Shown: positions 1-64,000 of the stretch, piece after piece
Layout of the letters: each line of letters starts with the position of its first letter
Position numbering within the stretch: the first letter of the stretch is position 1
From: Herminiimonas sp.
GTDB lineage: Bacteria; Pseudomonadota; Gammaproteobacteria; Burkholderiales; Burkholderiaceae_D
Assembly: GCA_028292665.1 (NCBI GenBank)
Contig: JAQGLW010000107.1
Coordinates: forward strand, 1-64,000
DNA: 64,000 nt
Direction of reading: 5' to 3'
The notes under the pieces: generated by a model
What the model saw: only the letters and a program-made list of their open reading frames with translations
The model's database searches: none
What the model was told of the DNA's origin: nothing
Program-made: the position numbers and the translations under genes

Positions 1-175
1 TGACATCGTCGCCGGTTTTTGCTTTCCATTGCTTCGCAAATGCCTGATTGAAATCCTGGTACAACTCACGCGTCGGATCATACGATACGTTGAGCAACGT
101 GATCTCGGCTGCATAAGCGGAGGGTGCGATGAATACGACGGCGATCGCGATCTGAATCAATTTTTTGAGCAACAT
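1..175 (-). CDS. sbp: sulfate ABC transporter substrate-binding protein, 5' part only
   Basis: This is the start of a periplasmic sulfate-binding protein; the rest lies beyond the left edge, so only about 58 codons are visible. A Sec-type signal peptide is clear: two lysines, a hydrophobic core, and a likely cleavage after Ala-Tyr-Ala near residue 22. The mature start has the family hallmark [16 protein letters not shown], typical of Sbp/CysP proteins that deliver sulfate or thiosulfate to CysTWA. The ATG at 175-173 is preceded by an AGGGGA ribosome-binding site. Sbp and CysP cannot be told apart from this stretch alone. Confidence 0.9.
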
Positions 176-479
176 CTGTTTTCCCCTAAAGCGATTTGAT
201 TATTGGATTCCTGATTTCCAGAGGTAACAGATTAAGGGGAGGGATGCAAAATTAGAACGAATTGTTTCACCGTTCGTTATGCGATTTGCGCATATGGACG
301 GATTTAAACAAAAAGGCGAATGATTGGCGAAAAGCAGGATCGGATAGCGCAAGAACGAGTCCGATCAGTCGAAGGACGCCGGCAGGATACTGCCGCGTCA
401 CGCATGCATGCCTGGAGCCTCTGACATAATGCAACGGATTCGAATAGCAGCCAAATGCGGCTGACCGCCAGATGTATGG
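176..479. other. intergenic gap, leader of sbp
   Basis: No convincing gene is present. The part next to sbp must hold its promoter and leader. A short inverted repeat (GAACG, 11-base loop, CGTTC) lies at about 256-276 and could be an operator, but it is weak. The rest, towards the acetyltransferase stop, shows nothing I recognise. Confidence 0.4.
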
Positions 480-1010
480 TTATGACGTATGCGAACAGTT
501 GCACGAACCGTATTGCGCACGCTTGACGGCAGACGCATCACCTTCAAGCTTTTTGGAAAAGAGGGTTGCCTCGATACCAAAGCACGATTCTGTCTCGCGT
601 ATTGGAGCATATCCGTTACGCCGATAGAAAGCCTGCGCCGTCAGCGTGCTCGCAACTTGCATTGTTGAAAGGCCCCATGCAATCGCCTGCGCTTCCAGAG
701 CTTGAACCAGCGCTTTGCCAATGCCGGTAAAACGCAGTTGCGGCGCAACGTAGCACAAGGCGATTTTTCCTTTGCGGGTAAGCAGGCCGACTCCTGCCAC
801 CTCATCGCGCAACGTCGCAACCAGCGAATAATTGGATGGCGATGAGAACCATGCCGTTACCGTTTCTTCGGTTTTGTTGCCGAGCCATGCCGATAATATG
901 GCGGCGTCGTTATGATGGTCTTCGACGCAACATTCCAGAATCGAACGGCGCAGAACGTCGCAGGCAGAGGCTGCGTCAGCCGGCGTGGCGATGCGGACGT
1001 CGACACTCAT
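480..1010 (-). CDS. GNAT family N-acetyltransferase
   Basis: A 176-residue protein with the GNAT fold: an N-terminal strand VRIATPADAASACDVLRRS, a central beta-strand region (GVGLLTRKGKIALCYVAPQLRFTGIG split across the acetyl-CoA loop) and a C-terminal YRRNGY segment. The Q/R-x-x-G-x-G/A pyrophosphate loop is present as RFTGIGKAL. These enzymes transfer acetyl from acetyl-CoA to an amine; the substrate cannot be read from sequence. The ATG at 1010 is preferred; an upstream in-frame TTG at 1070 would add 20 residues that do not resemble the family. No strong ribosome-binding site precedes either start. The C-terminal tail (about 20 residues after FSKKLEG) looks non-conserved. Confidence 0.8.
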   Translation of the reverse strand: MSVDVRIATPADAASACDVLRRSILECCVEDHHNDAAILSAWLGNKTEETVTAWFSSPSNYSLVATLRDEVAGVGLLTRKGKIALCYVAPQLRFTGIGKALVQALEAQAIAWGLSTMQVASTLTAQAFYRRNGYAPIRETESCFGIEATLFSKKLEGDASAVKRAQYGSCNCSHTS

Positions 1011-1314
1011 TTGCGTATCACTATAACCATAGGCCGTTTTATCGATTTTCGTATTAGCTGTCGTACTCAAAGACTCTATTTCATGCAGTTCCCATGATAT
1101 CCGCAGTCTTTCCAGACATCAATTAATGGTGAAAGAAATCGCGGCGATTGAGGCTTTAAGTACACGGTGACGCGATGTCTCGAAGCGTCGTGAATTGCGT
1201 GGCGATTGCCTTATCGACACCCGGGAAGCCGACCGGCAAGCAAACGTTCTGCTCAAGAATCCGGGGCTGCCGCAGCCGGAGAAGACTGCGGCCTCGCAAA
1301 ACGGTCTATCCGGA
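1011..1314. other. intergenic gap with a hairpin below the ABC exporter gene
   Basis: No gene is supported. A perfect 7-bp inverted repeat (GCCGCAG at 1269-1275, CTGCGGC at 1286-1292) lies just beyond the stop codon of the minus-strand ABC exporter and could help end its transcript, though no T-run follows. The remainder should contain the promoter of the acetyltransferase gene. Confidence 0.35.
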
Positions 1315-3255
1315 TCACCGGACGATCGTCGTCACCGACTCATTCTGATCCCGGTCACGCGGCGCATCGCGTATGTTCTCGTCGATGACACCCGGCACAT
1401 CGATATCCGATTCAATCCCGCCGCTCAAGTCTTCACGCACCCGTTCGCCGCCCACTTCGTCCGGCAGGAAACCGCCCGCCTGCTTGCTCCACAATTGATA
1501 ATAGCGGCCGTGTTGCGCCAGCAGTTCCGCATGGGCGCCGTCTTCGATGATGCGGCCCTGATCGAATACCAGGATACGGTCGAGATGCGCAATCGTCGAC
1601 AAACGATGCGCGACCACGATCACCGTCTTGTCTTTCATCACATCGTCCAGCGTATCCTGAATTGCCTTTTCAGTAATCGAATCGAGGCTTGATGTCGCTT
1701 CATCAAGAATCAGAATCGGCGCGTTCTTCAGAATCACGCGCGCAATCGCAATACGCTGACGCTGTCCGCCGGAAAGCTTGATGCCGCGCTCGCCGACCAT
1801 CGACTGGTATTGTTCCTTGATCTGCTGAATGAATTCGTGTGCATAGGCTTTTTTCGCTGCCTCGATCACTTCGCCGTCGCTGGCGTCCAGCCGGCCATAG
1901 CGGATATTGTCCATCAGCGTGCGATGGAACAGACTGGGATCCTGCGGAATCAGACTCAGCTGCGCATGCAGCGCATCCTGCGTCATGTCGCGGATATCGA
2001 TGCCATCGATCAGTATCTGTCCGCCCTGCACGTCGTACAGCCGCAATATCAGGCTGACGAAAGTCGATTTGCCGGAACCGGAGAAGCCGACAAGACCGAC
2101 CCGCTGACCGGCAGGAATCGTGATGTCGAGCCGTTCGAATACCTTCTTGTCTGTCGTGTAGCCGAAATCCAGATTGCGGAACTCGATCTCCCCTTTCCGG
2201 ATTATCGGCGCAACCGCATCCGCTGCGTCGACCAATTCATGCGGCCTGACAATCGTATGCACACCGTTGGCGACATTGCCGATGTATTCGAAAAACTCAA
2301 GAAACCGGCGGCTTAGATTGCGCGCTTCGTTGATGATCAACAGCGACAGGCTGACGGCCATCACGAACTCGCCGACACCAATCTGTCCTTGCCCCCATAA
2401 CGTCAGTGCGTAATACAGCACCCCGACCTTCAGTATCGCCGCCGATGCAAACTGAAACCAGCGCACGCGTTCGTTATAACCGTTGGATACACGAATCGCC
2501 TTCATCTCGCTGGTGAGCGCATCCTCCAGCAGCGTGCGTTCGAAGCCAAGCCTGGCAAACAGTCGGGTGCTGGTCAGGTTGGTAACCGAATCGACCACCT
2601 TCCCGGTGGTTTCGCTGCGGGCGGACGCTGCCTTGAACGCGTGAGGCTGGCAGCGCCTTGCCAGAAGATACGAGATGCCGATGAACAGCATTGCCCAAAG
2701 CGAAACGAATATGGCAAGCTGGCTATGCGCTTGCGTAAGCAACACGATCGAAACGGAAAATACGATGATGACCGGCCAGAACTCGGTAATGATGGACCAA
2801 AGCGTCTGCGACACTCCCAGCGAGGTCTCACTGATCCGATGCGCCAATGCGCCGGCGAAATTATTGGTGAAATAGCGATACGAATGATGTTGCAGATAAT
2901 GATAGATCGTGCGGGTGACATTCTGCCGTTGACGCGGGCCGAGGCGTATCTGAATGCCGCCGGCGATTCGTCCAAACACCACCTCGCCGACGCAAAAGCC
3001 GACGAACAGCAGCAGCGGCGCATGCAGCTTTGCTACCAGCGCCATCGAATGTTCCTGCGTTCCGGTGACGCTCTTGATGATCTTGCTGAGCGCGTACGGA
3101 AGCATGATGCCGCAAGTCGCATTGGCGGTTTCAAAAAGAACCATCGCCAGATACCACCAGCGATATCTTGCAACGAAATACCAGATGAAACGAAACGGCG
3201 TGGCAGGGAGATCGGGCGTGCCGGGAGCACGCTGAAATTTTTCTGGTGGTGACAT
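1315..3255 (-). CDS. ABC exporter, fused membrane and ATPase domains
   Basis: A 646-residue half-transporter of the type that works as a dimer to export lipids, peptides or drugs. The N-terminal 330 residues contain about six membrane segments (for example 31-60, 78-95, 160-200, 270-310). The ATPase domain has Walker A GFSGSGKST at 390-398, the Q-loop at 438, the signature LSGGQ at 494-498, Walker B ILILDE at 514-519 and the H-loop histidine in VVAHRLS. All catalytic residues are intact. The extended C-terminal tail (about 50 residues after the ATPase) is acidic and not part of the family core. It stands alone, with diacylglycerol kinase 0.4 kb upstream on the same strand. Substrate unknown. 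Confidence 0.9.
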   Translation of the reverse strand: MSPPEKFQRAPGTPDLPATPFRFIWYFVARYRWWYLAMVLFETANATCGIMLPYALSKIIKSVTGTQEHSMALVAKLHAPLLLFVGFCVGEVVFGRIAGGIQIRLGPRQRQNVTRTIYHYLQHHSYRYFTNNFAGALAHRISETSLGVSQTLWSIITEFWPVIIVFSVSIVLLTQAHSQLAIFVSLWAMLFIGISYLLARRCQPHAFKAASARSETTGKVVDSVTNLTSTRLFARLGFERTLLEDALTSEMKAIRVSNGYNERVRWFQFASAAILKVGVLYYALTLWGQGQIGVGEFVMAVSLSLLIINEARNLSRRFLEFFEYIGNVANGVHTIVRPHELVDAADAVAPIIRKGEIEFRNLDFGYTTDKKVFERLDITIPAGQRVGLVGFSGSGKSTFVSLILRLYDVQGGQILIDGIDIRDMTQDALHAQLSLIPQDPSLFHRTLMDNIRYGRLDASDGEVIEAAKKAYAHEFIQQIKEQYQSMVGERGIKLSGGQRQRIAIARVILKNAPILILDEATSSLDSITEKAIQDTLDDVMKDKTVIVVAHRLSTIAHLDRILVFDQGRIIEDGAHAELLAQHGRYYQLWSKQAGGFLPDEVGGERVREDLSGGIESDIDVPGVIDENIRDAPRDRDQNESVTTIVR

Positions 3256-3654
3256 ATCGATAAATTATTCGCAGCCGGAGTGGTGTCGCCCGTCTACCGG
3301 CCAGCCAATCTGGACTGAAGCCGGGAATGGCCGGTTGCCAGTATAGCGCGAAGAATTCAGATCGTTGTTCCGCCTGCCTCAACAATGACAAAACAGCCGT
3401 ATCCGTTATGTCCGAATCCGAAAAATATCAAGTGCCGGGACGGTCCGGACAAGCCGGATATCGAGATAGCCGTGCCAGGTCCGAAGGCGGCAGGAAACGG
3501 TCGCGGCGTTTGCCTCGCTGCGTGGGGAACCGTGCAAAGAAGCAGCTCAGCCCAAGGTCACAAAATTATCCTGGTTGCGCTGATACTATTGGTTACCGAG
3601 TCGAGTCCAGAAACGACTTGCATGATCGATGGTCATCAGCGCATTCATTATTCG
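3256..3654. other. intergenic gap between dgkA and the ABC exporter
   Basis: Both flanking genes read on the minus strand, so this stretch is downstream of dgkA and upstream of the exporter. Open frames on both strands were examined and none has a recognisable product, ribosome-binding site or codon pattern. No clear promoter or terminator was found. It may hold decayed sequence. Confidence 0.4.
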
Positions 3655-4053
3655 TCAGCGCCAAAACAAAGGCAGCACGATCACCACCCAGGCTGCGATT
3701 GCAAGCGACATGGCCAGAAAGACAGCCGCACTGCCGAAGTCCTTTGCATTTTTCGACAGCGGATTGCGCTCCAGCGACACGCGATCGACTACCGCCTCGA
3801 TCGCGGAGTTGAGCAGTTCGATGATCAGCACCAGCACCAATACGCCGATCAATATCAATTTTTGGAATGCGGTGACGGGCAATATCAACGCAACAAGACT
3901 TCCCGGGATAACCAGCATCATTTCCTGCCGAAATGCGTATTCGGTTTTCCAGGCCGACTTGAACCCGTCTATCGAATAAAAAAAAGCACCGAAAATTCTT
4001 TTCACGCCGCTTTTGCTTTTGAACTGGCTAATTGGTTGTTCGTTATCAGTCAT
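3655..4053 (-). CDS. dgkA: diacylglycerol kinase
   Basis: A 132-residue inner-membrane kinase that phosphorylates diacylglycerol to phosphatidic acid, recycling lipid released during membrane-derived glucan or lipopolysaccharide modification. Three hydrophobic helices and the family signature ELLNSAIEAVVDR are present, as is the amphipathic N-terminal FRQE motif. Length is close to the usual 120 residues. The ATG at 4053 (MTDNEQPISQ) is chosen; the in-frame extension upstream to 4119 adds 22 residues without family character. Confidence 0.92.
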   Translation of the reverse strand: MTDNEQPISQFKSKSGVKRIFGAFFYSIDGFKSAWKTEYAFRQEMMLVIPGSLVALILPVTAFQKLILIGVLVLVLIIELLNSAIEAVVDRVSLERNPLSKNAKDFGSAAVFLAMSLAIAAWVVIVLPLFWR

Positions 4054-4212
4054 GCCGTTTTCATGGTTGTTTGAATTGCCTGCATGACTTCCGGAACAGC
4101 TTTCCCGATCGCCGTGCAATTCGCATTATCGGGCCATCCACCGGCAAAAGGCAATTCATGAAATGGATTTCCTGCCGCCATTCATCGCAGTTCCGGTATG
4201 CGCCGGTATCGT

Positions 4213-5361
4213 TCAATAGGTTCCCGGCAAGAGAATTTTCTCGTCGACCTTTTTCACATCGGTAAGGCCGCAAAGCGCCATGGTGATGTCCAGTTCTTTC
4301 TGGATGATCTGCAGACATTTTGTCACGCCGGCTTCGCCCATTGCACCCAGGCCATAGAGAAATGCACGGCCGATATAGACGCCTCTGGCGCCCAGCGCAA
4401 GCGCTTTGATCACGTCTTGTCCGGAACGAATACCGCCGTCCATGTGTACTTCGATCCGGTCGCCCACTGCATCGACAATCGCGGGCAGCGCGGCGATGGA
4501 AGACTGCGCACCGTCAAGCTGACGGCCGCCGTGATTGGAAACGATCAGCGCATCCGCTCCGCTTTGCGCGGCGAGCCGCGCATCTTCGGCATCCATGATG
4601 CCCTTGATGATCAGCTTGCCGCCCCACTGCTGTTTGATCCACTGCACGTCATCCCACGACAGTGCCGGATCGAACTGTTCTGCAGTCCAGGAAGACAGCG
4701 ACGACATGTCCGACACATCGTGAGCATGGCCGATGATATTGCCGAAGCCCCGGCGGCGCGTGTTGAGCATGCCCCAGCACCAGTGCGGCTTTGTCATCAT
4801 GTTGATCATATTGGTCACGGTAAGCCTGGGCGGTGCAGACAGGCCGTTCTTTATATCCTTGTGGCGCTGTCCAAGAATCTGCAGATCGAGAGTCAGCACC
4901 AGTGCGGAACATTTCGCCGCTTTTGCCCGCTCGATCAGGCGGCGCATGAAATCACGGTCCTTCAGGAAATAAACCTGGAACCAGAATGGTTTGCTGGTAT
5001 TGGCAACGATATCCTCTATCGAACAAATGCTCATGGTGGACAGCGTGAAAGGCACACCGAATTTCTCGGCAGCCTTGGCAGCGAGGATTTCGCCGTCGGC
5101 ATGCTGCATGCCGGTCAGGCCGGTAGGAGCAATCGCTACCGGCATCGACACATCCTGACCTGCCATGGTGGTCGCAAGCGTCCGGTTTTCCATATTCACG
5201 GCGACACGCTGCCGGAATTTTATTTTTGCAAAATCGCTGCTATTGGCACGATAAGTCGATTCCGTCCACGAGCCGGAATCGGCATAGTCGTAAAACATGC
5301 GCGGCACACGCCGTTGCGCCAGAACGCGTAGATCTTCAATGTCGGTGATGATTGCGCGCAT
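4213..5361 (-). CDS. lldD: FMN-dependent alpha-hydroxy acid dehydrogenase (L-lactate dehydrogenase type)
   Basis: A 382-residue TIM-barrel flavoprotein that oxidises an L-2-hydroxy acid, probably L-lactate, to the keto acid and passes electrons to the quinone pool. Family landmarks are the N-terminal RVPRMFYDYADSGSW, the FMN-contact PVAIAPTGLTG, and the catalytic-histidine motif SNHGGRQLDG followed by DGGIRSG and GRAFLYG. A ribosome-binding site AGGAAC precedes the ATG. The gene is divergent from an IclR-type regulator starting at 5544, suggesting that regulator controls it. Related enzymes act on glycolate or mandelate, so the exact substrate is inferred. Confidence 0.88.
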   Translation of the reverse strand: MRAIITDIEDLRVLAQRRVPRMFYDYADSGSWTESTYRANSSDFAKIKFRQRVAVNMENRTLATTMAGQDVSMPVAIAPTGLTGMQHADGEILAAKAAEKFGVPFTLSTMSICSIEDIVANTSKPFWFQVYFLKDRDFMRRLIERAKAAKCSALVLTLDLQILGQRHKDIKNGLSAPPRLTVTNMINMMTKPHWCWGMLNTRRRGFGNIIGHAHDVSDMSSLSSWTAEQFDPALSWDDVQWIKQQWGGKLIIKGIMDAEDARLAAQSGADALIVSNHGGRQLDGAQSSIAALPAIVDAVGDRIEVHMDGGIRSGQDVIKALALGARGVYIGRAFLYGLGAMGEAGVTKCLQIIQKELDITMALCGLTDVKKVDEKILLPGTY

Positions 5362-5486
5362 TTTTGCTGTTCCTTTTTTGTAGTTGTCTGTTCATGGCCT
5401 GTATTATCGCGCTTTGCATAACCTGCGCAATGTTGTACCGCGATGAAATAATTTGGGGAATGCTTTAAATCCTTTCGCCGGGATTT

Positions 5487-5514
5487 TTGATTTTTTTTCA
5501 CATTATGGTATAAA
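5487..5514 (+). promoter_or_regulatory. sigma-70-type promoter for the IclR gene
   Basis: TTGATT at 5487-5492 and TATAAA at 5509-5514 are separated by 16 bases, a good match to the housekeeping consensus. Transcription would start near 5521, about 20 bases before the regulator's ATG. The element lies in the divergent gap with the hydroxy acid dehydrogenase, so a regulator bound here could act on both genes. Confidence 0.55.
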
Positions 5515-5543
5515 GTTGGATATTGCAACGCACCAACCACAAT

Positions 5544-6332
5544 ATGAAAACCGAATCTTCCGGAAATATCGATAAAACATCGATTCAGGTAATTGAACGC
5601 ATGATCGGGTTGCTGGATGCGCTCGCCCATTACCCCGACCCGGTAAGCCTCAAAGAGCTGGCGACAGTGACGGGATTGCATCCATCGACTGCTCATAGAA
5701 TATTGAACGACATGGTATTGAAGCGTTTTGTCGATCGCGTGGAACCGGGCTCGTATCGTTTGGGCATGCGTCTGCTGGAACTTGGCAACATTGTCAAAAG
5801 CCGTCTGAATGTACGCGAGGCTGCATTGGATTTCATGCGCGAGCTTCACCGCAGGACCCATCAGACCGTCAATCTTTCGGTACGGCAAAGCGATGAAATC
5901 GTCTATATCGACCGCGCTTTCTCCGAGCGCTCGGGAATGCAGGTGGTGCGCGCCATTGGCGGTCGCGCACCATTGCATCTGACATCGACCGGCAAGCTCT
6001 TTTTATCGGTTGACGATCCAAAACTGGTACGAGCTTATGCCACCCGTACCGGACTGGCCGGCCACAACAAGAATTCAATTACCGATCTGGCCAAGCTGGA
6101 ACGTGAATTAAGCCTGGTGCGCGCGCGCGGATATGCGCGCGACAACGAGGAGCTTGAACTGGGCGTGCGCTGCATGGCTGCCGGCATACGCGACGATTCG
6201 GGCAAGCTGATTGCCGGCCTGTCGATTTCAGCCCCGGCGGATCGGCTGCAGGAAGAATGGCTCGATGACTTGATGAATACCGTCAACGAAATTTCGGCAG
6301 TATTGGGATATGTGCCGCAAGCAATCGCTTGA
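5544..6332 (+). CDS. IclR family transcriptional regulator
   Basis: A 262-residue DNA-binding regulator. The N-terminal winged helix-turn-helix spans about residues 13-75 (SLKELATVTGLHPSTAHRIL is the recognition region), followed by the IclR effector domain with the conserved RAIGGRAPLHLTSTGK segment and the GVRCMAAGIRD signature. IclR proteins repress or activate nearby catabolic genes in response to small acids. The ATG at 5544 is preferred to a TTG at 5523, which would lie at the predicted transcription start. The divergent lldD-type gene is the obvious target. Confidence 0.88.
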   Translation: MKTESSGNIDKTSIQVIERMIGLLDALAHYPDPVSLKELATVTGLHPSTAHRILNDMVLKRFVDRVEPGSYRLGMRLLELGNIVKSRLNVREAALDFMRELHRRTHQTVNLSVRQSDEIVYIDRAFSERSGMQVVRAIGGRAPLHLTSTGKLFLSVDDPKLVRAYATRTGLAGHNKNSITDLAKLERELSLVRARGYARDNEELELGVRCMAAGIRDDSGKLIAGLSISAPADRLQEEWLDDLMNTVNEISAVLGYVPQAIA

Positions 6333-6416
6333 TTGCAAATCAGTAAAATCGCCGCAATATCAATTGATTGCCAATGGCGGTCAATGCCGTTGCTGCATAT
6401 CAAACCATGCAGGCAA

Positions 6417-6447
6417 ATAAAAAGGCGAACCTCGGTTCGCCTTTTTT
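6417..6447. terminator. bidirectional Rho-independent terminator
   Basis: The stem GGCGAAC/GTTCGCC with a short loop is flanked by an A-run on the left and a T-run on the right, so it can end transcripts from both the IclR gene and the convergent endopeptidase gene. Confidence 0.85.
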
Positions 6448-6460
6448 ACGCTTTGAATGA

Positions 6461-7615
6461 TCAACTTTGTTGCGCCGTTACTGTACGAGGAATTGTTGCC
6501 GTTTTGTTGGCTTCGATCCATTTACGAATGCGTCCGGCATCTGCCAGGCGGGATTGTTTGCCTTTCGAATCCAGGAATACCATCACGATCGGACGGCCCT
6601 CGATCTTGGCCTGCATGACCAGGCAGCGTCCCGCCTCGTTTATATAGCCGGTCTTTTGCAGGCCGATTTCCCATTGGGGATTTTCCACCAAATGATTTGA
6701 ATTCTTGTATTGCAACGCAGGACCGCCCGGATCCACGACATACTTGCTGTCGGTTGAATACTGGCGAATGATAGGATGCTGGTATGCAGCGACAACCAGT
6801 TTGGCAAGATCACGCGCACTGGCAACATTATTGCGGGAAAGGCCTGTGGAATCGGCGTAATGCGTATTGACCATGCCTAATGCCTTGGCCTTTGCATTCA
6901 TTGCTGCAACAAAGGCGGGCAATCCGCCCGGATAATTACGGCCGAGCGCCGAAGCAGCGCGGTTTTCCGAACTCATCAGGGCAATATGCAGCATGTTGGA
7001 ACGTGTCAATTGCGAACCGACGCGCAGCCGGGAATGACTGAATTTTTCCCTGTCGATATCATCATTCGTGACGCTAAGCACTTCATCCATATTTTGATTT
7101 GATTCCACCACGACCATACTTGTCATCAACTTCGTGATCGAGGCGATCGGCAACGCCACTTGGGAATTTTTATCAAGCAATACTTCAGACGTGGACTGAT
7201 CCAATACCAGAACAGCGTTTGATTTCAATGCCAGCGGATCGCGAGTCAAGTTCAGTCCGGCCAGATCGCCTGCACTGAGAACCGGGGGCACGGCTGGGAT
7301 AACAGGGGTATAGGCTACGCGCTGATAAACCGTTTTATGTCTGCCGTGCACCAGCACAACCTTTTTAACCAGCTTCTCGCTTGAGTCGAGGGAAGCATTG
7401 GTTTTATTCTTATGGACAGTGCGGTTTCTGGCAGCAGAATGACGTTTACCGACAAATTTCGTGCGTCGCTTGGCAACGACCGGCTTTTTTGGTGCGGCTT
7501 TTTCTGTGGTGACTTTTTCTGTGGCGGCAGTTTCCGCTCCTTCGGCTGCCATTGCAGGAACGACCAAAACAACCGAAATAAGCGAAAAAAATATACCAAG
7601 CGCGGATTTAACCAT
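6461..7615 (-). CDS. pbpG: D-alanyl-D-alanine endopeptidase (PBP7 type)
   Basis: A 384-residue periplasmic penicillin-binding protein of the S11 family that cleaves peptide cross-links in peptidoglycan. It carries a signal peptide (residues 1-22, ending in AMAA), then a Lys/Ala/Thr-rich linker of about 80 residues before the catalytic domain. The catalytic motifs are SITK (serine nucleophile and lysine), SSEN and KTG. The start at 7615 is supported by the ribosome-binding site AGGAG and the signal peptide; the in-frame extension to 7681 would cover the promoter. The basic linker is longer than in E. coli PBP7 and may bind the wall. Confidence 0.9.
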   Translation of the reverse strand: MVKSALGIFFSLISVVLVVPAMAAEGAETAATEKVTTEKAAPKKPVVAKRRTKFVGKRHSAARNRTVHKNKTNASLDSSEKLVKKVVLVHGRHKTVYQRVAYTPVIPAVPPVLSAGDLAGLNLTRDPLALKSNAVLVLDQSTSEVLLDKNSQVALPIASITKLMTSMVVVESNQNMDEVLSVTNDDIDREKFSHSRLRVGSQLTRSNMLHIALMSSENRAASALGRNYPGGLPAFVAAMNAKAKALGMVNTHYADSTGLSRNNVASARDLAKLVVAAYQHPIIRQYSTDSKYVVDPGGPALQYKNSNHLVENPQWEIGLQKTGYINEAGRCLVMQAKIEGRPIVMVFLDSKGKQSRLADAGRIRKWIEANKTATIPRTVTAQQS

Positions 7616-7964
7616 CAGCAACTCCTGAGTAATGCTTAAAATTAATTTCTTGCAGTGTAGCAAAATGGTGAAAATCTGCAAGAGAATTAGGGAGTTAGCT
7701 GATGCAATTAAACAATTTTCTTATCGATAATTATTTTTTATCAACATTGCTTATAGAACCATAATTTATTCGAAATTTCCTGGATTTATCGCAAAACGAG
7801 CCATGTCGATTATGCAATTAACCAATGTCCATTAAAGAACGGGATTCGACAGTAGCTGTCTATAGGATGGTTTTATACGGCACCGGCATCAGGCCGCGGA
7901 GAATACGATATGACCGCATCGATAGTCATCGGAACCGTGCATCGGCATGCCGGGTTTCTTGCTC
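7616..7964. other. AT-rich intergenic gap
   Basis: Contains the pbpG promoter at its left end. The rest is AT-rich and has no frame with a recognisable product; no tRNA, repeat or clear terminator for the nitroreductase operon was found. Confidence 0.45.
7654..7681 (-). promoter_or_regulatory. sigma-70-type promoter of pbpG
   Basis: Read on the minus strand, TTGCAG (7681-7676) and TACACT (7659-7654) are spaced by 16 bases. Transcription would begin near 7647, giving a leader of about 30 bases that contains the AGGAG site. Confidence 0.55.
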
Positions 7965-8660
7965 TTATTCCAGAAATTTTGTAAACCCCGCGACCGGCTC
8001 CCGCTCGGTAACCAGCGTGTTTTCGATTTTGCCGGGATCGGCATATCCGAGCGACATGCCGCATACTACTTTTTCGCTGTCCGGCAACTGCAATACGTCG
8101 CCGATGATCTTGTGAAATTGAGTGAATGCCGCTTGCGGACAGGTATCAAGGCCGCGGCCGCGGGCCGCAATCATGATGTTCTGCAAGAACATCCCGTAAT
8201 CGAGCCAGGAGCCCAGCTCCATTACACGATCGATGGTGAATATGAAACCCACTGGCGCATCGAAGAATGCATAGTTTCGTGCATGCTGTGCCTGCATTCC
8301 GGTCTTGTTGTCACGCCCGAGTCCCAATAGGGAATACAAATCCCAGCCTACTTTGCGGCGGCGATCTATATATGGCGACATCCATTGTCTCGGATAGTAA
8401 TGATATTCCTCGGTATGCAGTTTCGAGCGTGCCGGATCGAAGTATGCGTGCAGAATGTCAGTCGACAGTTTTTGCTTGACCGCGCCGGTCAGTACATAGA
8501 CTTTCCACGGCTGCGTGTTGGTGCCGGACGGAGCGCGTGCTGCGACTTGCAGGATGGCTTCAATATCTTCGCGCGCCACCGGTGTCGGCAAAAAAGCGCG
8601 GATCGAACGGCGCGACATGATCGCGGCATCGACGATTTTTTGCTCGTTTGTCTGGATCAT
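7965..8660 (-). CDS. nitroreductase family protein
   Basis: A 231-residue FMN-binding oxidoreductase of the NfsB/PnbA group that reduces nitro compounds, quinones or enones with NAD(P)H. Typical motifs are RRSIRAFLPTPV near the N-terminus, APSGTNTQPWKVYV for FMN binding, and the C-terminal SLGYADP. It is the last gene of a tight minus-strand unit (11 bases after the thioesterase). The natural substrate is unknown. Confidence 0.85.
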   Translation of the reverse strand: MIQTNEQKIVDAAIMSRRSIRAFLPTPVAREDIEAILQVAARAPSGTNTQPWKVYVLTGAVKQKLSTDILHAYFDPARSKLHTEEYHYYPRQWMSPYIDRRRKVGWDLYSLLGLGRDNKTGMQAQHARNYAFFDAPVGFIFTIDRVMELGSWLDYGMFLQNIMIAARGRGLDTCPQAAFTQFHKIIGDVLQLPDSEKVVCGMSLGYADPGKIENTLVTEREPVAGFTKFLE

Positions 8661-8671
8661 GGCCGTTCAGG

Positions 8672-9112
8672 CTATTCCTGAGCGATCTGAATCGATTGCA
8701 AAAGACCGCGCACCTTTTCGGGAATCGGACCGGGCTTGCGGGTGGCGCGATCAACATACACATGCACGAAATGGCCTTGCGCCGATGCATTCTCTTCGTC
8801 TTCGCGGAAGATGCCGACTTCATAGCGGACGCTGGAATTTCCCAGTTTCGTGACGCGCAAACCGGCGGTTATCCGATCCGGAAAGGCGATCGGCGCGAAA
8901 TAAGCGCACTGCGTTTCAATCACGAGGCCGATCACCGGACTGCGTCCGATATCGAGCGCATCGCCGGCGATCAGAAACTGATTCACCACCGTATCGAACC
9001 AGCTGTAATAAACGACATTGTTGACGTGCCCGTACGCATCGTTGTCCATCCAGCGCGTCGTAATCGCATGGAAGTGTCGATAGTCGCTCCGCTTTTTCGC
9101 TTCAGTCCGCAT
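8672..9112 (-). CDS. acyl-CoA thioesterase (4-hydroxybenzoyl-CoA thioesterase fold)
   Basis: A 146-residue hotdog-fold hydrolase that releases CoA from an acyl thioester. The signature TTRWMDNDAYGHVNNVVYYSWFD carries the catalytic aspartate in the WxDxDxxGHVN motif (split here for length: RWMDNDAYGHVN). Its ATG overlaps the stop codon of the upstream transporter as TAATG, implying translational coupling. The longer in-frame extension upstream lies inside the transporter gene and is not used. Confidence 0.88.
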   Translation of the reverse strand: MRTEAKKRSDYRHFHAITTRWMDNDAYGHVNNVVYYSWFDTVVNQFLIAGDALDIGRSPVIGLVIETQCAYFAPIAFPDRITAGLRVTKLGNSSVRYEVGIFREDEENASAQGHFVHVYVDRATRKPGPIPEKVRGLLQSIQIAQE

Positions 9113-10023
9113 TATCTTTTCACCACAAAAACCACGCCGATGACCGCCAGCACCATGCCCGCCATGCCGATGATGCTGAACGCTTCGCCGAACATTGCCC
9201 ACGCCATGACGGCTGTCGTCGGCGGCGTCAGGTACAGCAGGCTGGTGACGCTGGTTGCCGCACTCTTGCGTATCAGCGCAAACAGCAAAAAGATCGCACC
9301 GATTGACAGTGCCAGAATCGACCATAACAATGCGCCGATAAAGTGCGGCGTCCATTGCACTGTCTCAAACGCCGGACTCAAATGTTCAAATGCAATCGCA
9401 AACGGCAACACCACCACGATCGATGCGGCAAACTGGATGATCGTGCCGGTACGCAAATCAAATCGTGGACAATACCGTTTTTGATAAAGCGTTCCTGCCG
9501 TGATTGCGATCAACGCGAACAGGCACAATGCAATGCTTTCCCATGACAAGCCGATAAGCGTGATCTTGTTCGCTACCACCAGGGCTACGCCGCACAGACC
9601 GAACAACAGGCCGATCCACTGTCTTCCCCGCACCGATTCACCGACCAACGGCGCTGCAAAGGCGGTCAAGACGGGCTGCATTCCGACGATCAGCGCGGAC
9701 AAGCCTGCGGGCATGCCGAGCTTGATCGCGCACCACACGCCGCTCAGATAGCCGGCTTGCACCAGGATGCCGGCAACTGCAATATGCCGTATTTTCCCGA
9801 CCGGCCACGGTGCGCGCATCAACAGCACAATCGGCAATAGCGCCACCAGCACGCCGGCAAAACGCAGCAGCAAAAAAGTCAGCGGCGGCGCGTACGGCAA
9901 TCCGAATTTGGCGACGATGAAGCCGGTACTCCAGATCAATACGAAGACGAATGGCATCGCCGCAATCCATCGGCTTGGCGGCAAATCCGCAGCGGCAATA
10001 ACAGGTGTTGAAACGGAAGTCAT
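9112..10023 (-). CDS. DMT superfamily (EamA) transporter
   Basis: A 303-residue inner-membrane protein with about ten hydrophobic segments and the duplicated EamA domain, likely a metabolite or amino-acid exporter. The first half includes WSTGFIVAKFGLPYAPP, a common EamA start. The ATG at 10023 lies 13 bases after the deacetylase stop codon; an ATG at 10050 would overlap that gene by 14 bases and is less likely. The substrate cannot be deduced. Confidence 0.82.
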   Translation of the reverse strand: MTSVSTPVIAAADLPPSRWIAAMPFVFVLIWSTGFIVAKFGLPYAPPLTFLLLRFAGVLVALLPIVLLMRAPWPVGKIRHIAVAGILVQAGYLSGVWCAIKLGMPAGLSALIVGMQPVLTAFAAPLVGESVRGRQWIGLLFGLCGVALVVANKITLIGLSWESIALCLFALIAITAGTLYQKRYCPRFDLRTGTIIQFAASIVVVLPFAIAFEHLSPAFETVQWTPHFIGALLWSILALSIGAIFLLFALIRKSAATSVTSLLYLTPPTTAVMAWAMFGEAFSIIGMAGMVLAVIGVVFVVKR

Positions 10024-10036
10024 ATTCAATTCGGAT

Positions 10037-11020
10037 TCATGCCGCGCCATCTGCGCGCGTGCTGGTAGTTGTCTGCCCTCCCCATACATGGTGAGCGGCA
10101 ATGGCAATAGTGTGAAGATGCACGGCTACTGTGTCTTGGATATTTTTGCCGTATCCGCCTGCCATCGTAACCGCAACCGGAATTCCCCGCTGACGAGCCT
10201 GCTCGAAAACCATCCGGTCGCGGGCTGCAAGTCCGTCGAGCGTCAATTTCAATCGCCCCAGACGATCTCCCTCGTGCGGATCGGCGCCCGCCAGATAGAT
10301 GATCAGTTGCGGCATGAAACGCGAGAACAACTCCGTCAATGCATCGGCCAAAGCGGTCAGGTACGCAGCATCGCCGGTCCCGTCCGGCAGCGCCACATCG
10401 AGATCGCTCGTTTCCTTGTTGAACGGATAGTTGCGCTCGCCATGCAGCGATAGCGTAAATACGGAATCGTCATTGGCCAGGATCGATGCAGTGCCATTGC
10501 CTTGATGGACATCGAGGTCGACAATCGCGACCCGCTTGACATGGCGTTCAGCCTGCATCAAGCGCGCCGCGATTGCCGCATCATTGAATACGCAAAATCC
10601 CTCGCCGTGATCGGCATAGGCATGATGCGTGCCGCCGGCCAGATTGACTGCCGCACCCTGCTCCATGGCTGCCCGGCAAGCGGCTATCGTCGCACCTGCG
10701 GAACGGCGCGAACGCTCTGTCATTTCCGGCGTCCATGGAAAGCCGATGGCTCTTTGCTCTGCGGGCGACAATGTCCCCGTCGATACGGATTGAATGTAAT
10801 GCGGGTGATGCGCCAACGCCAGCACCCCGTCGGTCGTGCGCGGCGCTTCGTGGAATTCGATATCGGGAACGGCAGCCTGCGCACCTTCGCGAATGAGACG
10901 GTACTTCTGCATCGGGAATCGATGCCCTGCTGGTAACGGCAACACGAAATGGTCGCTGTAGAAGGCTTTCAAGCTGCGCGGTGAAATAAAAATAAGTGCG
11001 TCGAGTTTAGCATGAGGCAT
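10037..11020 (-). CDS. histone deacetylase family protein
   Basis: A 327-residue zinc hydrolase of the class II/IV HDAC-like group found in bacteria (acetylpolyamine amidohydrolase/AcuC relatives). Active-site segments are [19 protein letters not shown], with the paired histidines, the zinc ligands in [10 protein letters not shown], and [11 protein letters not shown]. It probably removes acetyl from a small amine or protein lysine. It is the first gene of a four-gene minus-strand unit with the DMT exporter, thioesterase and nitroreductase. The start [10 protein letters not shown] is chosen; the ATG 14 codons upstream adds no family sequence. Confidence 0.85.
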
Positions 11021-11142
11021 ATGCGCACGTTCGGCGGTCCGCTTTGGCAGCGACCGCATCAATTCGGAATACCCATGGCAAATCCGCGTGCTTTAATTGC
11101 AAAGGATCAACACAAATTTTGATGCAATGCGATAAAAGAGGC

Positions 11143-11170
11143 TTGACACAGAAAAGCCAACATTTACAAT
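11143..11170 (+). promoter_or_regulatory. strong sigma-70 promoter of the phasin gene
   Basis: A perfect TTGACA (11143-11148) and TACAAT (11165-11170) with a 16-base spacer. Predicted start of transcription is near 11177, about 70 bases before the phasin ATG, which fits a highly expressed granule protein. Confidence 0.75.
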
Positions 11171-11179
11171 ATGCGCTGT

Positions 11180-11191
11180 TGCAGTGCACAA
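11180..11191 (+). promoter_or_regulatory. candidate PhaR operator at the phasin promoter
   Basis: TGCAGTGCACAA lies just downstream of the predicted transcription start and fits the PhaR consensus TGCRNYGCASMA as I recall it from alphaproteobacterial work. PhaR represses phasin genes until PHA granules titrate it. The same consensus is met at 29820-29831 before the PHA depolymerase gene. The assignment rests on the motif and gene context. Confidence 0.5.
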
Positions 11192-11248
11192 AGCGGTTGA
11201 GCGTTGTATATGTTCCAGAAATTACCCCATTCCTTTAGGAGAAACGTC

Positions 11249-11812
11249 ATGTTTTCGTTTCAAGAACAATTTTCAGCAGCGGCAAAAACCAATATCGAAG
11301 CGCAAATCGCAATGTTTACAGCACTGACCAATAAGGCATTCGAAGGCGTCGAGCGGATAATCGACTTGAACCTGAATGTCGCCAAGGCTTCGCTGGAAGA
11401 ATCCGCGGCAAATGTTCAGCAATTATTTTCCGCCAAGGACCCGCAGGAGTTTTTCTCGCTGTCCACTGCCCAAGCGCAGCCGAATGCCGAAAAAGCCCTG
11501 GCCTACGGCCGCCATTTGGCCAGCATCGCATCCAGCACTCAAGCCGAATTCACCAAGGCAGCTGAAGCGCAAATCGCTGAAGCAAACCGCAAGGTGATCG
11601 CGCTGGTTGAAGAAGCCGGCAAAAACGCACCGGCCGGCTCTGAAAACGCCATCGCATTTGTCAAATCCGCTCTCGGCAATGCGAATGCCGGTTATGAGCA
11701 GTTTTCCAAAACGACCAAACAGGCTGTCGAAGCAATGGAAGTGAACATCAATTCCGCAGCAACGCAGTTCACCCAGGCCGCCAAGGCCAATGGCCGCGCA
11801 GCCAGGAAGTAA
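11249..11812 (+). CDS. phaP: phasin, PHA granule-associated protein
   Basis: A 187-residue amphipathic helical protein that coats polyhydroxyalkanoate granules and controls their size and number. The N-terminal MFSFQEQFSAAAKTNIEAQ and the Ala/Gln/Lys-rich helices (FTALTNKAFEGVERIIDLN, then AYGRHLASIASSTQAEF) are typical of the betaproteobacterial phasin family. Length matches (about 190 residues). TAGGAGAAA gives a strong ribosome-binding site before the ATG at 11249. It is a single-gene unit with its own promoter and terminator. Confidence 0.93.
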   Translation: MFSFQEQFSAAAKTNIEAQIAMFTALTNKAFEGVERIIDLNLNVAKASLEESAANVQQLFSAKDPQEFFSLSTAQAQPNAEKALAYGRHLASIASSTQAEFTKAAEAQIAEANRKVIALVEEAGKNAPAGSENAIAFVKSALGNANAGYEQFSKTTKQAVEAMEVNINSAATQFTQAAKANGRAARK

Positions 11813-11887
11813 TGCGTTAACGGTTCGGCCGAATAACCGTTTCCAAAAGGTTGGGACTCTGCTGATCCGCCAAGACCAAGCCGCATT

Positions 11888-11918
11888 AAAAAGCCTCGGA
11901 ATAAACCGGGGCTTTTTT
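11888..11918 (+). terminator. Rho-independent terminator of phaP
   Basis: Stem AGCCTCGG/CCGGGGCT (one G-T pair) with a six-base loop AATAAA and a following run of six T. Confidence 0.85.
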
Positions 11919-12040
11919 ACGTCTGCGAACCGGCTTGCATGGGGAATTCAATATCCGCGTGAATCTTTCTCTGCTCGCTGAAGCAGCCGGGCGGACAGAC
12001 TTCATTGGCGCTGGCGCCATCGGCATATCTTTTTAACGGA

Positions 12041-14614
12041 TCAGCCTTCACCGTTTTTGAAGCGGGCGATTATTTCATCAAACCGCTTGCCGATGCGTTC
12101 ATCGGCCAATGCAGGCAATCCGCATAATTTCAATAACACGGCATCTGCCGTGACGGCTTCCCGGCCTGCCTTCAATGATGACTGCAGCACCTCGACCTGC
12201 AGTTGCAAACGCTCACGCGATAGTTCAGGCGGACTATCGATTCCCATTGATATCTCAAGACGCAATAACGCATGCGCCAGTATGCTGCGGTTTTGTTCGA
12301 GAAGCGCTGCATACCGGCTGTCACTCGTTTTCAGCGCCGTAATCGCTGCATCGAAACGCGCATTCAGCGCACGTTCGAATTCCGCAGATAATGAAGGAAG
12401 AGTTTGCCAGCCTGCCTGCAATTCCAACAGGCCGCTTTCATCCATCATCTTGCTGCCTGCAATCTTGTTTTCGACCTGATGGCACAGCGCCATCCTGTCG
12501 CGCAACGCATCGAATCGAGCTGCCGCCGCAGAGCGGCGCGCCTGCTCAAGCCTCGTCTGCAATGCTTTTATCGCCGCCTCGTAACGTGCATCGATCCGGC
12601 GTTCGGATGCATGGGGAACCGGGCCGGTTTTATTCCATGCATCTCTGGCGTCGCGCAGAACTTTCAGTATGGCGTCATCCGATGCGCCGGCGGCCGCTTC
12701 CAGTTCCGCGCAGATTTTTTCTTTTGTCTGCAAGTGCTGCTGCCGGTCGGCATCCGCCGCCTGCGCCGCTTCCTTGCGGCTGGCGAATACCGCATCGCAT
12801 GCAGCGCGAAAACGCTGCCACAACGCCTGCTCGTCATTGCGTTCGAGCGGCAACGATTTTGCCTGTTCCTGCCAGCGTTCCTGCAAGGTACGCAATGTCT
12901 CGATCGATCCGCGATCGGCGGGATTCAAGCCTGCCGCATCGCTGATCAGTTTTTCGCGGCGCCTTATTTCGGCTTGCTGTTGCGCAGCCAGCGGTTCCGA
13001 CAATGCGCGCAAGGCAGCGGCAAATTCGGCATCTGCAGATTTCTTTTCCTTGCGGTCGATCGGTCCAAGGCGCTTCCATAGCTGAGTCATCCGTGCGCAA
13101 TAACCGGCAATCGCTTTCCAATCCGCTATGGCCGCATCCGCATTCGCGCAATTCGATGCAGCGGCAAATTCCCTGACTTCGGCAATCATCGACCTCGCCT
13201 TCTCCAGATTTTGCCGGCGCTCATCGCCCATTTGTTTGAAATGCACTGCGACCGGCGCATATGCCAGGGTGCAGGCTGCATCGAAACGGCGCCACAGATC
13301 CCTGCCGGCCGGTCCGGCCGAGGCATCCAGCGACTTCCAGCGTTCGCGCAGACTGCCTGTTTTTTTCGCCAGCTCGGATATTGCAAGAGCCTGATCCGGC
13401 AGATCTTCCGCGGCCTTCAGCAATTCTTCGCGCGAGATATTGCCGCCCCACTTTGCCCAACTTTGCAAGCGGCTTAATTCGTTGCGCGCTTTTGCCAGTT
13501 GCGCACTTTGCGCAGGCGACAGTCGAACTGACATCAAATCGATTGCGCGCAATATCTTGTCTTGTTCAGCAGCGATGTGCAATGCACCGTTGTCCAGCGC
13601 TTTCTCCATGCCATCCAGAATTTCGGTGAAATGCTGCCGGATATCACGGCTCGCGCCTTGAAGGGCAGTCTCTTTCGGTTTGCGCGATGTGCCGATTCGG
13701 TCGATCAGTGCGTCGAATCGCGGCTTGAACAAATGCGCATCGGCCTCGTGCAATACCGGCAATGCACGCCATGCACGCTTTAAATCGTCTTGTTCCAGCG
13801 TGTCGACCGGCGCGGCTTCCCAGCCGGCAATTGCCTCTTCATGTGCCAGGATCGCCGCATGACGCTTTTCCATCGATGCCAGCGTTTGCCGGAAGCTGCG
13901 ATGCTGTTCCTCGAATTCGGTTATTAAATGCCTTGGCAGCGACGGCGCTTCCGGCGCTGCGCAATATTGGTTCAATTCCTGTTCCAGGCTGTCAAGCGTT
14001 TGCGCAATCTGCGCAGGCGGCACAAGCTGCGATGCGTCGGACACCTGTATCAGATGCTGCAGTCTGCCGCGGACATCGATAACGGCGCGCTGCAATGCGG
14101 TTTGCGCTTCCAGCCGTTCTCGCAATAGCGAACGGGTGCTGTCAAACAATTCCCTTGCCGATGCCGGAACATCGCCGACCGATTGCCATGCCCGATCGAG
14201 GTCGGCGACCTGGTTAAGCATCAATTGCCGCTCTTCGACGAGGCGCTGCGCTTCTTTTATGCATTTGCCGGCCTTTTGCTCGCGCGCTTCCTGCTGCAGA
14301 ATCGCGTCCAGCCGCTGCTGCATTAATCTGGCTACCCGCCGATCGGTATTGCGGATTGCCTGCGCCACGCGTTCGAGGCCGGGCTTCGAATGAATGTGAT
14401 GCGCCGCCTTTAAACGCGCCTCGGCGAATTGGCATTGCAAAATGAAATCGGCGGCGGCCGCTTCATTTCCGCCAAGGTCTCCGGCTTGCGTCAATGCCGA
14501 TTGCCTGTCGAGCGCCAACGTGGCGCACTGATCAGGTCCCTGTTTCACCCCTTCCTTCAGTTCGACTGAAGCCGGATTGACAGATCGCTTGAAAAGAAAT
14601 TCGAACATATTCAT
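12041..14614 (-). CDS. DUF349 repeat protein
   Basis: An 857-residue, strongly alpha-helical, charged and Ala-rich protein made of repeated units with the pattern W-x(6)-P plus R-F-x-A-A, for example LRERWKSLDASAGPAGRDLWRRF, WQEQAKSLPLERNDEQALWQRF and AWNKTGPVPHASERRIDARY (each given in part). These are the DUF349 repeats of a family common in betaproteobacteria and actinobacteria; function unknown. No signal peptide or membrane segment, so cytoplasmic, probably coiled coil. Two start codons, 14614 and 14608, are both possible and neither has a clear ribosome-binding site. It is divergent from the urt remnant. Confidence 0.75.
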   Translation of the reverse strand: MNMFEFLFKRSVNPASVELKEGVKQGPDQCATLALDRQSALTQAGDLGGNEAAAADFILQCQFAEARLKAAHHIHSKPGLERVAQAIRNTDRRVARLMQQRLDAILQQEAREQKAGKCIKEAQRLVEERQLMLNQVADLDRAWQSVGDVPASARELFDSTRSLLRERLEAQTALQRAVIDVRGRLQHLIQVSDASQLVPPAQIAQTLDSLEQELNQYCAAPEAPSLPRHLITEFEEQHRSFRQTLASMEKRHAAILAHEEAIAGWEAAPVDTLEQDDLKRAWRALPVLHEADAHLFKPRFDALIDRIGTSRKPKETALQGASRDIRQHFTEILDGMEKALDNGALHIAAEQDKILRAIDLMSVRLSPAQSAQLAKARNELSRLQSWAKWGGNISREELLKAAEDLPDQALAISELAKKTGSLRERWKSLDASAGPAGRDLWRRFDAACTLAYAPVAVHFKQMGDERRQNLEKARSMIAEVREFAAASNCANADAAIADWKAIAGYCARMTQLWKRLGPIDRKEKKSADAEFAAALRALSEPLAAQQQAEIRRREKLISDAAGLNPADRGSIETLRTLQERWQEQAKSLPLERNDEQALWQRFRAACDAVFASRKEAAQAADADRQQHLQTKEKICAELEAAAGASDDAILKVLRDARDAWNKTGPVPHASERRIDARYEAAIKALQTRLEQARRSAAAARFDALRDRMALCHQVENKIAGSKMMDESGLLELQAGWQTLPSLSAEFERALNARFDAAITALKTSDSRYAALLEQNRSILAHALLRLEISMGIDSPPELSRERLQLQVEVLQSSLKAGREAVTADAVLLKLCGLPALADERIGKRFDEIIARFKNGEG

Positions 14615-14728
14615 GAGATAAAAATCGATCAAAACACGATGATAGCAAGTCGTAAAACCGAACCGGAATGCACGCCTGATTTTATGGTCTGCTGAAACGC
14701 CTCATTAAATCCCAAATTCAGGCATACA

Positions 14729-14755
14729 GCACCAAATAAATCAATATTTGCACCA
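14729..14755 (+). promoter_or_regulatory. two possible NtrC half-sites
   Basis: GCACCA occurs at 14729-14734 and again at 14750-14755, 21 bases apart, or two helical turns, and about 50-75 bases upstream of a sigma-54 promoter. GCACCA is one arm of the classical NtrC site; the inverted arm is not clear in either copy, so this is tentative. Confidence 0.3.
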
Positions 14756-14804
14756 CGATCAAACATGCGGGGCGATTAATGCAAAAACCTTGATGATAAC
14801 CATA

Positions 14805-14820
14805 TGGCATGCATTCTGCT
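14805..14820 (+). promoter_or_regulatory. sigma-54 (RpoN) promoter before the urt remnant and urease operon
   Basis: TGGCATG, four bases, then CTGCT. The invariant GG (14806-14807) and GC (14818-14819) are 12 bases apart, exactly the -24/-12 geometry. Transcription would start about 14831, 48 bases before the urtA start. Urea transport and urease genes are commonly under NtrC/sigma-54 control during nitrogen limitation. No other promoter is evident before ureD. Confidence 0.65.
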
Positions 14821-14878
14821 AATACTCTTCTGCGAGTCATCGCACTCTGTACAGCCCTCTCTAACCGTCGGAGCAACT

Positions 14879-15127
14879 ATGTCACGTCGCACCCTTTTGA
14901 AAGCGACCGCTGCCGGCGCTTTGATCCTTGCCGCTTCCGCATGGATACCGCAAGCGCTGGCCGCCGATACCATCAAGGTCGGTATTCTCCACTCGCGGTC
15001 GAGCGCCATGGCGATTTCTGAAACTTCGTTGAAAGACATGGCATCGCTGGCGATCGACGAAATCAATGCCAAAGGCGGCGTGATGAGCAAAAAGTTCCAT
15101 CGATCATCAAGGATATCGAACGCGTGA
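14879..15127 (+). pseudogene. urtA: urtA remnant: 5' end of urea-binding protein gene
   Basis: The first about 72 codons match the start of the periplasmic urea/short-chain amide-binding protein UrtA: a twin-arginine-like signal peptide ([19 protein letters not shown], ending ALAAD), then [22 protein letters not shown] and [15 protein letters not shown]. Normal UrtA is about 400 residues; here the frame breaks at about 15091-15096 and runs into a stop at 15127. What follows is the end of urtE in another frame. The usual LSGT after LHS is replaced by RSSA, hinting at further decay. An 82-residue secreted peptide could still be made. Confidence 0.85.
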
Positions 15128-15300
15128 TCCGGTTATTGCGCGAACGCGGCGACATGGCCATCCTGCTGTGCGAGCAATATTTCGACTTCGCGCATGCATT
15201 GGCGGATAAATTCATTGTGCTGTCGCGCGGCGAAGTGGTCGCGGCCGGATTCCAGGGTCAGATGAACGGCGAGAACGTGAAGCGGCACTTGGCGGTATAG
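15097..15300 (+). pseudogene. urtE: urtE remnant: 3' end of urea transporter ATPase gene
   Basis: Reading from CCA at 15097, the frame gives [19 protein letters not shown], then MAILLCEQYFDFAHALADKF and GEVVAAG up to TAG at 15300, 67 residues. This is the C-terminal end of UrtE, a urea ABC transporter ATPase (about 230 residues), after the Walker B region. It lies in a different frame from the urtA start and has no start codon of its own near its beginning. It ends 7 bases before ureD, the position urtE normally holds in Burkholderiales. The central part of urtA, all of urtBCD and most of urtE are missing. Confidence 0.85.
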
Positions 15301-15307
15301 TCTCGAC

Positions 15308-16198
15308 ATGAAAAGCGATGCTGCCGATTCCATTGTCGATCCTGTGCCGCAGGCTGCCGGTTCGTCCGCCGCGGAAAACTGCCGGGCACGGCTGTCGCTC
15401 GGTTTCGCAGACGATGCCGGCACGACCAGGATGATGGAGCGCAGCCACTTCGGTCCGTTGCGCGTTCAGAAACCGCTCTATCCGGAAAACTCCGCAATCT
15501 GTCACGCGATCGTGGTGCACCCGCCCGGCGGCGTGGTCGGCGGCGATGAACTGACCATTACCGTTCATGTCGGCGAAAACGCGCATGCGTTCATTACCAC
15601 ACCCGGCGCGGCCAAATGGTACAAGGCCAACGGCCGGATTTCACGACAGGATGCAAGGCTCGAAGTCGCAGCCGGCGCTTCGCTTGAATGGCTTCCGCAG
15701 GAAACAATATTTTTCAACGCCGCTGATGTAAAACTGGACAATACCGTTTCGCTTGCCGTGGATGCGACCTACATCGGTTGCGAAATCCTGTGCTTCGGCC
15801 GTACTGCCTCGGCTGAGGTATTCAATACCGGACGAATCACGCAGCGCACTTCAATCCGGCGCGACGGCAAATTGCTATGGTTCGAACAAGGCGTCTTGCT
15901 GGGTGATAATCCGTCGATGCAAAGCCCGCTTGCGATGGCAGGAAAGACCGTCTGCGCCACGTTGATTGCGGTTGGCAAATCAATGTCCGGCTCGCTCGTT
16001 CATGCAGTCCGGGAAGATGCCGCCATTGTCGACGGTTCCGGCAGCTTCGGCGCCACGCAACTGAAATCGTTGTTCGTTGCACGCTACCTGGGCGACTCGA
16101 GCGAGACGGCAAAACAGTTGATGACGCGAGTCTGGCGGCAACTCCGGCCGAAGTTGCTTGGCCATGACGCGATTGTGCCGCGCATCTGGAATACTTGA
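15308..16198 (+). CDS. ureD: urease accessory protein UreD
   Basis: A 296-residue scaffold that, with UreF and UreG, loads nickel into apo-urease. Conserved blocks are [38 protein letters not shown] and WLPQETIFF. Length is normal. It is the first intact gene of the ureDABCEFG operon and follows the urtE remnant by 7 bases. No ribosome-binding site of the AGGAG type is visible, so it may be coupled to reading through the remnant. Confidence 0.95.
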
Positions 16199-16223
16199 AA
16201 TTGAATTCGCAAAGGATAACGGA

Positions 16224-16526
16224 ATGGAACTCACCCCGAGAGAAAAAGACAAGCTCCTGATATTCACCGCTGCGCTGCTGGCCGAGCGCCGCAAGGCACG
16301 CGGCCTGAAGCTCAATTACCCGGAAGCAGTCGCCCTCATCAGCGCCGCGATCATGGAAGGCGCCCGCGATGGCAAGACGGTTGCGGAACTGATGTCAGCC
16401 GGCACCAAAATCCTGGCGCGCGCCGATGTGATGGATGGCATCGCTGAAATGATTCCCGATATTCAGGTTGAAGCGACCTTCCCCGATGGAACCAAGCTCG
16501 TGACCGTACACCACCCCATCCCCTAG
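16224..16526 (+). CDS. ureA: urease gamma subunit
   Basis: A 100-residue structural subunit of urease, which hydrolyses urea to ammonia and carbamate in the cytoplasm. It begins [20 protein letters not shown] and ends [18 protein letters not shown], as in the family. The ATG at 16224 has AAGGATAACGGA upstream. The longer frame from 16158 overlaps ureD and is not needed. Confidence 0.97.
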
Positions 16527-16535
16527 GAGCCCGAC

Positions 16536-16840
16536 ATGACGCCAGGCGAAATGCTGATCGAAACCGGCGATATCGAATTGAATGCCGGTCGTGCTACTGC
16601 CATCATCAAAGTAGCCAACAGCGGCGACCGTCCGATTCAGGTCGGTTCCCACTTTCATTTTTTCGAAACCAATCCGGCATTGCGGTTCGACCGGCAGGCC
16701 GCTTACGGCATGCGGCTGAATATTGCCGCCGGCACCGCAGTCCGCTTTGAACCGGGCCAGCAGCGTACGGTGGAACTGGTCGCGCTTGCGGGCGACCGCA
16801 AGGTATATGGATTCAATGCCAAGGTGATGGGAAAATTGAA

Positions 16841-16844
<4 letters not shown>
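16536..16844 (+). CDS. ureB: urease beta subunit
   Basis: A 102-residue structural subunit. Motifs are [32 protein letters not shown] and the C-terminal [15 protein letters not shown]. It has a good ribosome-binding site (CTAGGAGC) and its stop overlaps the ureC start as ATGA. Confidence 0.97.
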
Positions 16845-18541
<1,697 letters not shown>

Positions 18542-18557
18542 CCGGGATTGAATTGCG

Positions 18558-19079
18558 ATGCTGACACTTGACACTAAAATCGATTCTGCCGAAAAAATCG
18601 ACGGCGAGCTCGTGCTGCCGTTCGAACTGCGCGAAAAGAGCCGCCTGCGCGCCATGCTTGCATCGGGTGAAGATGTCGCGGTCTTCACTGTGCGCGGCAC
18701 GGTGCTGCGCAATGGCGATCTGCTCAAAGGCGATGATGGCCGCATAGTGAAAATCATCGCCGCGAAAGAAACTACCTACCGTGTCGACTGCAAGACGCCG
18801 CGCGATTTGCTTCGCTGCGCTTTTCATCTGGGCAATCGCCATACGCAGGCGCAAGTCGATGGCGATAGCACGACCGGCTTTTTGCGCATCCGCAAGGATA
18901 CGGTATTGAAAGACATGCTCGAAGGCCTGGGAGCAAGCGTAACGGAAGAAGAGGCACCGTTCGAACCTGAATCCGGCGCTTACGGCGGCAGCCATCATCA
19001 CAGCGGAGATCACCATCATCCGCTCGCCCCGATACCGTTGCGCCAGAAAATTCACCGCCCTTCCGATAAGGAATCGTAG
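18558..19079 (+). CDS. ureE: urease accessory protein UreE (nickel chaperone)
   Basis: A 173-residue metallochaperone that hands nickel to UreG. The N-terminal beta domain and the central LRCAFHLGNRHTQAQVDGD metal-site region with its conserved histidine are present. The C-terminal tail is histidine-rich (GGSHHHSGDHHHP, about residues 144-156), allowing extra nickel storage. It follows ureC by 16 bases. Confidence 0.95.
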   Translation: MLTLDTKIDSAEKIDGELVLPFELREKSRLRAMLASGEDVAVFTVRGTVLRNGDLLKGDDGRIVKIIAAKETTYRVDCKTPRDLLRCAFHLGNRHTQAQVDGDSTTGFLRIRKDTVLKDMLEGLGASVTEEEAPFEPESGAYGGSHHHSGDHHHPLAPIPLRQKIHRPSDKES

Positions 19080-19087
19080 GCTCTCCG

Positions 19088-19768
19088 ATGCACACCTCCG
19101 CTCTCCTTCATCTGCTGCAACTCGCCAGTCCGTCACTGCCGATCGGCGCATACAGCTATTCGCAGGGACTTGAAACGGCAATAGAAAACGGGCTGGTGAA
19201 CGACGAAACATCGGCCCGCGACTGGATCGTCGACACGCTGCACCAGGTAATGGCGCGTTTCGAAGCGCCGATCCTGTGGCGCTTGCTGCAGGCGTTCGCA
19301 ACCCGCGATGCGCCGGCAGTCGCGCAATGGACTGAATGCTTCATTGCCGCCCGCGATACTGCCGAGTTTCGCGCGGAAACGATTCAGATGGGCTATTCAT
19401 TGGCCAGGCTGGCGGCCGATCTGAAAATTTCGGATGATGCGCTGCTGAATTTATTGCAGGATCAACCGGAAGTGCCGCTGCCGACCGCTTTGGCTTACGC
19501 AGCGACGGCATTGGAAGTGCCGCATCAGGCGGCGCTGCTGGGCATGCTGTTTTCGTGGGCTGAAAACCAGGTGCTCGTGTGCGTCAAGTCGGTACCGCTT
19601 GGGCAAGTGTCGGGCCAGCGGCTATTACTATCATTACGGCCGGAGTTGGAGGCCGCGTCGCAGCATGCGCAACAACTGGCTGACGACGAATTATGCAACT
19701 GGTCGCCGGGATTATCCCTGATGTCGATGCAGCATGAAGTCCAGTACAGCCGGCTTTATCGTTCTTGA
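19088..19768 (+). CDS. ureF: urease accessory protein UreF
   Basis: A 226-residue helical protein that joins UreD to UreG during nickel insertion. It opens with [20 protein letters not shown], the best conserved part of the family, and continues with [11 protein letters not shown]. Length is normal. The gene starts 8 bases after ureE. Confidence 0.95.
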
Positions 19769-19785
19769 CCCTTTCCTATTCCATC

Positions 19786-20412
19786 ATGAAAAATCAATCG
19801 AATCCCCTTCGGGTAGGCATCGGCGGCCCGGTCGGCTCCGGCAAGACGGCATTGTGTGAAATGCTGTGCAAGAAGATGCGCGACCATTACGACATGGCTG
19901 TCATCACCAACGACATCTACACCAAGGAAGACATGGAAATCCTGTTGCGCGCCGATGCGCTGCCGGCCGAGCGCCTGATGGGTGTCGAAACCGGTGGCTG
20001 TCCGCATACGGCGATTCGCGAAGATGCATCGATCAATCTGGAGGCGATCGCGCGCATGAGCTCGGACTTTCCCGACCTCGACCTGATTCTGCTCGAATCG
20101 GGCGGCGACAATCTGGCGGCGACGTTCAGCCCCGAATTATCGGACCTGACGCTTTATGTAATCGATGTCGCCGGCGGCGAAAAGATTCCGCGCAAAGGCG
20201 GGCCGGGCATTACGCGTTCCGATTTGCTGATCATCAATAAAATCGATCTCGCGCCCTACGTCGGCGCAAACCTCGACATCATGGCGCGCGATGCGAAAAA
20301 AATGCGCGGCGAACGGCCTTTTATTTTCACCAATCTGCGCAGCGGCGACGGCGTCGAGCAGGTAATTGACTTCATCCGCCGGCAAGGTTTGCTTGATGAA
20401 GTAAAGGCATGA
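19786..20412 (+). CDS. ureG: urease accessory GTPase UreG
   Basis: A 208-residue SIMIBI-class GTPase that powers nickel delivery. The P-loop [13 protein letters not shown], the metal-binding Cys-Pro-His ([11 protein letters not shown]), the Walker B-like [10 protein letters not shown] and [10 protein letters not shown] for guanine recognition are all intact. The ATG at 19786 gives the usual length; an earlier TTG overlapping the ureF stop is possible because no clear ribosome-binding site precedes the ATG. It is the last gene of the operon. Confidence 0.95.
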
Positions 20413-20485
20413 CAATGACGGTCTGGTCCGAACCGGTGCGGTTGTCTTGGTCCAAAAGAATTTGACGCGTCCGCATAACAGCCGC

Positions 20486-21289
20486 TCAACCGACAGGCCG
20501 ATGCTCAACCTGAAGCCGGTCCAGTCCGGCAAGCAGTCTTTCAAATGCCGCAGCCACCTGGGACGGCTCGCCTTTTACGCCAAGCTCGATATGCCGCCGG
20601 GTATCGGCATCGCCGACGCTGGGCAGGCTGAATACCTTTGCATGGGAGAATTCGGCTTCCACCGCCTCCATCAGCGGGGTCAGGGTGGACTCCATCGAAT
20701 TGAATACGAACACCGATTTTTCCAGCCAGGCAAGCTTGTGGAATAAATGCGGATAGACGGTATCGAGCACCCATTCCATCATTGGTGCGGCCATTACCGG
20801 AAAACCCGGCACAAAATAATGCGCGCCCTGTCTTTTGTGTGCGACTGAAAATCCCGGAATTTTGTTATACGGATTTGGAATGATCGCGGCGCCCTGCGGA
20901 AATTCGCCCATCTTCAGCCGATGCAGATTATCCGGCGCATTCAAGTCAGGTTCTTTCCCCGCCTCGCGCGCGATATCGGCAGCACGCTCTTCGATTCTTC
21001 TCTTTGCTTCGGGATGCAATACAAGCGGCACGCCAAGCGCGGCGGCAGCGCACTGACGCGTATGATCGTCCGGCGTGGCGCCGATGCCGCCGCAGGAGAA
21101 TACGATGTCATCAGTGGCAAAGGTGCGTTTTAATGTCGCCGTAATCCGGTCGGGATCGTCGCCGATGTATTCAGCCCAGTCGAGCTGCATGCCTCTTGCC
21201 GACAGCAATTCGATCACTTTTTGAAAATGCTTGTCAGTACGTTTGCCCGACAGGATTTCGTCGCCGATGATAATGAGTCCGATAGCCAT
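20486..21289 (-). CDS. CinA-like molybdopterin-binding-fold protein
   Basis: A 267-residue protein with the N-terminal COG1058 domain of CinA: AIGLIIIGDEILSGKRTDKH, VFSCGGIGATPDDHTRQC and VPGFPVMAAPMM. Full-length CinA also has a C-terminal nicotinamide-nucleotide amidase domain, absent here. This short version is widespread in proteobacteria and may act on a nucleotide or ADP-ribose compound; the role is not settled. It is convergent with ureG and monocistronic. Confidence 0.85.
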   Translation of the reverse strand: MAIGLIIIGDEILSGKRTDKHFQKVIELLSARGMQLDWAEYIGDDPDRITATLKRTFATDDIVFSCGGIGATPDDHTRQCAAAALGVPLVLHPEAKRRIEERAADIAREAGKEPDLNAPDNLHRLKMGEFPQGAAIIPNPYNKIPGFSVAHKRQGAHYFVPGFPVMAAPMMEWVLDTVYPHLFHKLAWLEKSVFVFNSMESTLTPLMEAVEAEFSHAKVFSLPSVGDADTRRHIELGVKGEPSQVAAAFERLLAGLDRLQVEHRPVG

Positions 21290-21338
21290 GAATATGCGCC
21301 TGTTGTGTAATCAAACCGATCAGGCTCTATTCTAGCCG

Positions 21339-22181
21339 TCAATTGATATTCTTGAATTGCACCGCCGGCGCGGCTACGGCATCGGGACCCGCGGTCCGGT
21401 ATTTTGCCAATGCCTCGAAACAATAATGCTGGAACCATAAGCCGGTAAAAACAAAAACAAGAACATAGAGCCAGATCGATACGCCGGCCAGCAACGGGAA
21501 GAAGATCACCGACAGCGCTCCGCCGAGCCATAGCAGAGTCGGCGCCGCGCCCATGGCGCCGGTGATTGCGCCGATCAGCAGCAAAGGCCCGCGATGAATG
21601 CGCATGATCTCCTTGCGTTCCCGATCGCTTGCATGTTCAGCCAGCGCATCATATGTCATCACCCGATATGTGAGCCAACCCCACAATGCCGGCTGGATAA
21701 CGAAAGTAAAAGGGGGAATCGCATGCAACGGCAGCGTGATCATCCACAGCACGATGAATACGACAAACGAGGAACCCGATATCCATAAGCTGCCCCACAG
21801 CGAGCCGCCCTGCCGCCTTTCGAGTTCAGGGTAATCGCGGTTCCCCACATGCTTGACAATTGCGGGCATGGCCAGCGTGCCGACAAAAATCAGCGCGGTC
21901 AGGATCATCAGCGGCAGCAGCACCCACATTGCGATCAGCGGAACCAGCACGGTCTTGAACGCGCCCAGTCCGAGCCAGCCGAGCAGGCTCCCCGCAATTC
22001 TGAAACCGTCATTCTCGACAAAATAAGCCTGCACCCAATCGATCATCGGTTGCAGGCCGAGCCACAAGACGAAGCCCCAGATCGCTACCGACAGGAAAAA
22101 CGGCATCACTGTCAGCATCAGCATCCTGAAATGCAGTTGCGACAATACCGCGCGGCCAAATGCAATAAGTACGGAACGCAT
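21339..22181 (-). CDS. EI24 domain membrane protein (CysZ-like)
   Basis: A 280-residue inner-membrane protein with about six long hydrophobic segments and the EI24/CysZ pattern, including TYRVMTYDALAEHASDRER and the following RIHRGPLLLIGA. CysZ imports sulfate in enterobacteria, but this betaproteobacterial branch is usually only named EI24. The ATG at 22181 (MRSVLIAFGRAV) is chosen as it begins the conserved part; the 14 upstream codons are doubtful. It lies 50 bases upstream of the CinA-like gene, same strand. Confidence 0.78.
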   Translation of the reverse strand: MRSVLIAFGRAVLSQLHFRMLMLTVMPFFLSVAIWGFVLWLGLQPMIDWVQAYFVENDGFRIAGSLLGWLGLGAFKTVLVPLIAMWVLLPLMILTALIFVGTLAMPAIVKHVGNRDYPELERRQGGSLWGSLWISGSSFVVFIVLWMITLPLHAIPPFTFVIQPALWGWLTYRVMTYDALAEHASDRERKEIMRIHRGPLLLIGAITGAMGAAPTLLWLGGALSVIFFPLLAGVSIWLYVLVFVFTGLWFQHYCFEALAKYRTAGPDAVAAPAVQFKNIN

Positions 22182-22420
22182 CAATCGTGTGCCTTTGTAA
22201 AATTCGATCCCGGTCAACTTCAACGGAAGAGTTCAAACGTGCCGGATAACCATCGGCAACGCGGCTTGCTCCATACCGTCGATGACTGTCAGGCATGGTA
22301 CATCAGGATAGCGTTTCGGCAGCGTCGCCGGGTTGTGCAGACGGATAGGGCATCAAAAAAAGAAGAGCCCTACCTGCTACAATCTGTCTCTCTTGATAAT
22401 CACACTACAAAGGAAAAAAC

Positions 22421-22777
22421 ATGTCTACCGTCATGACAGCTTCCGGGCTGCAGTACGAAGAAATCAAAGAGGGCACCGGCGATGAAGCGACAGCAGGCGC
22501 GCATGTCACCGTGCATTACACCGGCTGGCTGCAAAACGCGGACGGCAGCGCAGGCAGCAAGTTCGATTCGAGCAAGGACCGTAACGACCCGTTTCAATTC
22601 CCGCTCGGTGCAGGCCACGTCATCAAAGGCTGGGACCAGGGTGTGCAGGGAATGAAAGTGGGTGGCGTGCGCAAGCTGATCATCCCGTCCGCGCTGGGCT
22701 ATGGCGCACGCGGCGCCGGCGGCGTGATCCCGCCGAATGCCACGCTGATTTTCGAGGTGGAATTACTGGGCGTTTGA
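22421..22777 (+). CDS. FKBP-type peptidyl-prolyl cis-trans isomerase
   Basis: A 118-residue single-domain cytoplasmic foldase that isomerises X-Pro bonds. Core motifs are [36 protein letters not shown] (quoted in part: [16 protein letters not shown]), [13 protein letters not shown], and [20 protein letters not shown], covering the full FK506-binding pocket. Ribosome-binding site AAAGGAAAAAAC before the ATG; a TACAAT box at 22378-22383 is a likely -10 element. Confidence 0.95.
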
Positions 22778-22817
22778 TGAATCCGTTTTGAGCGGATAAA
22801 TTTCTTCAAGGTATTTG

Positions 22818-22860
22818 CGCTGCTGCGTTGATGAACAGTTACGCAGCAGCGGCGGTTTTT
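22818..22860 (+). terminator. hairpin terminator after the FKBP gene
   Basis: A perfect 11-bp stem (CGCTGCTGCGT at 22818-22828, ACGCAGCAGCG at 22841-22851) with a 12-base loop, followed after a few bases by five T. The T-run is slightly displaced, so efficiency is uncertain. Confidence 0.65.
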
Positions 22861-22882
22861 CAAATTCTATCCGGAGAGGAAC

Positions 22883-23137
22883 ATGACCCTGGAAGTCCAA
22901 TTCGATCAAGCCTTGGCCGATTCAAAAAATTTGCCTGAGCGTCCGGACAACATGACGTTGCTCAAGATGTATGCACTGTTCAAGCAGGCAAGCATCGGCG
23001 ATGCGGCAGGCGAGCGTCCGGATTTTACCGACATGGTCGGCCGTGCCAAGCGGGATGCCTGGGATGCGCTCAAAGGGACACCGAAAGAAGATGCAATGCA
23101 ACAATATATCGATCTGATCGACCAACTGAAAGCATGA
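22883..23137 (+). CDS. acyl-CoA-binding protein
   Basis: An 84-residue four-helix ACBP that binds medium- and long-chain acyl-CoA esters and buffers their concentration. Family motifs are LYALFKQAS-like LKMYALFKQASIGD, and KRDAWDALKGTPKEDAMQQY (the KWDAW equivalent). Ribosome-binding site GGAGAGGAAC. Bacterial ACBPs are uncommon outside proteobacteria with active lipid or PHA metabolism. Confidence 0.93.
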   Translation: MTLEVQFDQALADSKNLPERPDNMTLLKMYALFKQASIGDAAGERPDFTDMVGRAKRDAWDALKGTPKEDAMQQYIDLIDQLKA

Positions 23138-23180
23138 TCATCGGATGATTGCGTCCGTGCCCGATAACGGCACCTGCATG

Positions 23181-23213
23181 AAAAAGCCCGCGTCTTTTTG
23201 CGCGGGCTTTTTT
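23181..23213. terminator. Rho-independent terminator
   Basis: Stem AAAGCCCGCG/CGCGGGCTTT with a T-run on one side and an A-run on the other; it can serve the ACBP gene and the convergent PHA-system operon. Confidence 0.88.
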
Positions 23214-23253
23214 GCCATTACGGCACGGCACAGCCGGTCTCCTCGCATTCCGA

Positions 23254-23538
23254 TCATGCTTTGTCGCAAAATACTTTTTCCATGTTCCTGCTGATTTTCT
23301 CTTCGATCCCCGGTGCAAAAGCCTTGAGCGGAAATCCGAGCGTAATGTCGAGCCGGGCCTGACTGTCTTGCAGCGCCAAGGTGCCGGCCACGCCGCTGCG
23401 CCTGAAGGTCAATACATCGCCTTCCCACTCGGAACTCATGTCGTATTCTTCCGCCATCCGATCGGCCATTTTTTGTGCAGCGGCCTTGGCTTTATTCGGC
23501 GTTAATTCATGAACTTGCGTAATACTGATATCGGCCAT
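23254..23538 (-). CDS. polyhydroxyalkanoic acid system family protein
   Basis: A 94-residue cytoplasmic protein of the small PHA-system family (TIGR02610 type), recognised by SITQVHELTPNKAKAAAQKMADRMAEEYD (in part: HELTPNKAKAAAQKMADRM) and the closing IEEKISRNMEKVF. Its biochemical role is unknown; members are found in PHA-producing proteobacteria. It starts 4 bases after the 2-hydroxyacid dehydrogenase stop codon, so the two are co-transcribed. Confidence 0.8.
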   Translation of the reverse strand: MADISITQVHELTPNKAKAAAQKMADRMAEEYDMSSEWEGDVLTFRRSGVAGTLALQDSQARLDITLGFPLKAFAPGIEEKISRNMEKVFCDKA

Positions 23539-23542
23539 GGCC

Positions 23543-24526
23543 TTATTCCTTCCGGCCGGCTTCGGGGTTCAGCAGATTCGGCGGCTGTGCGCCGCTCAGT
23601 GCGGCGATCAAATTATCGGCGGCGCAATCGGCCATTGCACGGCGCGTCGCCTCGGAAGCGCTGGCGATATGCGGCGTCAACACCACGTTCGACAGCGTCA
23701 GGAAACCGGCATTGAACGCCGGCTCGTTTTCGAATACATCCAGTCCGGCCGATGCAATCCGATGGTCGCGCAATGCCGCAATCAGCGCGGCATCGTCGAC
23801 GATGCCGCCGCGCGCGATATTGACCAGCGTCGCAGTCGGCTTCATCAAGGCCAGTTCCGCGGCACCGATGGTGTGATGCATTTGGGGAGAATAAGGCAGC
23901 GCCAGCATTACATGGTCAGCGGTGCGCAGCAGTTCTTCCCGGCTGACGTACTGCGCCTGATTCGCATGCGTTTCCAGATCCGCGGCCAGCCGCGAACGGT
24001 TATGGTAAATCACCCGCATGTTGAAACCCGTAGAGCGGCGTGCAATCGCCTGTCCGATTCGTCCCATGCCAATGATGCCGAGCGTTGATCCATGCAGGTC
24101 CGCACCGAGGAAACCGTCGTAGCGCCATTTTTCCCATTTGCCTGCCCGCAGCCAGTGCTCGGCTTCGGTCACGCGGCGCGCGGTCGCCATCAGCAGCGCC
24201 CACGCGAAATCGGCGGTGGTTTCATTCAGTACGTCGGGCGTATTGGTTACCATCACGCCGGCCCCGGTAGCCGCATCAAGCTCGATATTGTTGTAGCCGA
24301 CTGCCATGTTGCATACGGCTTTCAGTTTCGGGCTGGCAGCGATGACGGCGGCCGTGATGCGCTCGCTCAGGGTGGAAAACAAGCCATCCTTGTCGCGCAA
24401 CTTTTCCATCAGTTCGCTGCCGGAAAAAATCCGATCATCCTGATTGGATTCGACTTCGAAGTGGCGCTCAAGACGTTCGATAACATCCGGAAATACCGCC
24501 CGCGCAATTAATATTTTATGTCGCAT
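23543..24526 (-). CDS. D-isomer 2-hydroxyacid dehydrogenase (glyoxylate/hydroxypyruvate reductase type)
   Basis: A 327-residue NAD(P)-dependent enzyme. The Rossmann motif is GIIGMGRIGQAIARR; catalytic arginine, glutamate and histidine lie in NIARGGIVDD, GLDVFENEP and LTPHIASAS. The N-terminal MAVGYNNIELDAA is typical of glycerate/glyoxylate reductases (GhrB/GyaR). It is the middle gene of a probable operon: ion transporter (9 bases upstream), this gene, PHA-system protein. Confidence 0.88.
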   Translation of the reverse strand: MRHKILIARAVFPDVIERLERHFEVESNQDDRIFSGSELMEKLRDKDGLFSTLSERITAAVIAASPKLKAVCNMAVGYNNIELDAATGAGVMVTNTPDVLNETTADFAWALLMATARRVTEAEHWLRAGKWEKWRYDGFLGADLHGSTLGIIGMGRIGQAIARRSTGFNMRVIYHNRSRLAADLETHANQAQYVSREELLRTADHVMLALPYSPQMHHTIGAAELALMKPTATLVNIARGGIVDDAALIAALRDHRIASAGLDVFENEPAFNAGFLTLSNVVLTPHIASASEATRRAMADCAADNLIAALSGAQPPNLLNPEAGRKE

Positions 24527-24535
24527 ATCATCCCG

Positions 24536-25975
24536 TTAATTCAATCCATGCAGCTTCAATCCGGTGGCAGACGAGCCCGGCATCTTCAAGCCCGATCCGC
24601 CTCCCATTTGCAGCGTCGTTGTCCTGGACTCGACCGCTGCCGGATCGGATTCCGCAGCCGGCTGAATCGAACCGCGCAGTTGTGAACCCGGATGCCAACC
24701 CATCAAAAACAGCATCACGAAAAAGCCTACCACGTATGCAAGCGCAACGTGCCAGCCATGCACCAGCCATCTGGTTACCGACTTCGCCTCCGGGTACATG
24801 TTGGATAACGCCACTCCCGCAGAGGAACCGAACCAGATCATCGAACCGCCGAAACCTACCGCATAAGCCAGAAAGCCCCAATCGAAGCCGCCTTGTTTCA
24901 AGGCTAATGCAGTCAAAGGAATGTTGTCGAATATTGCCGAGACAAACCCAAGCGACAACGCATTCTGCCAGGATGCCGCCGGCAGTTTTTCAACGGGCAT
25001 CATCGATGCGCACCATACCAGCGACAACAGGAAAATCGAGCCGCGCAACGCGCCCGGCAATTCATTCCAGTCCGGACGACGCAACGGTGCGGACAGCAAA
25101 ATGGCGAGCCAGACTGCAAGTCCGAGAAATGGAAAGAGTTCAAGCAACGGCTTGAAGTTCAAATTCAGCACAAGATTCGTTGAAATCGCCGATATCAGAA
25201 TGAAGGCGACAATTCCGACGCGGACCCCGTCGATGCCGGCAGCGGGCGCTGCGTCTTTCGCAATAGGCGAATAGGCATGCTGCTGCAACGACGCCGGAAT
25301 CGCCGTAATCAGCAACGCCACGCTGGCAGCCGCATAAGCATGAAAAACCTGGAGCGGCGCCACGCCCGCAATCCACATCATCGTGGTCGTCGTATCCCCC
25401 ACCACGCTACCCGCGCCGCCGGCATTCGATGCCGCCACGATCGAGGCGAGATAGCCGATGTGCACCTTGCCGCGAAATACGGTATGCGCCACTGCGCCGC
25501 CGATCATCGCCGCCGCGATATTATCCAGAAAGCTGGACATCACGAATACAGCCACCAGCAGCATGAATCCGCCCTTCCAGTCGTCCGGCATGTATTTGGG
25601 CAGTACCGCAGGAATCCCGCTTTTTTCGAAATGCCTGGCCAATAGCGCGAAACCGAGCAATAAAGCCAGCAAATTGCCTAGCATGACCCATTCATGCGCA
25701 AAATGGCCTGTCAGGCCGCCGGTTCCAGCGCCTTCGGCAAATGGCGAAAAAAAGAGTTTGTAAAGAGAGATCGCTACTGCGCCGGTCACTGCCGTTGCCA
25801 TCGTATTGACATGGACAAATGCAATGAAAAACAGCACTGCGGCAAACAGGATGAATTCGACCGGAATGCCGGCAATCATCGGACCGGTGAAGCCGGTTGT
25901 TTCGCCAACGGAAGCTGCAACCGCAAAAGAGGGAAAAGAAAATTCGCTCAGGAGCGCTGCGAAAAAAAAGCGCAT
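24536..25975 (-). CDS. sodium:proton antiporter / ion transporter superfamily protein (NhaD-like)
   Basis: A 479-residue membrane protein with about twelve hydrophobic segments, of the ion-transporter (citrate/arsenite/NhaD) superfamily. Re-entrant loop motifs are visible: MSSFLDNIAAAMIGGAVAH, ASNAGGAGSVVGDTTTTMMW and the second-half SAIFDNIPLTALAL. The DN pairs and GDTTTTM resemble NhaD Na+/H+ antiporters. The N-terminus looks like a signal sequence. The ATG at 25975 is chosen; codons upstream to 26116 lack family character. The C-terminal 60 residues are low in complexity. Confidence 0.8.
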   Translation of the reverse strand: MRFFFAALLSEFSFPSFAVAASVGETTGFTGPMIAGIPVEFILFAAVLFFIAFVHVNTMATAVTGAVAISLYKLFFSPFAEGAGTGGLTGHFAHEWVMLGNLLALLLGFALLARHFEKSGIPAVLPKYMPDDWKGGFMLLVAVFVMSSFLDNIAAAMIGGAVAHTVFRGKVHIGYLASIVAASNAGGAGSVVGDTTTTMMWIAGVAPLQVFHAYAAASVALLITAIPASLQQHAYSPIAKDAAPAAGIDGVRVGIVAFILISAISTNLVLNLNFKPLLELFPFLGLAVWLAILLSAPLRRPDWNELPGALRGSIFLLSLVWCASMMPVEKLPAASWQNALSLGFVSAIFDNIPLTALALKQGGFDWGFLAYAVGFGGSMIWFGSSAGVALSNMYPEAKSVTRWLVHGWHVALAYVVGFFVMLFLMGWHPGSQLRGSIQPAAESDPAAVESRTTTLQMGGGSGLKMPGSSATGLKLHGLN

Positions 25976-26170
25976 GGTGGCTGACGAGCGCAAGAGTTGC
26001 CTCCCTATTATTGAAATTATGCAAGAAAGTGGCGACATTCTAACGCGGGCAGCCAAATCCATGCTATTCGCAGTTATGCATGGCGGAAGGTGTGGAGACA
26101 ATGAACACGGGTGCAATAACCCGCCGTCGCGCTCACCGACGCAATACTTTTCACCGATCAGTGCGGCGCT

Positions 26171-27379
26171 TCACTTCATCGCCGATGCAGGCCGACGCGT
26201 CTTCACAAACGCATCGTCCGGCAGATATTTCAGGCCATCCGCATAGTGCCAGTTTGCCATGATGCCTTTGCCGTCCTTTTGCTGCAGCGTGCCGACGTAA
26301 GCGCCGAGCGTGGATTGCTGGTCGATCGCACGGAAAACGACCGGTCCCATCGGTGTATTGAAACCAAGCCCGCGCATCGCGATGACCAGTTTTTCCGAAT
26401 CCGACGATTGCGCTTTTCTGACGCCTTCGGCAATCGCCATGATCATGCTGTAGCCGACGACCGAACCAAGCTGCGGATACTCGTTGTATTTTTTATGGTA
26501 GTCCGCGACGAATTTGACATGTGCAGGCGTATTGATTTGATCCACCGGATATCCGGTCACGATCCATCCTGCCGGCGTCGCATCTTTCAGCATCGCGAGG
26601 CTTTCGGGCTCACCGCCCTGCATCGATACCACAGCGGTTTTGGAGAACAGGCCGAGCCGTCTGCTTTCATGCACGAATTTCACCAGATCAGCGCCGTAGG
26701 TCGCATTGAAAATCGCGTCAGGCCTGGCTTTGGCAAGCACTTGCACAGCTCCGGCGGCATTGATCTTGCCGAGTGCCGGCCATTGTTCAGCGACGAATTC
26801 GACATCAGGCCGCTTTGCTTTCAACAGTAATTTGAAATTCGCAACCGCACTTTGTCCATATTCATAATTGGGTGCGAGCATTGCCCAACGCCTGGCCGGC
26901 AATCTGGCCGCTTCTTCCACCAGCATCGCTGCCTGCATGTAAGTTGACGGCCGCAGCCGGAACGTGTAGCGGTTGCCCCTGTCCCAGGTTATGGCGTCGG
27001 TCAGCGGCGCGGCCGCGATGAATAATTTCCTGTTATGGCTTGCCACACCGGAAATCGCCAAGCCGATGTTCGATAAATAGGAGCCGGCCAGCACATCGAC
27101 TTTTTCCCGGGATACAAGCGCTTGCGCTTCGCGTACCGCAATATCCTGCCGGCCGGCATCGTCACGCGAAACGACAGTGATGATACGTCCGTCGACACCG
27201 CCGCCGGCATTGATTTCTTCGACGGCGAGTTGCCAGCCCTTGCGATACGGCTCGGTGAATTCGGGTGCGGCAGTATAACTGTTGACTTCACCGATCTTGA
27301 TCGTTTTGATGCCTTGCGCCATCGCTGCGGCGGTTAATCCCAGTGTCATTGCAATGGACATGATCAATCTGCCCGTCAT
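26171..27379 (-). CDS. periplasmic binding protein of the branched-chain amino acid/amide ABC type, orphan
   Basis: A 402-residue type I periplasmic binding protein (Peripla_BP_6 family) with a signal peptide ending AAAMAQG. It then reads KTIKIGEVNSYTAAPEFTEP, KGWQLAVEEINAGGGVDGR and SRDDAGRQDIAVREAQALV, typical of substrate-binding proteins for amides or amino acids. No permease or ATPase gene lies nearby. Start codons at 27388 and 27379 are both possible. It may serve a transporter encoded elsewhere; the ligand is unknown. Confidence 0.85.
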   Translation of the reverse strand: MTGRLIMSIAMTLGLTAAAMAQGIKTIKIGEVNSYTAAPEFTEPYRKGWQLAVEEINAGGGVDGRIITVVSRDDAGRQDIAVREAQALVSREKVDVLAGSYLSNIGLAISGVASHNRKLFIAAAPLTDAITWDRGNRYTFRLRPSTYMQAAMLVEEAARLPARRWAMLAPNYEYGQSAVANFKLLLKAKRPDVEFVAEQWPALGKINAAGAVQVLAKARPDAIFNATYGADLVKFVHESRRLGLFSKTAVVSMQGGEPESLAMLKDATPAGWIVTGYPVDQINTPAHVKFVADYHKKYNEYPQLGSVVGYSMIMAIAEGVRKAQSSDSEKLVIAMRGLGFNTPMGPVVFRAIDQQSTLGAYVGTLQQKDGKGIMANWHYADGLKYLPDDAFVKTRRPASAMK

Positions 27380-27484
27380 GTTTATCATTTGAAAATGAGA
27401 ACGGAAAATCGCTTTTGCGGCCGATTTATCAAGGCGCCAGGCCAAACCATGTATTTGCTTATGCATAATCCATCTAAAGTTGGT

Positions 27485-27513
27485 TTGTCGGAATATCCGA
27501 TTTGCCTTAAAAT
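27485..27513 (+). promoter_or_regulatory. sigma-70-type promoter of fdxA
   Basis: TTGTCG (27485-27490) and TAAAAT (27508-27513) with a 17-base spacer. Transcription would start near 27520, about 97 bases before the ferredoxin ATG. Confidence 0.5.
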
Positions 27514-27616
27514 ACAAGGCTTTGCAACTGGTAATCCGGCATTGTACGGGTTTATATTGCCATTAAATCCCGTCCGGTTTCCACACAAGTTTTAGAAATT
27601 TATATATAGGACTGTT

Positions 27617-27940
27617 ATGACCCACGTTGTGACCGAATCCTGCATCCGCTGCCGTTATACCGACTGCGTGGATGTATGCCCGGTAGATTGCTTTCGCGAA
27701 GGCCCGAATTTCCTTTCGATCGATCCGGATGAATGCATCGATTGCGCTGTATGCGTGGCCGAGTGCCCGGTCAATGCAATCTATGCAGAAGAGGATGTGC
27801 CGGCCGATCAGCAGCAATTCATCAAGCTGAACGTCGAATTGTCTCGCAGCTGGCCTTCGATCACGAAGACCAAGAGTCCCTTGCCGGATGCGGATCAATG
27901 GAAAGACGTACAGGAAAAGACGCAGTTTCTCGAGCGTTAA
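27617..27940 (+). CDS. fdxA: seven-iron ferredoxin FdxA
   Basis: A 107-residue ferredoxin binding one 3Fe-4S and one 4Fe-4S cluster. The cysteines lie in CIRCRYTDCVDVCPVDCF and CIDCAVCVAECPVNAIY, and the C-terminal extension (SRSWPSITKTKSPLPDAD) is characteristic of the Azotobacter-type ferredoxin. It donates low-potential electrons. The next gene is a ferredoxin-NADP reductase, its natural partner. Confidence 0.95.
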   Translation: MTHVVTESCIRCRYTDCVDVCPVDCFREGPNFLSIDPDECIDCAVCVAECPVNAIYAEEDVPADQQQFIKLNVELSRSWPSITKTKSPLPDADQWKDVQEKTQFLER

Positions 27941-28044
27941 ACAATAGGCCAGGCAAGTTACTGCCGTACACGACCGGCAAAACTGCAAAGCTCTGGAAAC
28001 CGCACATCAACGTGACGGATTCTCTGCCTTTCGGATAATTTGAA

Positions 28045-29169
28045 ATGAAACAGGAACTAGACAGTCGTATGAACACCAGCGCCGATATATCACCATTAAC
28101 CCCCGGTACAGCAGTCGCCGCCTCCGGCAGAGGGCCAATTGAAACGGATGCCGTCATCGTCGGTGCGGGGCCGGTTGGCTTATTCCAGGTTTTTGAACTG
28201 GGCTTGCTTGAGATTAAAGCACATGTCATCGATTCGCTGCCCAGCGTCGGTGGCCAATGCGTTGAACTGTATCCCGACAAGCCGATCTATGACATTCCGG
28301 CCGTGCCGGTGTGCACCGGTCAGGAACTGACCGATAATCTTTTGAAACAAATCGAGCCGTTCGATCCGACTTTTCATTTGAACCAGGAAGTCACGGCAGT
28401 CGAACGCCGCGACGATGGCCGCTTTAATCTCGAGACTTCCGCCGGCACCCGTTTCATCACCAAGACCATTTTTATCGCAGCCGGCGTCGGTTCGTTCCAG
28501 CCGCGCACGATCAAAGTGGATGGAATCGAGCAGTTCGAAGGCGCCCAGCTGTTTTACCGTGTCAAAGATCCGCTGCGTTTTCAGGGCAAGAATCTGGTTA
28601 TATGCGGCGGCGGCGATTCGGCGCTCGACTGGGCGCTCAACTTCGTGGGCAAAGCGGAGTCGGTGGTTCTATTGCATCGCCGCGAGGAGTTTCGCGCAGC
28701 GCCGGCGTCCGTGGCGAAGATGAAAGAATTGTGCGATAACTATGAAATGCAATTCCTGGTCGGCCAGGTGACCGGCTTCGAAACCGCGGGTGAAAAATTA
28801 TCCGAAATCAAGGTTACCGGTTCGGACGGCGTCACGCGCCGCCTGCCGCTTGATCATCTGCTGGTGTTTTTCGGCTTGTCGCCGAAGCTCGGACCGATCG
28901 CTGAATGGGGTCTCGATATCGAGCGCAAGCAATTGAAAGTAGGTACGGAAAAATTTGAAACCAACGTACCCGGCATCTTTGCCGTAGGCGACATCAATAC
29001 CTATCCCGGCAAGAAAAAACTTATCTTGTCCGGGTTTCATGAAGCGGCGCTGGCTGCGTTCGGCGCTGCACCCTATATCTTCCCCGACAAGAAAATCCAC
29101 ATGCAGTACACAACGACATCGCCGAAACTGCACAAGATCCTCGGTGTCGAAAGCCCGGTTTTCGATTAA
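28045..29169 (+). CDS. ferredoxin-NADP+ reductase, thioredoxin-reductase-like type
   Basis: A 374-residue FAD/NADPH flavoprotein of the TrxR-like FNR group. The FAD motif is [18 protein letters not shown], the NADPH motif [16 protein letters not shown], and the second FAD motif [14 protein letters not shown]. It lacks the CxxC of thioredoxin reductase, as expected. It lies about 100 bases after fdxA and is likely co-expressed with it. Two starts are possible (28045 and 28069); the N-terminal 30 residues before the FAD fold are not conserved. Confidence 0.9.
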
Positions 29170-29196
29170 AAAACCACTGTCCTGCCGTTACGATAA

Positions 29197-29232
29197 AACG
29201 CCCTTCGCCTTCAACGCAAAGGGCGTTTTTTT
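29197..29232 (+). terminator. Rho-independent terminator of the ferredoxin reductase gene
   Basis: Stem AACGCCCTT/AAGGGCGTT with a 13-base loop and a run of seven T. Confidence 0.85.
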
Positions 29233-29819
29233 GATCGCCTCATAATTGGCTGGAATCAATCCGGCTGATCAAAATTTTTAAAATTCCCATATTGTGAATA
29301 TCCGGGAACTTATTTAAATACAAATATATAGGCATACTTATTGCGAATAACAATGGTGAACTTGTTACTCGACAGCATTTAGTCTGGATTAAAACTTCAG
29401 GTCATCATGATGCATTGGGTCATTTTGCCGACACGCATACGAGCAGAAATGTCGGCTGGCGCATAACGCTTGGTTAATCCGAAAATCCGGATCGAAGGAG
29501 GGCTATTCAGCAGCTATGGCATCGTATTGCTGTCTACCGCATAACAGACCGAACCGTTATTAGACTATGCAATTGGTATCAAGCTCGATAATCGAATTGT
29601 TTTTAAATGCAGCGGCACAATATAGAACACTGTGGAAAGATGGAATACGGCGATAAGGCCGAAGCCTCAGAATTTATTTTGTGCTATGTTGCTATTGTTC
29701 AAGTACTTGATTTAATCAACATTTTTGCTTTGCACATTCGTCGTATTTACATTGGAATAAAGACCGATTTCCAAAAATTACAGATTTCGACAAAAAAATT
29801 TCAAAATCTTGTATATGAT

Positions 29820-29831
29820 GCATTGCAGCAA
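29820..29831 (+). promoter_or_regulatory. candidate PhaR operator before phaZ
   Basis: TGCATTGCAGCA fits TGCRNYGCASMA and lies about 48 bases before the depolymerase ATG, immediately at a TATGAT box (29815-29820). It shares the TGCANTGCA core with the site in the phasin leader, which supports common control by PhaR. Confidence 0.45.
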
Positions 29832-29878
29832 CGCACGTTTCTCTGCAGAATCGTGTGGTATCACCTCAAAGGGCAAAA

Positions 29879-31120
29879 ATGTTGTATCAATTTCATGAAA
29901 TGAATCGCGCTCTTCTCAGCCCTCTGATTCAGTGGGCGGAGGCTTCAGCCAAACTGTTTTCCAACCCGATTTCGCCACTGGCGCATACACCGTTTGCGCA
30001 GCGCATAGCAGCGGGTTACGAGTTGATGTACCGGCTTGGCAAGGATTATGAAAAGCCGCAATTCGACATCACTTCCACTCTGATCGACGGCAAAACCAAT
30101 GTCTCTGTTTTCGAGGAAGTCGTCGAGAAAAAATCCTTTTGCAGATTGCTGCATTTTAAAAAGGATGCGGGCGCAAAAGAAGTCGCCGCGCTGAAACAGC
30201 AGCCGACCGTACTGCTGGTGGCGCCGCTGTCGGGACATCATTCAACGCTGCTGCGGGATACCGTGCGCAGCCTGCTGCCCGATCACGACGTCTATCTCAC
30301 CGACTGGACTGACGCGCGCATGGTGCCGGCGAGCGAAGGCCCGTTCCATCTGCATGATTACATTTACTATGTGCAGGATTTCATCCGCAAACTGGGTCCC
30401 GACCTGCATGTGATCTCAGTCTGCCAGCCGACCGTGCCGGTATTGGCGGCGATTTCGCTGATGGCAACCGCCAACGATCCGAAACTGCCGAAAACGATGA
30501 TCATGATGGGTGGCCCGATCGATCCGCGCAAGTCGCCGACCGAGGTCAACGACCTGGCCAACAAAAAGCCTTATTCCTGGTTCGAAAATACCGTGATCTA
30601 CAGTGTGCCGCCGAACTATCCCGGCTATGGCCGCAAGGTATATCCGGGCTTCCTGCAGCATGCCGGCTTCGTCGCGATGAATCCGCGCCGCCATGCGCAA
30701 AGCCATTGGGATTTTTACATGCATCTGCGTGAAGGCGATAATGAATCGGCCGAAGAACATCGCAAGTTCTACGATGAATACAATGCGGTGCTCGACATGC
30801 CCGCAGAGTATTATCTCGAAACAATCAAAACGGTATTCCAGGAATGCCGGCTGCCGTTGGGAACATGGGAAGTCGAAGGCAAGCTGGTACGCCCGCAAGA
30901 CATCAAGACAGTAGCGTTGTTAACGATCGAAGGCGAGCTCGACGACATTTCCGGTTCCGGCCAGACGCAGGCGGCACACGATTTGTGCTCGCATATCCCG
31001 AAATCGAAAAAGCAGCATTTCACCGCGCTGAAATGCGGCCATTACGGTATTTTCGCCGGCCGTCGCTGGCGCGAGATCATTTGTCCGAAGATAGGCGAAT
31101 TCATCAAGTCGAATTCCTGA
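29879..31120 (+). CDS. phaZ: intracellular polyhydroxyalkanoate depolymerase
   Basis: A 413-residue alpha/beta hydrolase that mobilises stored polyhydroxybutyrate in the granule. It belongs to the Ralstonia PhaZ1 type with a cysteine nucleophile: the lipase-box position reads ISVCQPTVP. The acid lies in TIEGELDDISGSGQT and the histidine in LKCGHYGIFAGRRW. The N-terminal MLYQFHEMNRALLSPL is the family start. ATG at 29879 is preceded by AAAGGG; the frame start at 29855 is not used. With the phasin and the PHA-system protein it makes a coherent storage theme, although the synthase genes are not in this window. Confidence 0.93.
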   Translation: MLYQFHEMNRALLSPLIQWAEASAKLFSNPISPLAHTPFAQRIAAGYELMYRLGKDYEKPQFDITSTLIDGKTNVSVFEEVVEKKSFCRLLHFKKDAGAKEVAALKQQPTVLLVAPLSGHHSTLLRDTVRSLLPDHDVYLTDWTDARMVPASEGPFHLHDYIYYVQDFIRKLGPDLHVISVCQPTVPVLAAISLMATANDPKLPKTMIMMGGPIDPRKSPTEVNDLANKKPYSWFENTVIYSVPPNYPGYGRKVYPGFLQHAGFVAMNPRRHAQSHWDFYMHLREGDNESAEEHRKFYDEYNAVLDMPAEYYLETIKTVFQECRLPLGTWEVEGKLVRPQDIKTVALLTIEGELDDISGSGQTQAAHDLCSHIPKSKKQHFTALKCGHYGIFAGRRWREIICPKIGEFIKSNS

Positions 31121-31183
31121 TTTTTGCCGCTTCGCCATTTCATTCATTACACGATCGAGTCTTGTTGATCGTGCCGCATCGAT

Positions 31184-31218
31184 AAAAGCCGTTCTCCTCA
31201 TGGGGTGAACGGCTTTTT
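31184..31218 (+). terminator. Rho-independent terminator of phaZ
   Basis: Stem AAAAGCCGTTC/GAACGGCTTTT with a 12-base loop and terminal T-run. It lies just before the rnfB gene and separates the two units. Confidence 0.85.
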
Positions 31219-31248
31219 CATTTGAAGACGGGTACGAATACTCGGATA

Positions 31249-32067
31249 ATGATGCTCATGATGCAAAATCCATCCATGCTTTCCTCGATGCAGAAGTCGC
31301 TTGCCGATCGTATCGAAGATCTATTGCCGCAAACTCAATGCGGCAAATGCGGTTATCCGGCATGCCGCCCGTATGCGGAAGCAATTGCGAACGGGGATGC
31401 CGATATCAATCAGTGTCCGCCCGGCGGCGTGCAAGGCGTTGCCAGACTCGCGGAACTGCTGGGCAAACCGGTCATACCGATCAACTCCGTCAATGGCATC
31501 GAACGTGTGCGGCCGGTAGCCGTGATCGATGAGTCGCTGTGCATAGGCTGCACGCTTTGCATCCAGGCCTGTCCTGTCGATGCAATCGCAGGCGCGGCCA
31601 GGCAGATGCATACCGTATTGCCGGAGCTGTGCACCGGTTGCGACCTGTGTGTCGCGCCCTGCCCGGTCGATTGCATTGCCATGGTCGATGTCACACCCGG
31701 CAAGACGGGATGGAATGCATGGTCTCAACAACAGGCGGATGCGGCCCGCATGCGCCACGATTTCCATATACTGCGGCAGCAGCGCGACAAAGAAGAAAAC
31801 GATGCACGGCTCGCAGCCAAGGCTGCGGCAAAACTGAAAGAGGTCGAAGCGGAATCGGCATTGTCGCCCGAAGAAAAAGCCGCACAGCAACGAAAAAAAG
31901 CTATCATCCAGGCGGCGATCGAGCGAGCACGGCTCAAAAAGGAACAGATGGCTGCACCAGGGTCGATATCTGCAGAGAGCAAAAGCATTGATCCCGTGCC
32001 GGAACGGCGGACCGAAGAAAAAAATCCCGTGCAGAAAAAACAAACCGAGCAGCAAGGCAACCGATGA
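31249..32067 (+). CDS. rnfB: RnfB-type electron transport complex protein
   Basis: A protein of about 272 residues with the RnfB iron-sulfur modules: the Fe4S4 domain with [16 protein letters not shown] and a fourth cysteine in INQCPPGG, then two ferredoxin clusters, [16 protein letters not shown] and [16 protein letters not shown]. The usual N-terminal membrane helix of RnfB is absent, and the C-terminal 100 residues form a charged, Lys/Glu-rich coiled tail. No other rnf gene is present. Several ATGs (31249, 31258, 31261, 31276) could start the gene and none has a clear ribosome-binding site. It overlaps nth by ATGA. Confidence 0.88.
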
Positions 32068-32714
32068 ATACGGAAAAACGGCGTGAAATTTTCACGCGCT
32101 TTCGTGCGGCCAATCCGCATCCGACCACGGAACTCGAATACACAACGCCGTTCGAGCTGTTGATTGCTGTCATCCTGTCGGCGCAGGCAACCGATGTGTC
32201 GGTCAACAAGGCCATGCGCAAGCTGTTCCCGATCGCCAATACGCCGGCGCAGATATACGCGCTGGGCGTCGACGGCTTGATTCCGTATATTCAGAGTATC
32301 GGCCTGTACCGCACCAAAGCCAGGAACGTGATTGAAACCTGCCGCATCCTGTTGAGCCTGCATAACGGCGACGTGCCGCGCTCGCGTGAAGAATTGCAGG
32401 CGCTGCCCGGCGTCGGCCGCAAGACAGCGAATGTGATCCTCAATACCGCATTCGGCCAGGCCGCTATCGCGGTCGATACCCATATCTTTCGCGTATCCAA
32501 CCGCACCGGTATCGCACCGGGTAAAAATGTCGATGAAGTCGAACGCAAACTGATGAAGCTGGTCCCTGAAGAATTCAGGATGGATGCGCATCACTGGCTG
32601 ATCCTGCACGGACGCTATACGTGCATCGCCCGCACGCCCCAATGCTGGAATTGCATGATTGCCGACCTGTGCGAATACAAACCGAAAACGCCTAAACCCG
32701 CCAAAGGAGTGTGA
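32064..32714 (+). CDS. nth: endonuclease III
   Basis: A 216-residue DNA glycosylase/AP lyase that removes oxidised pyrimidines in base-excision repair. The helix-hairpin-helix [13 protein letters not shown] holds the catalytic lysine, [11 protein letters not shown] the catalytic aspartate, and the C-terminal 4Fe-4S ligands follow the pattern C-x6-C-x2-C-x5-C (CIARTPQC, then WNCMIADLC). It overlaps rnfB by four bases and is followed directly by the VIT1-type gene. Confidence 0.96.
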
Positions 32715-33406
32715 TGCATCACGTGCATACCGAACATCATTTTGAAGCCAGCGATACCATCAAGGATATCGTGCTCGGCATGGCCGATGGCCTGACCGTT
32801 CCGTTTGCACTGGCAGCCGGCATCACCGGCGCCTCCGTCTCGATTGATATCGTCATCACCGCAGGCATCGCCGAGATCGCCGCAGGCTCTATCGCGATGG
32901 GATTGGGCGGTTATCTGGCGGCGCGCACCCAGCGCCAGCATTATTATGCGGAGCGCGCACGCGAGGAACAGGAGATCATCAACCTGCCCCACCGCGAGCG
33001 CAGCGAAGTGATTGAAATCATGGCGCAATATGGCGTCACGCAGGAAGAATGCGCACCGATGCTGGTCGGACTGGAGCGTAATCCGAAAGCATGGCGCGAC
33101 TTCATGATGCGCTTCGAACTGGGGCTGGAAGAGCCGAATCCGTCCGCCGCGAAAAAAAGCGCAGCAACGATTGCACTGTCGTATATGGTGGGCGGATTCA
33201 TCCCGTTGCTGCCGTATATGCTGGTCAGGACACCGCAGACCGCGCTGATGATTTCGACGGTCGTCACCCTGGCCGCATTATTCGTATTCGGCTATTTCAA
33301 AGGCCGCTTCACCGGCACCGATGCAGTCAAATCGGCAATGCAGACGCTGTCGATCGGCGGGCTGGCAGCCGGCGTTGCGTTCCTGATCGCGCGCCTGATC
33401 ACCTGA
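32714..33406 (+). CDS. VIT1/CCC1 family iron or manganese transporter
   Basis: A 230-residue membrane protein of the vacuolar iron transporter family, which moves Fe2+ or Mn2+ across membranes. Signature regions are DIVLGMADGLTVPFALAAG in helix 1 and AGIAEIAAGSIAMGLGGYLA in helix 2; a cytoplasmic metal-binding stretch with REEQEIINLPHRERSEV follows, and three more helices complete the fold. Its ATG overlaps the nth stop as TGATG, so three genes (rnfB, nth, VIT1), two of them iron-sulfur proteins, are translationally linked. Confidence 0.88.
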   Translation: MHHVHTEHHFEASDTIKDIVLGMADGLTVPFALAAGITGASVSIDIVITAGIAEIAAGSIAMGLGGYLAARTQRQHYYAERAREEQEIINLPHRERSEVIEIMAQYGVTQEECAPMLVGLERNPKAWRDFMMRFELGLEEPNPSAAKKSAATIALSYMVGGFIPLLPYMLVRTPQTALMISTVVTLAALFVFGYFKGRFTGTDAVKSAMQTLSIGGLAAGVAFLIARLIT

Positions 33407-33503
33407 CCGGGTTATTGCTTTTATCGACGGCAACCGGAGTCGATGCCACGGCGAACTTCGGCAATGCATCATTGATTTCCCGCGGCCGTTTGCAAAGCTT
33501 CGC

Positions 33504-34085
33504 TCAGAGAATCGTGCATGCCTCGTCAAACGACAACCGCGGCGAACGCGGAAACAGCTTGCCGGGATCGCCATAACCGATGCTGCAGATGAAATTTGCC
33601 TTGACCGATGTACCGGCGAAGAATGCCGCATTGACTTTTGCCTCGTCAAAACCGGACATCGGCCCGCAATCGAGCCCGACCGCCCGCGCGGCCATGATGA
33701 AGTAGCCGCCTTGCAACGACGAGTTGCGAAAAGCCGTTGCATCGATCAGCTTCTGATTACCGGCAAACCAGGATTTTGCATCCGTATGCGGGAAAAGTTG
33801 CGGCAACTTCTCATGAAATGCCATGTCCATTCCGATGATCGCCGTCACGGGCGCCGCCCTGGTCTTGTCGGCATTGCCCGGCGCCATGCACGCAGCCAGT
33901 TTCTGTCTGGCTTCCGGCGATTTTGCGAACACAATGCGCGCCGGAGAGGAATTGGCCGAGGTCGGCCCCCATTTCATCAGATCATAGATATGATGCAATT
34001 GTTCATTTGAAACGGGTTTGTCGAGCCAGACGTTATGGGTACGGGCATTGTGAAACAGGGTTGCGAGTGCGGTGTCGTTCAACAT
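33504..34085 (-). CDS. malonic semialdehyde reductase/nitroreductase-like protein (RutE type)
   Basis: A 193-residue flavin oxidoreductase of the RutE/HadB subgroup. Characteristic segments are [40 protein letters not shown] and [11 protein letters not shown]. RutE reduces malonic semialdehyde in pyrimidine breakdown, but no other rut gene is near, so the role here is uncertain. It is monocistronic and convergent with the VIT1 gene. Confidence 0.85.
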
Positions 34086-34254
34086 GCTGCCTCCACTTTC
34101 GATACCCGGATAAAGCGCTTCGTCGCAGCCGCTTCGATGCCAGGCATTGGATGACTATCTTAAACGAATCGGCCGTCGATTGTTTGCGTGATGAAGCGAC
34201 GTACAATGAGCACCTGGAACAGAAAGCCCTATTCATCCAAATTTCATTGAACCG

Positions 34255-34677
34255 ATGTTTACTCCTTCCCAGCCCGACGTGCGGCGTTTTTTTTGCGAGG
34301 CCTATCGCAAGCACCGCGCCAATGAAATACTGACGCCGCTCGAAGCCATCGCACGCGACTGGGTCGTGCAGCACCCCGAATATGCGGATACGCTTGCAGA
34401 TGCCGACGCGGCATTGGCGGCCGATTATTCAGTCGAGCACGGACAGAGCAATCCTTTTCTTCACTTGTCGATGCATCTGTCGATAGCGGAGCAAATCTCG
34501 ATCGATCAGCCGCCGGGAATTCGCGCGGCATTCAGCGCGCTCGCGCAGCGGCTCGGTTCAGAACACGATGCGCATCATCAGATCATGGAATGTCTGGGCG
34601 AAATGATCTGGAATTCGCAGCGCAGCGGCTTGCCGCCCGATGCCGCGACCTATATCGAATGCGTGAGACGACGCTGA
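34255..34677 (+). CDS. DUF1841 family protein
   Basis: A 140-residue cytoplasmic protein of unknown function, a family found mainly in beta- and gammaproteobacteria. Recognised by MFTPSQPDVRRFFCEAYRKH, NPFLHLSMHLSIAEQ and the histidine-bearing SEHDAHHQIMECLGE. The histidine pattern suggests a possible metal site, but no activity is known to me. Confidence 0.8.
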   Translation: MFTPSQPDVRRFFCEAYRKHRANEILTPLEAIARDWVVQHPEYADTLADADAALAADYSVEHGQSNPFLHLSMHLSIAEQISIDQPPGIRAAFSALAQRLGSEHDAHHQIMECLGEMIWNSQRSGLPPDAATYIECVRRR

Positions 34678-34703
34678 TAAGACAAGTCGGCGTTCCGGAA
34701 ATG

Positions 34704-34729
34704 AAAAGCCACGGCAAACCGTGGCTTTT
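34704..34729. terminator. bidirectional Rho-independent terminator
   Basis: Perfect stem AAAAGCCACGG/CCGTGGCTTTT with a four-base loop, between the DUF1841 gene and the convergent cytochrome genes. Confidence 0.88.
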
Positions 34730-34749
34730 CATTTGAACAGGCTCGACTG

Positions 34750-35103
34750 TTATTTGCGCAGCACCAGGGAGCCCGGCAAGCTGTGCAGATAGGCAGCGAT
34801 GTTGTGGATATCCTGATGCGACAGCGGCTTGGCCTGCGCACCCATGATCGCGTTGCCGCGGCCGTTGGCGCCATCGCTGCCGCGTTGATAAGCGATCAGC
34901 GCGTGCTCCAGATAATCCGCATGCTGTCCCGCAAGCTTGGGATAGCTCGGGTCGATCGGGCTATTGAAATCCTTGCCGTGGCAGGAAGCGCAATTGTATT
35001 TTTCAGTGGCGGCCTTGCCGGCGGAAACATTGCCGGCCGCCGACGCGTTGAATGAGATGACGACGGAAAACAATATCACTGCCGATGCCAGAATTTTTTT
35101 CAT
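34750..35103 (-). CDS. monohaem cytochrome c, class I
   Basis: A 117-residue periplasmic cytochrome with a signal peptide (cleavage after NASA near residue 22), one haem motif CASCH and a downstream methionine in GNAIMGAQAKPLS as axial ligand. It resembles one half of a cytochrome c4/c553. It lies 12 bases after another monohaem cytochrome gene; the pair probably carries electrons between the bc1 complex and oxidases. GGGAG precedes the ATG. Confidence 0.92.
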   Translation of the reverse strand: MKKILASAVILFSVVISFNASAAGNVSAGKAATEKYNCASCHGKDFNSPIDPSYPKLAGQHADYLEHALIAYQRGSDGANGRGNAIMGAQAKPLSHQDIHNIAAYLHSLPGSLVLRK

Positions 35104-35115
35104 GAGAGGCTCCCG

Positions 35116-35436
35116 TTATTTCTGCTGCGAGTAATAGGCGGCAACATCGGCTATATCCTGATCCGACAAGCTTGCCGCAATACCGCGCATGCTGGGATGC
35201 GTGCGGTCGCCTTTTTGATAGGCTTTCAAAGCGTTTTCAATGTATTTCGCCGATTGGCCGCCGATCATGGGCACCTGGTAAACCTCGGGGAATGCGGTTT
35301 TGTAGCCTGGAATGCCATGGCATCCGATACACATCGCAACCTTGTTTTCAGCCGCGTTGGCGTTGCCGACAACGTCCGCAGCTGCGGCGACGTTGGCAAT
35401 GCCCGCAAGCGCGAGAAGTGCAAATATTTTTTTCAT
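35116..35436 (-). CDS. monohaem cytochrome c, class I
   Basis: A 106-residue periplasmic cytochrome with a signal peptide (MKKIFALLALAGIANVAAAA), haem motif CIGCH and axial methionine in THPSMRGIAASLS. It is the first gene of the two-cytochrome unit. The start at 35436 is chosen because it begins the signal peptide; an upstream in-frame ATG adds 18 residues that would spoil it. Confidence 0.92.
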   Translation of the reverse strand: MKKIFALLALAGIANVAAAADVVGNANAAENKVAMCIGCHGIPGYKTAFPEVYQVPMIGGQSAKYIENALKAYQKGDRTHPSMRGIAASLSDQDIADVAAYYSQQK

Positions 35437-35627
35437 GATAGCTGGGTAATTAACGCGAAACTGGCTGGGCGCGGCTAATGCGGTTGGCATTGCACATCGA
35501 TTGATGTTAAATGTTGCTCCGTTGCACCAAAACGCTTAATTTTACCTCAAGACGCGCAGGCAGTCCATTTCAAATGATGACCGATGGATATCAACGGCCA
35601 TCGGCTGCATCTGCCTGCCCTGCTACA

Positions 35628-37766
35628 TTAACCTTTCCATTTTGACTGCTTTATTTCTTCAACCGGCAATGGCGGTACGGCTGGCGGCGTTGCCTCGACT
35701 GCAGCTTCGTACTTTTCCGGGAACAGGAAAGAGCGAGGCGATGCGGTAAAGCGCCGCAATACCGCACGAAGCACCACGCGCCTGACGCGTGCAGGCACCT
35801 CGCGCGCCTGCAGCGCGAGCGTCAGCGCGCAACCGAATGCGACGCCGACATTCAACAGCCCGATTGCCGCGATGCCGGCCAGCGCCAACCAGAATTCCGG
35901 CGAAGAAAATACGTTCCAGCCCAGACTGCTCGCCGCGGCCGTCAATGTGCCGGTCGCCAGCGTTACATGGCGCACATCCAGCGGCAAGCCGAAGAATTGC
36001 GCTACCACCGGCGTCATTCCCAGCAGAACAGCGAGCGAAACATTCCCGGTGATATCGGCAAAATGCCGTTCCAGCCACTCAGCCCAGCGCTCGGCGCGCA
36101 CCCTGCCCAGCGCATGCACCATGCGCCGATGATGCGCCAATGCTTCACGCAGCCGGCGCAACGCAAACCAGTTATCGGCAAAACCCGCGATCAAACTGGC
36201 AACCCACAGCAAGACGCCGGTGAAAGCCGCGAACAACGGCGTCCCACCGATAACCGACAGATCGCGCAGGCTGGCATGCGCCTTGTCGGCATGCATCAGC
36301 GGTGCGCCGGACAGCATCATGACCGCCAGCGAAACCACCAGCATGGTTGGAATCACTGCGGTCAGGTTGCCTAACACCGCTGCCGCCTGGGAGCGCAGCA
36401 ACCATGCTATTTCCGACAGCAGCGAACGCAATCCGTCGACGGTATCGAGCGCCCCCATTTTGGAGGCCAGCGCAGGCGCGGTCACCGCAGGCTGTTTGGT
36501 CGCCAGCACGCCGCCGATCGCGGAAATGGTCAGGAAGCTTGCCGCATAATTCAATGACGCGAACAAGCCTTCAAAGAACCGCGCAAGGCCGGCGCCCGAC
36601 ATGGCCAGCTTTACCAGCACCGTGAGCGTCGTGATCACGCCGCCGCCGCAGGCGGCTTTCAGTATCGCCCGGTATTCGGCACGGTCGCGTGCAATATATT
36701 TTTCGCCATGATCCGCATTGCGTTCGACCATTTTGCGCGCCAGCAGCGAAAAGCTGCGGCCGGCCAGTGCGCGCACCGACGATCGATGATGATGTGCGGT
36801 GATCAAATCCACCAGCAATGCCTGCACTTGTCCGGCTCTCTGCGCGGTATGCGGAACCGCAGCGCGCAAATCCATCAAGCGCGCCATCCTGGTCAGTTGC
36901 GACCGCATGCGCTCGATGTGATAGACCAGGCCCACCGAGACGCCGTACTTGTCCAGATGCGCGTAGATGCGGTCCGTCTGAGCCTGGCATACGGCGAGCA
37001 GCATGCGCACGCTGCGCAATGCGGTGTCATCTTGAGCGTTCGCCGTCATCAGATACTTTTCCAGCTCGCGCCGCAACGCCATGAAAGGCGTCGCCTGCAA
37101 CGGCAGACTGGATTGCAGCCGCTGCCGGAAAGCCGGACTGATGCCAACCGATACGATCATCGTCACAAGATAGATCAACGCCTCGTCGATCTGCTGCCGA
37201 TAGCCATGAGCAATCGTATCATCGGCCGCCAGCTTCCAGAACCGCGACAGTGTCTTGTGGTCCAGCCCGAGCAGCCAGTCCGCATCGGCCGGTTCGGGGA
37301 ACATCGCCGTGAATAATGCGGACAGGTCCATCTGCGCCGGCGGCTTGGGCAGCACCAATTTGATAATCCGTTCGCACAGCTCGCCGAAAAAAGCCGGTTC
37401 GCGCGGCAACCCGGTGGCTGAAAACAGTTCCGGCCCGACTGCTTCGCGCAAGGTTTTTTGCAAAGTGGCCTGCACCACCCGCCGCATATCGCGATGGCTA
37501 TCGAGCCAGTCGAGCAGAAAGCGTGTGCGCTGATGCTTGACGCCGCGCCATTCGCTGCCTTCCATCAAAGACACTCTGGGTTCGCGTCGCACCCATTCGG
37601 CAACATCCATCATCCAGTTGGCCCGGTCGTCCCAGGATGCAAACGGATTGGCATGCCGCATCAATGCTTCGACTTGGGATGCATATTGCAGATGATGCTC
37701 ATGTTGACGCGCGCGACGGCGGAATCTGCGGCAAACGGCCCAGATTCTGAGAAAGAATATTTTCAT
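35628..37766 (-). CDS. Gcr-type 'site-specific recombinase' membrane protein
   Basis: A 712-residue protein of the SpecificRecomb family (PF10136), named after gonococcal Gcr. The N-terminal half is helical and soluble-looking; the C-terminal half has several long hydrophobic segments (for example LNYAASFLTISAIGGVLAT, NLTAVIPTMLVVSLAVMML and PLFAAFTGVLLWVASLIAG), so it is probably an inner-membrane protein. No serine- or tyrosine-recombinase catalytic motif is visible, so the recombinase name is doubtful. It is divergent from the MoxR/GNAT/VWA cluster. Confidence 0.78.
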   Translation of the reverse strand: MKIFFLRIWAVCRRFRRRARQHEHHLQYASQVEALMRHANPFASWDDRANWMMDVAEWVRREPRVSLMEGSEWRGVKHQRTRFLLDWLDSHRDMRRVVQATLQKTLREAVGPELFSATGLPREPAFFGELCERIIKLVLPKPPAQMDLSALFTAMFPEPADADWLLGLDHKTLSRFWKLAADDTIAHGYRQQIDEALIYLVTMIVSVGISPAFRQRLQSSLPLQATPFMALRRELEKYLMTANAQDDTALRSVRMLLAVCQAQTDRIYAHLDKYGVSVGLVYHIERMRSQLTRMARLMDLRAAVPHTAQRAGQVQALLVDLITAHHHRSSVRALAGRSFSLLARKMVERNADHGEKYIARDRAEYRAILKAACGGGVITTLTVLVKLAMSGAGLARFFEGLFASLNYAASFLTISAIGGVLATKQPAVTAPALASKMGALDTVDGLRSLLSEIAWLLRSQAAAVLGNLTAVIPTMLVVSLAVMMLSGAPLMHADKAHASLRDLSVIGGTPLFAAFTGVLLWVASLIAGFADNWFALRRLREALAHHRRMVHALGRVRAERWAEWLERHFADITGNVSLAVLLGMTPVVAQFFGLPLDVRHVTLATGTLTAAASSLGWNVFSSPEFWLALAGIAAIGLLNVGVAFGCALTLALQAREVPARVRRVVLRAVLRRFTASPRSFLFPEKYEAAVEATPPAVPPLPVEEIKQSKWKG

Positions 37767-37925
37767 CGAGATTTAAGATTTCCGAAAAAGAAAAGTTTTG
37801 ATTTATTGCGTTCCATGTGTTTTTTATGCGCCTGTGAAGCGATTCCGGCGGAGATAGCCGCTGCCTGCCCGTAAACTCTTTCTCGCTTATACTGGAATTT
37901 ATTTTCCTCCTGATGACATGACACC

Positions 37926-38780
37926 ATGCGACCAGACACACGCTTCAAAGGTTCCCAGAGTTACGTTGCCACCGACGATTTAAAACTGGCGGTCAATGCC
38001 GCATTGACCTTGCAGCGTCCGCTGCTGATCAAGGGCGAGCCCGGTACCGGCAAGACCATGCTGGCCGAAGAAGTGGCAGCGGCGCTCGGCATGCCGCTGC
38101 TGCAATGGCACATCAAATCGACGACCAAGGCACAGCAGGGATTGTATGAATATGATGCCGTGTCGCGTCTGCGCGACTCGCAACTGGGCGACGAGCGAGT
38201 CAAGGACATTCACAACTACATCGTCAAGGGTGTTTTGTGGCAAGCGTTTACCGCCGACCGGCAAGTCGTGCTGCTGATCGACGAGATCGACAAGGCGGAT
38301 ATAGAATTTCCGAACGACCTGCTGCGCGAACTCGACAGGATGGAATTTTTCGTTTACGAAACGCGCGAAATGGTAATCGCCAAACATAGGCCGCTGGTCA
38401 TCATTACCTCCAATAATGAAAAGGAATTGCCGGATGCATTTTTGCGGCGCTGCTTCTTTCACTATATCAAATTCCCGGACAAGGACACGATGCAGCAGAT
38501 TGTCGACGTGCACTTTCCGCAGTTGAAAAAAGATTTGCTGGCGCAAGCGCTTCAAACTTTTTATGAAGTGCGCGATGTCGCCGGCCTGAAGAAAAAACCT
38601 TCGACCTCGGAATTGCTCGATTGGCTGAAGCTGCTGCTGGCCGAAGATATTCCGCCGGAAACGCTGCGCAGCAAGGATGCGAAAAGCGTGGTGCCGCCAT
38701 TGCATGGCGCGCTGCTGAAGAACGAGCAGGACGTGCATCTGTTCGAACGCCTCGTGTTCATGTCGCGCGCGAACCGCTGA
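37926..38780 (+). CDS. MoxR-family AAA+ ATPase
   Basis: A 284-residue chaperone-like ATPase. Walker A is GEPGTGKTML, Walker B VLLIDEIDKAD, sensor 1 IITSNNEKELPDAFLRRC with the arginine finger. MoxR proteins act with VWA-domain partners to mature metal enzymes or complexes. The partner is the VWA gene two genes downstream; a GNAT gene lies between. The cluster is tight (9-base gaps), hence a single transcript. Confidence 0.92.
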   Translation: MRPDTRFKGSQSYVATDDLKLAVNAALTLQRPLLIKGEPGTGKTMLAEEVAAALGMPLLQWHIKSTTKAQQGLYEYDAVSRLRDSQLGDERVKDIHNYIVKGVLWQAFTADRQVVLLIDEIDKADIEFPNDLLRELDRMEFFVYETREMVIAKHRPLVIITSNNEKELPDAFLRRCFFHYIKFPDKDTMQQIVDVHFPQLKKDLLAQALQTFYEVRDVAGLKKKPSTSELLDWLKLLLAEDIPPETLRSKDAKSVVPPLHGALLKNEQDVHLFERLVFMSRANR

Positions 38781-38789
38781 GCAACCGCC

Positions 38790-39377
38790 ATGGCTTTCAT
38801 CGAACCGGTCACACTCAAAGGCCGCCACGCCACGCTCGAACCGCTGACCCCGGAGCATCATGACGCGCTGGTCGCAGCGGCATCCGACGGCGAGTTATGG
38901 AAGCTCTGGTACACCTCGGTGCCGGCGCCGGACCAGACCCGCGCCTACATTGAAGCGGCGCTCGGCATGCGCGCGAACCAGGATGCGATGCCGTTTGTGA
39001 TCCGCGACAACCGCGACGGCGGCGTGGTCGGCTGCACGCGCTACTTCAATGTCGATCCGATCCACCGCCGGCTGGAAATCGGCCATACCTGGCATGCGGC
39101 CCGGATTCAGCGAACCGGCATCAACACCGAAGCCAAGCTGATGCTGCTGACGCATGCATTCGAGACGCTCAAGTGCATCGCGGTCGAATTCCGCACCCAC
39201 TGGATGAATCATCAGTCGCGCGCCGCAATTGCGCGATTGGGCGCCAAGCAGGACGGCATTCTGCGCAACCATCAACGGATGCCGGATGGTTCGTATCGCG
39301 ATACGGTCGTATTTTCGATCATCGAATCGGAGTGGCCGACAGTCAGGCGGCATCTGCAATACAAACTCGAACGCTGA
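38790..39377 (+). CDS. GNAT family N-acetyltransferase (RimJ/RimL type)
   Basis: A 195-residue acetyltransferase. The N-terminal GRHATLEPLTPEHHDALVAA and the later VVGCTRYFNVDPIHRRLEIG and ALKCIAVEFRTHWMNHQSRA-like segment (ETLKCIAVEFRTHWMNHQS) are typical of the RimL group, which acetylate protein N-termini or small molecules. The acetyl-CoA loop RIQRTGINTEAK is unusual: the common RGKGYGTEA form is changed. It sits between the MoxR and VWA genes, 9 bases from each. Confidence 0.85.
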   Translation: MAFIEPVTLKGRHATLEPLTPEHHDALVAAASDGELWKLWYTSVPAPDQTRAYIEAALGMRANQDAMPFVIRDNRDGGVVGCTRYFNVDPIHRRLEIGHTWHAARIQRTGINTEAKLMLLTHAFETLKCIAVEFRTHWMNHQSRAAIARLGAKQDGILRNHQRMPDGSYRDTVVFSIIESEWPTVRRHLQYKLER

Positions 39378-39386
39378 GGCAGCGCC

Positions 39387-40556
39387 ATGCTGATCGATTT
39401 TTTCTTCACGCTGAAAGACGCCCGGATTCCGGTGTCGATCAAGGAATTCCTCATCCTGCTGGAAGCGATGGAAAAGAACGTGATCAGTGCGTCGCTCGAC
39501 GATTTCTACTACCTGGCGCGCATCACGCTGGTCAAGGACGAGGCGCATTACGACAAGTTCGACAAGGCATTCGGCCTGTATTTCAAGGGTATCGATGCGA
39601 TCTTTGAAAAAACCCCCGAGATTCCGCTCGACTGGCTGATGAAGCGGATGCAGCGTGAACTGACGCCGGAACAAAAGGCGCAGCTCGAAAAATTCGGCTA
39701 CGACAAGCTGATGGACCGTCTCAAGGAACTGTTGGCCGAACAGAAAGAACGGCACGAAGGCGGCGGCAAATGGATCGGCACCGGCGGCACCTCGCCGTTC
39801 GGCAACGGCGGACAGAATCCGGAAGGCATCCGCATCGGCGGCGAAGGCGGCAACCGCACCGCAGTCAAGGTATGGGATGCGCGCGCCTATCGCGATTACG
39901 ATTCCGAACGCGAACTCGGCACCCGCAACATCAAAGTTGCACTGCGCCGTCTGCGCAAGTTCGCACGCGAAGGCGCGGAAGAGGAACTGGCGCTCGACGA
40001 CACCATCCGCGCCACTGCCAACAATGCCGGTTATCTCGATATCAAGATGCAGCCGGAACGCAAAAACAATATCAAGGTACTGATGCTGCTGGATGTCGGC
40101 GGCACGATGGACGACCACATTGCGCGTACCGAAGAACTGTTCTCCGCGTCAAAAACGGAATTCAAGAACATGGAGTTCTATTATTTTCATAACTGTGTCT
40201 ACGATTTCCTGTGGAAAAATAACCGGCGCCGTCATGCCGAACGTTTTCCAACCTGGGACGTCCTGCGCAAATACACGCCGGACACCAAGCTGATTTTTGT
40301 CGGCGATGCCACCATGAGTCCGTATGAAATATTGCAGCCGGGCGGTTCGGTCGAGTACAACAATGAAGAAGCCGGGACCGCATGGCTGCAGCGCTTCACC
40401 AGTACGTTTGCGAAATTCGTCTGGCTTAATCCGGAGCCTGAGGGCCTATGGCAATACCGGCAATCGATTGCGGTGATCCGTCAGTTGATGAACAACCGGA
40501 TGTTCCCGCTGACGATTGAAGGACTCGAACGCGCAATGCGATTGTTGAGCAAATAA
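39387..40556 (+). CDS. VWA domain protein of the CoxE type
   Basis: A 389-residue cytoplasmic protein that partners a MoxR ATPase. The N-terminal part (1-120) is helical; a Gly-rich linker follows at about 126-156 (GGGKWIGTGGTSPFGNGGQ), then the VWA fold from about 228. Its metal-site motif reads DVGGT (236-240) instead of DxSxS, so the first serine is glycine and the last is threonine; this variation is common in the branch. It is the last gene of the MoxR/GNAT/VWA unit. Confidence 0.88.
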   Translation: MLIDFFFTLKDARIPVSIKEFLILLEAMEKNVISASLDDFYYLARITLVKDEAHYDKFDKAFGLYFKGIDAIFEKTPEIPLDWLMKRMQRELTPEQKAQLEKFGYDKLMDRLKELLAEQKERHEGGGKWIGTGGTSPFGNGGQNPEGIRIGGEGGNRTAVKVWDARAYRDYDSERELGTRNIKVALRRLRKFAREGAEEELALDDTIRATANNAGYLDIKMQPERKNNIKVLMLLDVGGTMDDHIARTEELFSASKTEFKNMEFYYFHNCVYDFLWKNNRRRHAERFPTWDVLRKYTPDTKLIFVGDATMSPYEILQPGGSVEYNNEEAGTAWLQRFTSTFAKFVWLNPEPEGLWQYRQSIAVIRQLMNNRMFPLTIEGLERAMRLLSK

Positions 40557-40557
40557 G

Positions 40558-41388
40558 TCAATTCAACTGCGGCAAAAATTTCTTGAGCACGGAAATCAGG
40601 TGATTATTGTTGAGCGGCTTGTTCAGGAATCCGTCGCACCCTGCGCCGCGCGCCCTTGCCTGATCGTAAATGAACGATTGACCGACCAGGAAAATAACGG
40701 TTGCTCTTTCAGCGATCTGTGTCTTGATGGTTTCGCATAAACGATAGGAGTCCACTTTCGGCGTCGCGGTATTGATCATCACGACCGAGATTTTTTGCTG
40801 CCTGCATGCATCGATCGCTTCAAACTCATTGTCTGCCCAGTCCACCGATACGTTGCGTCTTGCCAGCAATCCGGCGACATAGTCGCTGAAAACAGTATTT
40901 CTGTCGACAATCAGCACGCCGCCGTCGAGCGGCGGACGCCGCATGCGCAGGTAATCGGTCCGATCGGACGAATCGCGATCCAGACGGTCCCGGCGGCGGC
41001 GCTCCGGCACCGTGACCACGTCGGATGCCTCCAGTCTGGATAACGCATCGGCCCTCTTCTCGATCAGCAGGTCCAATGCATTCAACAGGTCAGGCCGCTG
41101 GATCGGTCTCGGCACATAGGGATACGGCGATGCAATATCAGGCGTACCGACCAGCAAGGCCGGACGAACTTCGCTTGGCCCCAGATAAGATAAAGCTACC
41201 AGCGCCTTGGATTCGTCCGCATTGGCGAGAAACAGGTCAGGATCCTGAAGGTTATCTTCAGGCAGACGAAAGTAACCATAACCGCCCCGCCGATTCCGTT
41301 TATCAAAATCCGCCTCGATAACGGCTGTCTCCTCAGGAGAAAATCCGATCAGACGTACGGCAAATGGATAAAGGGAACTTTGCAACAT
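40558..41388 (-). CDS. protein with two degenerate receiver domains
   Basis: A 276-residue protein. The C-terminal domain (about 157-274) has the receiver fold: GVLIVDRNTVFSDYVAGLL, VVMINTATPKVDSY and CDGFLNKPLN. The phosphorylated aspartate is replaced by Asn206, the conserved Thr/Ser by valine in IFLVGQ, while Lys257 remains. The N-terminal 112 residues look like a second, more degenerate receiver that ends PRPIQRPDLLNALDLLIEK. A basic, Arg-rich linker joins them. It should not be phosphorylated normally and may signal by binding. It is monocistronic and convergent with the VWA gene (one base between stops). Confidence 0.7.
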   Translation of the reverse strand: MLQSSLYPFAVRLIGFSPEETAVIEADFDKRNRRGGYGYFRLPEDNLQDPDLFLANADESKALVALSYLGPSEVRPALLVGTPDIASPYPYVPRPIQRPDLLNALDLLIEKRADALSRLEASDVVTVPERRRRDRLDRDSSDRTDYLRMRRPPLDGGVLIVDRNTVFSDYVAGLLARRNVSVDWADNEFEAIDACRQQKISVVMINTATPKVDSYRLCETIKTQIAERATVIFLVGQSFIYDQARARGAGCDGFLNKPLNNNHLISVLKKFLPQLN

Positions 41389-41753
41389 ATTTCATTTTAT
41401 AAAGATTTCAATGTGTCAGGCCATATAAATTTTATACCACGCTTGCCAGGCAACAATCGATTCTTCGCTACCATGTGTTTGTTGCAGATTATCGATGCCG
41501 GTGCGGCTGTATTTCGACTGAATCATCAAGTTGATTCAAAATAGACAAACTTTATAGACAAACTTTGCCGGTTTTACTCTTTGCATGCAATTATGCAAAT
41601 GCCATTCATCCGGGTTTTATTTATTATTTTTCCTGTTCAACTATTGAATTTCGCCGACATTTGCCAATTTTCATTAGAATGCATGAACTTTTGCCTCGCG
41701 TTTCGACGTGTCTAAATCGGCAACAATACAGATTTTCTATACGTTTTCATTGA
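41389..41753. other. AT-rich gap before parE
   Basis: No gene is supported. It should carry the parE promoter on one side and that of the receiver-like gene on the other; I see no clear consensus pair for either. A 13-base tandem repeat lies at 41541-41566. No ribosome-binding site of the usual form precedes parE. Confidence 0.4.
41541..41566. repeat. 13-base direct tandem repeat, two copies
   Basis: ATAGACAAACTTT at 41541-41553 is repeated exactly at 41554-41566. It is probably a slippage duplication; it might also be a pair of protein-binding sites. Confidence 0.8.
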
Positions 41754-43742
41754 ATGGCCACTAAAAAATCCCCTTTATCCGATTACAGCGAATCGTCGAT
41801 CCGCGTGCTGAAAGGGCTGGAACCTGTCAAGCAGCGTCCGGGCATGTATACCCGTACTGAAAATCCGCTGCACATCATCCAGGAAGTCATCGATAACGCA
41901 TCCGACGAAGCGCTCGGCGGCTACTGCAAGAATATCCTCGTCACGCTTAACGTCGACGGCAGCGTCAGCGTCGAGGACGATGGGCGCGGCATTCCTGTCG
42001 GCCCGCATCCTGAAGAAAAAATACCGACGGTCGAAATCGTATTCACCCGCTTGCATGCGGGAGGCAAATTCGACAAAGGCTCGGGCGGCGCCTATGCCTT
42101 TTCGGGCGGCCTGCATGGCGTCGGCGTGTCGGTGACCAACGCACTGTCGTCGCGCCTGGAAATCATGGTCTGGCGTGAAGCCGGCGTGCATCGGATGGCG
42201 TTTGCCAACGGCGACGTAGTCGAAAAACTGAAGTCGCGTCCGTTGGCACGCGATGAAAAAAGATCCGGCACGCGCGTCACTGCGTGGCCTAATCCGAAAT
42301 ACTTCGATTCCGCTGTGATTCCGCAAGCGGAATTGCAGCGCCTGCTGCGTTCCAAGGCAGTGCTGTTGCCGGGGGTGAAAGTCACACTGACCAATGCGAA
42401 AAACGGCGAAACGCAAACCTGGCAATATGAGCAGGGCTTGCGCGGCTATCTGACCGAATCGCTGGCGCAGTCTTCGAATGCCGAGACTGTGATTCCGTTG
42501 TTCGAAGGCGAACAATATGCGAGCGCCGATGCCGAAGGGTTTGCCGAGGGCGAAGGCGCGGCGTGGGTAGTCGCATGGACCGAAGAAGGCAATGTGGTGC
42601 GCGAATCCTATGTCAATTTGATTCCGACGTCCGCCGGCGGCACTCACGAATCTGGTTTGCGCGAAGGCCTGTTCGGCGCGGTCAAGAGTTTTGTCGAAAT
42701 GCATTCGCTGTTGCCGAAAGGCGTCAAGCTGTTGCCGGAAGATGTCTTTGCGCGCGTGTCGTTCGTGCTGTCGGCCAAAGTGCTCGACCCGCAATTCCAG
42801 GGCCAGATCAAGGAGCGCCTGAATTCGCGGGACGCGGTGCGGCTGGTCTCCACCTTCACCCGGCCGCCGCTGGAGCTATGGCTCAATCATCATGTCGATT
42901 ACGGCAAGAAGCTGGCGGAACTCGTCATCAGGCAGGCGCAGAGCCGGCTGCGTTCGGCGCAGAAGATCGAAAAGAAAAAATCTTCCGGCGTTGCAGTATT
43001 GCCCGGCAAATTGACCGACTGCGAATCCAGCGATATTTCGCGCAATGAAATATTTCTGGTGGAAGGAGACTCCGCGGGCGGTTCGGCAAAAATGGGCCGC
43101 GACAAGGAATTCCAGGCGATCCTGCCGCTGCGCGGCAAAATATTGAACGCGTGGGAAACCGAGCGCGACCGGCTGTTCGGCAACAATGAAATTCATGATA
43201 TCGCGGTGGCCATCGGAGTCGATCCACATGGCAAAAACGATACGCCGGATCTGACCAGCCTGCGTTATGGCAGGATTTGCATCCTGTCCGACGCCGACGT
43301 CGACGGTTCGCATATCCAGGTGCTGCTGCTGACGCTGTTCTTCAGGCATTTTCCGAAGTTGATCGACCATGGCCATATCTGCATTGCACGGCCGCCGCTG
43401 TACCGGGTCGATGCGCCGGCGCGCGGCAAAAAACCGGCGCAGAAAATTTATGCGCTGGACGACGGCGAACTGGAAGCGATCGAAGACAAGTTGCGCAAAG
43501 ATGGCGTCAAGGACGGCGCCTGGACCATTTCACGCTTCAAGGGCCTCGGCGAAATGAATGCCGAACAGTTATGGGAAACCACGATGAATCCCGATACCCG
43601 GCGCCTGCTGCCGGTATCGCTCGGCGATTTCGATCAGATGGCATCCGAAGCGCGCTTCAACATGCTGATGGGCAAAGGCGAAGCTGCCGCGCGGCGCACC
43701 TGGATTGAAGAGCACGGCAATGAGGCGGAAGCGGATATCTGA
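41754..43742 (+). CDS. parE: DNA topoisomerase IV subunit B
   Basis: A 662-residue ATPase subunit of topoisomerase IV, which unlinks daughter chromosomes. The GHKL ATP site includes EVIDNASDEALGG and DDGRGIPVG, with HAGGKFDKGSGGAYAFSGGL (in part) in the lid; the TOPRIM motifs are EGDSAGGSAKMGRD and SDADVDGSHI. The short C-terminal length distinguishes it from GyrB. It overlaps the next gene by one base (TGATG). Confidence 0.96.
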   Translation: MATKKSPLSDYSESSIRVLKGLEPVKQRPGMYTRTENPLHIIQEVIDNASDEALGGYCKNILVTLNVDGSVSVEDDGRGIPVGPHPEEKIPTVEIVFTRLHAGGKFDKGSGGAYAFSGGLHGVGVSVTNALSSRLEIMVWREAGVHRMAFANGDVVEKLKSRPLARDEKRSGTRVTAWPNPKYFDSAVIPQAELQRLLRSKAVLLPGVKVTLTNAKNGETQTWQYEQGLRGYLTESLAQSSNAETVIPLFEGEQYASADAEGFAEGEGAAWVVAWTEEGNVVRESYVNLIPTSAGGTHESGLREGLFGAVKSFVEMHSLLPKGVKLLPEDVFARVSFVLSAKVLDPQFQGQIKERLNSRDAVRLVSTFTRPPLELWLNHHVDYGKKLAELVIRQAQSRLRSAQKIEKKKSSGVAVLPGKLTDCESSDISRNEIFLVEGDSAGGSAKMGRDKEFQAILPLRGKILNAWETERDRLFGNNEIHDIAVAIGVDPHGKNDTPDLTSLRYGRICILSDADVDGSHIQVLLLTLFFRHFPKLIDHGHICIARPPLYRVDAPARGKKPAQKIYALDDGELEAIEDKLRKDGVKDGAWTISRFKGLGEMNAEQLWETTMNPDTRRLLPVSLGDFDQMASEARFNMLMGKGEAAARRTWIEEHGNEAEADI

Positions 43743-44533
43743 TGAAGATTCGCGCGCTCCTCGTTTCGCTTTCCTTGTGGCTGATGTCCGCGTGTGCTTA
43801 CGCCGATATCTACGGCTATATCGACGAGCAGGGGGCGGCGCATTTTGCGGTTGAAAAAATCGATGCGCGTTATCAGTTATTCATGCGCGGCGACAGATCC
43901 TTTGATTCGTCCGAATTCAACACTGCGGGACCGGTAGCTATCAAGCCCGCGCTGTTGCGTTATCTGTCCGAGCATCCGAACCTGAAGAAATACGATCCTT
44001 TGCTGAAACAGGCCGCTACGGAATTTTCAGTCGATCCTGCGCTGCTCAAAGCGGTAATGGCCGCCGAATCGGGATTCAATCCGGCAGCCGTGTCGCCGAA
44101 AGGCGCGATCGGCCTGATGCAGTTGATGCCGGCAACGGCGGAACGTTACGGCGTGCAGGGAGACCGAAAGAAAAGCATCGAACAGAAGCTGACCGATCCG
44201 AAAACCAACATTCGGCTCGGCGCGCGTTATCTGCGCGATCTGCACAAGATGTTTCCGAACCAGCAGCAACTGGTGCTGGCGTCCTATAACGCGGGAGAAG
44301 CCGCGGTTCAGAAATACAAGAATAAAGTCCCGCCTTACCCGGAAACGCGCAATTACGTGCAACTGGTCACGCAGTTTTATCATTTGTACAAACCGGCATC
44401 GGACAAGACCGGCGCAACCGTTTTTTCCGATTCCGCTTCAGGCTCGAACCGCATTTACATGACCATTCCGGCCCCCTTCACCCATGGAAGAAGGGATGGG
44501 CGCAATCTGCCGGCCACAGCAATATCCCGATAA
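43742..44533 (+). CDS. lytic transglycosylase with DUF4124-like N-terminus
   Basis: A 263-residue exported murein hydrolase. The signal peptide ends near residue 21 (ACAYA); a small DUF4124-like segment (DIYGYIDEQGAAHFA) precedes the SLT domain at about 95-215. The catalytic glutamate lies in VMAAESGFNPAAVSPKG, followed by GLMQLMPATAERYG and SYNAGEAAVQKY. It cleaves glycan strands to anhydromuropeptides. It sits between parE and parC, with its start overlapping the parE stop, so it is made together with topoisomerase IV. Confidence 0.92.
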   Translation: MKIRALLVSLSLWLMSACAYADIYGYIDEQGAAHFAVEKIDARYQLFMRGDRSFDSSEFNTAGPVAIKPALLRYLSEHPNLKKYDPLLKQAATEFSVDPALLKAVMAAESGFNPAAVSPKGAIGLMQLMPATAERYGVQGDRKKSIEQKLTDPKTNIRLGARYLRDLHKMFPNQQQLVLASYNAGEAAVQKYKNKVPPYPETRNYVQLVTQFYHLYKPASDKTGATVFSDSASGSNRIYMTIPAPFTHGRRDGRNLPATAISR

Positions 44534-44547
44534 TTTCCTGAACCACG

Positions 44548-46860
44548 ATGACCGACCAAGCAAATCTTTTTGAAGCAGCACCCGCCGATGGCGGAGAATC
44601 CCTGACGCTCGCGACCTTTGCCGAGCGTGCTTACCTCGACTACGCAATATCGGTGGTGAAAGGACGCGCACTGCCGGACGTCTGCGACGGCCAGAAGCCG
44701 GTGCAGCGCCGCATTCTCTATGCGATGAACGAACTGGGCCTGAATGCCACCGCCAAACCCCGCAAATCCGCGGCGGTGGTGGGCGACGTGCTCGGCAAAC
44801 TGCATCCGCATGGCGACCAGTCGGTGTATGACGCGCTGGTGCGGATGGCGCAAAGTTTCTCGCTGCGCTATCCGCTGATCGACGGTCAGGGCAATTTCGG
44901 TTCACGCGACGGCGACGGCGCTGCAGCGATGCGTTATACGGAAGCGCGGCTCACGCCTATTTCAAAATTGCTGCTCGATGAAATCGACATGGGCACCGTC
45001 GACTTCCAGCCCAACTACGACGGCTCGACCGAGGAGCCGAAGCTGCTGCCGGCACGCCTGCCGTTCGTGCTGCTGAACGGCGCATCGGGGATTGCAGTCG
45101 GCCTTGCAACCGAGATCCCGTCGCACAATCTGCACGAGGTCGCAAAAGCGGCGGTTGCGCTGATCCGCAATCCGAAGCTATCGCATCGCGAGCTGATGGG
45201 CTTCATCCCCGGCCCGGATTTTCCCGGCGGCGGACAGATCATCACATCAGCCGGCGCGATTGCCGAAATGTATCAGACCGGCCGCGGCAGCCTGAAAGTA
45301 CGCGCCCGCTGGAAAATCGAGGACATGGCGCGCGGCCAGTGGCAGGCGGTGGTCACCGAACTGCCGCCCGGCACGTCGTCGCAAAAAATACTGGAAGAAA
45401 TCGAGGAACTGACCAATCCGAAAATCAAGCTCGGCAAAAAAACGCTGACGTCCGAGCAACTGGCGATGAAGCAGACGCTTCTGTCGCTGCTCGATACCGT
45501 GCGCGACGAATCGGGCCGGGAGGCGCCGGTGCGCCTGGTATTCGAACCGAAATCGAAAAACCAGGATCAGACTGAATTCACCAACATGCTGCTGGCGCAC
45601 ACGTCGCTGGAGACGAGCGCACCGATCAACCTGGTGATGATCGGCGGCGATGGGCGTCCGCGGCAAAAAGGTCTGGGCGATATCCTGCGCGAGTGGATCG
45701 AATTCAGGTTCGCGACGATTACGCGCCGTTCGCAATTCAAGCTGCAAAAAGTCGACGACCGTATCCATATACTCGAAGGCCGCGAAGCCGTGCTGCTGAA
45801 TATCGACAAGGTCATCCGGATCATTCGCGAAGCGGACGAGCCGAAACCGGCGCTGATGCAGGCGTTCAAATTGTCGGATCGGCAGGCGGAAGACATTCTC
45901 GAAATCCGCTTGCGCCAGCTGGCCCGCCTGGAAGCGATCAAGATTCAACAGGAGCTGGCCGAACTGCGTACCGAAAAAGCACTGCTGCACGACCTGCTCG
46001 ACAATCCGGCGTCGATGAAGAAACTCGTCATCAAGGAAATCGAAACGGACGGCAAGCAGTTCGGCGATGCGCGCCGCACGCTGATCGAAGAAGCGGAAAA
46101 AGCCGTGGCCGAACAGAAACTGATCGACGAACCGGTCACGGTCATCATCTCGCAGAAAGGATGGGTCCGCGCACGCACCGGACACGGTCATGACGCAGGC
46201 CAATTCACATTCAAGGCCGGGGACGGCCTGTACGGCGCTTATGAATGCCGTACCGTCGATAACGTCCTTGCCTTCGGTTCGAATGGACGGATTTACTCGG
46301 TTCCGGTGGCGGCATTGCCCGGCGCCCGCGGCGACGGTGTGCCGATCACGACGCTGGTCGAGCTGGCGAGCGGCACCCGCATCCTGCATTTTTTCGCGGG
46401 GCCGGCGGACGCCACGCTGCTGCTCGCCTCCACCGCAGGCTACGGCTTTACTGCCCGGGCCGGCGACATGGTGAGCCGTACCAAAGGCGGAAAAGCATTC
46501 GTTACGCTTGACGAAGGCGACGAACCGCTGGCGCCGCGCACCCTGGACGACAAGGTCGGCGCGATCGCCTGCCTGTCGGAAAAAGGCCGTCTGCTGGTGT
46601 TCGGCCTGGATGAAATCAAGACTCTGTCCGGCGGCGGCCGCGGCGTGATCCTGATCGAGCTCGACAAGAATGAGAAGATGCTCGCCGCACAGCCGATCAA
46701 CCAGCGGGGTGTGCTGGTGTCAGGAACCGGACGCGGCGGCAAGGCGCAGGAAGTCGCGCTTTCCGCATCCGGTCTGGCAAATCATATCGGCAAACGCGCG
46801 CGCAAGGGCAAGGCGCTGGAAAGCAGGATAAAACCGGCAATGCTGGCTGCGCAAAAATAA
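44548..46860 (+). CDS. parC: DNA topoisomerase IV subunit A
   Basis: A 770-residue DNA-cleaving subunit. Typical blocks are [40 protein letters not shown], and the active-site tyrosine in MRYTEARLT. The C-terminal beta-pinwheel begins near residue 500 and contains [21 protein letters not shown]-like blades; the GyrA box is absent, which confirms ParC. It follows the transglycosylase by 14 bases. Confidence 0.96.
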
Positions 46861-46863
46861 ACA

Positions 46864-46907
46864 GGATCGCAGGGCGGAAGACGCTGCGCTTTTCTGCCCT
46901 GCGATCC
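46864..46907. other. 12-bp inverted repeat between convergent genes
   Basis: GGATCGCAGGGC (46864-46875) and GCCCTGCGATCC (46896-46907) can form a long hairpin at the end of parC and of the DUF1272 gene. There is no T-run, so it may be a processing or Rho-assisted end. Confidence 0.6.
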
Positions 46908-46917
46908 AGACTTCGGT

Positions 46918-47217
46918 TCAGCGCCGAGCCGGGTCGATTCCGCTATAGCGTTTGACGTAGGCCGCATGCTTTTCCAGGCGTTCGCCGGCCAGCGGTTTAT
47001 GAATGCGCTCGGTGGATGCCGGAGAAGCGATGCGTTTTTCGGAAGGGCGCACCGGACGCCGCACCAGTTCTCCGCCGCAGTTGGGGCAGACGTTTTGCAA
47101 AATGCCGTTGACGCAATCCGCGCAGAACGTGCATTCGTACGTGCAGATCATCGCATCCTTCGATTCCGGCGACAGGTCCCGGTTGCAGCATTCACAGTTG
47201 GGGCGCAGTGCAAGCAT
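46918..47217 (-). CDS. DUF1272 family zinc-ribbon protein
   Basis: A 99-residue protein with four Cys pairs in its first half: CECCNRDL, ICTYECTFCADC and VCPNCGGEL, a zinc-binding pattern. The family (DUF1272) is small and of unknown function. The basic C-terminal half ends with HAAYVKRYSGIDPARR. It follows the aminotransferase gene by 39 bases. Confidence 0.85.
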   Translation of the reverse strand: MLALRPNCECCNRDLSPESKDAMICTYECTFCADCVNGILQNVCPNCGGELVRRPVRPSEKRIASPASTERIHKPLAGERLEKHAAYVKRYSGIDPARR

Positions 47218-47256
47218 TGATTCTCCTTCCCGCCGTCATTCCGGCGAATTTCCAAG

Positions 47257-48450
47257 TCACATTTTCGCTGCAATCAGCTTGCCGAGTTTTGCAACGCCTT
47301 CACGGATCTTCTCCGGCGGCACCGTGACGAAACTCAGACGCAAGGTATTGGACTCCGGCGTATTCGCATAAAACGGCGCACCCGGCACGAAGGCGACATT
47401 CTGCGCCACCGCTTCATCGAGCAATTTCATGCTGTCGATATGCTTCGGCAGCGTGGCCCAGATGAACATGCCGCCTTCGGGTCTGGTCCATGTAGCACCG
47501 GCCGGGAAAAATTCGGCCAGCGCATCCAGCATCGCCCGGCATTGATCCGCATACAGCGTGCGGATGGTCGGTATGTGCTCTTTCAGGAAGCCATCCTTGA
47601 TCACCTCGTGCACCACCATTTGCGTCAATTGCGCAGTATGCAGGTCGGCGGCCTGCTTGGCCTGCTCCAGCTTGCGCACCAGCGGCAACGGAGCCACCAC
47701 GTAGCCGAGGCGAATGCCGGGGGTCAGCACCTTGGAAAACGATCCCATGTAGATGACGCCGCCGGGATTCATCGTCAGCATTTTCGGCAGCGGCGCGCCG
47801 CGATAACTGAGCGCGCCATAGGGATCGTCTTCGATCAGCGGCAAGCCCAGCCGTGCACAGGTTTCCACCAGCGCAGTACGGCGTTCGATCGACAGCGTGC
47901 GGCCGGTCGGATTCTGGAAGTTCGGCAGCGAATACAGCATGCGCGCACCCGATCCGATGTCTGCGACCGCATCCGGCAACAAACCGGAACCGTCGGTCGG
48001 CACCGAAACGAATTCCGGCCGGTACACCGAAAAAGCCTGCAATGCGCCGAGATAGCTCGGCGTCTCGACCAGTACCTTGCTGCCTTCATCGATCAGCACC
48101 TTGCCCAGCAGGTCGAGCCCTTGCTGCGAACCGGACAGCATCAGCACCTGCTCCGGAACGATCTTCGCGCCGTCGATCGACAGGGAATCGGCGATCCATT
48201 CGCGCAGCGGCGCATAACCGTCGCTGGGGCCGTACTGCAGCGCCACTTTGCCCTGGCGCGACAGCACGCTGTCGAATGCGCTGCGCATGCGTTCGACCGG
48301 GAAGGTCGCCGGCGACGGCAAGCCGCCGGCAAACGAAATGATTTCCGGGCGCATCGTGACTTTCAGGATTTCACGGATGACGGAGCTCTGCAGTTGCTGC
48401 GCACGCTCCGAAAAATGCCACTGGATCGGAGTTGGGTTTTCTATTTTCAT
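47257..48450 (-). CDS. PLP-dependent aminotransferase (LysN/2-aminoadipate type)
   Basis: A 397-residue class I aminotransferase. The PLP lysine lies in GSFSKVLTPGIRLGY; GSQQGLDLLGKVLIDEG and PNFQNPTGRTLS are typical of the fold-type I LysN/AAT-like branch related to MocR C-terminal domains. The substrate may be an aliphatic or aromatic amino acid. It is upstream of the DUF1272 gene and 34 bases downstream of the RidA gene. Confidence 0.88.
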   Translation of the reverse strand: MKIENPTPIQWHFSERAQQLQSSVIREILKVTMRPEIISFAGGLPSPATFPVERMRSAFDSVLSRQGKVALQYGPSDGYAPLREWIADSLSIDGAKIVPEQVLMLSGSQQGLDLLGKVLIDEGSKVLVETPSYLGALQAFSVYRPEFVSVPTDGSGLLPDAVADIGSGARMLYSLPNFQNPTGRTLSIERRTALVETCARLGLPLIEDDPYGALSYRGAPLPKMLTMNPGGVIYMGSFSKVLTPGIRLGYVVAPLPLVRKLEQAKQAADLHTAQLTQMVVHEVIKDGFLKEHIPTIRTLYADQCRAMLDALAEFFPAGATWTRPEGGMFIWATLPKHIDSMKLLDEAVAQNVAFVPGAPFYANTPESNTLRLSFVTVPPEKIREGVAKLGKLIAAKM

Positions 48451-48484
48451 GCTTGTCTGATCAGGTAACTGATGGAATCATTTG

Positions 48485-48943
48485 TCACGCAATTTCAGCG
48501 ATCAATTCAATTTCGACGCAACAGCCAAGCGGAATCTGCGCGACGCCGAATGCCGAACGGGCATGTTTGCCCTGCTCGCCGAAAACCTCGCCGAACAGTT
48601 CCGACGCACCATTGGTGACCAGATGCTGTTCGGTGTAATCACTGGTCGAATTGACCAGACTCATCACTTTGACAATACGTTTGACGCGGTCGAGATCGCC
48701 GCCGCAAGCTGCCTGCAAGGTTCCGATCAAATCGATCGCGACTGCACGCGCCGCCTGCCTGCCTTCTTCGGTCGTCATGTTCCTGCCGAGTTGCCCGACC
48801 CATGGCTTGCCTTCCTTTTTGGCGATATGGCCGGACAGGAAAACCGTGTTGCCGGTCTGTACAAACATCACATAGGCCGCGGCGGGCGCCGCCACCGGCG
48901 GCAATTCGATATTGAGAGCTTTGAGTTTTTTGTAAAAGGACAT
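48485..48943 (-). CDS. RidA family protein (YjgF/YER057c)
   Basis: A 152-residue protein of the larger RidA branch, trimeric enamine/imine deaminases that clear reactive products of PLP enzymes. Conserved parts are NTVFLSGHIAKKEGKPWVG, TTEEGRQAARAVAIDLI and ARSAFGVAQIPLGCCVEIEL. The arginine in HARSAFG is the catalytic one. GGAG precedes the ATG at 48943. It is encoded next to an aminotransferase, a sensible partner. Confidence 0.88.
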   Translation of the reverse strand: MSFYKKLKALNIELPPVAAPAAAYVMFVQTGNTVFLSGHIAKKEGKPWVGQLGRNMTTEEGRQAARAVAIDLIGTLQAACGGDLDRVKRIVKVMSLVNSTSDYTEQHLVTNGASELFGEVFGEQGKHARSAFGVAQIPLGCCVEIELIAEIA

Positions 48944-49070
48944 GCAGTACTCCAAAAAAATGCCATTCCAGACTTTGCCGCAACGACGGATTAAAAACGG
49001 ATGGGCAAATTTTACTCCCAACTGCAGCGGACATCGAGTTGCAGGCATGCCGTAACGGAAAACCGGACAT

Positions 49071-49952
49071 CTATCGTTTGATTGCCATGCGTCGTCCGAT
49101 TGCCACCACCGCAATGATCGCAACGGCGAACAGGATATTGCGCGCTTCCAGCGCTTCTCCCACGATCAGCGCGGCGCCGATTAGCGTCAAAAAAGGTTGC
49201 AACAGCTGCACCTGCCCTACCCGCGCAATGCCGCCGAGCGCCAGGCCTTTGTACCAGAAAAAGAAACCGATAAACATCGAGAACAGCGACACATAGGCGA
49301 ATCCGACCCATGCCCGCGGCGAAGCCTCCACGCCGTAATGCCAGCCGAGCCACACCGTCAGCGGCAGTAGCAGCGGCATCGACAGAATCAGCGCCCACGA
49401 GATCACTTGCAGCCCGCCCATCGTCTGCGACAGGCGGCCGCCTTCCGCATATCCCATGGCTGCGGCGATCACGGCCGCGAACAACGCCAGATCGGCGGCG
49501 TGCAATGCGCCGTCGCCTTGACCGACTGCAAATCCGACGACGATGGCGCTGCCGACGACGGCGGCAATCCAGAATCCGATCGACGGCCGCTCGCCGAACC
49601 GCAATGCGCCGAACAACGCGGTTGCCAAAGGCAGAATTCCGAGCACGATCGCACCATGCGATGCCGGCACATAACGCATCGCCACCGAAGAAAATACCGG
49701 GAACCCGATCACCACGCCCAGCGCGATGATCGCCAGCGCTTTCCACTGGCGTCCGGCGGGACGCGGCGCATCGATCCACCATAGCAGCAGCGCCGACCCG
49801 ACGGCCGCCACCACGGCGCGCCCGAGCGCGACGAGCACCGGGTTCAATTCGGCGACGGCCATGCGGGTGAACGGCAACGTCAGGCTGAAGATTGCGACGC
49901 CGATTGCGCCGAGCCACATGCCTTTGGTTTCCTGTGTAACGGATGCTCTCAT
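49071..49952 (-). CDS. DMT superfamily (EamA) transporter
   Basis: A 293-residue ten-helix membrane protein with two EamA repeats. It begins MRASVTQETKGMWLGAIGVA; AAGAAA-rich helices follow and the protein ends in basic residues. AAGAGAAA precedes the ATG. It lies 58 bases after the threonine dehydratase-like gene and divergent from the MocR gene, so it may export an amino acid handled by that enzyme. Confidence 0.84.
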   Translation of the reverse strand: MRASVTQETKGMWLGAIGVAIFSLTLPFTRMAVAELNPVLVALGRAVVAAVGSALLLWWIDAPRPAGRQWKALAIIALGVVIGFPVFSSVAMRYVPASHGAIVLGILPLATALFGALRFGERPSIGFWIAAVVGSAIVVGFAVGQGDGALHAADLALFAAVIAAAMGYAEGGRLSQTMGGLQVISWALILSMPLLLPLTVWLGWHYGVEASPRAWVGFAYVSLFSMFIGFFFWYKGLALGGIARVGQVQLLQPFLTLIGAALIVGEALEARNILFAVAIIAVVAIGRRMAIKR

Positions 49953-50010
49953 TTTCTCTTGCCGGAACCCGGCCCAAAAAATTCCACTGCTGTTTCGATG
50001 TCCTTGTCGA

Positions 50011-51024
50011 TCAAGCCGCTGCAAGGCTTCCTTCAGCGCCGCTGCGAATTTCCTGACCGGAGCGCATCAGGATAGAGGCGAACAGATCGGAATCGACATT
50101 GCCGCCGCACAGAGGCAAGCCCACCTTGCGGTACTTGAGTGCTTGTTTCATCTGCATTGCCGCTGCCAGTGCTGCTGCGCCGGCGCCCTCTGCGACGTTA
50201 TGCGTCGCGCTGTAATACAGCTTCATCGCAGCGGCCACTTCGTCATCGGTGACGGCGACGATTTCATCGACGAATTTGATCATCACATCCAGCGCCGCAT
50301 CGTCCGGCACCCGGCATGCCATGCCGTCGGCAATCACGGTGCTGACCGGCGACGCAATGCTGCGTTCTTGTTCGAACGACAGTTTATAGCTCAGCGCGTG
50401 CGCCGAAACCACACCGATGATTTTTGTGCAAAGCCCGAGCGCATTGCGCGCAGCGACGGCGGCACCGATGCCGGAACCCATGCCGATCGGCACGAACACG
50501 ATATCCAGGTCCGGTTGCGCGGACAGCAGCTCACACCAATAGGTCGCCACGCCGCGCACCAGATCGCGATGGAATGCCGGGATCATGTGCAGATCCCGCT
50601 CCTTGCCCAGTCTGGCGGCATATTCGCGGCTTTCCTGAAATTCATTGCCGTATTCGATCAACTCGACACCCAATGCGCGCATCGCGGCATTTTTTTCCTT
50701 GCTGTTGCCGTTCGGGACGACGATGCTGGCCGTCAAGCCGTGCCGCCGCACCGCGTAGCCGATCGACAATCCGTGATTCCCGCGCGTTGCGGAAATCACA
50801 CCGCGCACCTGCGGTAACCGCTGCACCAGTTCATGCATGTAAACCAGTCCGCCGCGCACTTTGAATGCGCCGGTCGGCGTATGATTTTCATGCTTGATCC
50901 ATGCCTCGGCGCCGAGCGCATGATTGATCAACGGCCATGAATATTGCGGCGTCGGCGGCATTGCGTCATATACGATGCGGGCGGCGGAATCGAGTTCTGT
51001 CTTGTTCGGAAGCTGGAATGTCAT
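50011..51024 (-). CDS. threonine dehydratase-like PLP enzyme
   Basis: A 337-residue fold-type II PLP enzyme that deaminates a hydroxy-amino acid. The Schiff-base lysine lies in TPTGAFKVRGG; SATRGNHGLSIGYAV and GMGSGIGAAVAARNA (PLP-phosphate loop) are conserved. There is no C-terminal ACT domain, so it is of the catabolic/serine racemase-like kind; threonine or 3-hydroxyaspartate are possible substrates. It is divergent from a MocR regulator with a repeat operator in between. Confidence 0.85.
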   Translation of the reverse strand: MTFQLPNKTELDSAARIVYDAMPPTPQYSWPLINHALGAEAWIKHENHTPTGAFKVRGGLVYMHELVQRLPQVRGVISATRGNHGLSIGYAVRRHGLTASIVVPNGNSKEKNAAMRALGVELIEYGNEFQESREYAARLGKERDLHMIPAFHRDLVRGVATYWCELLSAQPDLDIVFVPIGMGSGIGAAVAARNALGLCTKIIGVVSAHALSYKLSFEQERSIASPVSTVIADGMACRVPDDAALDVMIKFVDEIVAVTDDEVAAAMKLYYSATHNVAEGAGAAALAAAMQMKQALKYRKVGLPLCGGNVDSDLFASILMRSGQEIRSGAEGSLAAA

Positions 51025-51147
51025 CGGTGGCTTTCGGAAAACGAAGGTGCAGGCGGCCGGATAGAGCGCAGCGAAACCCGGCCTGCCATTCATCTCGATC
51101 GGTTATCAGGCATGATTTGTCCGTCGATGATGCATCCTAATCGACAA

Positions 51148-51168
51148 TACCAATACAGTACCAGTACA
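51148..51168. promoter_or_regulatory. direct-repeat operator for the MocR regulator (candidate)
   Basis: TACCAATACA (51148-51157) and TACCAGTACA (51159-51168) repeat with an 11-base period in the gap between the divergent dehydratase and MocR genes. MocR proteins usually bind direct repeats on one face of the helix near their own promoter, so this is the best operator candidate. Confidence 0.5.
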
Positions 51169-51203
51169 ATTGACCAAATAATTCAACCCACTGTCATGGC
51201 GAA

Positions 51204-52679
51204 ATGACCAATACAGCCAATGTGCGCAAAGCGCCTTCTTCCCGATTCATCCTGACTGCGCCTCAGGTGCTGTCGCGCGAAGCGGGCGGATCGCTGGTGG
51301 AACAGATTGTCCGTTCGGTCGAAGTGAGGATCGACGACAAACTATTGCGCACCGGCGCCCGTATGCCGTCGATCCGGCAATTCGCGGATATGCATGGGGT
51401 ATCGCGCTTTACAGTGGTCGAAGCCTATGATCGGCTGGTCGCCAAGGGTTTTCTGGAGTCGCGCCGCGGCTCGGGTTTTTATGTGCGCGAACGTTCGCCG
51501 ATAATTGCGCCCGGCGGGAATGTCAACCGTTCCACCGAACCGCCGCCACACCAACTGGATGTAGTCTGGCTGGTGCGCAACATGTTCCGTCAATTGCCGC
51601 AGCAGAAAATGCCCGGGTCCGGCTTGTTGCCGAACGACTGGCTCGATGGAAGACTGGTCGCCAACGGCTTGCGCGCGGTCAGCCGGCAAAACCAGAATCT
51701 GCTGCTGCAGTATGGCAATCCGCAAGGATTTTTGCCGTTGCGCCAGCAACTGCAACTGAAACTGGCCGAACTCGAAATCGCCGCGACGCCGGACCAGATC
51801 GTCACGACTGCCGGCGTGACCCAGGCGCTCGATCTGGTCGCCCGCCATTTCCTGCGTCCGGGCGACACGATTTTTGTCGATGACCCGGCGTGGTTCCTGA
51901 TGTTCGGTTCGTTTGCAACCCTGGGCGCCAAAGTCGTCGGCATTCCACGCCTGCCGGACGGGCCGGATGTGCTGCGGCTGGCCGAACTGGCGGCGCTGCA
52001 CAAGCCCAAGCTCTATGTGATCAACTCGGTGCTGCACAATCCGACATCGACGTCGCTGTCGGCGGCCAAGGCATTCCAGGTGCTCAAGATTGCGGAACAG
52101 CACGATTTCACCATTGTCGAAGACGATATCTATTGCGACATGCATCCGGGCGCCGCGGTGCAGCCGGCAACCCGCATTGCATCGCTCGACCAGTTGAATC
52201 GAGTGATCTACCTCGGCGGTTTTTCCAAAACGCTGGCAGCCAACCTGCGCGTCGGCTTCATCGCCACCTCGCATGAAAACGCCAAGCACCTGTCCGACCG
52301 CAAGATGCTGTCGACGCTGACCACGACTGAAATCGGCGAACGGGTGGTCTATAAAATCCTGTCCGAAGGCCATTACCGGAAACACGCCGATCGCCTGCGC
52401 AGCAAGCTTGACGGCGTGCGCGACAAGACCATCCGGCAACTGGAGCGGGCGGGCCTGACTATCGACGCCACTACGCCGGCCGGAATGTTCGTGTGGGCCG
52501 ATACCGGCTGCGATACGAACGTGCTGACCGAAAAAGCCATGCAGCAAGGTTATCTGCTGGCGCCGGGCAGCCTGTTCTCTCCGAACCAGCTGCCTTCGAC
52601 GCGCATGCGGATCAATGTCGCGACGATGTCGGATGCAGGGGTACTGCGCTTCCTGGAACGGGAAATCGGCAAATCCTGA
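51204..52679 (+). CDS. MocR-type transcriptional regulator with aminotransferase domain
   Basis: A 491-residue fusion of a GntR winged helix (about 20-90: ARMPSIRQFADMHGVSRFTV, then YDRLVAKGFLESRRGSGFYV) and a class I aminotransferase fold (about 130-490) with TAGVTQALDLVARHFLRPGD and the PLP lysine in GGFSKTLAANLRVGF. Such proteins sense PLP or amino acids and control a neighbouring PLP or amino-acid gene. Divergent to the threonine dehydratase and DMT exporter, which are its likely targets. Confidence 0.92.
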   Translation: MTNTANVRKAPSSRFILTAPQVLSREAGGSLVEQIVRSVEVRIDDKLLRTGARMPSIRQFADMHGVSRFTVVEAYDRLVAKGFLESRRGSGFYVRERSPIIAPGGNVNRSTEPPPHQLDVVWLVRNMFRQLPQQKMPGSGLLPNDWLDGRLVANGLRAVSRQNQNLLLQYGNPQGFLPLRQQLQLKLAELEIAATPDQIVTTAGVTQALDLVARHFLRPGDTIFVDDPAWFLMFGSFATLGAKVVGIPRLPDGPDVLRLAELAALHKPKLYVINSVLHNPTSTSLSAAKAFQVLKIAEQHDFTIVEDDIYCDMHPGAAVQPATRIASLDQLNRVIYLGGFSKTLAANLRVGFIATSHENAKHLSDRKMLSTLTTTEIGERVVYKILSEGHYRKHADRLRSKLDGVRDKTIRQLERAGLTIDATTPAGMFVWADTGCDTNVLTEKAMQQGYLLAPGSLFSPNQLPSTRMRINVATMSDAGVLRFLEREIGKS

Positions 52680-52702
52680 GATAAAAGGGCTACAATCCGC
52701 AG

Positions 52703-52730
52703 CTTGAAATTGCTTCAGTCAGCCCCATTT
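52703..52730 (+). promoter_or_regulatory. sigma-32 heat-shock promoter of htpG
   Basis: CTTGAAA (52703-52709), 13 bases, CCCCATTT (52723-52730): an essentially perfect match to the RpoH consensus. It lies about 100 bases before the htpG ATG. Confidence 0.9.
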
Positions 52731-52827
52731 CCGTAAAAATCCTGACATGTTCCTCTCCTCTTGCGGGCGCGGGGAGCAAGGCGGGACTGCTTTCAATAAC
52801 CTGTTTTCATCGACTTTAGAGGTAAAA

Positions 52828-54741
52828 ATGGCCGCATCCGAAAAGCAAACCCTGGGTTTCCAAGCAGAAGTCAAACAGTTGTTGCAGTTGATGATCCATT
52901 CCTTGTATTCCAACAAGGAAATTTTCCTGCGCGAGCTGATTTCCAACGCATCCGATGCAGCCGACAAGCTGCGTTTCGAAGCCATCAACAACGGCTCCCT
53001 GTTCGAGAACGATCATGAGTTGAAAATCAAGGTCGGCTTCGACAAAACGGCGCGCACGATCACCATTTCGGACAACGGCATCGGCATGAGCCGCGGCGAA
53101 GCGATTGAACACCTCGGCACCATTGCCAAATCGGGCACCAGGGAATTCTTTTCGAGATTATCCGGCGACCAGCAAAAGGACGCGGCCTTGATCGGCCAGT
53201 TCGGCGTCGGTTTCTATTCCGCCTTTATCGTCGCCGACCGAATCACGGTCGATACCCGCCGCGCCGGCGCGGCCGCCGACGAAGGCGTGCGCTGGGAATC
53301 AAGCGGCGAAGGCGATTTCAGCGTCGAATCGATCGGCAAGCCGTCGCGCGGCACCGACATCACATTGCATCTGCGCGAAGGCGAGGATGAGTTCCTGTCG
53401 TCCTGGAAGCTCAAGTCGATCATCCGCAAATATTCCGACCATATTTCGCTGCCGATCCTGATGCAAAAAGAGGAATGGGACGAAGAAAAGAAGGAAACCG
53501 TTCTCAAGGATGAATTCGAAACGGTCAACCAGGCCAGCGCACTGTGGGCGCGCAGCAAATCCGACATCACGCCGGAGCAATACAATGAATTCTACAAACA
53601 CGTTTCCCATGATTTCCAGGAGCCGCTGGCCTATACGCATAACCGGGTCGAAGGCCGCAGCGAATATACGCAGCTGCTGTATATCCCGTCGCATGCGCCG
53701 TTCGATCTATGGGACCGCAACAAGCGCGGCGGCATCAAGCTGTACGTGAAGCGTGTCTTCATCATGGACGATGCGGAGCAGCTGATGCCGGTCTACCTGC
53801 GGTTCGTCAAAGGCGTGATCGATTCCAACGATCTGCCGCTGAACGTGTCGCGCGAACTGCTGCAGGAATCGCGGGACGTCAAGGTGATCCGCGAAGGATC
53901 GACCAAGCGGGTGCTGTCGATGCTGGAAGAACTGGCCAATGGCGACGAGCAGCAACAGAAAGAAAAATATGCGACGTTCTGGAAAGAATTCGGCCAGGTG
54001 CTGAAAGAAGGCATAGGCGAAGACGCAACCAACAAGGAACGCATCGCCAAACTGCTGCGCTTCGCATCGACGCACAATGACAACGATGTACAGAACGTGT
54101 CGTTGGCCGATTATGCCGGACGCATGAAAGAAGGTCAGGACAAGATTTATTACGTCACGGCGGATTCCTACATCGCCGCCAGGAATAGCCCGCACCTGGA
54201 AATCTTTCGCAAGAAAGGCGTGGAAGTATTGCTGCTGACCGACCGCGTCGATGAATGGATGCTGTCTTTCCTGACCGAATTCGAAGGCAAGGAGCTGGTA
54301 TCGGTCGCCAAGGGCGATCTGGATCTGGGCAAACTGGAAGACGAAGCCGAGAAAAAACAGCACGAAGAAACCGAAGCGCAGTACAAGGACCTGGTTGAAA
54401 AGATGAAGAGTTCGCTGGCCGACAAGGCGAAGGACGTGCGTATCACTTTCCGGCTGACCGATTCGCCTGCCTGTCTGGTAGCGGACGAAAATGAATTATC
54501 CGGCAATCTGATGCGCATGTTGAAAGCGGCGGGCCAGAATGCGCCCGAGTCCAAACCGATTCTGGAAATCAATCCGGATCATCCGCTGGTGCAACGGCTG
54601 AAATATGAAGACGCCAAATTTTCCGACTGGTCCAGCATCCTGTTTGATCAGGCCATGCTGGCTGAAGGCGGCACGCTCACCGACCCGGCCGGATTTGTGA
54701 AGCGGTTGAATGAGATGCTGCTCGGCATGGCGGGCAAGTGA
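52828..54741 (+). CDS. htpG: molecular chaperone HtpG (Hsp90)
   Basis: A 637-residue cytosolic Hsp90. The ATP site is formed by [19 protein letters not shown]-like [28 protein letters not shown] and [11 protein letters not shown]; the middle domain has [13 protein letters not shown]. The ATG at 52828 follows TAGAGGTAAAA and gives the normal length; the frame extends upstream to 52747 but that part holds the leader. A sigma-32 promoter precedes it. Confidence 0.97.
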
Positions 54742-54797
54742 TTTGAGGATCGGAGACCGGGACGGTTGCACGAGGGGCCGCGCAGTCGCCGGATTCG

Positions 54798-54832
54798 CTG
54801 TGGCGGCCGCTCGTCCCGAGTAGGCGCCACAG
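54798..54832. other. inverted repeat between htpG and the GGDEF gene
   Basis: CTGTGGCG (54798-54805) and CGCCACAG (54825-54832) form an 8-bp stem in the GC-rich gap between two convergent genes. No T-run; a transcript end is possible. Confidence 0.45.
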
Positions 54833-54856
54833 GCCTGCTGCTCCATCAACGCAGGA

Positions 54857-55708
54857 TTACTTGCCGATTTTTGTGAAAAACGAATAGCCTTTCGCATCGC
54901 GCCTCGTCTTGTTGTTTTGTTTGGCTACATACATCGCAACGTCGGCGTTATTGACGAGGCGCTCCGCCGTTTCGCCGTCGGCAGGATAAATACTGATGCC
55001 GATACTCGGCCTCACGCTTATCTGCACGCCGCCGATGATGCAAGGCCTGGAAATATTCCCGATGATTTTCTCGGCAATCCGGGCGGCGTAACTCTCATCT
55101 TTTACCTCCAGCAGCAAACATAAAAATTCATCGCCGCCGTGTCGACAGACTGTATCTTCCGTTCGTGTGGATGTCTTGAGGCGGTCCGCCACGGTTCGCA
55201 GAACTTCGTCGCCGATAGCGTGGCCATAACAATCATTGATGTTTTTAAAATCGTCAAGATCGATAAAAAACAGTGCGATGCCGCGCTGATGACGTTGCGC
55301 CTGCGCCAATGCGTTGGCAAGACGGTCATTGAATAATGCCCGGTTCGGCAGGCCGGTGACAGCGTCGTGGAAAGCAAGATGCCGTGCCTTTTGTTCGTTG
55401 GCTTTGCTTTTATATAGCTCAGCTTCCAGATATTCGCGTTCGGCGATTTCGCGTGTCAGCATCATATTGACCGAGGACAAGTCATTGACGCATTCCTGCA
55501 CTTTGTCTTCGATTTCCTCGCCTTGATGCCATGCGCCTTCGATTCTTTCCGGCGGCAAATGTTCGTGAACTTCTTCCTTCAATACAGCGTTCACCGAAGA
55601 AAGTTTTTCAGCGCATTCTTCCACCTTGTGCTTAACCTGTTCGCTTTGATTCAGTGCATCCAGTAAAGACTTGGGAGGCGTAATCGATGCTTTTTCATAC
55701 GAGCGCAT
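54857..55708 (-). CDS. diguanylate cyclase (GGDEF)
   Basis: A 283-residue cytoplasmic protein that makes cyclic di-GMP. The GGDEF motif is intact in CRHGGDEFLCL, preceded at the right distance by the RxxD inhibitory site (RTED), so product feedback is expected. The N-terminal 110 residues are two related helical units, each with a KV-x-EC ... LSSVN pattern, likely a coiled-coil dimeriser. There is no sensor domain or membrane helix. The ATG at 55708 follows GAAGGA; the long frame start at 55840 is not supported. Confidence 0.92.
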   Translation of the reverse strand: MRSYEKASITPPKSLLDALNQSEQVKHKVEECAEKLSSVNAVLKEEVHEHLPPERIEGAWHQGEEIEDKVQECVNDLSSVNMMLTREIAEREYLEAELYKSKANEQKARHLAFHDAVTGLPNRALFNDRLANALAQAQRHQRGIALFFIDLDDFKNINDCYGHAIGDEVLRTVADRLKTSTRTEDTVCRHGGDEFLCLLLEVKDESYAARIAEKIIGNISRPCIIGGVQISVRPSIGISIYPADGETAERLVNNADVAMYVAKQNNKTRRDAKGYSFFTKIGK

Positions 55709-55872
55709 AGCTCGTCCTTCATCCTGGATGATTATCTTATTTAGAGGAAAAATAAAAACAATAGTTCTACTTACAAACAGCTTTACTCTCCGTTTGCGTT
55801 TGAACAGAAGAAATTGATGCGGTTGGCGGCATCGCCACAAGATGGAATTGCTCCATCTTCGGCGGCGCGGGT

Positions 55873-56316
55873 TCAGTATGCAATGTTCAAGCGCCGATAC
55901 AGGAACCCGAGCACGAACAACGGTCCGATCAGCAGGAAACGCAGATCCTCGAAGAACGACGGTTTTTTTCCTTCGATTTTATGGCCGATGAACTGGCCAA
56001 CCCATGCGATAACGAATATGGCGATCGACAGCGGCAGCACCATGGCTTGCGGCAACGCGTACAGCACTGCCAGCATCGCGCCGGATACCACCGTCATGCC
56101 GACCCCGAACGGGATCGACAATGTAAAGTAATAAATCAGCGATGCCAGCGTCAGCACAACCGCCGCGAGCGGATGAATTTCCCATATCAGTCCGAGCAAG
56201 GACAACATGATTGCCGGGATGCAAATGAAATGAATGATTTCGTTGGCCGGATCGAGATGACTTTCGGCATACCTGGCAATCAAGCTTTCTATCGGTCTTT
56301 GAGCAATATGGTTCAT
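55873..56316 (-). CDS. Mpo1-like (DUF962) membrane protein
   Basis: A 147-residue protein with four hydrophobic segments. The N-terminal ARYAESHLDPANEIIHFICIP contains the conserved His and Asn of the Mpo1/DUF962 family, whose yeast member is an iron-dependent dioxygenase in fatty-acid alpha-oxidation. The C-terminal FIGHKIEGKKPSFFEDLRFL has the second histidine motif. AAGGAGGA precedes the ATG, and a palindrome lies just upstream. Confidence 0.85.
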   Translation of the reverse strand: MNHIAQRPIESLIARYAESHLDPANEIIHFICIPAIMLSLLGLIWEIHPLAAVVLTLASLIYYFTLSIPFGVGMTVVSGAMLAVLYALPQAMVLPLSIAIFVIAWVGQFIGHKIEGKKPSFFEDLRFLLIGPLFVLGFLYRRLNIAY

Positions 56317-56333
56317 GACATCCTCCTTGTTAT

Positions 56334-56351
56334 AAACATGATTTCATGTTT
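56334..56351. promoter_or_regulatory. palindromic operator candidate before the Mpo1-like gene
   Basis: AAACATGATTTCATGTTT is a perfect 8-bp inverted repeat with a two-base centre, 18 bases upstream of the Mpo1-like start. It is the size of a typical dimeric repressor site. Confidence 0.45.
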
Positions 56352-56497
56352 GACCGCCGCCTCAAGTTGCGCTTGAACGCGATCGCCGTTTTTGCCGCTC
56401 TTCGTCATGAATAGTCTAGCCTTGTTTTCCGATGCCGGCCACACCGCTGCCATGGCCTGTATCGATCGAAACAGCCTGCCTTCGCTATAATCCCGTC

Positions 56498-56995
56498 ATG
56501 TCCTCCCCATTGTCCAGCGCGTTGCTGACCGGCCTGCCGCCCATACTCGACAGCGACACGCGTATCCTGATACTCGGCAGCTTCCCCGGAGCGGCATCGC
56601 TCGCGGCCGACCAATATTACGCGCATCCGCGCAATCAGTTTTGGGCGCTGTTGTCGGCAGTGCTAGAAGAAGAATTGACCGGGCTTCCTTATGCAGGGCG
56701 GCTGGTGCGACTGCAAGCGCATGGGATCGGCTTGTGGGATGCAATTGCGGCATGCGAGCGCGAGGGAAGCCTGGATGCAGCGATCCGCAATGCGCAGCCG
56801 AACGACTTTGCGGCATTGAAGCATCGCTGTCCGAACCTCGTGAGAGTATGCTTCAACGGCAAAACATCGGGCAAGCTTGCGCCCCGATTTGCCGAAGCAG
56901 GATTTGAAATCCTCGTGCTGCCCTCCTCTTCGCCGGCCAACGCACAATTATCGTTTGCACAAAAGCTTGCATTTTGGCGAGGCATCACAGGATAA
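56498..56995 (+). CDS. DNA-deoxyinosine glycosylase (uracil-DNA glycosylase superfamily)
   Basis: A 165-residue base-excision enzyme that removes hypoxanthine from DNA (HDG branch, family 6). Recognised by ILILGSFPGAASLAADQYYA, YAHPRNQFWALL and the C-terminal LPSSSPANA. The Asn in HPRNQFW is the likely active-site residue. ATG at 56498 starts 7 bases after a TATAAT box, so the mRNA may be leaderless; a longer frame start at 56432 is unlikely. Confidence 0.88.
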   Translation: MSSPLSSALLTGLPPILDSDTRILILGSFPGAASLAADQYYAHPRNQFWALLSAVLEEELTGLPYAGRLVRLQAHGIGLWDAIAACEREGSLDAAIRNAQPNDFAALKHRCPNLVRVCFNGKTSGKLAPRFAEAGFEILVLPSSSPANAQLSFAQKLAFWRGITG

Positions 56996-57044
56996 TGCGG
57001 CGGTTAAACAGGCAGACGCCTGTTCCTGCCGAAATAGATTCCAG

Positions 57045-57854
57045 ATGCTCATCAAACGCAAGTCCATCGAAAAAGAAGAATCCCAGCGCACAATGCCCCG
57101 TGGAGCTGCAAGCGCCCGCCCCCCGCGCAAACCGAAATTTGCGCCGGTGACGCTGTCCGAACAGGATGGCGTGCGTTTTCTGCATTTCGGTACCGAATGG
57201 GTGCAAGGCGCGATGCGCATCCGCAAACCGGACTGGATCGAGCTCGAATATGCCCAGCAGATGATGGCGTGGATGCTCTTCAACGATCAGCCGCAGCGGA
57301 TCGTGCAGCTGGGTCTCGGAACGGGCGCATTAACCAAATTCTGCTATCGTCATTTTCCCCGGGCACGGGTCACCGCGATCGAACTCAATCCATCCGTCAT
57401 CGCGATTTGCGAATCGATGTTCAAGCTGCCTGCCGATGACGAGCGGTTATCCGTGATCGAAATGGATGCGCTCGATTTCGTGGAGAACAGGGCCAATCAC
57501 GGAACCGTCGATGCGCTTCAGGTCGATCTGTACGACGCCACCGCCCGCGGTCCGGTACTGGATACGCCGGAATTCTATGCGGCCTGCGATGCCTGCCTCG
57601 CTCCGCATGGCATCATGACGGTCAACCTGTTCGGCGATCATCCGAGCTATGCAAAAAACCTGAAAGCGATGCGCTTCGCATTCGAAAAAGTGATCTGCCT
57701 GCCGGAAGTCCATGACGGCAACATCGTCGCCATCGCTTTCAAAACCGCCCCGGCTCTCGACTTTCCGGCCCTCTACAGCCGCGCCTTGCAGATCGTCGAA
57801 GCGACCAGATTGCCGGCCAAACCATGGGTCAACGGCTTGAAAGCTGGCAATTAA
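57045..57854 (+). CDS. spermidine synthase-like methyltransferase-fold protein
   Basis: A protein of about 269 residues with the polyamine synthase Rossmann fold: RIVQLGLGTGALTKFCYRHF (cofactor loop), VTAIELNPSVIAICESMF with the ribose-binding acid, and DALQVDLYDATARGP. The DxxxDxYD-like active-site aspartate region is VDLYDA. The basic N-terminus (to about residue 40) is not conserved. It may be an aminopropyltransferase or a distant methyltransferase. The start could also be 57093. Confidence 0.8.
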   Translation: MLIKRKSIEKEESQRTMPRGAASARPPRKPKFAPVTLSEQDGVRFLHFGTEWVQGAMRIRKPDWIELEYAQQMMAWMLFNDQPQRIVQLGLGTGALTKFCYRHFPRARVTAIELNPSVIAICESMFKLPADDERLSVIEMDALDFVENRANHGTVDALQVDLYDATARGPVLDTPEFYAACDACLAPHGIMTVNLFGDHPSYAKNLKAMRFAFEKVICLPEVHDGNIVAIAFKTAPALDFPALYSRALQIVEATRLPAKPWVNGLKAGN

Positions 57855-57910
57855 TGCGATAACGCATTACTCTGGATGAAATCCGTAGAAACGTCAGCCA
57901 AATCATCGCC

Positions 57911-59692
57911 ATGAATAAAACCCCGCCGAAAACACTGGACCTGCAGCAGATTTTCACCTGGTTGCTGGCCGATGGGATCATTGAAAAAGCCGATGCCAAG
58001 GCGCATTACAACCACGCGCAAGGCATTCTCAAAAACGGCGCGGTGTCGATGCACCCGCTGACTGCGGTCGCGCAATGCAAACTGCATTCGGCACAACCGC
58101 CGCACCGGGTGATCACGCTCGACTGGCTGACCGAATGGATGGCCGGCAAGGTCAAATTGCCTTTTTTCCGGATCGATCCGCTGAAAGTCGATTTCACCAG
58201 GGTCGCCGATATCATGTCGGCCACTTATGCCTCGCGTTTCAATATCCTGCCGGTCGAACTGACGCCGACCGAACTCATCATTGCGATCGCCGAACCTTTC
58301 CATATCGAGTGGGAAGCTGAAATCGCGAAGATTTCGCGGCGCAATATCAAACTCGTGATCGCCAATCCGCTTGAGATTGCCCAGTACATTTCCCAGTTTT
58401 TTTCGCTCGCGAAATCGATCAAGGGCGCCAACAAGTCGAATGGGCAAGACCTCGCCTTGCGCAACAATTTCGAGCAACTGGTCGAGCTCGGCAAAGCCAA
58501 CAAGCAGGTCGACGCCAACGATCAGCACATCATCAATATCGTCGACTGGCTATGGCAGTACGCGTTCGAACAACGCGCTTCCGATATCCATCTGGAGCCG
58601 AAACGCGACTTCAGCGCAGTGCGGTTCCGCATTGACGGCATCCTGCACCAGGTCTACCAGGTACCGGCCGTAGTGATGATTGCAATGACCGCGCGCATCA
58701 AACTGCTGGGCCGCATGGACGTGATCGAGAAGCGCCGCCCGCAGGACGGCCGCATCAAAACCCGCACGATCGCGGGACAGGAGGTGGAGTTGCGCCTCTC
58801 CACCATGCCGACCGCATTCGGCGAAAAACTGGTCATGCGGATTTTCGATCCGGAAGTGGTCGTGAAAACCCTGCCGGAACTCGGTTTCCCGCCTGACGAT
58901 GCGATGCGCTGGGACGGGCTGACCAGCCGGCCGCACGGCATTATCCTGGTGACCGGCCCCACCGGTTCCGGCAAAACCACGACGCTCTATACAACGCTGA
59001 AAGTGCTGGCGACATCCGAAGTGAATGTCTGCACGGTAGAGGATCCGATCGAAATGGTCGAAGCGTCATTCAACCAGATGCAGGTGCAGCACGGAATCGA
59101 TCTGTCGTTCGCGGATGGCGTGCGGGCATTGATGCGGCAGGATCCGGACATCATCATGGTCGGCGAAATCCGCGATCTGGAGACTGCGGAGATGGCGATC
59201 CAGGCCGCGTTGACCGGCCATCTGGTGTTATCGACGCTTCATACCAACGATGCTCCCTCGGCAGTGATGCGGCTGCTTGAATTGGGCGTACCGTACTATC
59301 TGCTGGAAGCAACGCTGGTCGGCATCATGGCGCAACGTCTGGTGCGCACGCTATGCACGCACTGCAAGGCGCCGGATGGCGAACTGGCGGACGATATCTG
59401 GAAAAGCCTGGCCGAAGATTGGCAGATTCCCAAACCGAAGACGATCTATCGTCCGGTCGGCTGCCCCGAATGCCGCCAGACCGGCTATCGCGGCCGCACG
59501 GGCTTGTATGAATTGCTGTCTGTCACGCAGCCGTTTTCGAAATTGATTCAACCGGAAACCGATATTCATGTCCTGCAGAAGCAGAGCATCGCCGATGGAA
59601 TGAAGCCGCTGCGAATCGCGGGAGCGTTGAAGGTTGCCGAAGGCGTGACGACGGCGGAGGAAGTGTTGAAGGCGACGTCGGCCCTTGCTTGA
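57911..59692 (+). CDS. GspE/PilB-type secretion ATPase, orphan
   Basis: A 593-residue type II secretion/type IV pilus assembly ATPase. It has the N-terminal MshEN-like part, then the core: Walker A VTGPTGSGKTTTLYT, Asp box VCTVEDPIEM, Walker B DPDIIMVGEIRDLETAE, His box LSTLHTNDAPSAVMRL, and a zinc motif CTHC...CPEC. All catalytic residues are intact. No other secretion or pilus gene is close, so its complex is encoded elsewhere. Confidence 0.92.
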   Translation: MNKTPPKTLDLQQIFTWLLADGIIEKADAKAHYNHAQGILKNGAVSMHPLTAVAQCKLHSAQPPHRVITLDWLTEWMAGKVKLPFFRIDPLKVDFTRVADIMSATYASRFNILPVELTPTELIIAIAEPFHIEWEAEIAKISRRNIKLVIANPLEIAQYISQFFSLAKSIKGANKSNGQDLALRNNFEQLVELGKANKQVDANDQHIINIVDWLWQYAFEQRASDIHLEPKRDFSAVRFRIDGILHQVYQVPAVVMIAMTARIKLLGRMDVIEKRRPQDGRIKTRTIAGQEVELRLSTMPTAFGEKLVMRIFDPEVVVKTLPELGFPPDDAMRWDGLTSRPHGIILVTGPTGSGKTTTLYTTLKVLATSEVNVCTVEDPIEMVEASFNQMQVQHGIDLSFADGVRALMRQDPDIIMVGEIRDLETAEMAIQAALTGHLVLSTLHTNDAPSAVMRLLELGVPYYLLEATLVGIMAQRLVRTLCTHCKAPDGELADDIWKSLAEDWQIPKPKTIYRPVGCPECRQTGYRGRTGLYELLSVTQPFSKLIQPETDIHVLQKQSIADGMKPLRIAGALKVAEGVTTAEEVLKATSALA

Positions 59693-59707
59693 CGAACTAC
59701 CAAATAT

Positions 59708-60595
59708 TCATCTCATCCGCGCCAGCGCATCCTGCACGCGCGGATAACGCAACCGCATTCCCAATTCCGATTTGATCCGCTCATTCGTCAGTCGCCGCGA
59801 CTCGGACATGAACGACAGCAGCATCGGCGACACCGCATTCCGCAATTCGGCACGCGGCAAACGCGGCGGCCGCGGCAGATCGAAAGCATCGGCCACCGCA
59901 TCGAAATAGTCTCCCATCTTCATATCCGAATCGTCGACCGCATGATAGATGCGGCCGGGCTGCGCCCGAAACAGCGCCAGCGCAACAATCCGCGCCAGGT
60001 CATCCGCATGAATATGATTGCTGAATACATCATCGTCCGGCAGCAAGGCCGGCGTGCCTTTCTGCAAACGTTCGATCGGCAGGCGATCGTCCGCATAGAT
60101 TCCCGGCACCCGCAGAATTGCCAGGCGTGCACCGGAACGCCTGGCCCATGAGCGCAATACCTGCTCGCTGTCGACCCTGCGTTTGGCGCGCGGGTTTTGC
60201 GGACTCACCGGACGCGTTTCATCGAACCGCGCATCGCCGCAATTTCCATACACACCGGTCGTGCTGACATAAACGAGTGTCGCATGGTCGGGTAAAATGC
60301 TGGTCAAACGGCGTGTGCGCTTATCGCGAGAACCTTCTGGCTGAGGCGGCGCAAGATGCACGATGCACGATGCAATGCGGGCAAGCCGCGCCAGACTGTC
60401 GGGCTGATCAAGATCGGCGACAATCGGCACCGCGCCGGCCGCGCGCAATTCGGCTCGACGCGACGGCTGGCTGGTGACGGCGAATACGCGAAAGCGATCG
60501 CGCACCAGCGGCAATAAACGCATGCCGACATCGCCGCAGCCGAGAATCAGCAAGCGCGGTTTCCCGATTTTTTTAACGATTTTATTTTTCATCAT
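59708..60595 (-). CDS. NAD-dependent epimerase/dehydratase (SDR) family protein
   Basis: A 295-residue Rossmann protein of the extended SDR type (YeeZ-like). The cofactor loop reads LLILGCGDVGMRLLPLV; VYVSTTGVYGNCGDARFDE carries the active-site YGN in place of the usual YxxxK environment, and HIHADDLARIV follows. The function of this branch is not known. Two adjacent ATGs (60595, 60592) may start it. It is convergent with the secretion ATPase. Confidence 0.82.
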   Translation of the reverse strand: MMKNKIVKKIGKPRLLILGCGDVGMRLLPLVRDRFRVFAVTSQPSRRAELRAAGAVPIVADLDQPDSLARLARIASCIVHLAPPQPEGSRDKRTRRLTSILPDHATLVYVSTTGVYGNCGDARFDETRPVSPQNPRAKRRVDSEQVLRSWARRSGARLAILRVPGIYADDRLPIERLQKGTPALLPDDDVFSNHIHADDLARIVALALFRAQPGRIYHAVDDSDMKMGDYFDAVADAFDLPRPPRLPRAELRNAVSPMLLSFMSESRRLTNERIKSELGMRLRYPRVQDALARMR

Positions 60596-60634
60596 CAGGA
60601 TAGGGAGCTTATCGCAATATAAACCGTGAGATGC

Positions 60635-60754
60635 GTTTAGGTAAAAACGCGATGGATGCAAGGCACAGGAGGAGTAAATCCTCAACCGGATTTCCTTCGG
60701 ACATGCTGCTCTATTGATGGCGATCACAACGCGCAGACGCGTTTTTACCTAAAC
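60635..60754. repeat. 120-bp element bounded by 17-bp perfect inverted repeats
   Basis: GTTTAGGTAAAAACGCG (60635-60651) is repeated in inverted form as CGCGTTTTTACCTAAAC (60738-60754). Inside are two smaller hairpins (GAGGA/TCCTC and CCGGA/TTCGG). No target duplication is evident and no frame is coded. It may be a MITE-like insertion or a structured RNA closed by a long stem. It lies between the divergent epimerase and reductase genes. Confidence 0.8.
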
Positions 60755-60892
60755 CCTTCCGGAACGTAGTATATCGGGCATAGAATGTTGTTGCGGGCCG
60801 CTTATGTGGATAAACCACACTGCACTGCCCGCGCCTGCCCCTGTGCCCGCCATGCCACGTTCGCATTCACGATTCATATTGAGACAGGCTCC

Positions 60893-61921
60893 ATGACTTT
60901 CCAAGTAACTGTACAGCCGAGCGGCCGGCAATTCGACTGCGACGAAGGCGAGACCGTATTGACGGCCGCCATCCGCGCCGGCGTCGGCCTGCCTTATGGG
61001 TGCAAGAACGGCGCATGCGGCACCTGCAAAGGCAAACTCGTCTCCGGCAATGTCACGCACGGCACGCATCAGGAAAGAACGCTGCCGGTCGCCGAGGAAG
61101 AGAATGGATATTCGCTTTTCTGCTGCGCGACGCCGCATTCGGACATCGTCATCGAGGCGCGTGAAGTGCTTGGACTCGACGAATTCCCGATCAAGAAACT
61201 GCCGTCGCGTGTCGCAAAAATCGACAAGGTTGCGGATGACGTCGTCGTCATATCGCTTCAATTGCCGGCCAGCGAGAGGCTGCAATATCGTGCGGGACAA
61301 TACATCGAATTCATCCTGAAAGACGGGAAACGCCGCAGCTACAGCATGGCCAATGCGCCGCATCTCGACGAGCGCGTCACGCTGCATATCCGCCACATGC
61401 CCGGCGGCCTGTTCACCGATCATGTGTTCAACAACATGAAGGAGCGCGACATCCTGCGTTTTGAGGGACCGCTCGGCACATTCTTCCTGCGTGAAGATTC
61501 GGAGAAACCGATGGTGTTGCTGGCGTCCGGCACCGGTTTTGCACCGATCAAGGCGATCATCGAACAAGCGGTGCATAAAAAAACTTCGCGCCCGATGCTG
61601 CTGTACTGGGGCGGGCGCCGGCCGCAGGATTTGTACATGCATGCGCTATGCGAAGAATGGGCACGCACGCTGCCTAACTTCAAATATGTGCCCGTGATCT
61701 CGGACGCATCGCCGGACGATCATTGGACCGGCCGCAGCGGATTCGTCCATCGCGCGGTCATCGATGACTTGCCCGATTTGTCCGGCTACCAGGTATACGC
61801 ATGCGGCGCACCGGTCATGGTCGATTCGGCTAAACGGGACTTTGTCGCGCTCTGCAAACTGCCGGAAGAAGAGTTTTATGCGGATTCATTTACTTCCGAG
61901 GCGGATTTGGCCGCCGGCTAG
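60893..61921 (+). CDS. 2Fe-2S flavin/NAD(P)H reductase (CDP-6-deoxy-delta-3,4-glucoseen reductase type)
   Basis: A 342-residue electron-transfer enzyme. The plant-type 2Fe-2S domain (1-90) has cysteines in YGCKNGACGTCKGKL and LFCCATP; the FAD domain has RSYSMANAP; the NAD domain has LASGTGFAPIKAIIEQ and CGAPVMVDS. It resembles AscD and the reductase parts of ring-hydroxylating oxygenases; in betaproteobacteria this orphan form is common. The ATG at 60893 is chosen; upstream codons cover the leader. Confidence 0.9.
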   Translation: MTFQVTVQPSGRQFDCDEGETVLTAAIRAGVGLPYGCKNGACGTCKGKLVSGNVTHGTHQERTLPVAEEENGYSLFCCATPHSDIVIEAREVLGLDEFPIKKLPSRVAKIDKVADDVVVISLQLPASERLQYRAGQYIEFILKDGKRRSYSMANAPHLDERVTLHIRHMPGGLFTDHVFNNMKERDILRFEGPLGTFFLREDSEKPMVLLASGTGFAPIKAIIEQAVHKKTSRPMLLYWGGRRPQDLYMHALCEEWARTLPNFKYVPVISDASPDDHWTGRSGFVHRAVIDDLPDLSGYQVYACGAPVMVDSAKRDFVALCKLPEEEFYADSFTSEADLAAG

Positions 61922-61943
61922 ATGGCGTATCGACAGAAAACTT

Positions 61944-61972
61944 TTGACGCACTGCGCAAAACATCATAATAT
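61944..61972 (+). promoter_or_regulatory. promoter before the Arg-rich micro-ORF
   Basis: TTGACG (61944-61949) and TAATAT (61967-61972) with a 17-base spacer. Transcription would start about 61979-61980, on the ATG of the micro-ORF, giving a leaderless message. Confidence 0.5.
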
Positions 61973-61979
61973 TGGCACC

Positions 61980-62048
61980 ATGAATACGACAGCCAAACTT
62001 TTGCGACGCCGTGCCCCGCTGCCTCAGCCTGGGATGCCGTGCGTGTAA
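61980..62048 (+). CDS. 22-codon micro-ORF, possible leader peptide
   Basis: An ATG-started frame of 22 codons that contains three consecutive arginine codons (CGA CGC CGT, residues 9-11) and then a Pro-rich stretch APLPQPG. It begins at a predicted transcription start and is followed 16 bases later by a strong terminator, then by argD. This is the layout of a transcription attenuator in which ribosome stalling at Arg codons controls read-through. I do not recognise the peptide and it may be fortuitous. Confidence 0.4.
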   Translation: MNTTAKLLRRRAPLPQPGMPCV

Positions 62049-62064
62049 GCTTTTGCTGATCACT

Positions 62065-62096
62065 AAGCCACAGGCAAATCCTGTGGCTTTTTTTTT
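62065..62096 (+). terminator. strong Rho-independent terminator between the micro-ORF and argD
   Basis: A perfect 10-bp stem AAGCCACAGG/CCTGTGGCTT with a five-base loop and a run of nine T. It can end the reductase transcript; it could also act as the attenuator for argD. Short TTTTGAAC(C/T)G repeats follow at 62094-62125. Confidence 0.9.
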
Positions 62097-62184
62097 GAAC
62101 CGCTTTTGAACTGTTTTTTTGAACTGTTTGCCAGCCTTCGCGCTCCATTTAATTACTATATCGTCCCAGCCAGGAGTACCCGAC

Positions 62185-63387
62185 ATGGAATTCAGCCAGT
62201 ACCCGATCAACGCCCTCTTGTCGATCACCAACCGCCCGCCGCTTGTTTTCACTGAAGGCAGCGGCATGTGGATCACCGACCATACAGGCAAACGCTACCT
62301 TGATTATCTGCAAGGTTGGGCTGTCAACTGCCTTGGCCACGCACCGCAATGCATACAGGATGCGCTTGCGGCGCAGGCGAAAAAACTGATCAATCCGTCG
62401 CCTGCGTTCTACAACGAGCCGTCGATCCGTTTGGCTTCGATGCTGGTCGGGAACTCCTGCTTCGACCGCGTGTTTTTTGCCAATAGCGGCGCCGAGGCGA
62501 ACGAAGGCGCCATCAAGCTGGCGCGCAAATGGGGCAAGAAAAACAAGAACGCCTCGGGCGTCGATCGATACGAGATCATCACGTTCGACCACAGCTTCCA
62601 TGGCCGTACGCTGGCGACCATGTCGGCCAGCGGCAAAGCGGGCTGGGACACTATCTTCGCGCCGCAAGTGCCCGGCTTTTTCAAGGCGGAGTTGAATAAC
62701 ATCGACAGTGTCGCCAGACTGATTACCGATAAAACCGTGGCTGTCATGCTCGAGCCGGTACAAGGCGAAGGCGGCGTGCTTCCCGCTACGCGCGAATTCA
62801 TGCAAAGCCTGCGTGCGCTGACCAAACAGCATGGCCTGCTGCTGATCGTCGATGAAGTGCAAACCGGCATGGGCCGCACCGGCGAGCTGTTCGCATACCA
62901 ATTGTCGGATATCGTGCCCGACATCATGACCCTCGGCAAAGGCATCGGCGGCGGCGTACCGCTCGCTGCGATGCTATGCCGCGAAGAAATCGCATGCTTT
63001 GAACCGGGCGATCAGGGCGGCACGTACAACGGCAACCCGCTGATGACGGCAGTCGGCATCGCCGTGACCGACACGCTGCTGCAACCCGGCTTCCTGCAGT
63101 CGGTAAAGGACAAGGGCGCCTACCTGAGCGCCGAACTGCTCAAGCTTTGCGACAGGCACGGCTTGCAGGGCGAGCGCGGCGAAGGCTTGCTGCGCGCGCT
63201 TAAACTAGGCAAGGATATCGGCCCTCAGATCGTGGAAACCGCACGCGACTTGAGCCCGGTCGGCCTGCTGCTCAATTCGCCGCGTCCGGATTTGCTGCGC
63301 TTTATGCCTGCCCTGAATGTGACCAGGGAAGAAATCGATCAGATGATTTCGATGTTGTCGGACGTGTTGAAAAAACTGGGACAATGA
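62185..63387 (+). CDS. argD: acetylornithine aminotransferase family protein
   Basis: A 400-residue class III PLP aminotransferase that makes N-acetylornithine in arginine synthesis (or succinyldiaminopimelate). Landmarks are [19 protein letters not shown], the [14 protein letters not shown] block, the PLP-phosphate region [18 protein letters not shown] and the Schiff-base lysine in [14 protein letters not shown]. The ATG at 62185 follows AGGAG. It lies 88 bases after a strong terminator preceded by an Arg-rich micro-ORF. Confidence 0.9.
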
Positions 63388-63410
63388 TGTTATTCGGTTG
63401 CATCGTCAAC

Positions 63411-63443
63411 GCAGGCGATAACTGTTTTACGGATATCGCCTGC
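63411..63443. other. 10-bp perfect inverted repeat after argD
   Basis: GCAGGCGATA (63411-63420) and TATCGCCTGC (63434-63443) with a 13-base loop lie 24 bases after the argD stop. There is no T-run; it may stabilise or end the transcript. Confidence 0.6.
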
Positions 63444-63505
63444 TTGCCAGCCGCCGAACCTGAAACCATCAAGGATTTCTTGCGGCCTTGACCATAAGGA
63501 TAGCG

Positions 63506-64000
63506 ATGTATATCCCGCCATACTTTGCGCAAAACGATTCCGCCGTCCTGCTCGAAGTCATGCAGCGGAATAACTTCGCCACGCTGATATCGAATACGGA
63601 CGGCGCTCCCTTCGCCACGCATTTGCCGGTACTGGCGCGGCGCGACAGGGATATCATTCGCATCGAAGGACATTTCGCAAAAGCCAATCCGCATTGGAAA
63701 GCGCTGGAGACAGATTCCCGGGCACTCGTCATCTTTCACGGCCCCCATACCTATATTTCGCCGACTCTCTATCAAGACGCCGATCGCGTACCCACATGGA
63801 ATTACATCGCAGTGCATGCTGCCGGCCGAATCACGATCGATCACACTGCCGACGCAAAGCTCCGGATGTTATCGAAATTGATTGCGCATCACGAACCGTC
63901 GTACCAGGCGCAATTCGATGCGATCGATGCAAAGTTGACGAGCGGCTTGCTGAATGCGATTGTTGCATTCGAGATGACTGTTGAAAAACTGGAAGGAAAG
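63506..64000 (+). CDS. PaiB-like FMN-binding negative regulator, 3' end cut by the window
   Basis: The first 165 codons of a protein of the PaiB family (FMN-binding, split-barrel). It starts MYIPPYFAQNDSAVLLEVMQ and contains GAPFATHLPVL, GHFAKANPHWKAL, VIFHGPHTYISPTLY and VPTWNYIAVHAAGRI, the strongest family signature. Full length is about 210 residues, so roughly 40 residues are missing. AAGGA precedes the ATG. Bacillus PaiB represses sporulation and protease genes; many proteobacterial members may be flavin oxidoreductases. Confidence 0.9.
   Translation, partial: MYIPPYFAQNDSAVLLEVMQRNNFATLISNTDGAPFATHLPVLARRDRDIIRIEGHFAKANPHWKALETDSRALVIFHGPHTYISPTLYQDADRVPTWNYIAVHAAGRITIDHTADAKLRMLSKLIAHHEPSYQAQFDAIDAKLTSGLLNAIVAFEMTVEKLEGK

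Follow-up and report, generated by a model that had tools for sequence, protein, structure and literature searches.

The window analysed here is a stretch of 64,000 nucleotides from Herminiimonas sp., and belongs to contig C132 of a draft assembly (4.33 Mb in 199 contigs, 98.96% complete). Reading the sequence and its translations at positions 14879-15300 (plus strand) shows the opening 72 codons of urtA joined directly to the final 67 codons of urtE, which are in a different frame. The left piece (14879-15094, plus strand) encodes a twin-arginine signal peptide followed by the first part of mature UrtA. Residues 32-74 of its 82-residue reading frame match positions 1-43 of the 361 in the NCBIfam model TIGR03407 with 51.9 bits and E 5e-14, against a full-length cut-off of 492.75 bits. 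The piece is also 79% identical over 73 residues to residues 1-73 of UrtA in G024, the relative with the most similar UreC (96% identical), and lies in the same neighbourhood there, which marks the two as orthologous. The right piece (15097-15300, plus strand) comprises the 67 urtE codons and the native stop TAG, and corresponds to the very end of TIGR03410 (positions 164-230 of 230; E 1e-19), with 70.7 bits against the full-length ATPase cut-off of 285.8 bits. By alignment to G024 and comparison with 18 relatives, the deletion junction is located at 15095-15097 (plus strand): the likeness to urtA stops at 15094, the TT at 15095-15096 is assignable to neither side alone, and urtE begins at 15097. 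The sequence-only reading had described a urtA start joined to a urtE end in another frame; both model matches agree with it, and the join is now narrowed to these three bases. With 422 bases compared with 5782 in G024 and with its pieces in different frames, the region shows both the truncation and the frame disruption of a pseudogene.

The join creates an open frame of 82 residues (14879-15127, plus strand, by translation) with its stop TGA at 15125-15127. The earlier suggestion that a Tat-signal product could still be made here concerns this frame, which is open and scores 21.0 bits with the twin-arginine model TIGR01409 (cut-off 16.7). A GTG at 15124 overlaps this TGA as GTGA, and starts a run of 58 codons in the urtE frame (15124-15300, plus strand), open to the urtE stop 7 bases before ureD, which may serve as a re-initiation frame. 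The relic has no Rfam match at E 1. A new sigma-70 promoter or terminator inside it was considered and rejected, the one promoter-like and the one terminator-like match both being on the minus strand and within the level of shuffled sequence. At the ribosome-site region of urtA (14869-14873) the window reads CGGAG. Among 38 relatives, AGGAG or AGGGAG is found in 32 and other forms in six; the CGGAG is perhaps another sign of decay.

Upstream of the relic is a sigma-54-type -24/-12 element, TGGCATGCATTCTGC (14805-14819, plus strand), which starts 74 bases before the urtA start. TGGCATGCATTCTGC is a good match to the sigma-54 -24/-12 consensus. The call was made by consensus, as TGGCAY-N6-TGC at the conserved upstream place, and the window has this pattern there. 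Besides the window, 36 of 38 relatives carry the element ahead of urtA, roughly 70-130 bases before its start; when these 39 upstream sequences are shuffled by a Markov model, 0.7 of 39 on average contain one. From the element to the ureD start there are 503 bases in the window and about 5.9 kb in G024. The genome also has rpoN and one ntrC over the cut-off. Judged from the sequence, the element is probably an active NtrC/sigma-54 promoter which would now transcribe urease directly.

To the left, a divergent DUF349 gene of 863 aa (12041-14632, minus strand) is identified by Pfam PF03993 (120.5 bits) and by synteny. To the right follow, all on the plus strand and all open, ureD (15308-16198; PF01774, 201.7 bits), ureA (16224-16526; NF009712, 175.9 bits), ureB (16536-16844; NF009682, 172.2 bits), ureC (16841-18541; TIGR01792, 996.8 bits; 96% identical to that of G024), ureE (18558-19079; NF009751, 162.1 bits), ureF (19088-19768; PF01730, 129.3 bits) and ureG (19765-20412; TIGR00101, 346.4 bits). 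All seven exceed the family cut-offs of these whole-protein models, and the urease operon is thus complete, as had been claimed. The enzyme had also been called catalytically intact, a claim examined here at the level of these family models.

Size and placement of the probable deletion

In G024 the gene row reads DUF349 gene, urtA, urtB, urtC, urtD, urtE and ureD, and likewise in G015. The span from the urtA start to the urtE stop is 5782 bases in G024 and 422 in the window, which leaves 5360 bases (about 5.36 kb) missing; in 37 further relatives it ranges from 5558 to 5958 bases. In G016, urtB to urtE adjoin ureD and urtA lies at the end of another contig. On its left side urtA is flanked by the DUF349 gene in G024, G015, G059 and G061; in G032 and G063 it is ureD that has this gene there. 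Since the order from the DUF349 gene through urtA to urtE and ureD is intact on both flanks in G024 and G015, the join is collinear with these genomes rather than a chimera of far-apart sequences. Comparison with related genomes had been proposed for this locus, and the intact urtABCDE-ureD of G024 and other relatives bears out what had been read from the window alone: urtB, urtC, urtD, the middle of urtA and most of urtE are absent, where about 5 kb had been estimated and about 5.4 kb is missing relative to G024, and ureD follows urtE by 7 bases, as is normal and as it does in G024. On the whole, the interpretation as a deletion scar within an ancestral urtABCDE-ureD operon is supported.

The genome sample contains a single genome of this genus, namely that of the window. 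One gapped ureC row was left out of the ureC comparison. In a UreC tree, the window genome groups with G024, G016 and G015 with support 86/93, below the level that the tool stars, and the order inside the four is not settled. If this grouping holds, the loss took place on the window genome's own branch.

The two relic pieces have fared differently. The urtA piece departs from 18 relatives at 8 of the 48 columns on which these all agree; all eight lie in the mature part, while the same leave-one-out count for any single relative gives two at most (at most 2/50). With a larger set of 38 relatives, the mature part is changed at 6 of 32 invariant columns, the next highest being 3 in the distant genome G019; when all 73 residues of the piece are counted in this set, the window has 6 changes and the distant but intact G019 has 5. 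Among codons common to four relatives, the mature part shows six non-synonymous and one synonymous private changes, and each relative shows no non-synonymous one. The urtE tail, however, is changed at none of 45 columns invariant in 19 relatives and at none of 38 in the larger set (0/38 against 6/32 in the mature urtA piece, Fisher p 0.007). Changes at invariant positions are what is expected after loss of function, and the urtA piece is probably non-functional. Gene conversion of this piece from a paralogue was examined as another source of the changes and set aside: blastn of window positions 14000-19000 against stretches of contigs C95, C38, C25, C96 and C67 gives no match outside the window, and gene conversion is not needed, as each of the eight changed codons is one base from G024 in an alignment compared by eye.

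The unchanged urtE tail is not predicted by a simple neutral decay of both pieces, and may reflect a translated leader, a decay of urtA before the deletion, or chance. The first of these would have the relic kept for use: GTGA would pass ribosomes from the 82-residue frame to the urtE tail and on to ureD, and the tail would be under selection as a coupling leader. The asymmetry of the changes fits this, and so do the overlap of GTG 15124 with the TGA at 15125 and the open tail frame that ends 7 bases before ureD. But coupling requires an open frame and not the conservation of residues. The GTG stands at the same codon in 10 of 19 intact relatives, so it need not have arisen for coupling. In addition, the 58-residue product has no Pfam match at E 0.001, and the case comes from a single lineage; we thus consider a selected leader rather unlikely. 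Just as unlikely, in our judgement, is an order of events in which urtA decayed at a time when urtBCDE worked with another binding protein, and the deletion followed afterwards. It would explain why the urtA piece is changed and the urtE tail is not, and the genome does have further UrtA-like binding proteins on contigs C38, C25 and C95; however, a pairing of these with UrtBCDE is hypothetical, and the sets on C25 and C95 have permeases of their own.

That the join is an artefact, with urtABCDE still present and about 5.4 kb skipped by the assembler, is very improbable. It would be in keeping with a draft in 199 contigs that has a redundant contig end: C25 and C67 share an overlap of 804 bases that is 97.3% identical (positions 1-804 of both L044 and L048), which is perhaps due to a strain mixture or to duplicate loci in the draft. 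But in an assembly 98.96% complete, urtA or urtB sequence of the urease type is found nowhere else. The breakpoints also lack a repeat on which an assembler could collapse, for no shared word longer than 9 bases is found around them in the four relatives tested (the longest, of 7-9 bases, is not at the join). The same words, lying away from the join in these four relatives, led us to reject a repeat-mediated deletion. Finally, an assembly collapse would not yield the eight changes at positions invariant in 18 relatives, and a working urtA would hardly carry them. As the overlap of C25 and C67 may mean a strain mixture, not every cell of the source need carry the deletion. We prefer the reading that some 5.4 kb was truly deleted from within an ancestral urtABCDE-ureDABCEFG operon driven by sigma-54, with the promoter kept and urease brought near to it, and regard it as very probable.

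Other urt-like genes and the pattern in the family

A search of the whole assembly with the UrtA of G024 finds the 73-residue relic (79% identical) and then 46% at best, and with its UrtB 49% at best. The family model of UrtE finds three full-length genes over the cut-off (on C95, C25 and C67), 47-49% identical to UrtE of G024, and comparison with contigs C25, C67, C95 and C38 gives 40% for UrtC and 50-53% for UrtD. Overall, identity to the urease-type proteins of G024 is 37-53% for all other urt-like proteins of the genome, which lie on these four contigs. Contig C95 (L042, 1-7174) has a urtA cut by the contig start, then urtB to urtE, an aliphatic amidase and a formamidase. C25 has an urt-like set A to E, whose UrtA is about 43-46% identical to that of G024 depending on the program, and C67 has urtE and a formamidase, its first 804 bases matching C25 at 97%. 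A further urtA lies at the end of C38, and the urtA of C95 is 78% identical to it in protein. For other urea routes, PF03253 has no match in the assembly and likewise none in the control genomes, so that this absence carries no weight, and PF02293 has no match in the assembly, its control matching in one genome alone and below the cut-off.

In a published analysis, an amidase-linked set of Bradyrhizobium similar to these is judged a carrier of amides rather than urea (PMC3098086), while a Methylophilus system is reported to take up short-chain amides and urea (PMC10781810). The cell may therefore still take up urea by another route. It had been claimed that high-affinity urea uptake is lost, and a search for another urt set had been proposed. 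The claim stands for the urease-linked transporter, whose urtA and urtB types are not found again, and does not stand as a general one, since further urt-like sets, 37-53% identical, are present in the assembly.

Among 195 genomes sampled in the family, 121 match UreC at E 0.001, and 117 remain after four weak ones (best E 2.7e-4 to 9.2e-4) are dropped. In 55 of these urease-bearing genomes urtA lies on the same strand as ureC and no more than 15 kb upstream of it; in 33 it is found elsewhere or on the far side of a contig break; and the other 29, the window genome included, have no match to the urease-type UrtA at E 1e-110. Loss of the urease-linked UrtA is thus common in the family. Eight genomes (G021, G036, G049, G050, G079, G098, G104 and G113) match UrtA at E 1e-110 without a UreC match. 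Two UrtA relatives, G063:C325:2292-3533 and G104:C388:1532-2773, show only 48% identity to the urease type, contain one TAA that is read through in the match, and are possibly broken paralogues.

A relic of urt before ureD was looked for in the other urease genomes without the urease-type UrtA, with UrtA, UrtE, UrtB and UrtC as queries and with UrtB and UrtC matches reported from 60 bits up. The search took in 27 of the 28 genomes (not G090), of which G085 and G065 have no upstream DNA and G107 and G124 have about 200-250 bases; no relic is found in the 25 with DNA there. The 275 bases ahead of UreD residue 26 were scanned for a sigma-54-type element. With a loose pattern, one is found in 27 of the 33 genomes whose ureD has no urtE adjacent to it (25 without the urease-type UrtA and 8 holding it elsewhere), against a Markov mean of 2.4 and maximum of 9; where urt is linked, the loose element precedes ureD in 7 of 39 genomes. 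With the strict TGGCAY pattern, the counts are 26 of 33 and 1 of 39, respectively. Six loci were left out of this count (one duplicate genome, three with urtE adjoining ureD and two with the contig ending within ureD), and three further ones gave no ureD match. The genomes counted are not independent, as several share a genus. In G032 and G063, the DUF349 gene adjoins the promoter that precedes ureD, as it adjoins urtA in G024. Taken together, the sigma-54-type element tends to stand before whichever gene comes first, with the window as a step in between, and the linked state of urt and ure was probably the ancestral one.

A probable intermediate of transporter loss and its known counterparts

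The deletion would have run from a break at urtA codon 73 to a second one 67 codons ahead of the urtE stop, taking the urease-linked urea ABC transporter and leaving the promoter, the urtA leader with the signal-peptide end, and the urtE tail. The promoter would thereby have come to stand about 0.5 kb ahead of the urease genes. Translation of ureD may since be relayed through the urtE-tail frame. The lineage would then be an intermediate between the linked state, as in G024, and the relic-free state with the element shortly before ureD, as in G032 and G063. A more far-reaching proposal, which we make tentatively and hold to be unlikely, if somewhat less so than either account of the unchanged tail given above, is that the family repeatedly deletes the urea transporter between the sigma-54 promoter and ureD and so gives this nitrogen-starvation promoter to urease; the window would show the process midway, with its urtE tail retained for translation as a leader (GTGA re-initiation, with the stop 7 bases before ureD) because the start of ureD itself is too weak.

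Gene loss by deletion is clearly of a known and ordinary kind, and what the window adds is a scar unusually readable and caught part-way. A search of the literature for the loss of urt or a urt relic found no such scar, which may still exist in print. Standing alone in the family sample, the scar gives a middle stage of operon loss and ties the loss of the transporter to the retention of the promoter, and it would seem to be a stage on the way to urt loss at which the promoter has stayed with urease. It also warns that the presence of urease is not the presence of urease-linked urea uptake, as 29 of the 117 urease-bearing genomes are without this UrtA.

Among known systems, the amide-type urt/fmd sets on C95 and on C25/C67 resemble fmdCABDEF of Methylophilus methylotrophus, as that system is described (PMC10781810), in having transporters that are homologous or bear similar names in the vicinity of genes for formamidase or amidase. 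In the sets here, identity to the G024 proteins of the urease type is 37-53%, and they do not lie beside urease; the likeness to Methylophilus is one of description. For the window itself, the nearest described counterpart is Herbaspirillum seropedicae, where urt lies upstream of ure, a sigma-54 promoter ahead of urtA and the expression of both gene sets under nitrogen deprivation have been proposed, control is reported as probably by Ntr, and a urtE::lacZ insertion came from a screen for nitrogen limitation (PMC3093359). The window is like this urtABCDE-ureDABCEFG system in having urt sequence upstream of the urease genes, a sigma-54-type promoter before urtA and a urease operon, and is unlike it in having lost the genes from urtB to urtD, the central part of urtA and most of urtE. 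With the unlinked urease operons of G032 and G063 it shares the order of a DUF349 gene on the left, a sigma-54-type element and then urease genes. It differs from these two, in which no urt relic was found, in the spacing: their element lies 95-98 bases before UreD residue 26, whereas in the window 503 bases, the relic among them, separate it from the start of ureD.
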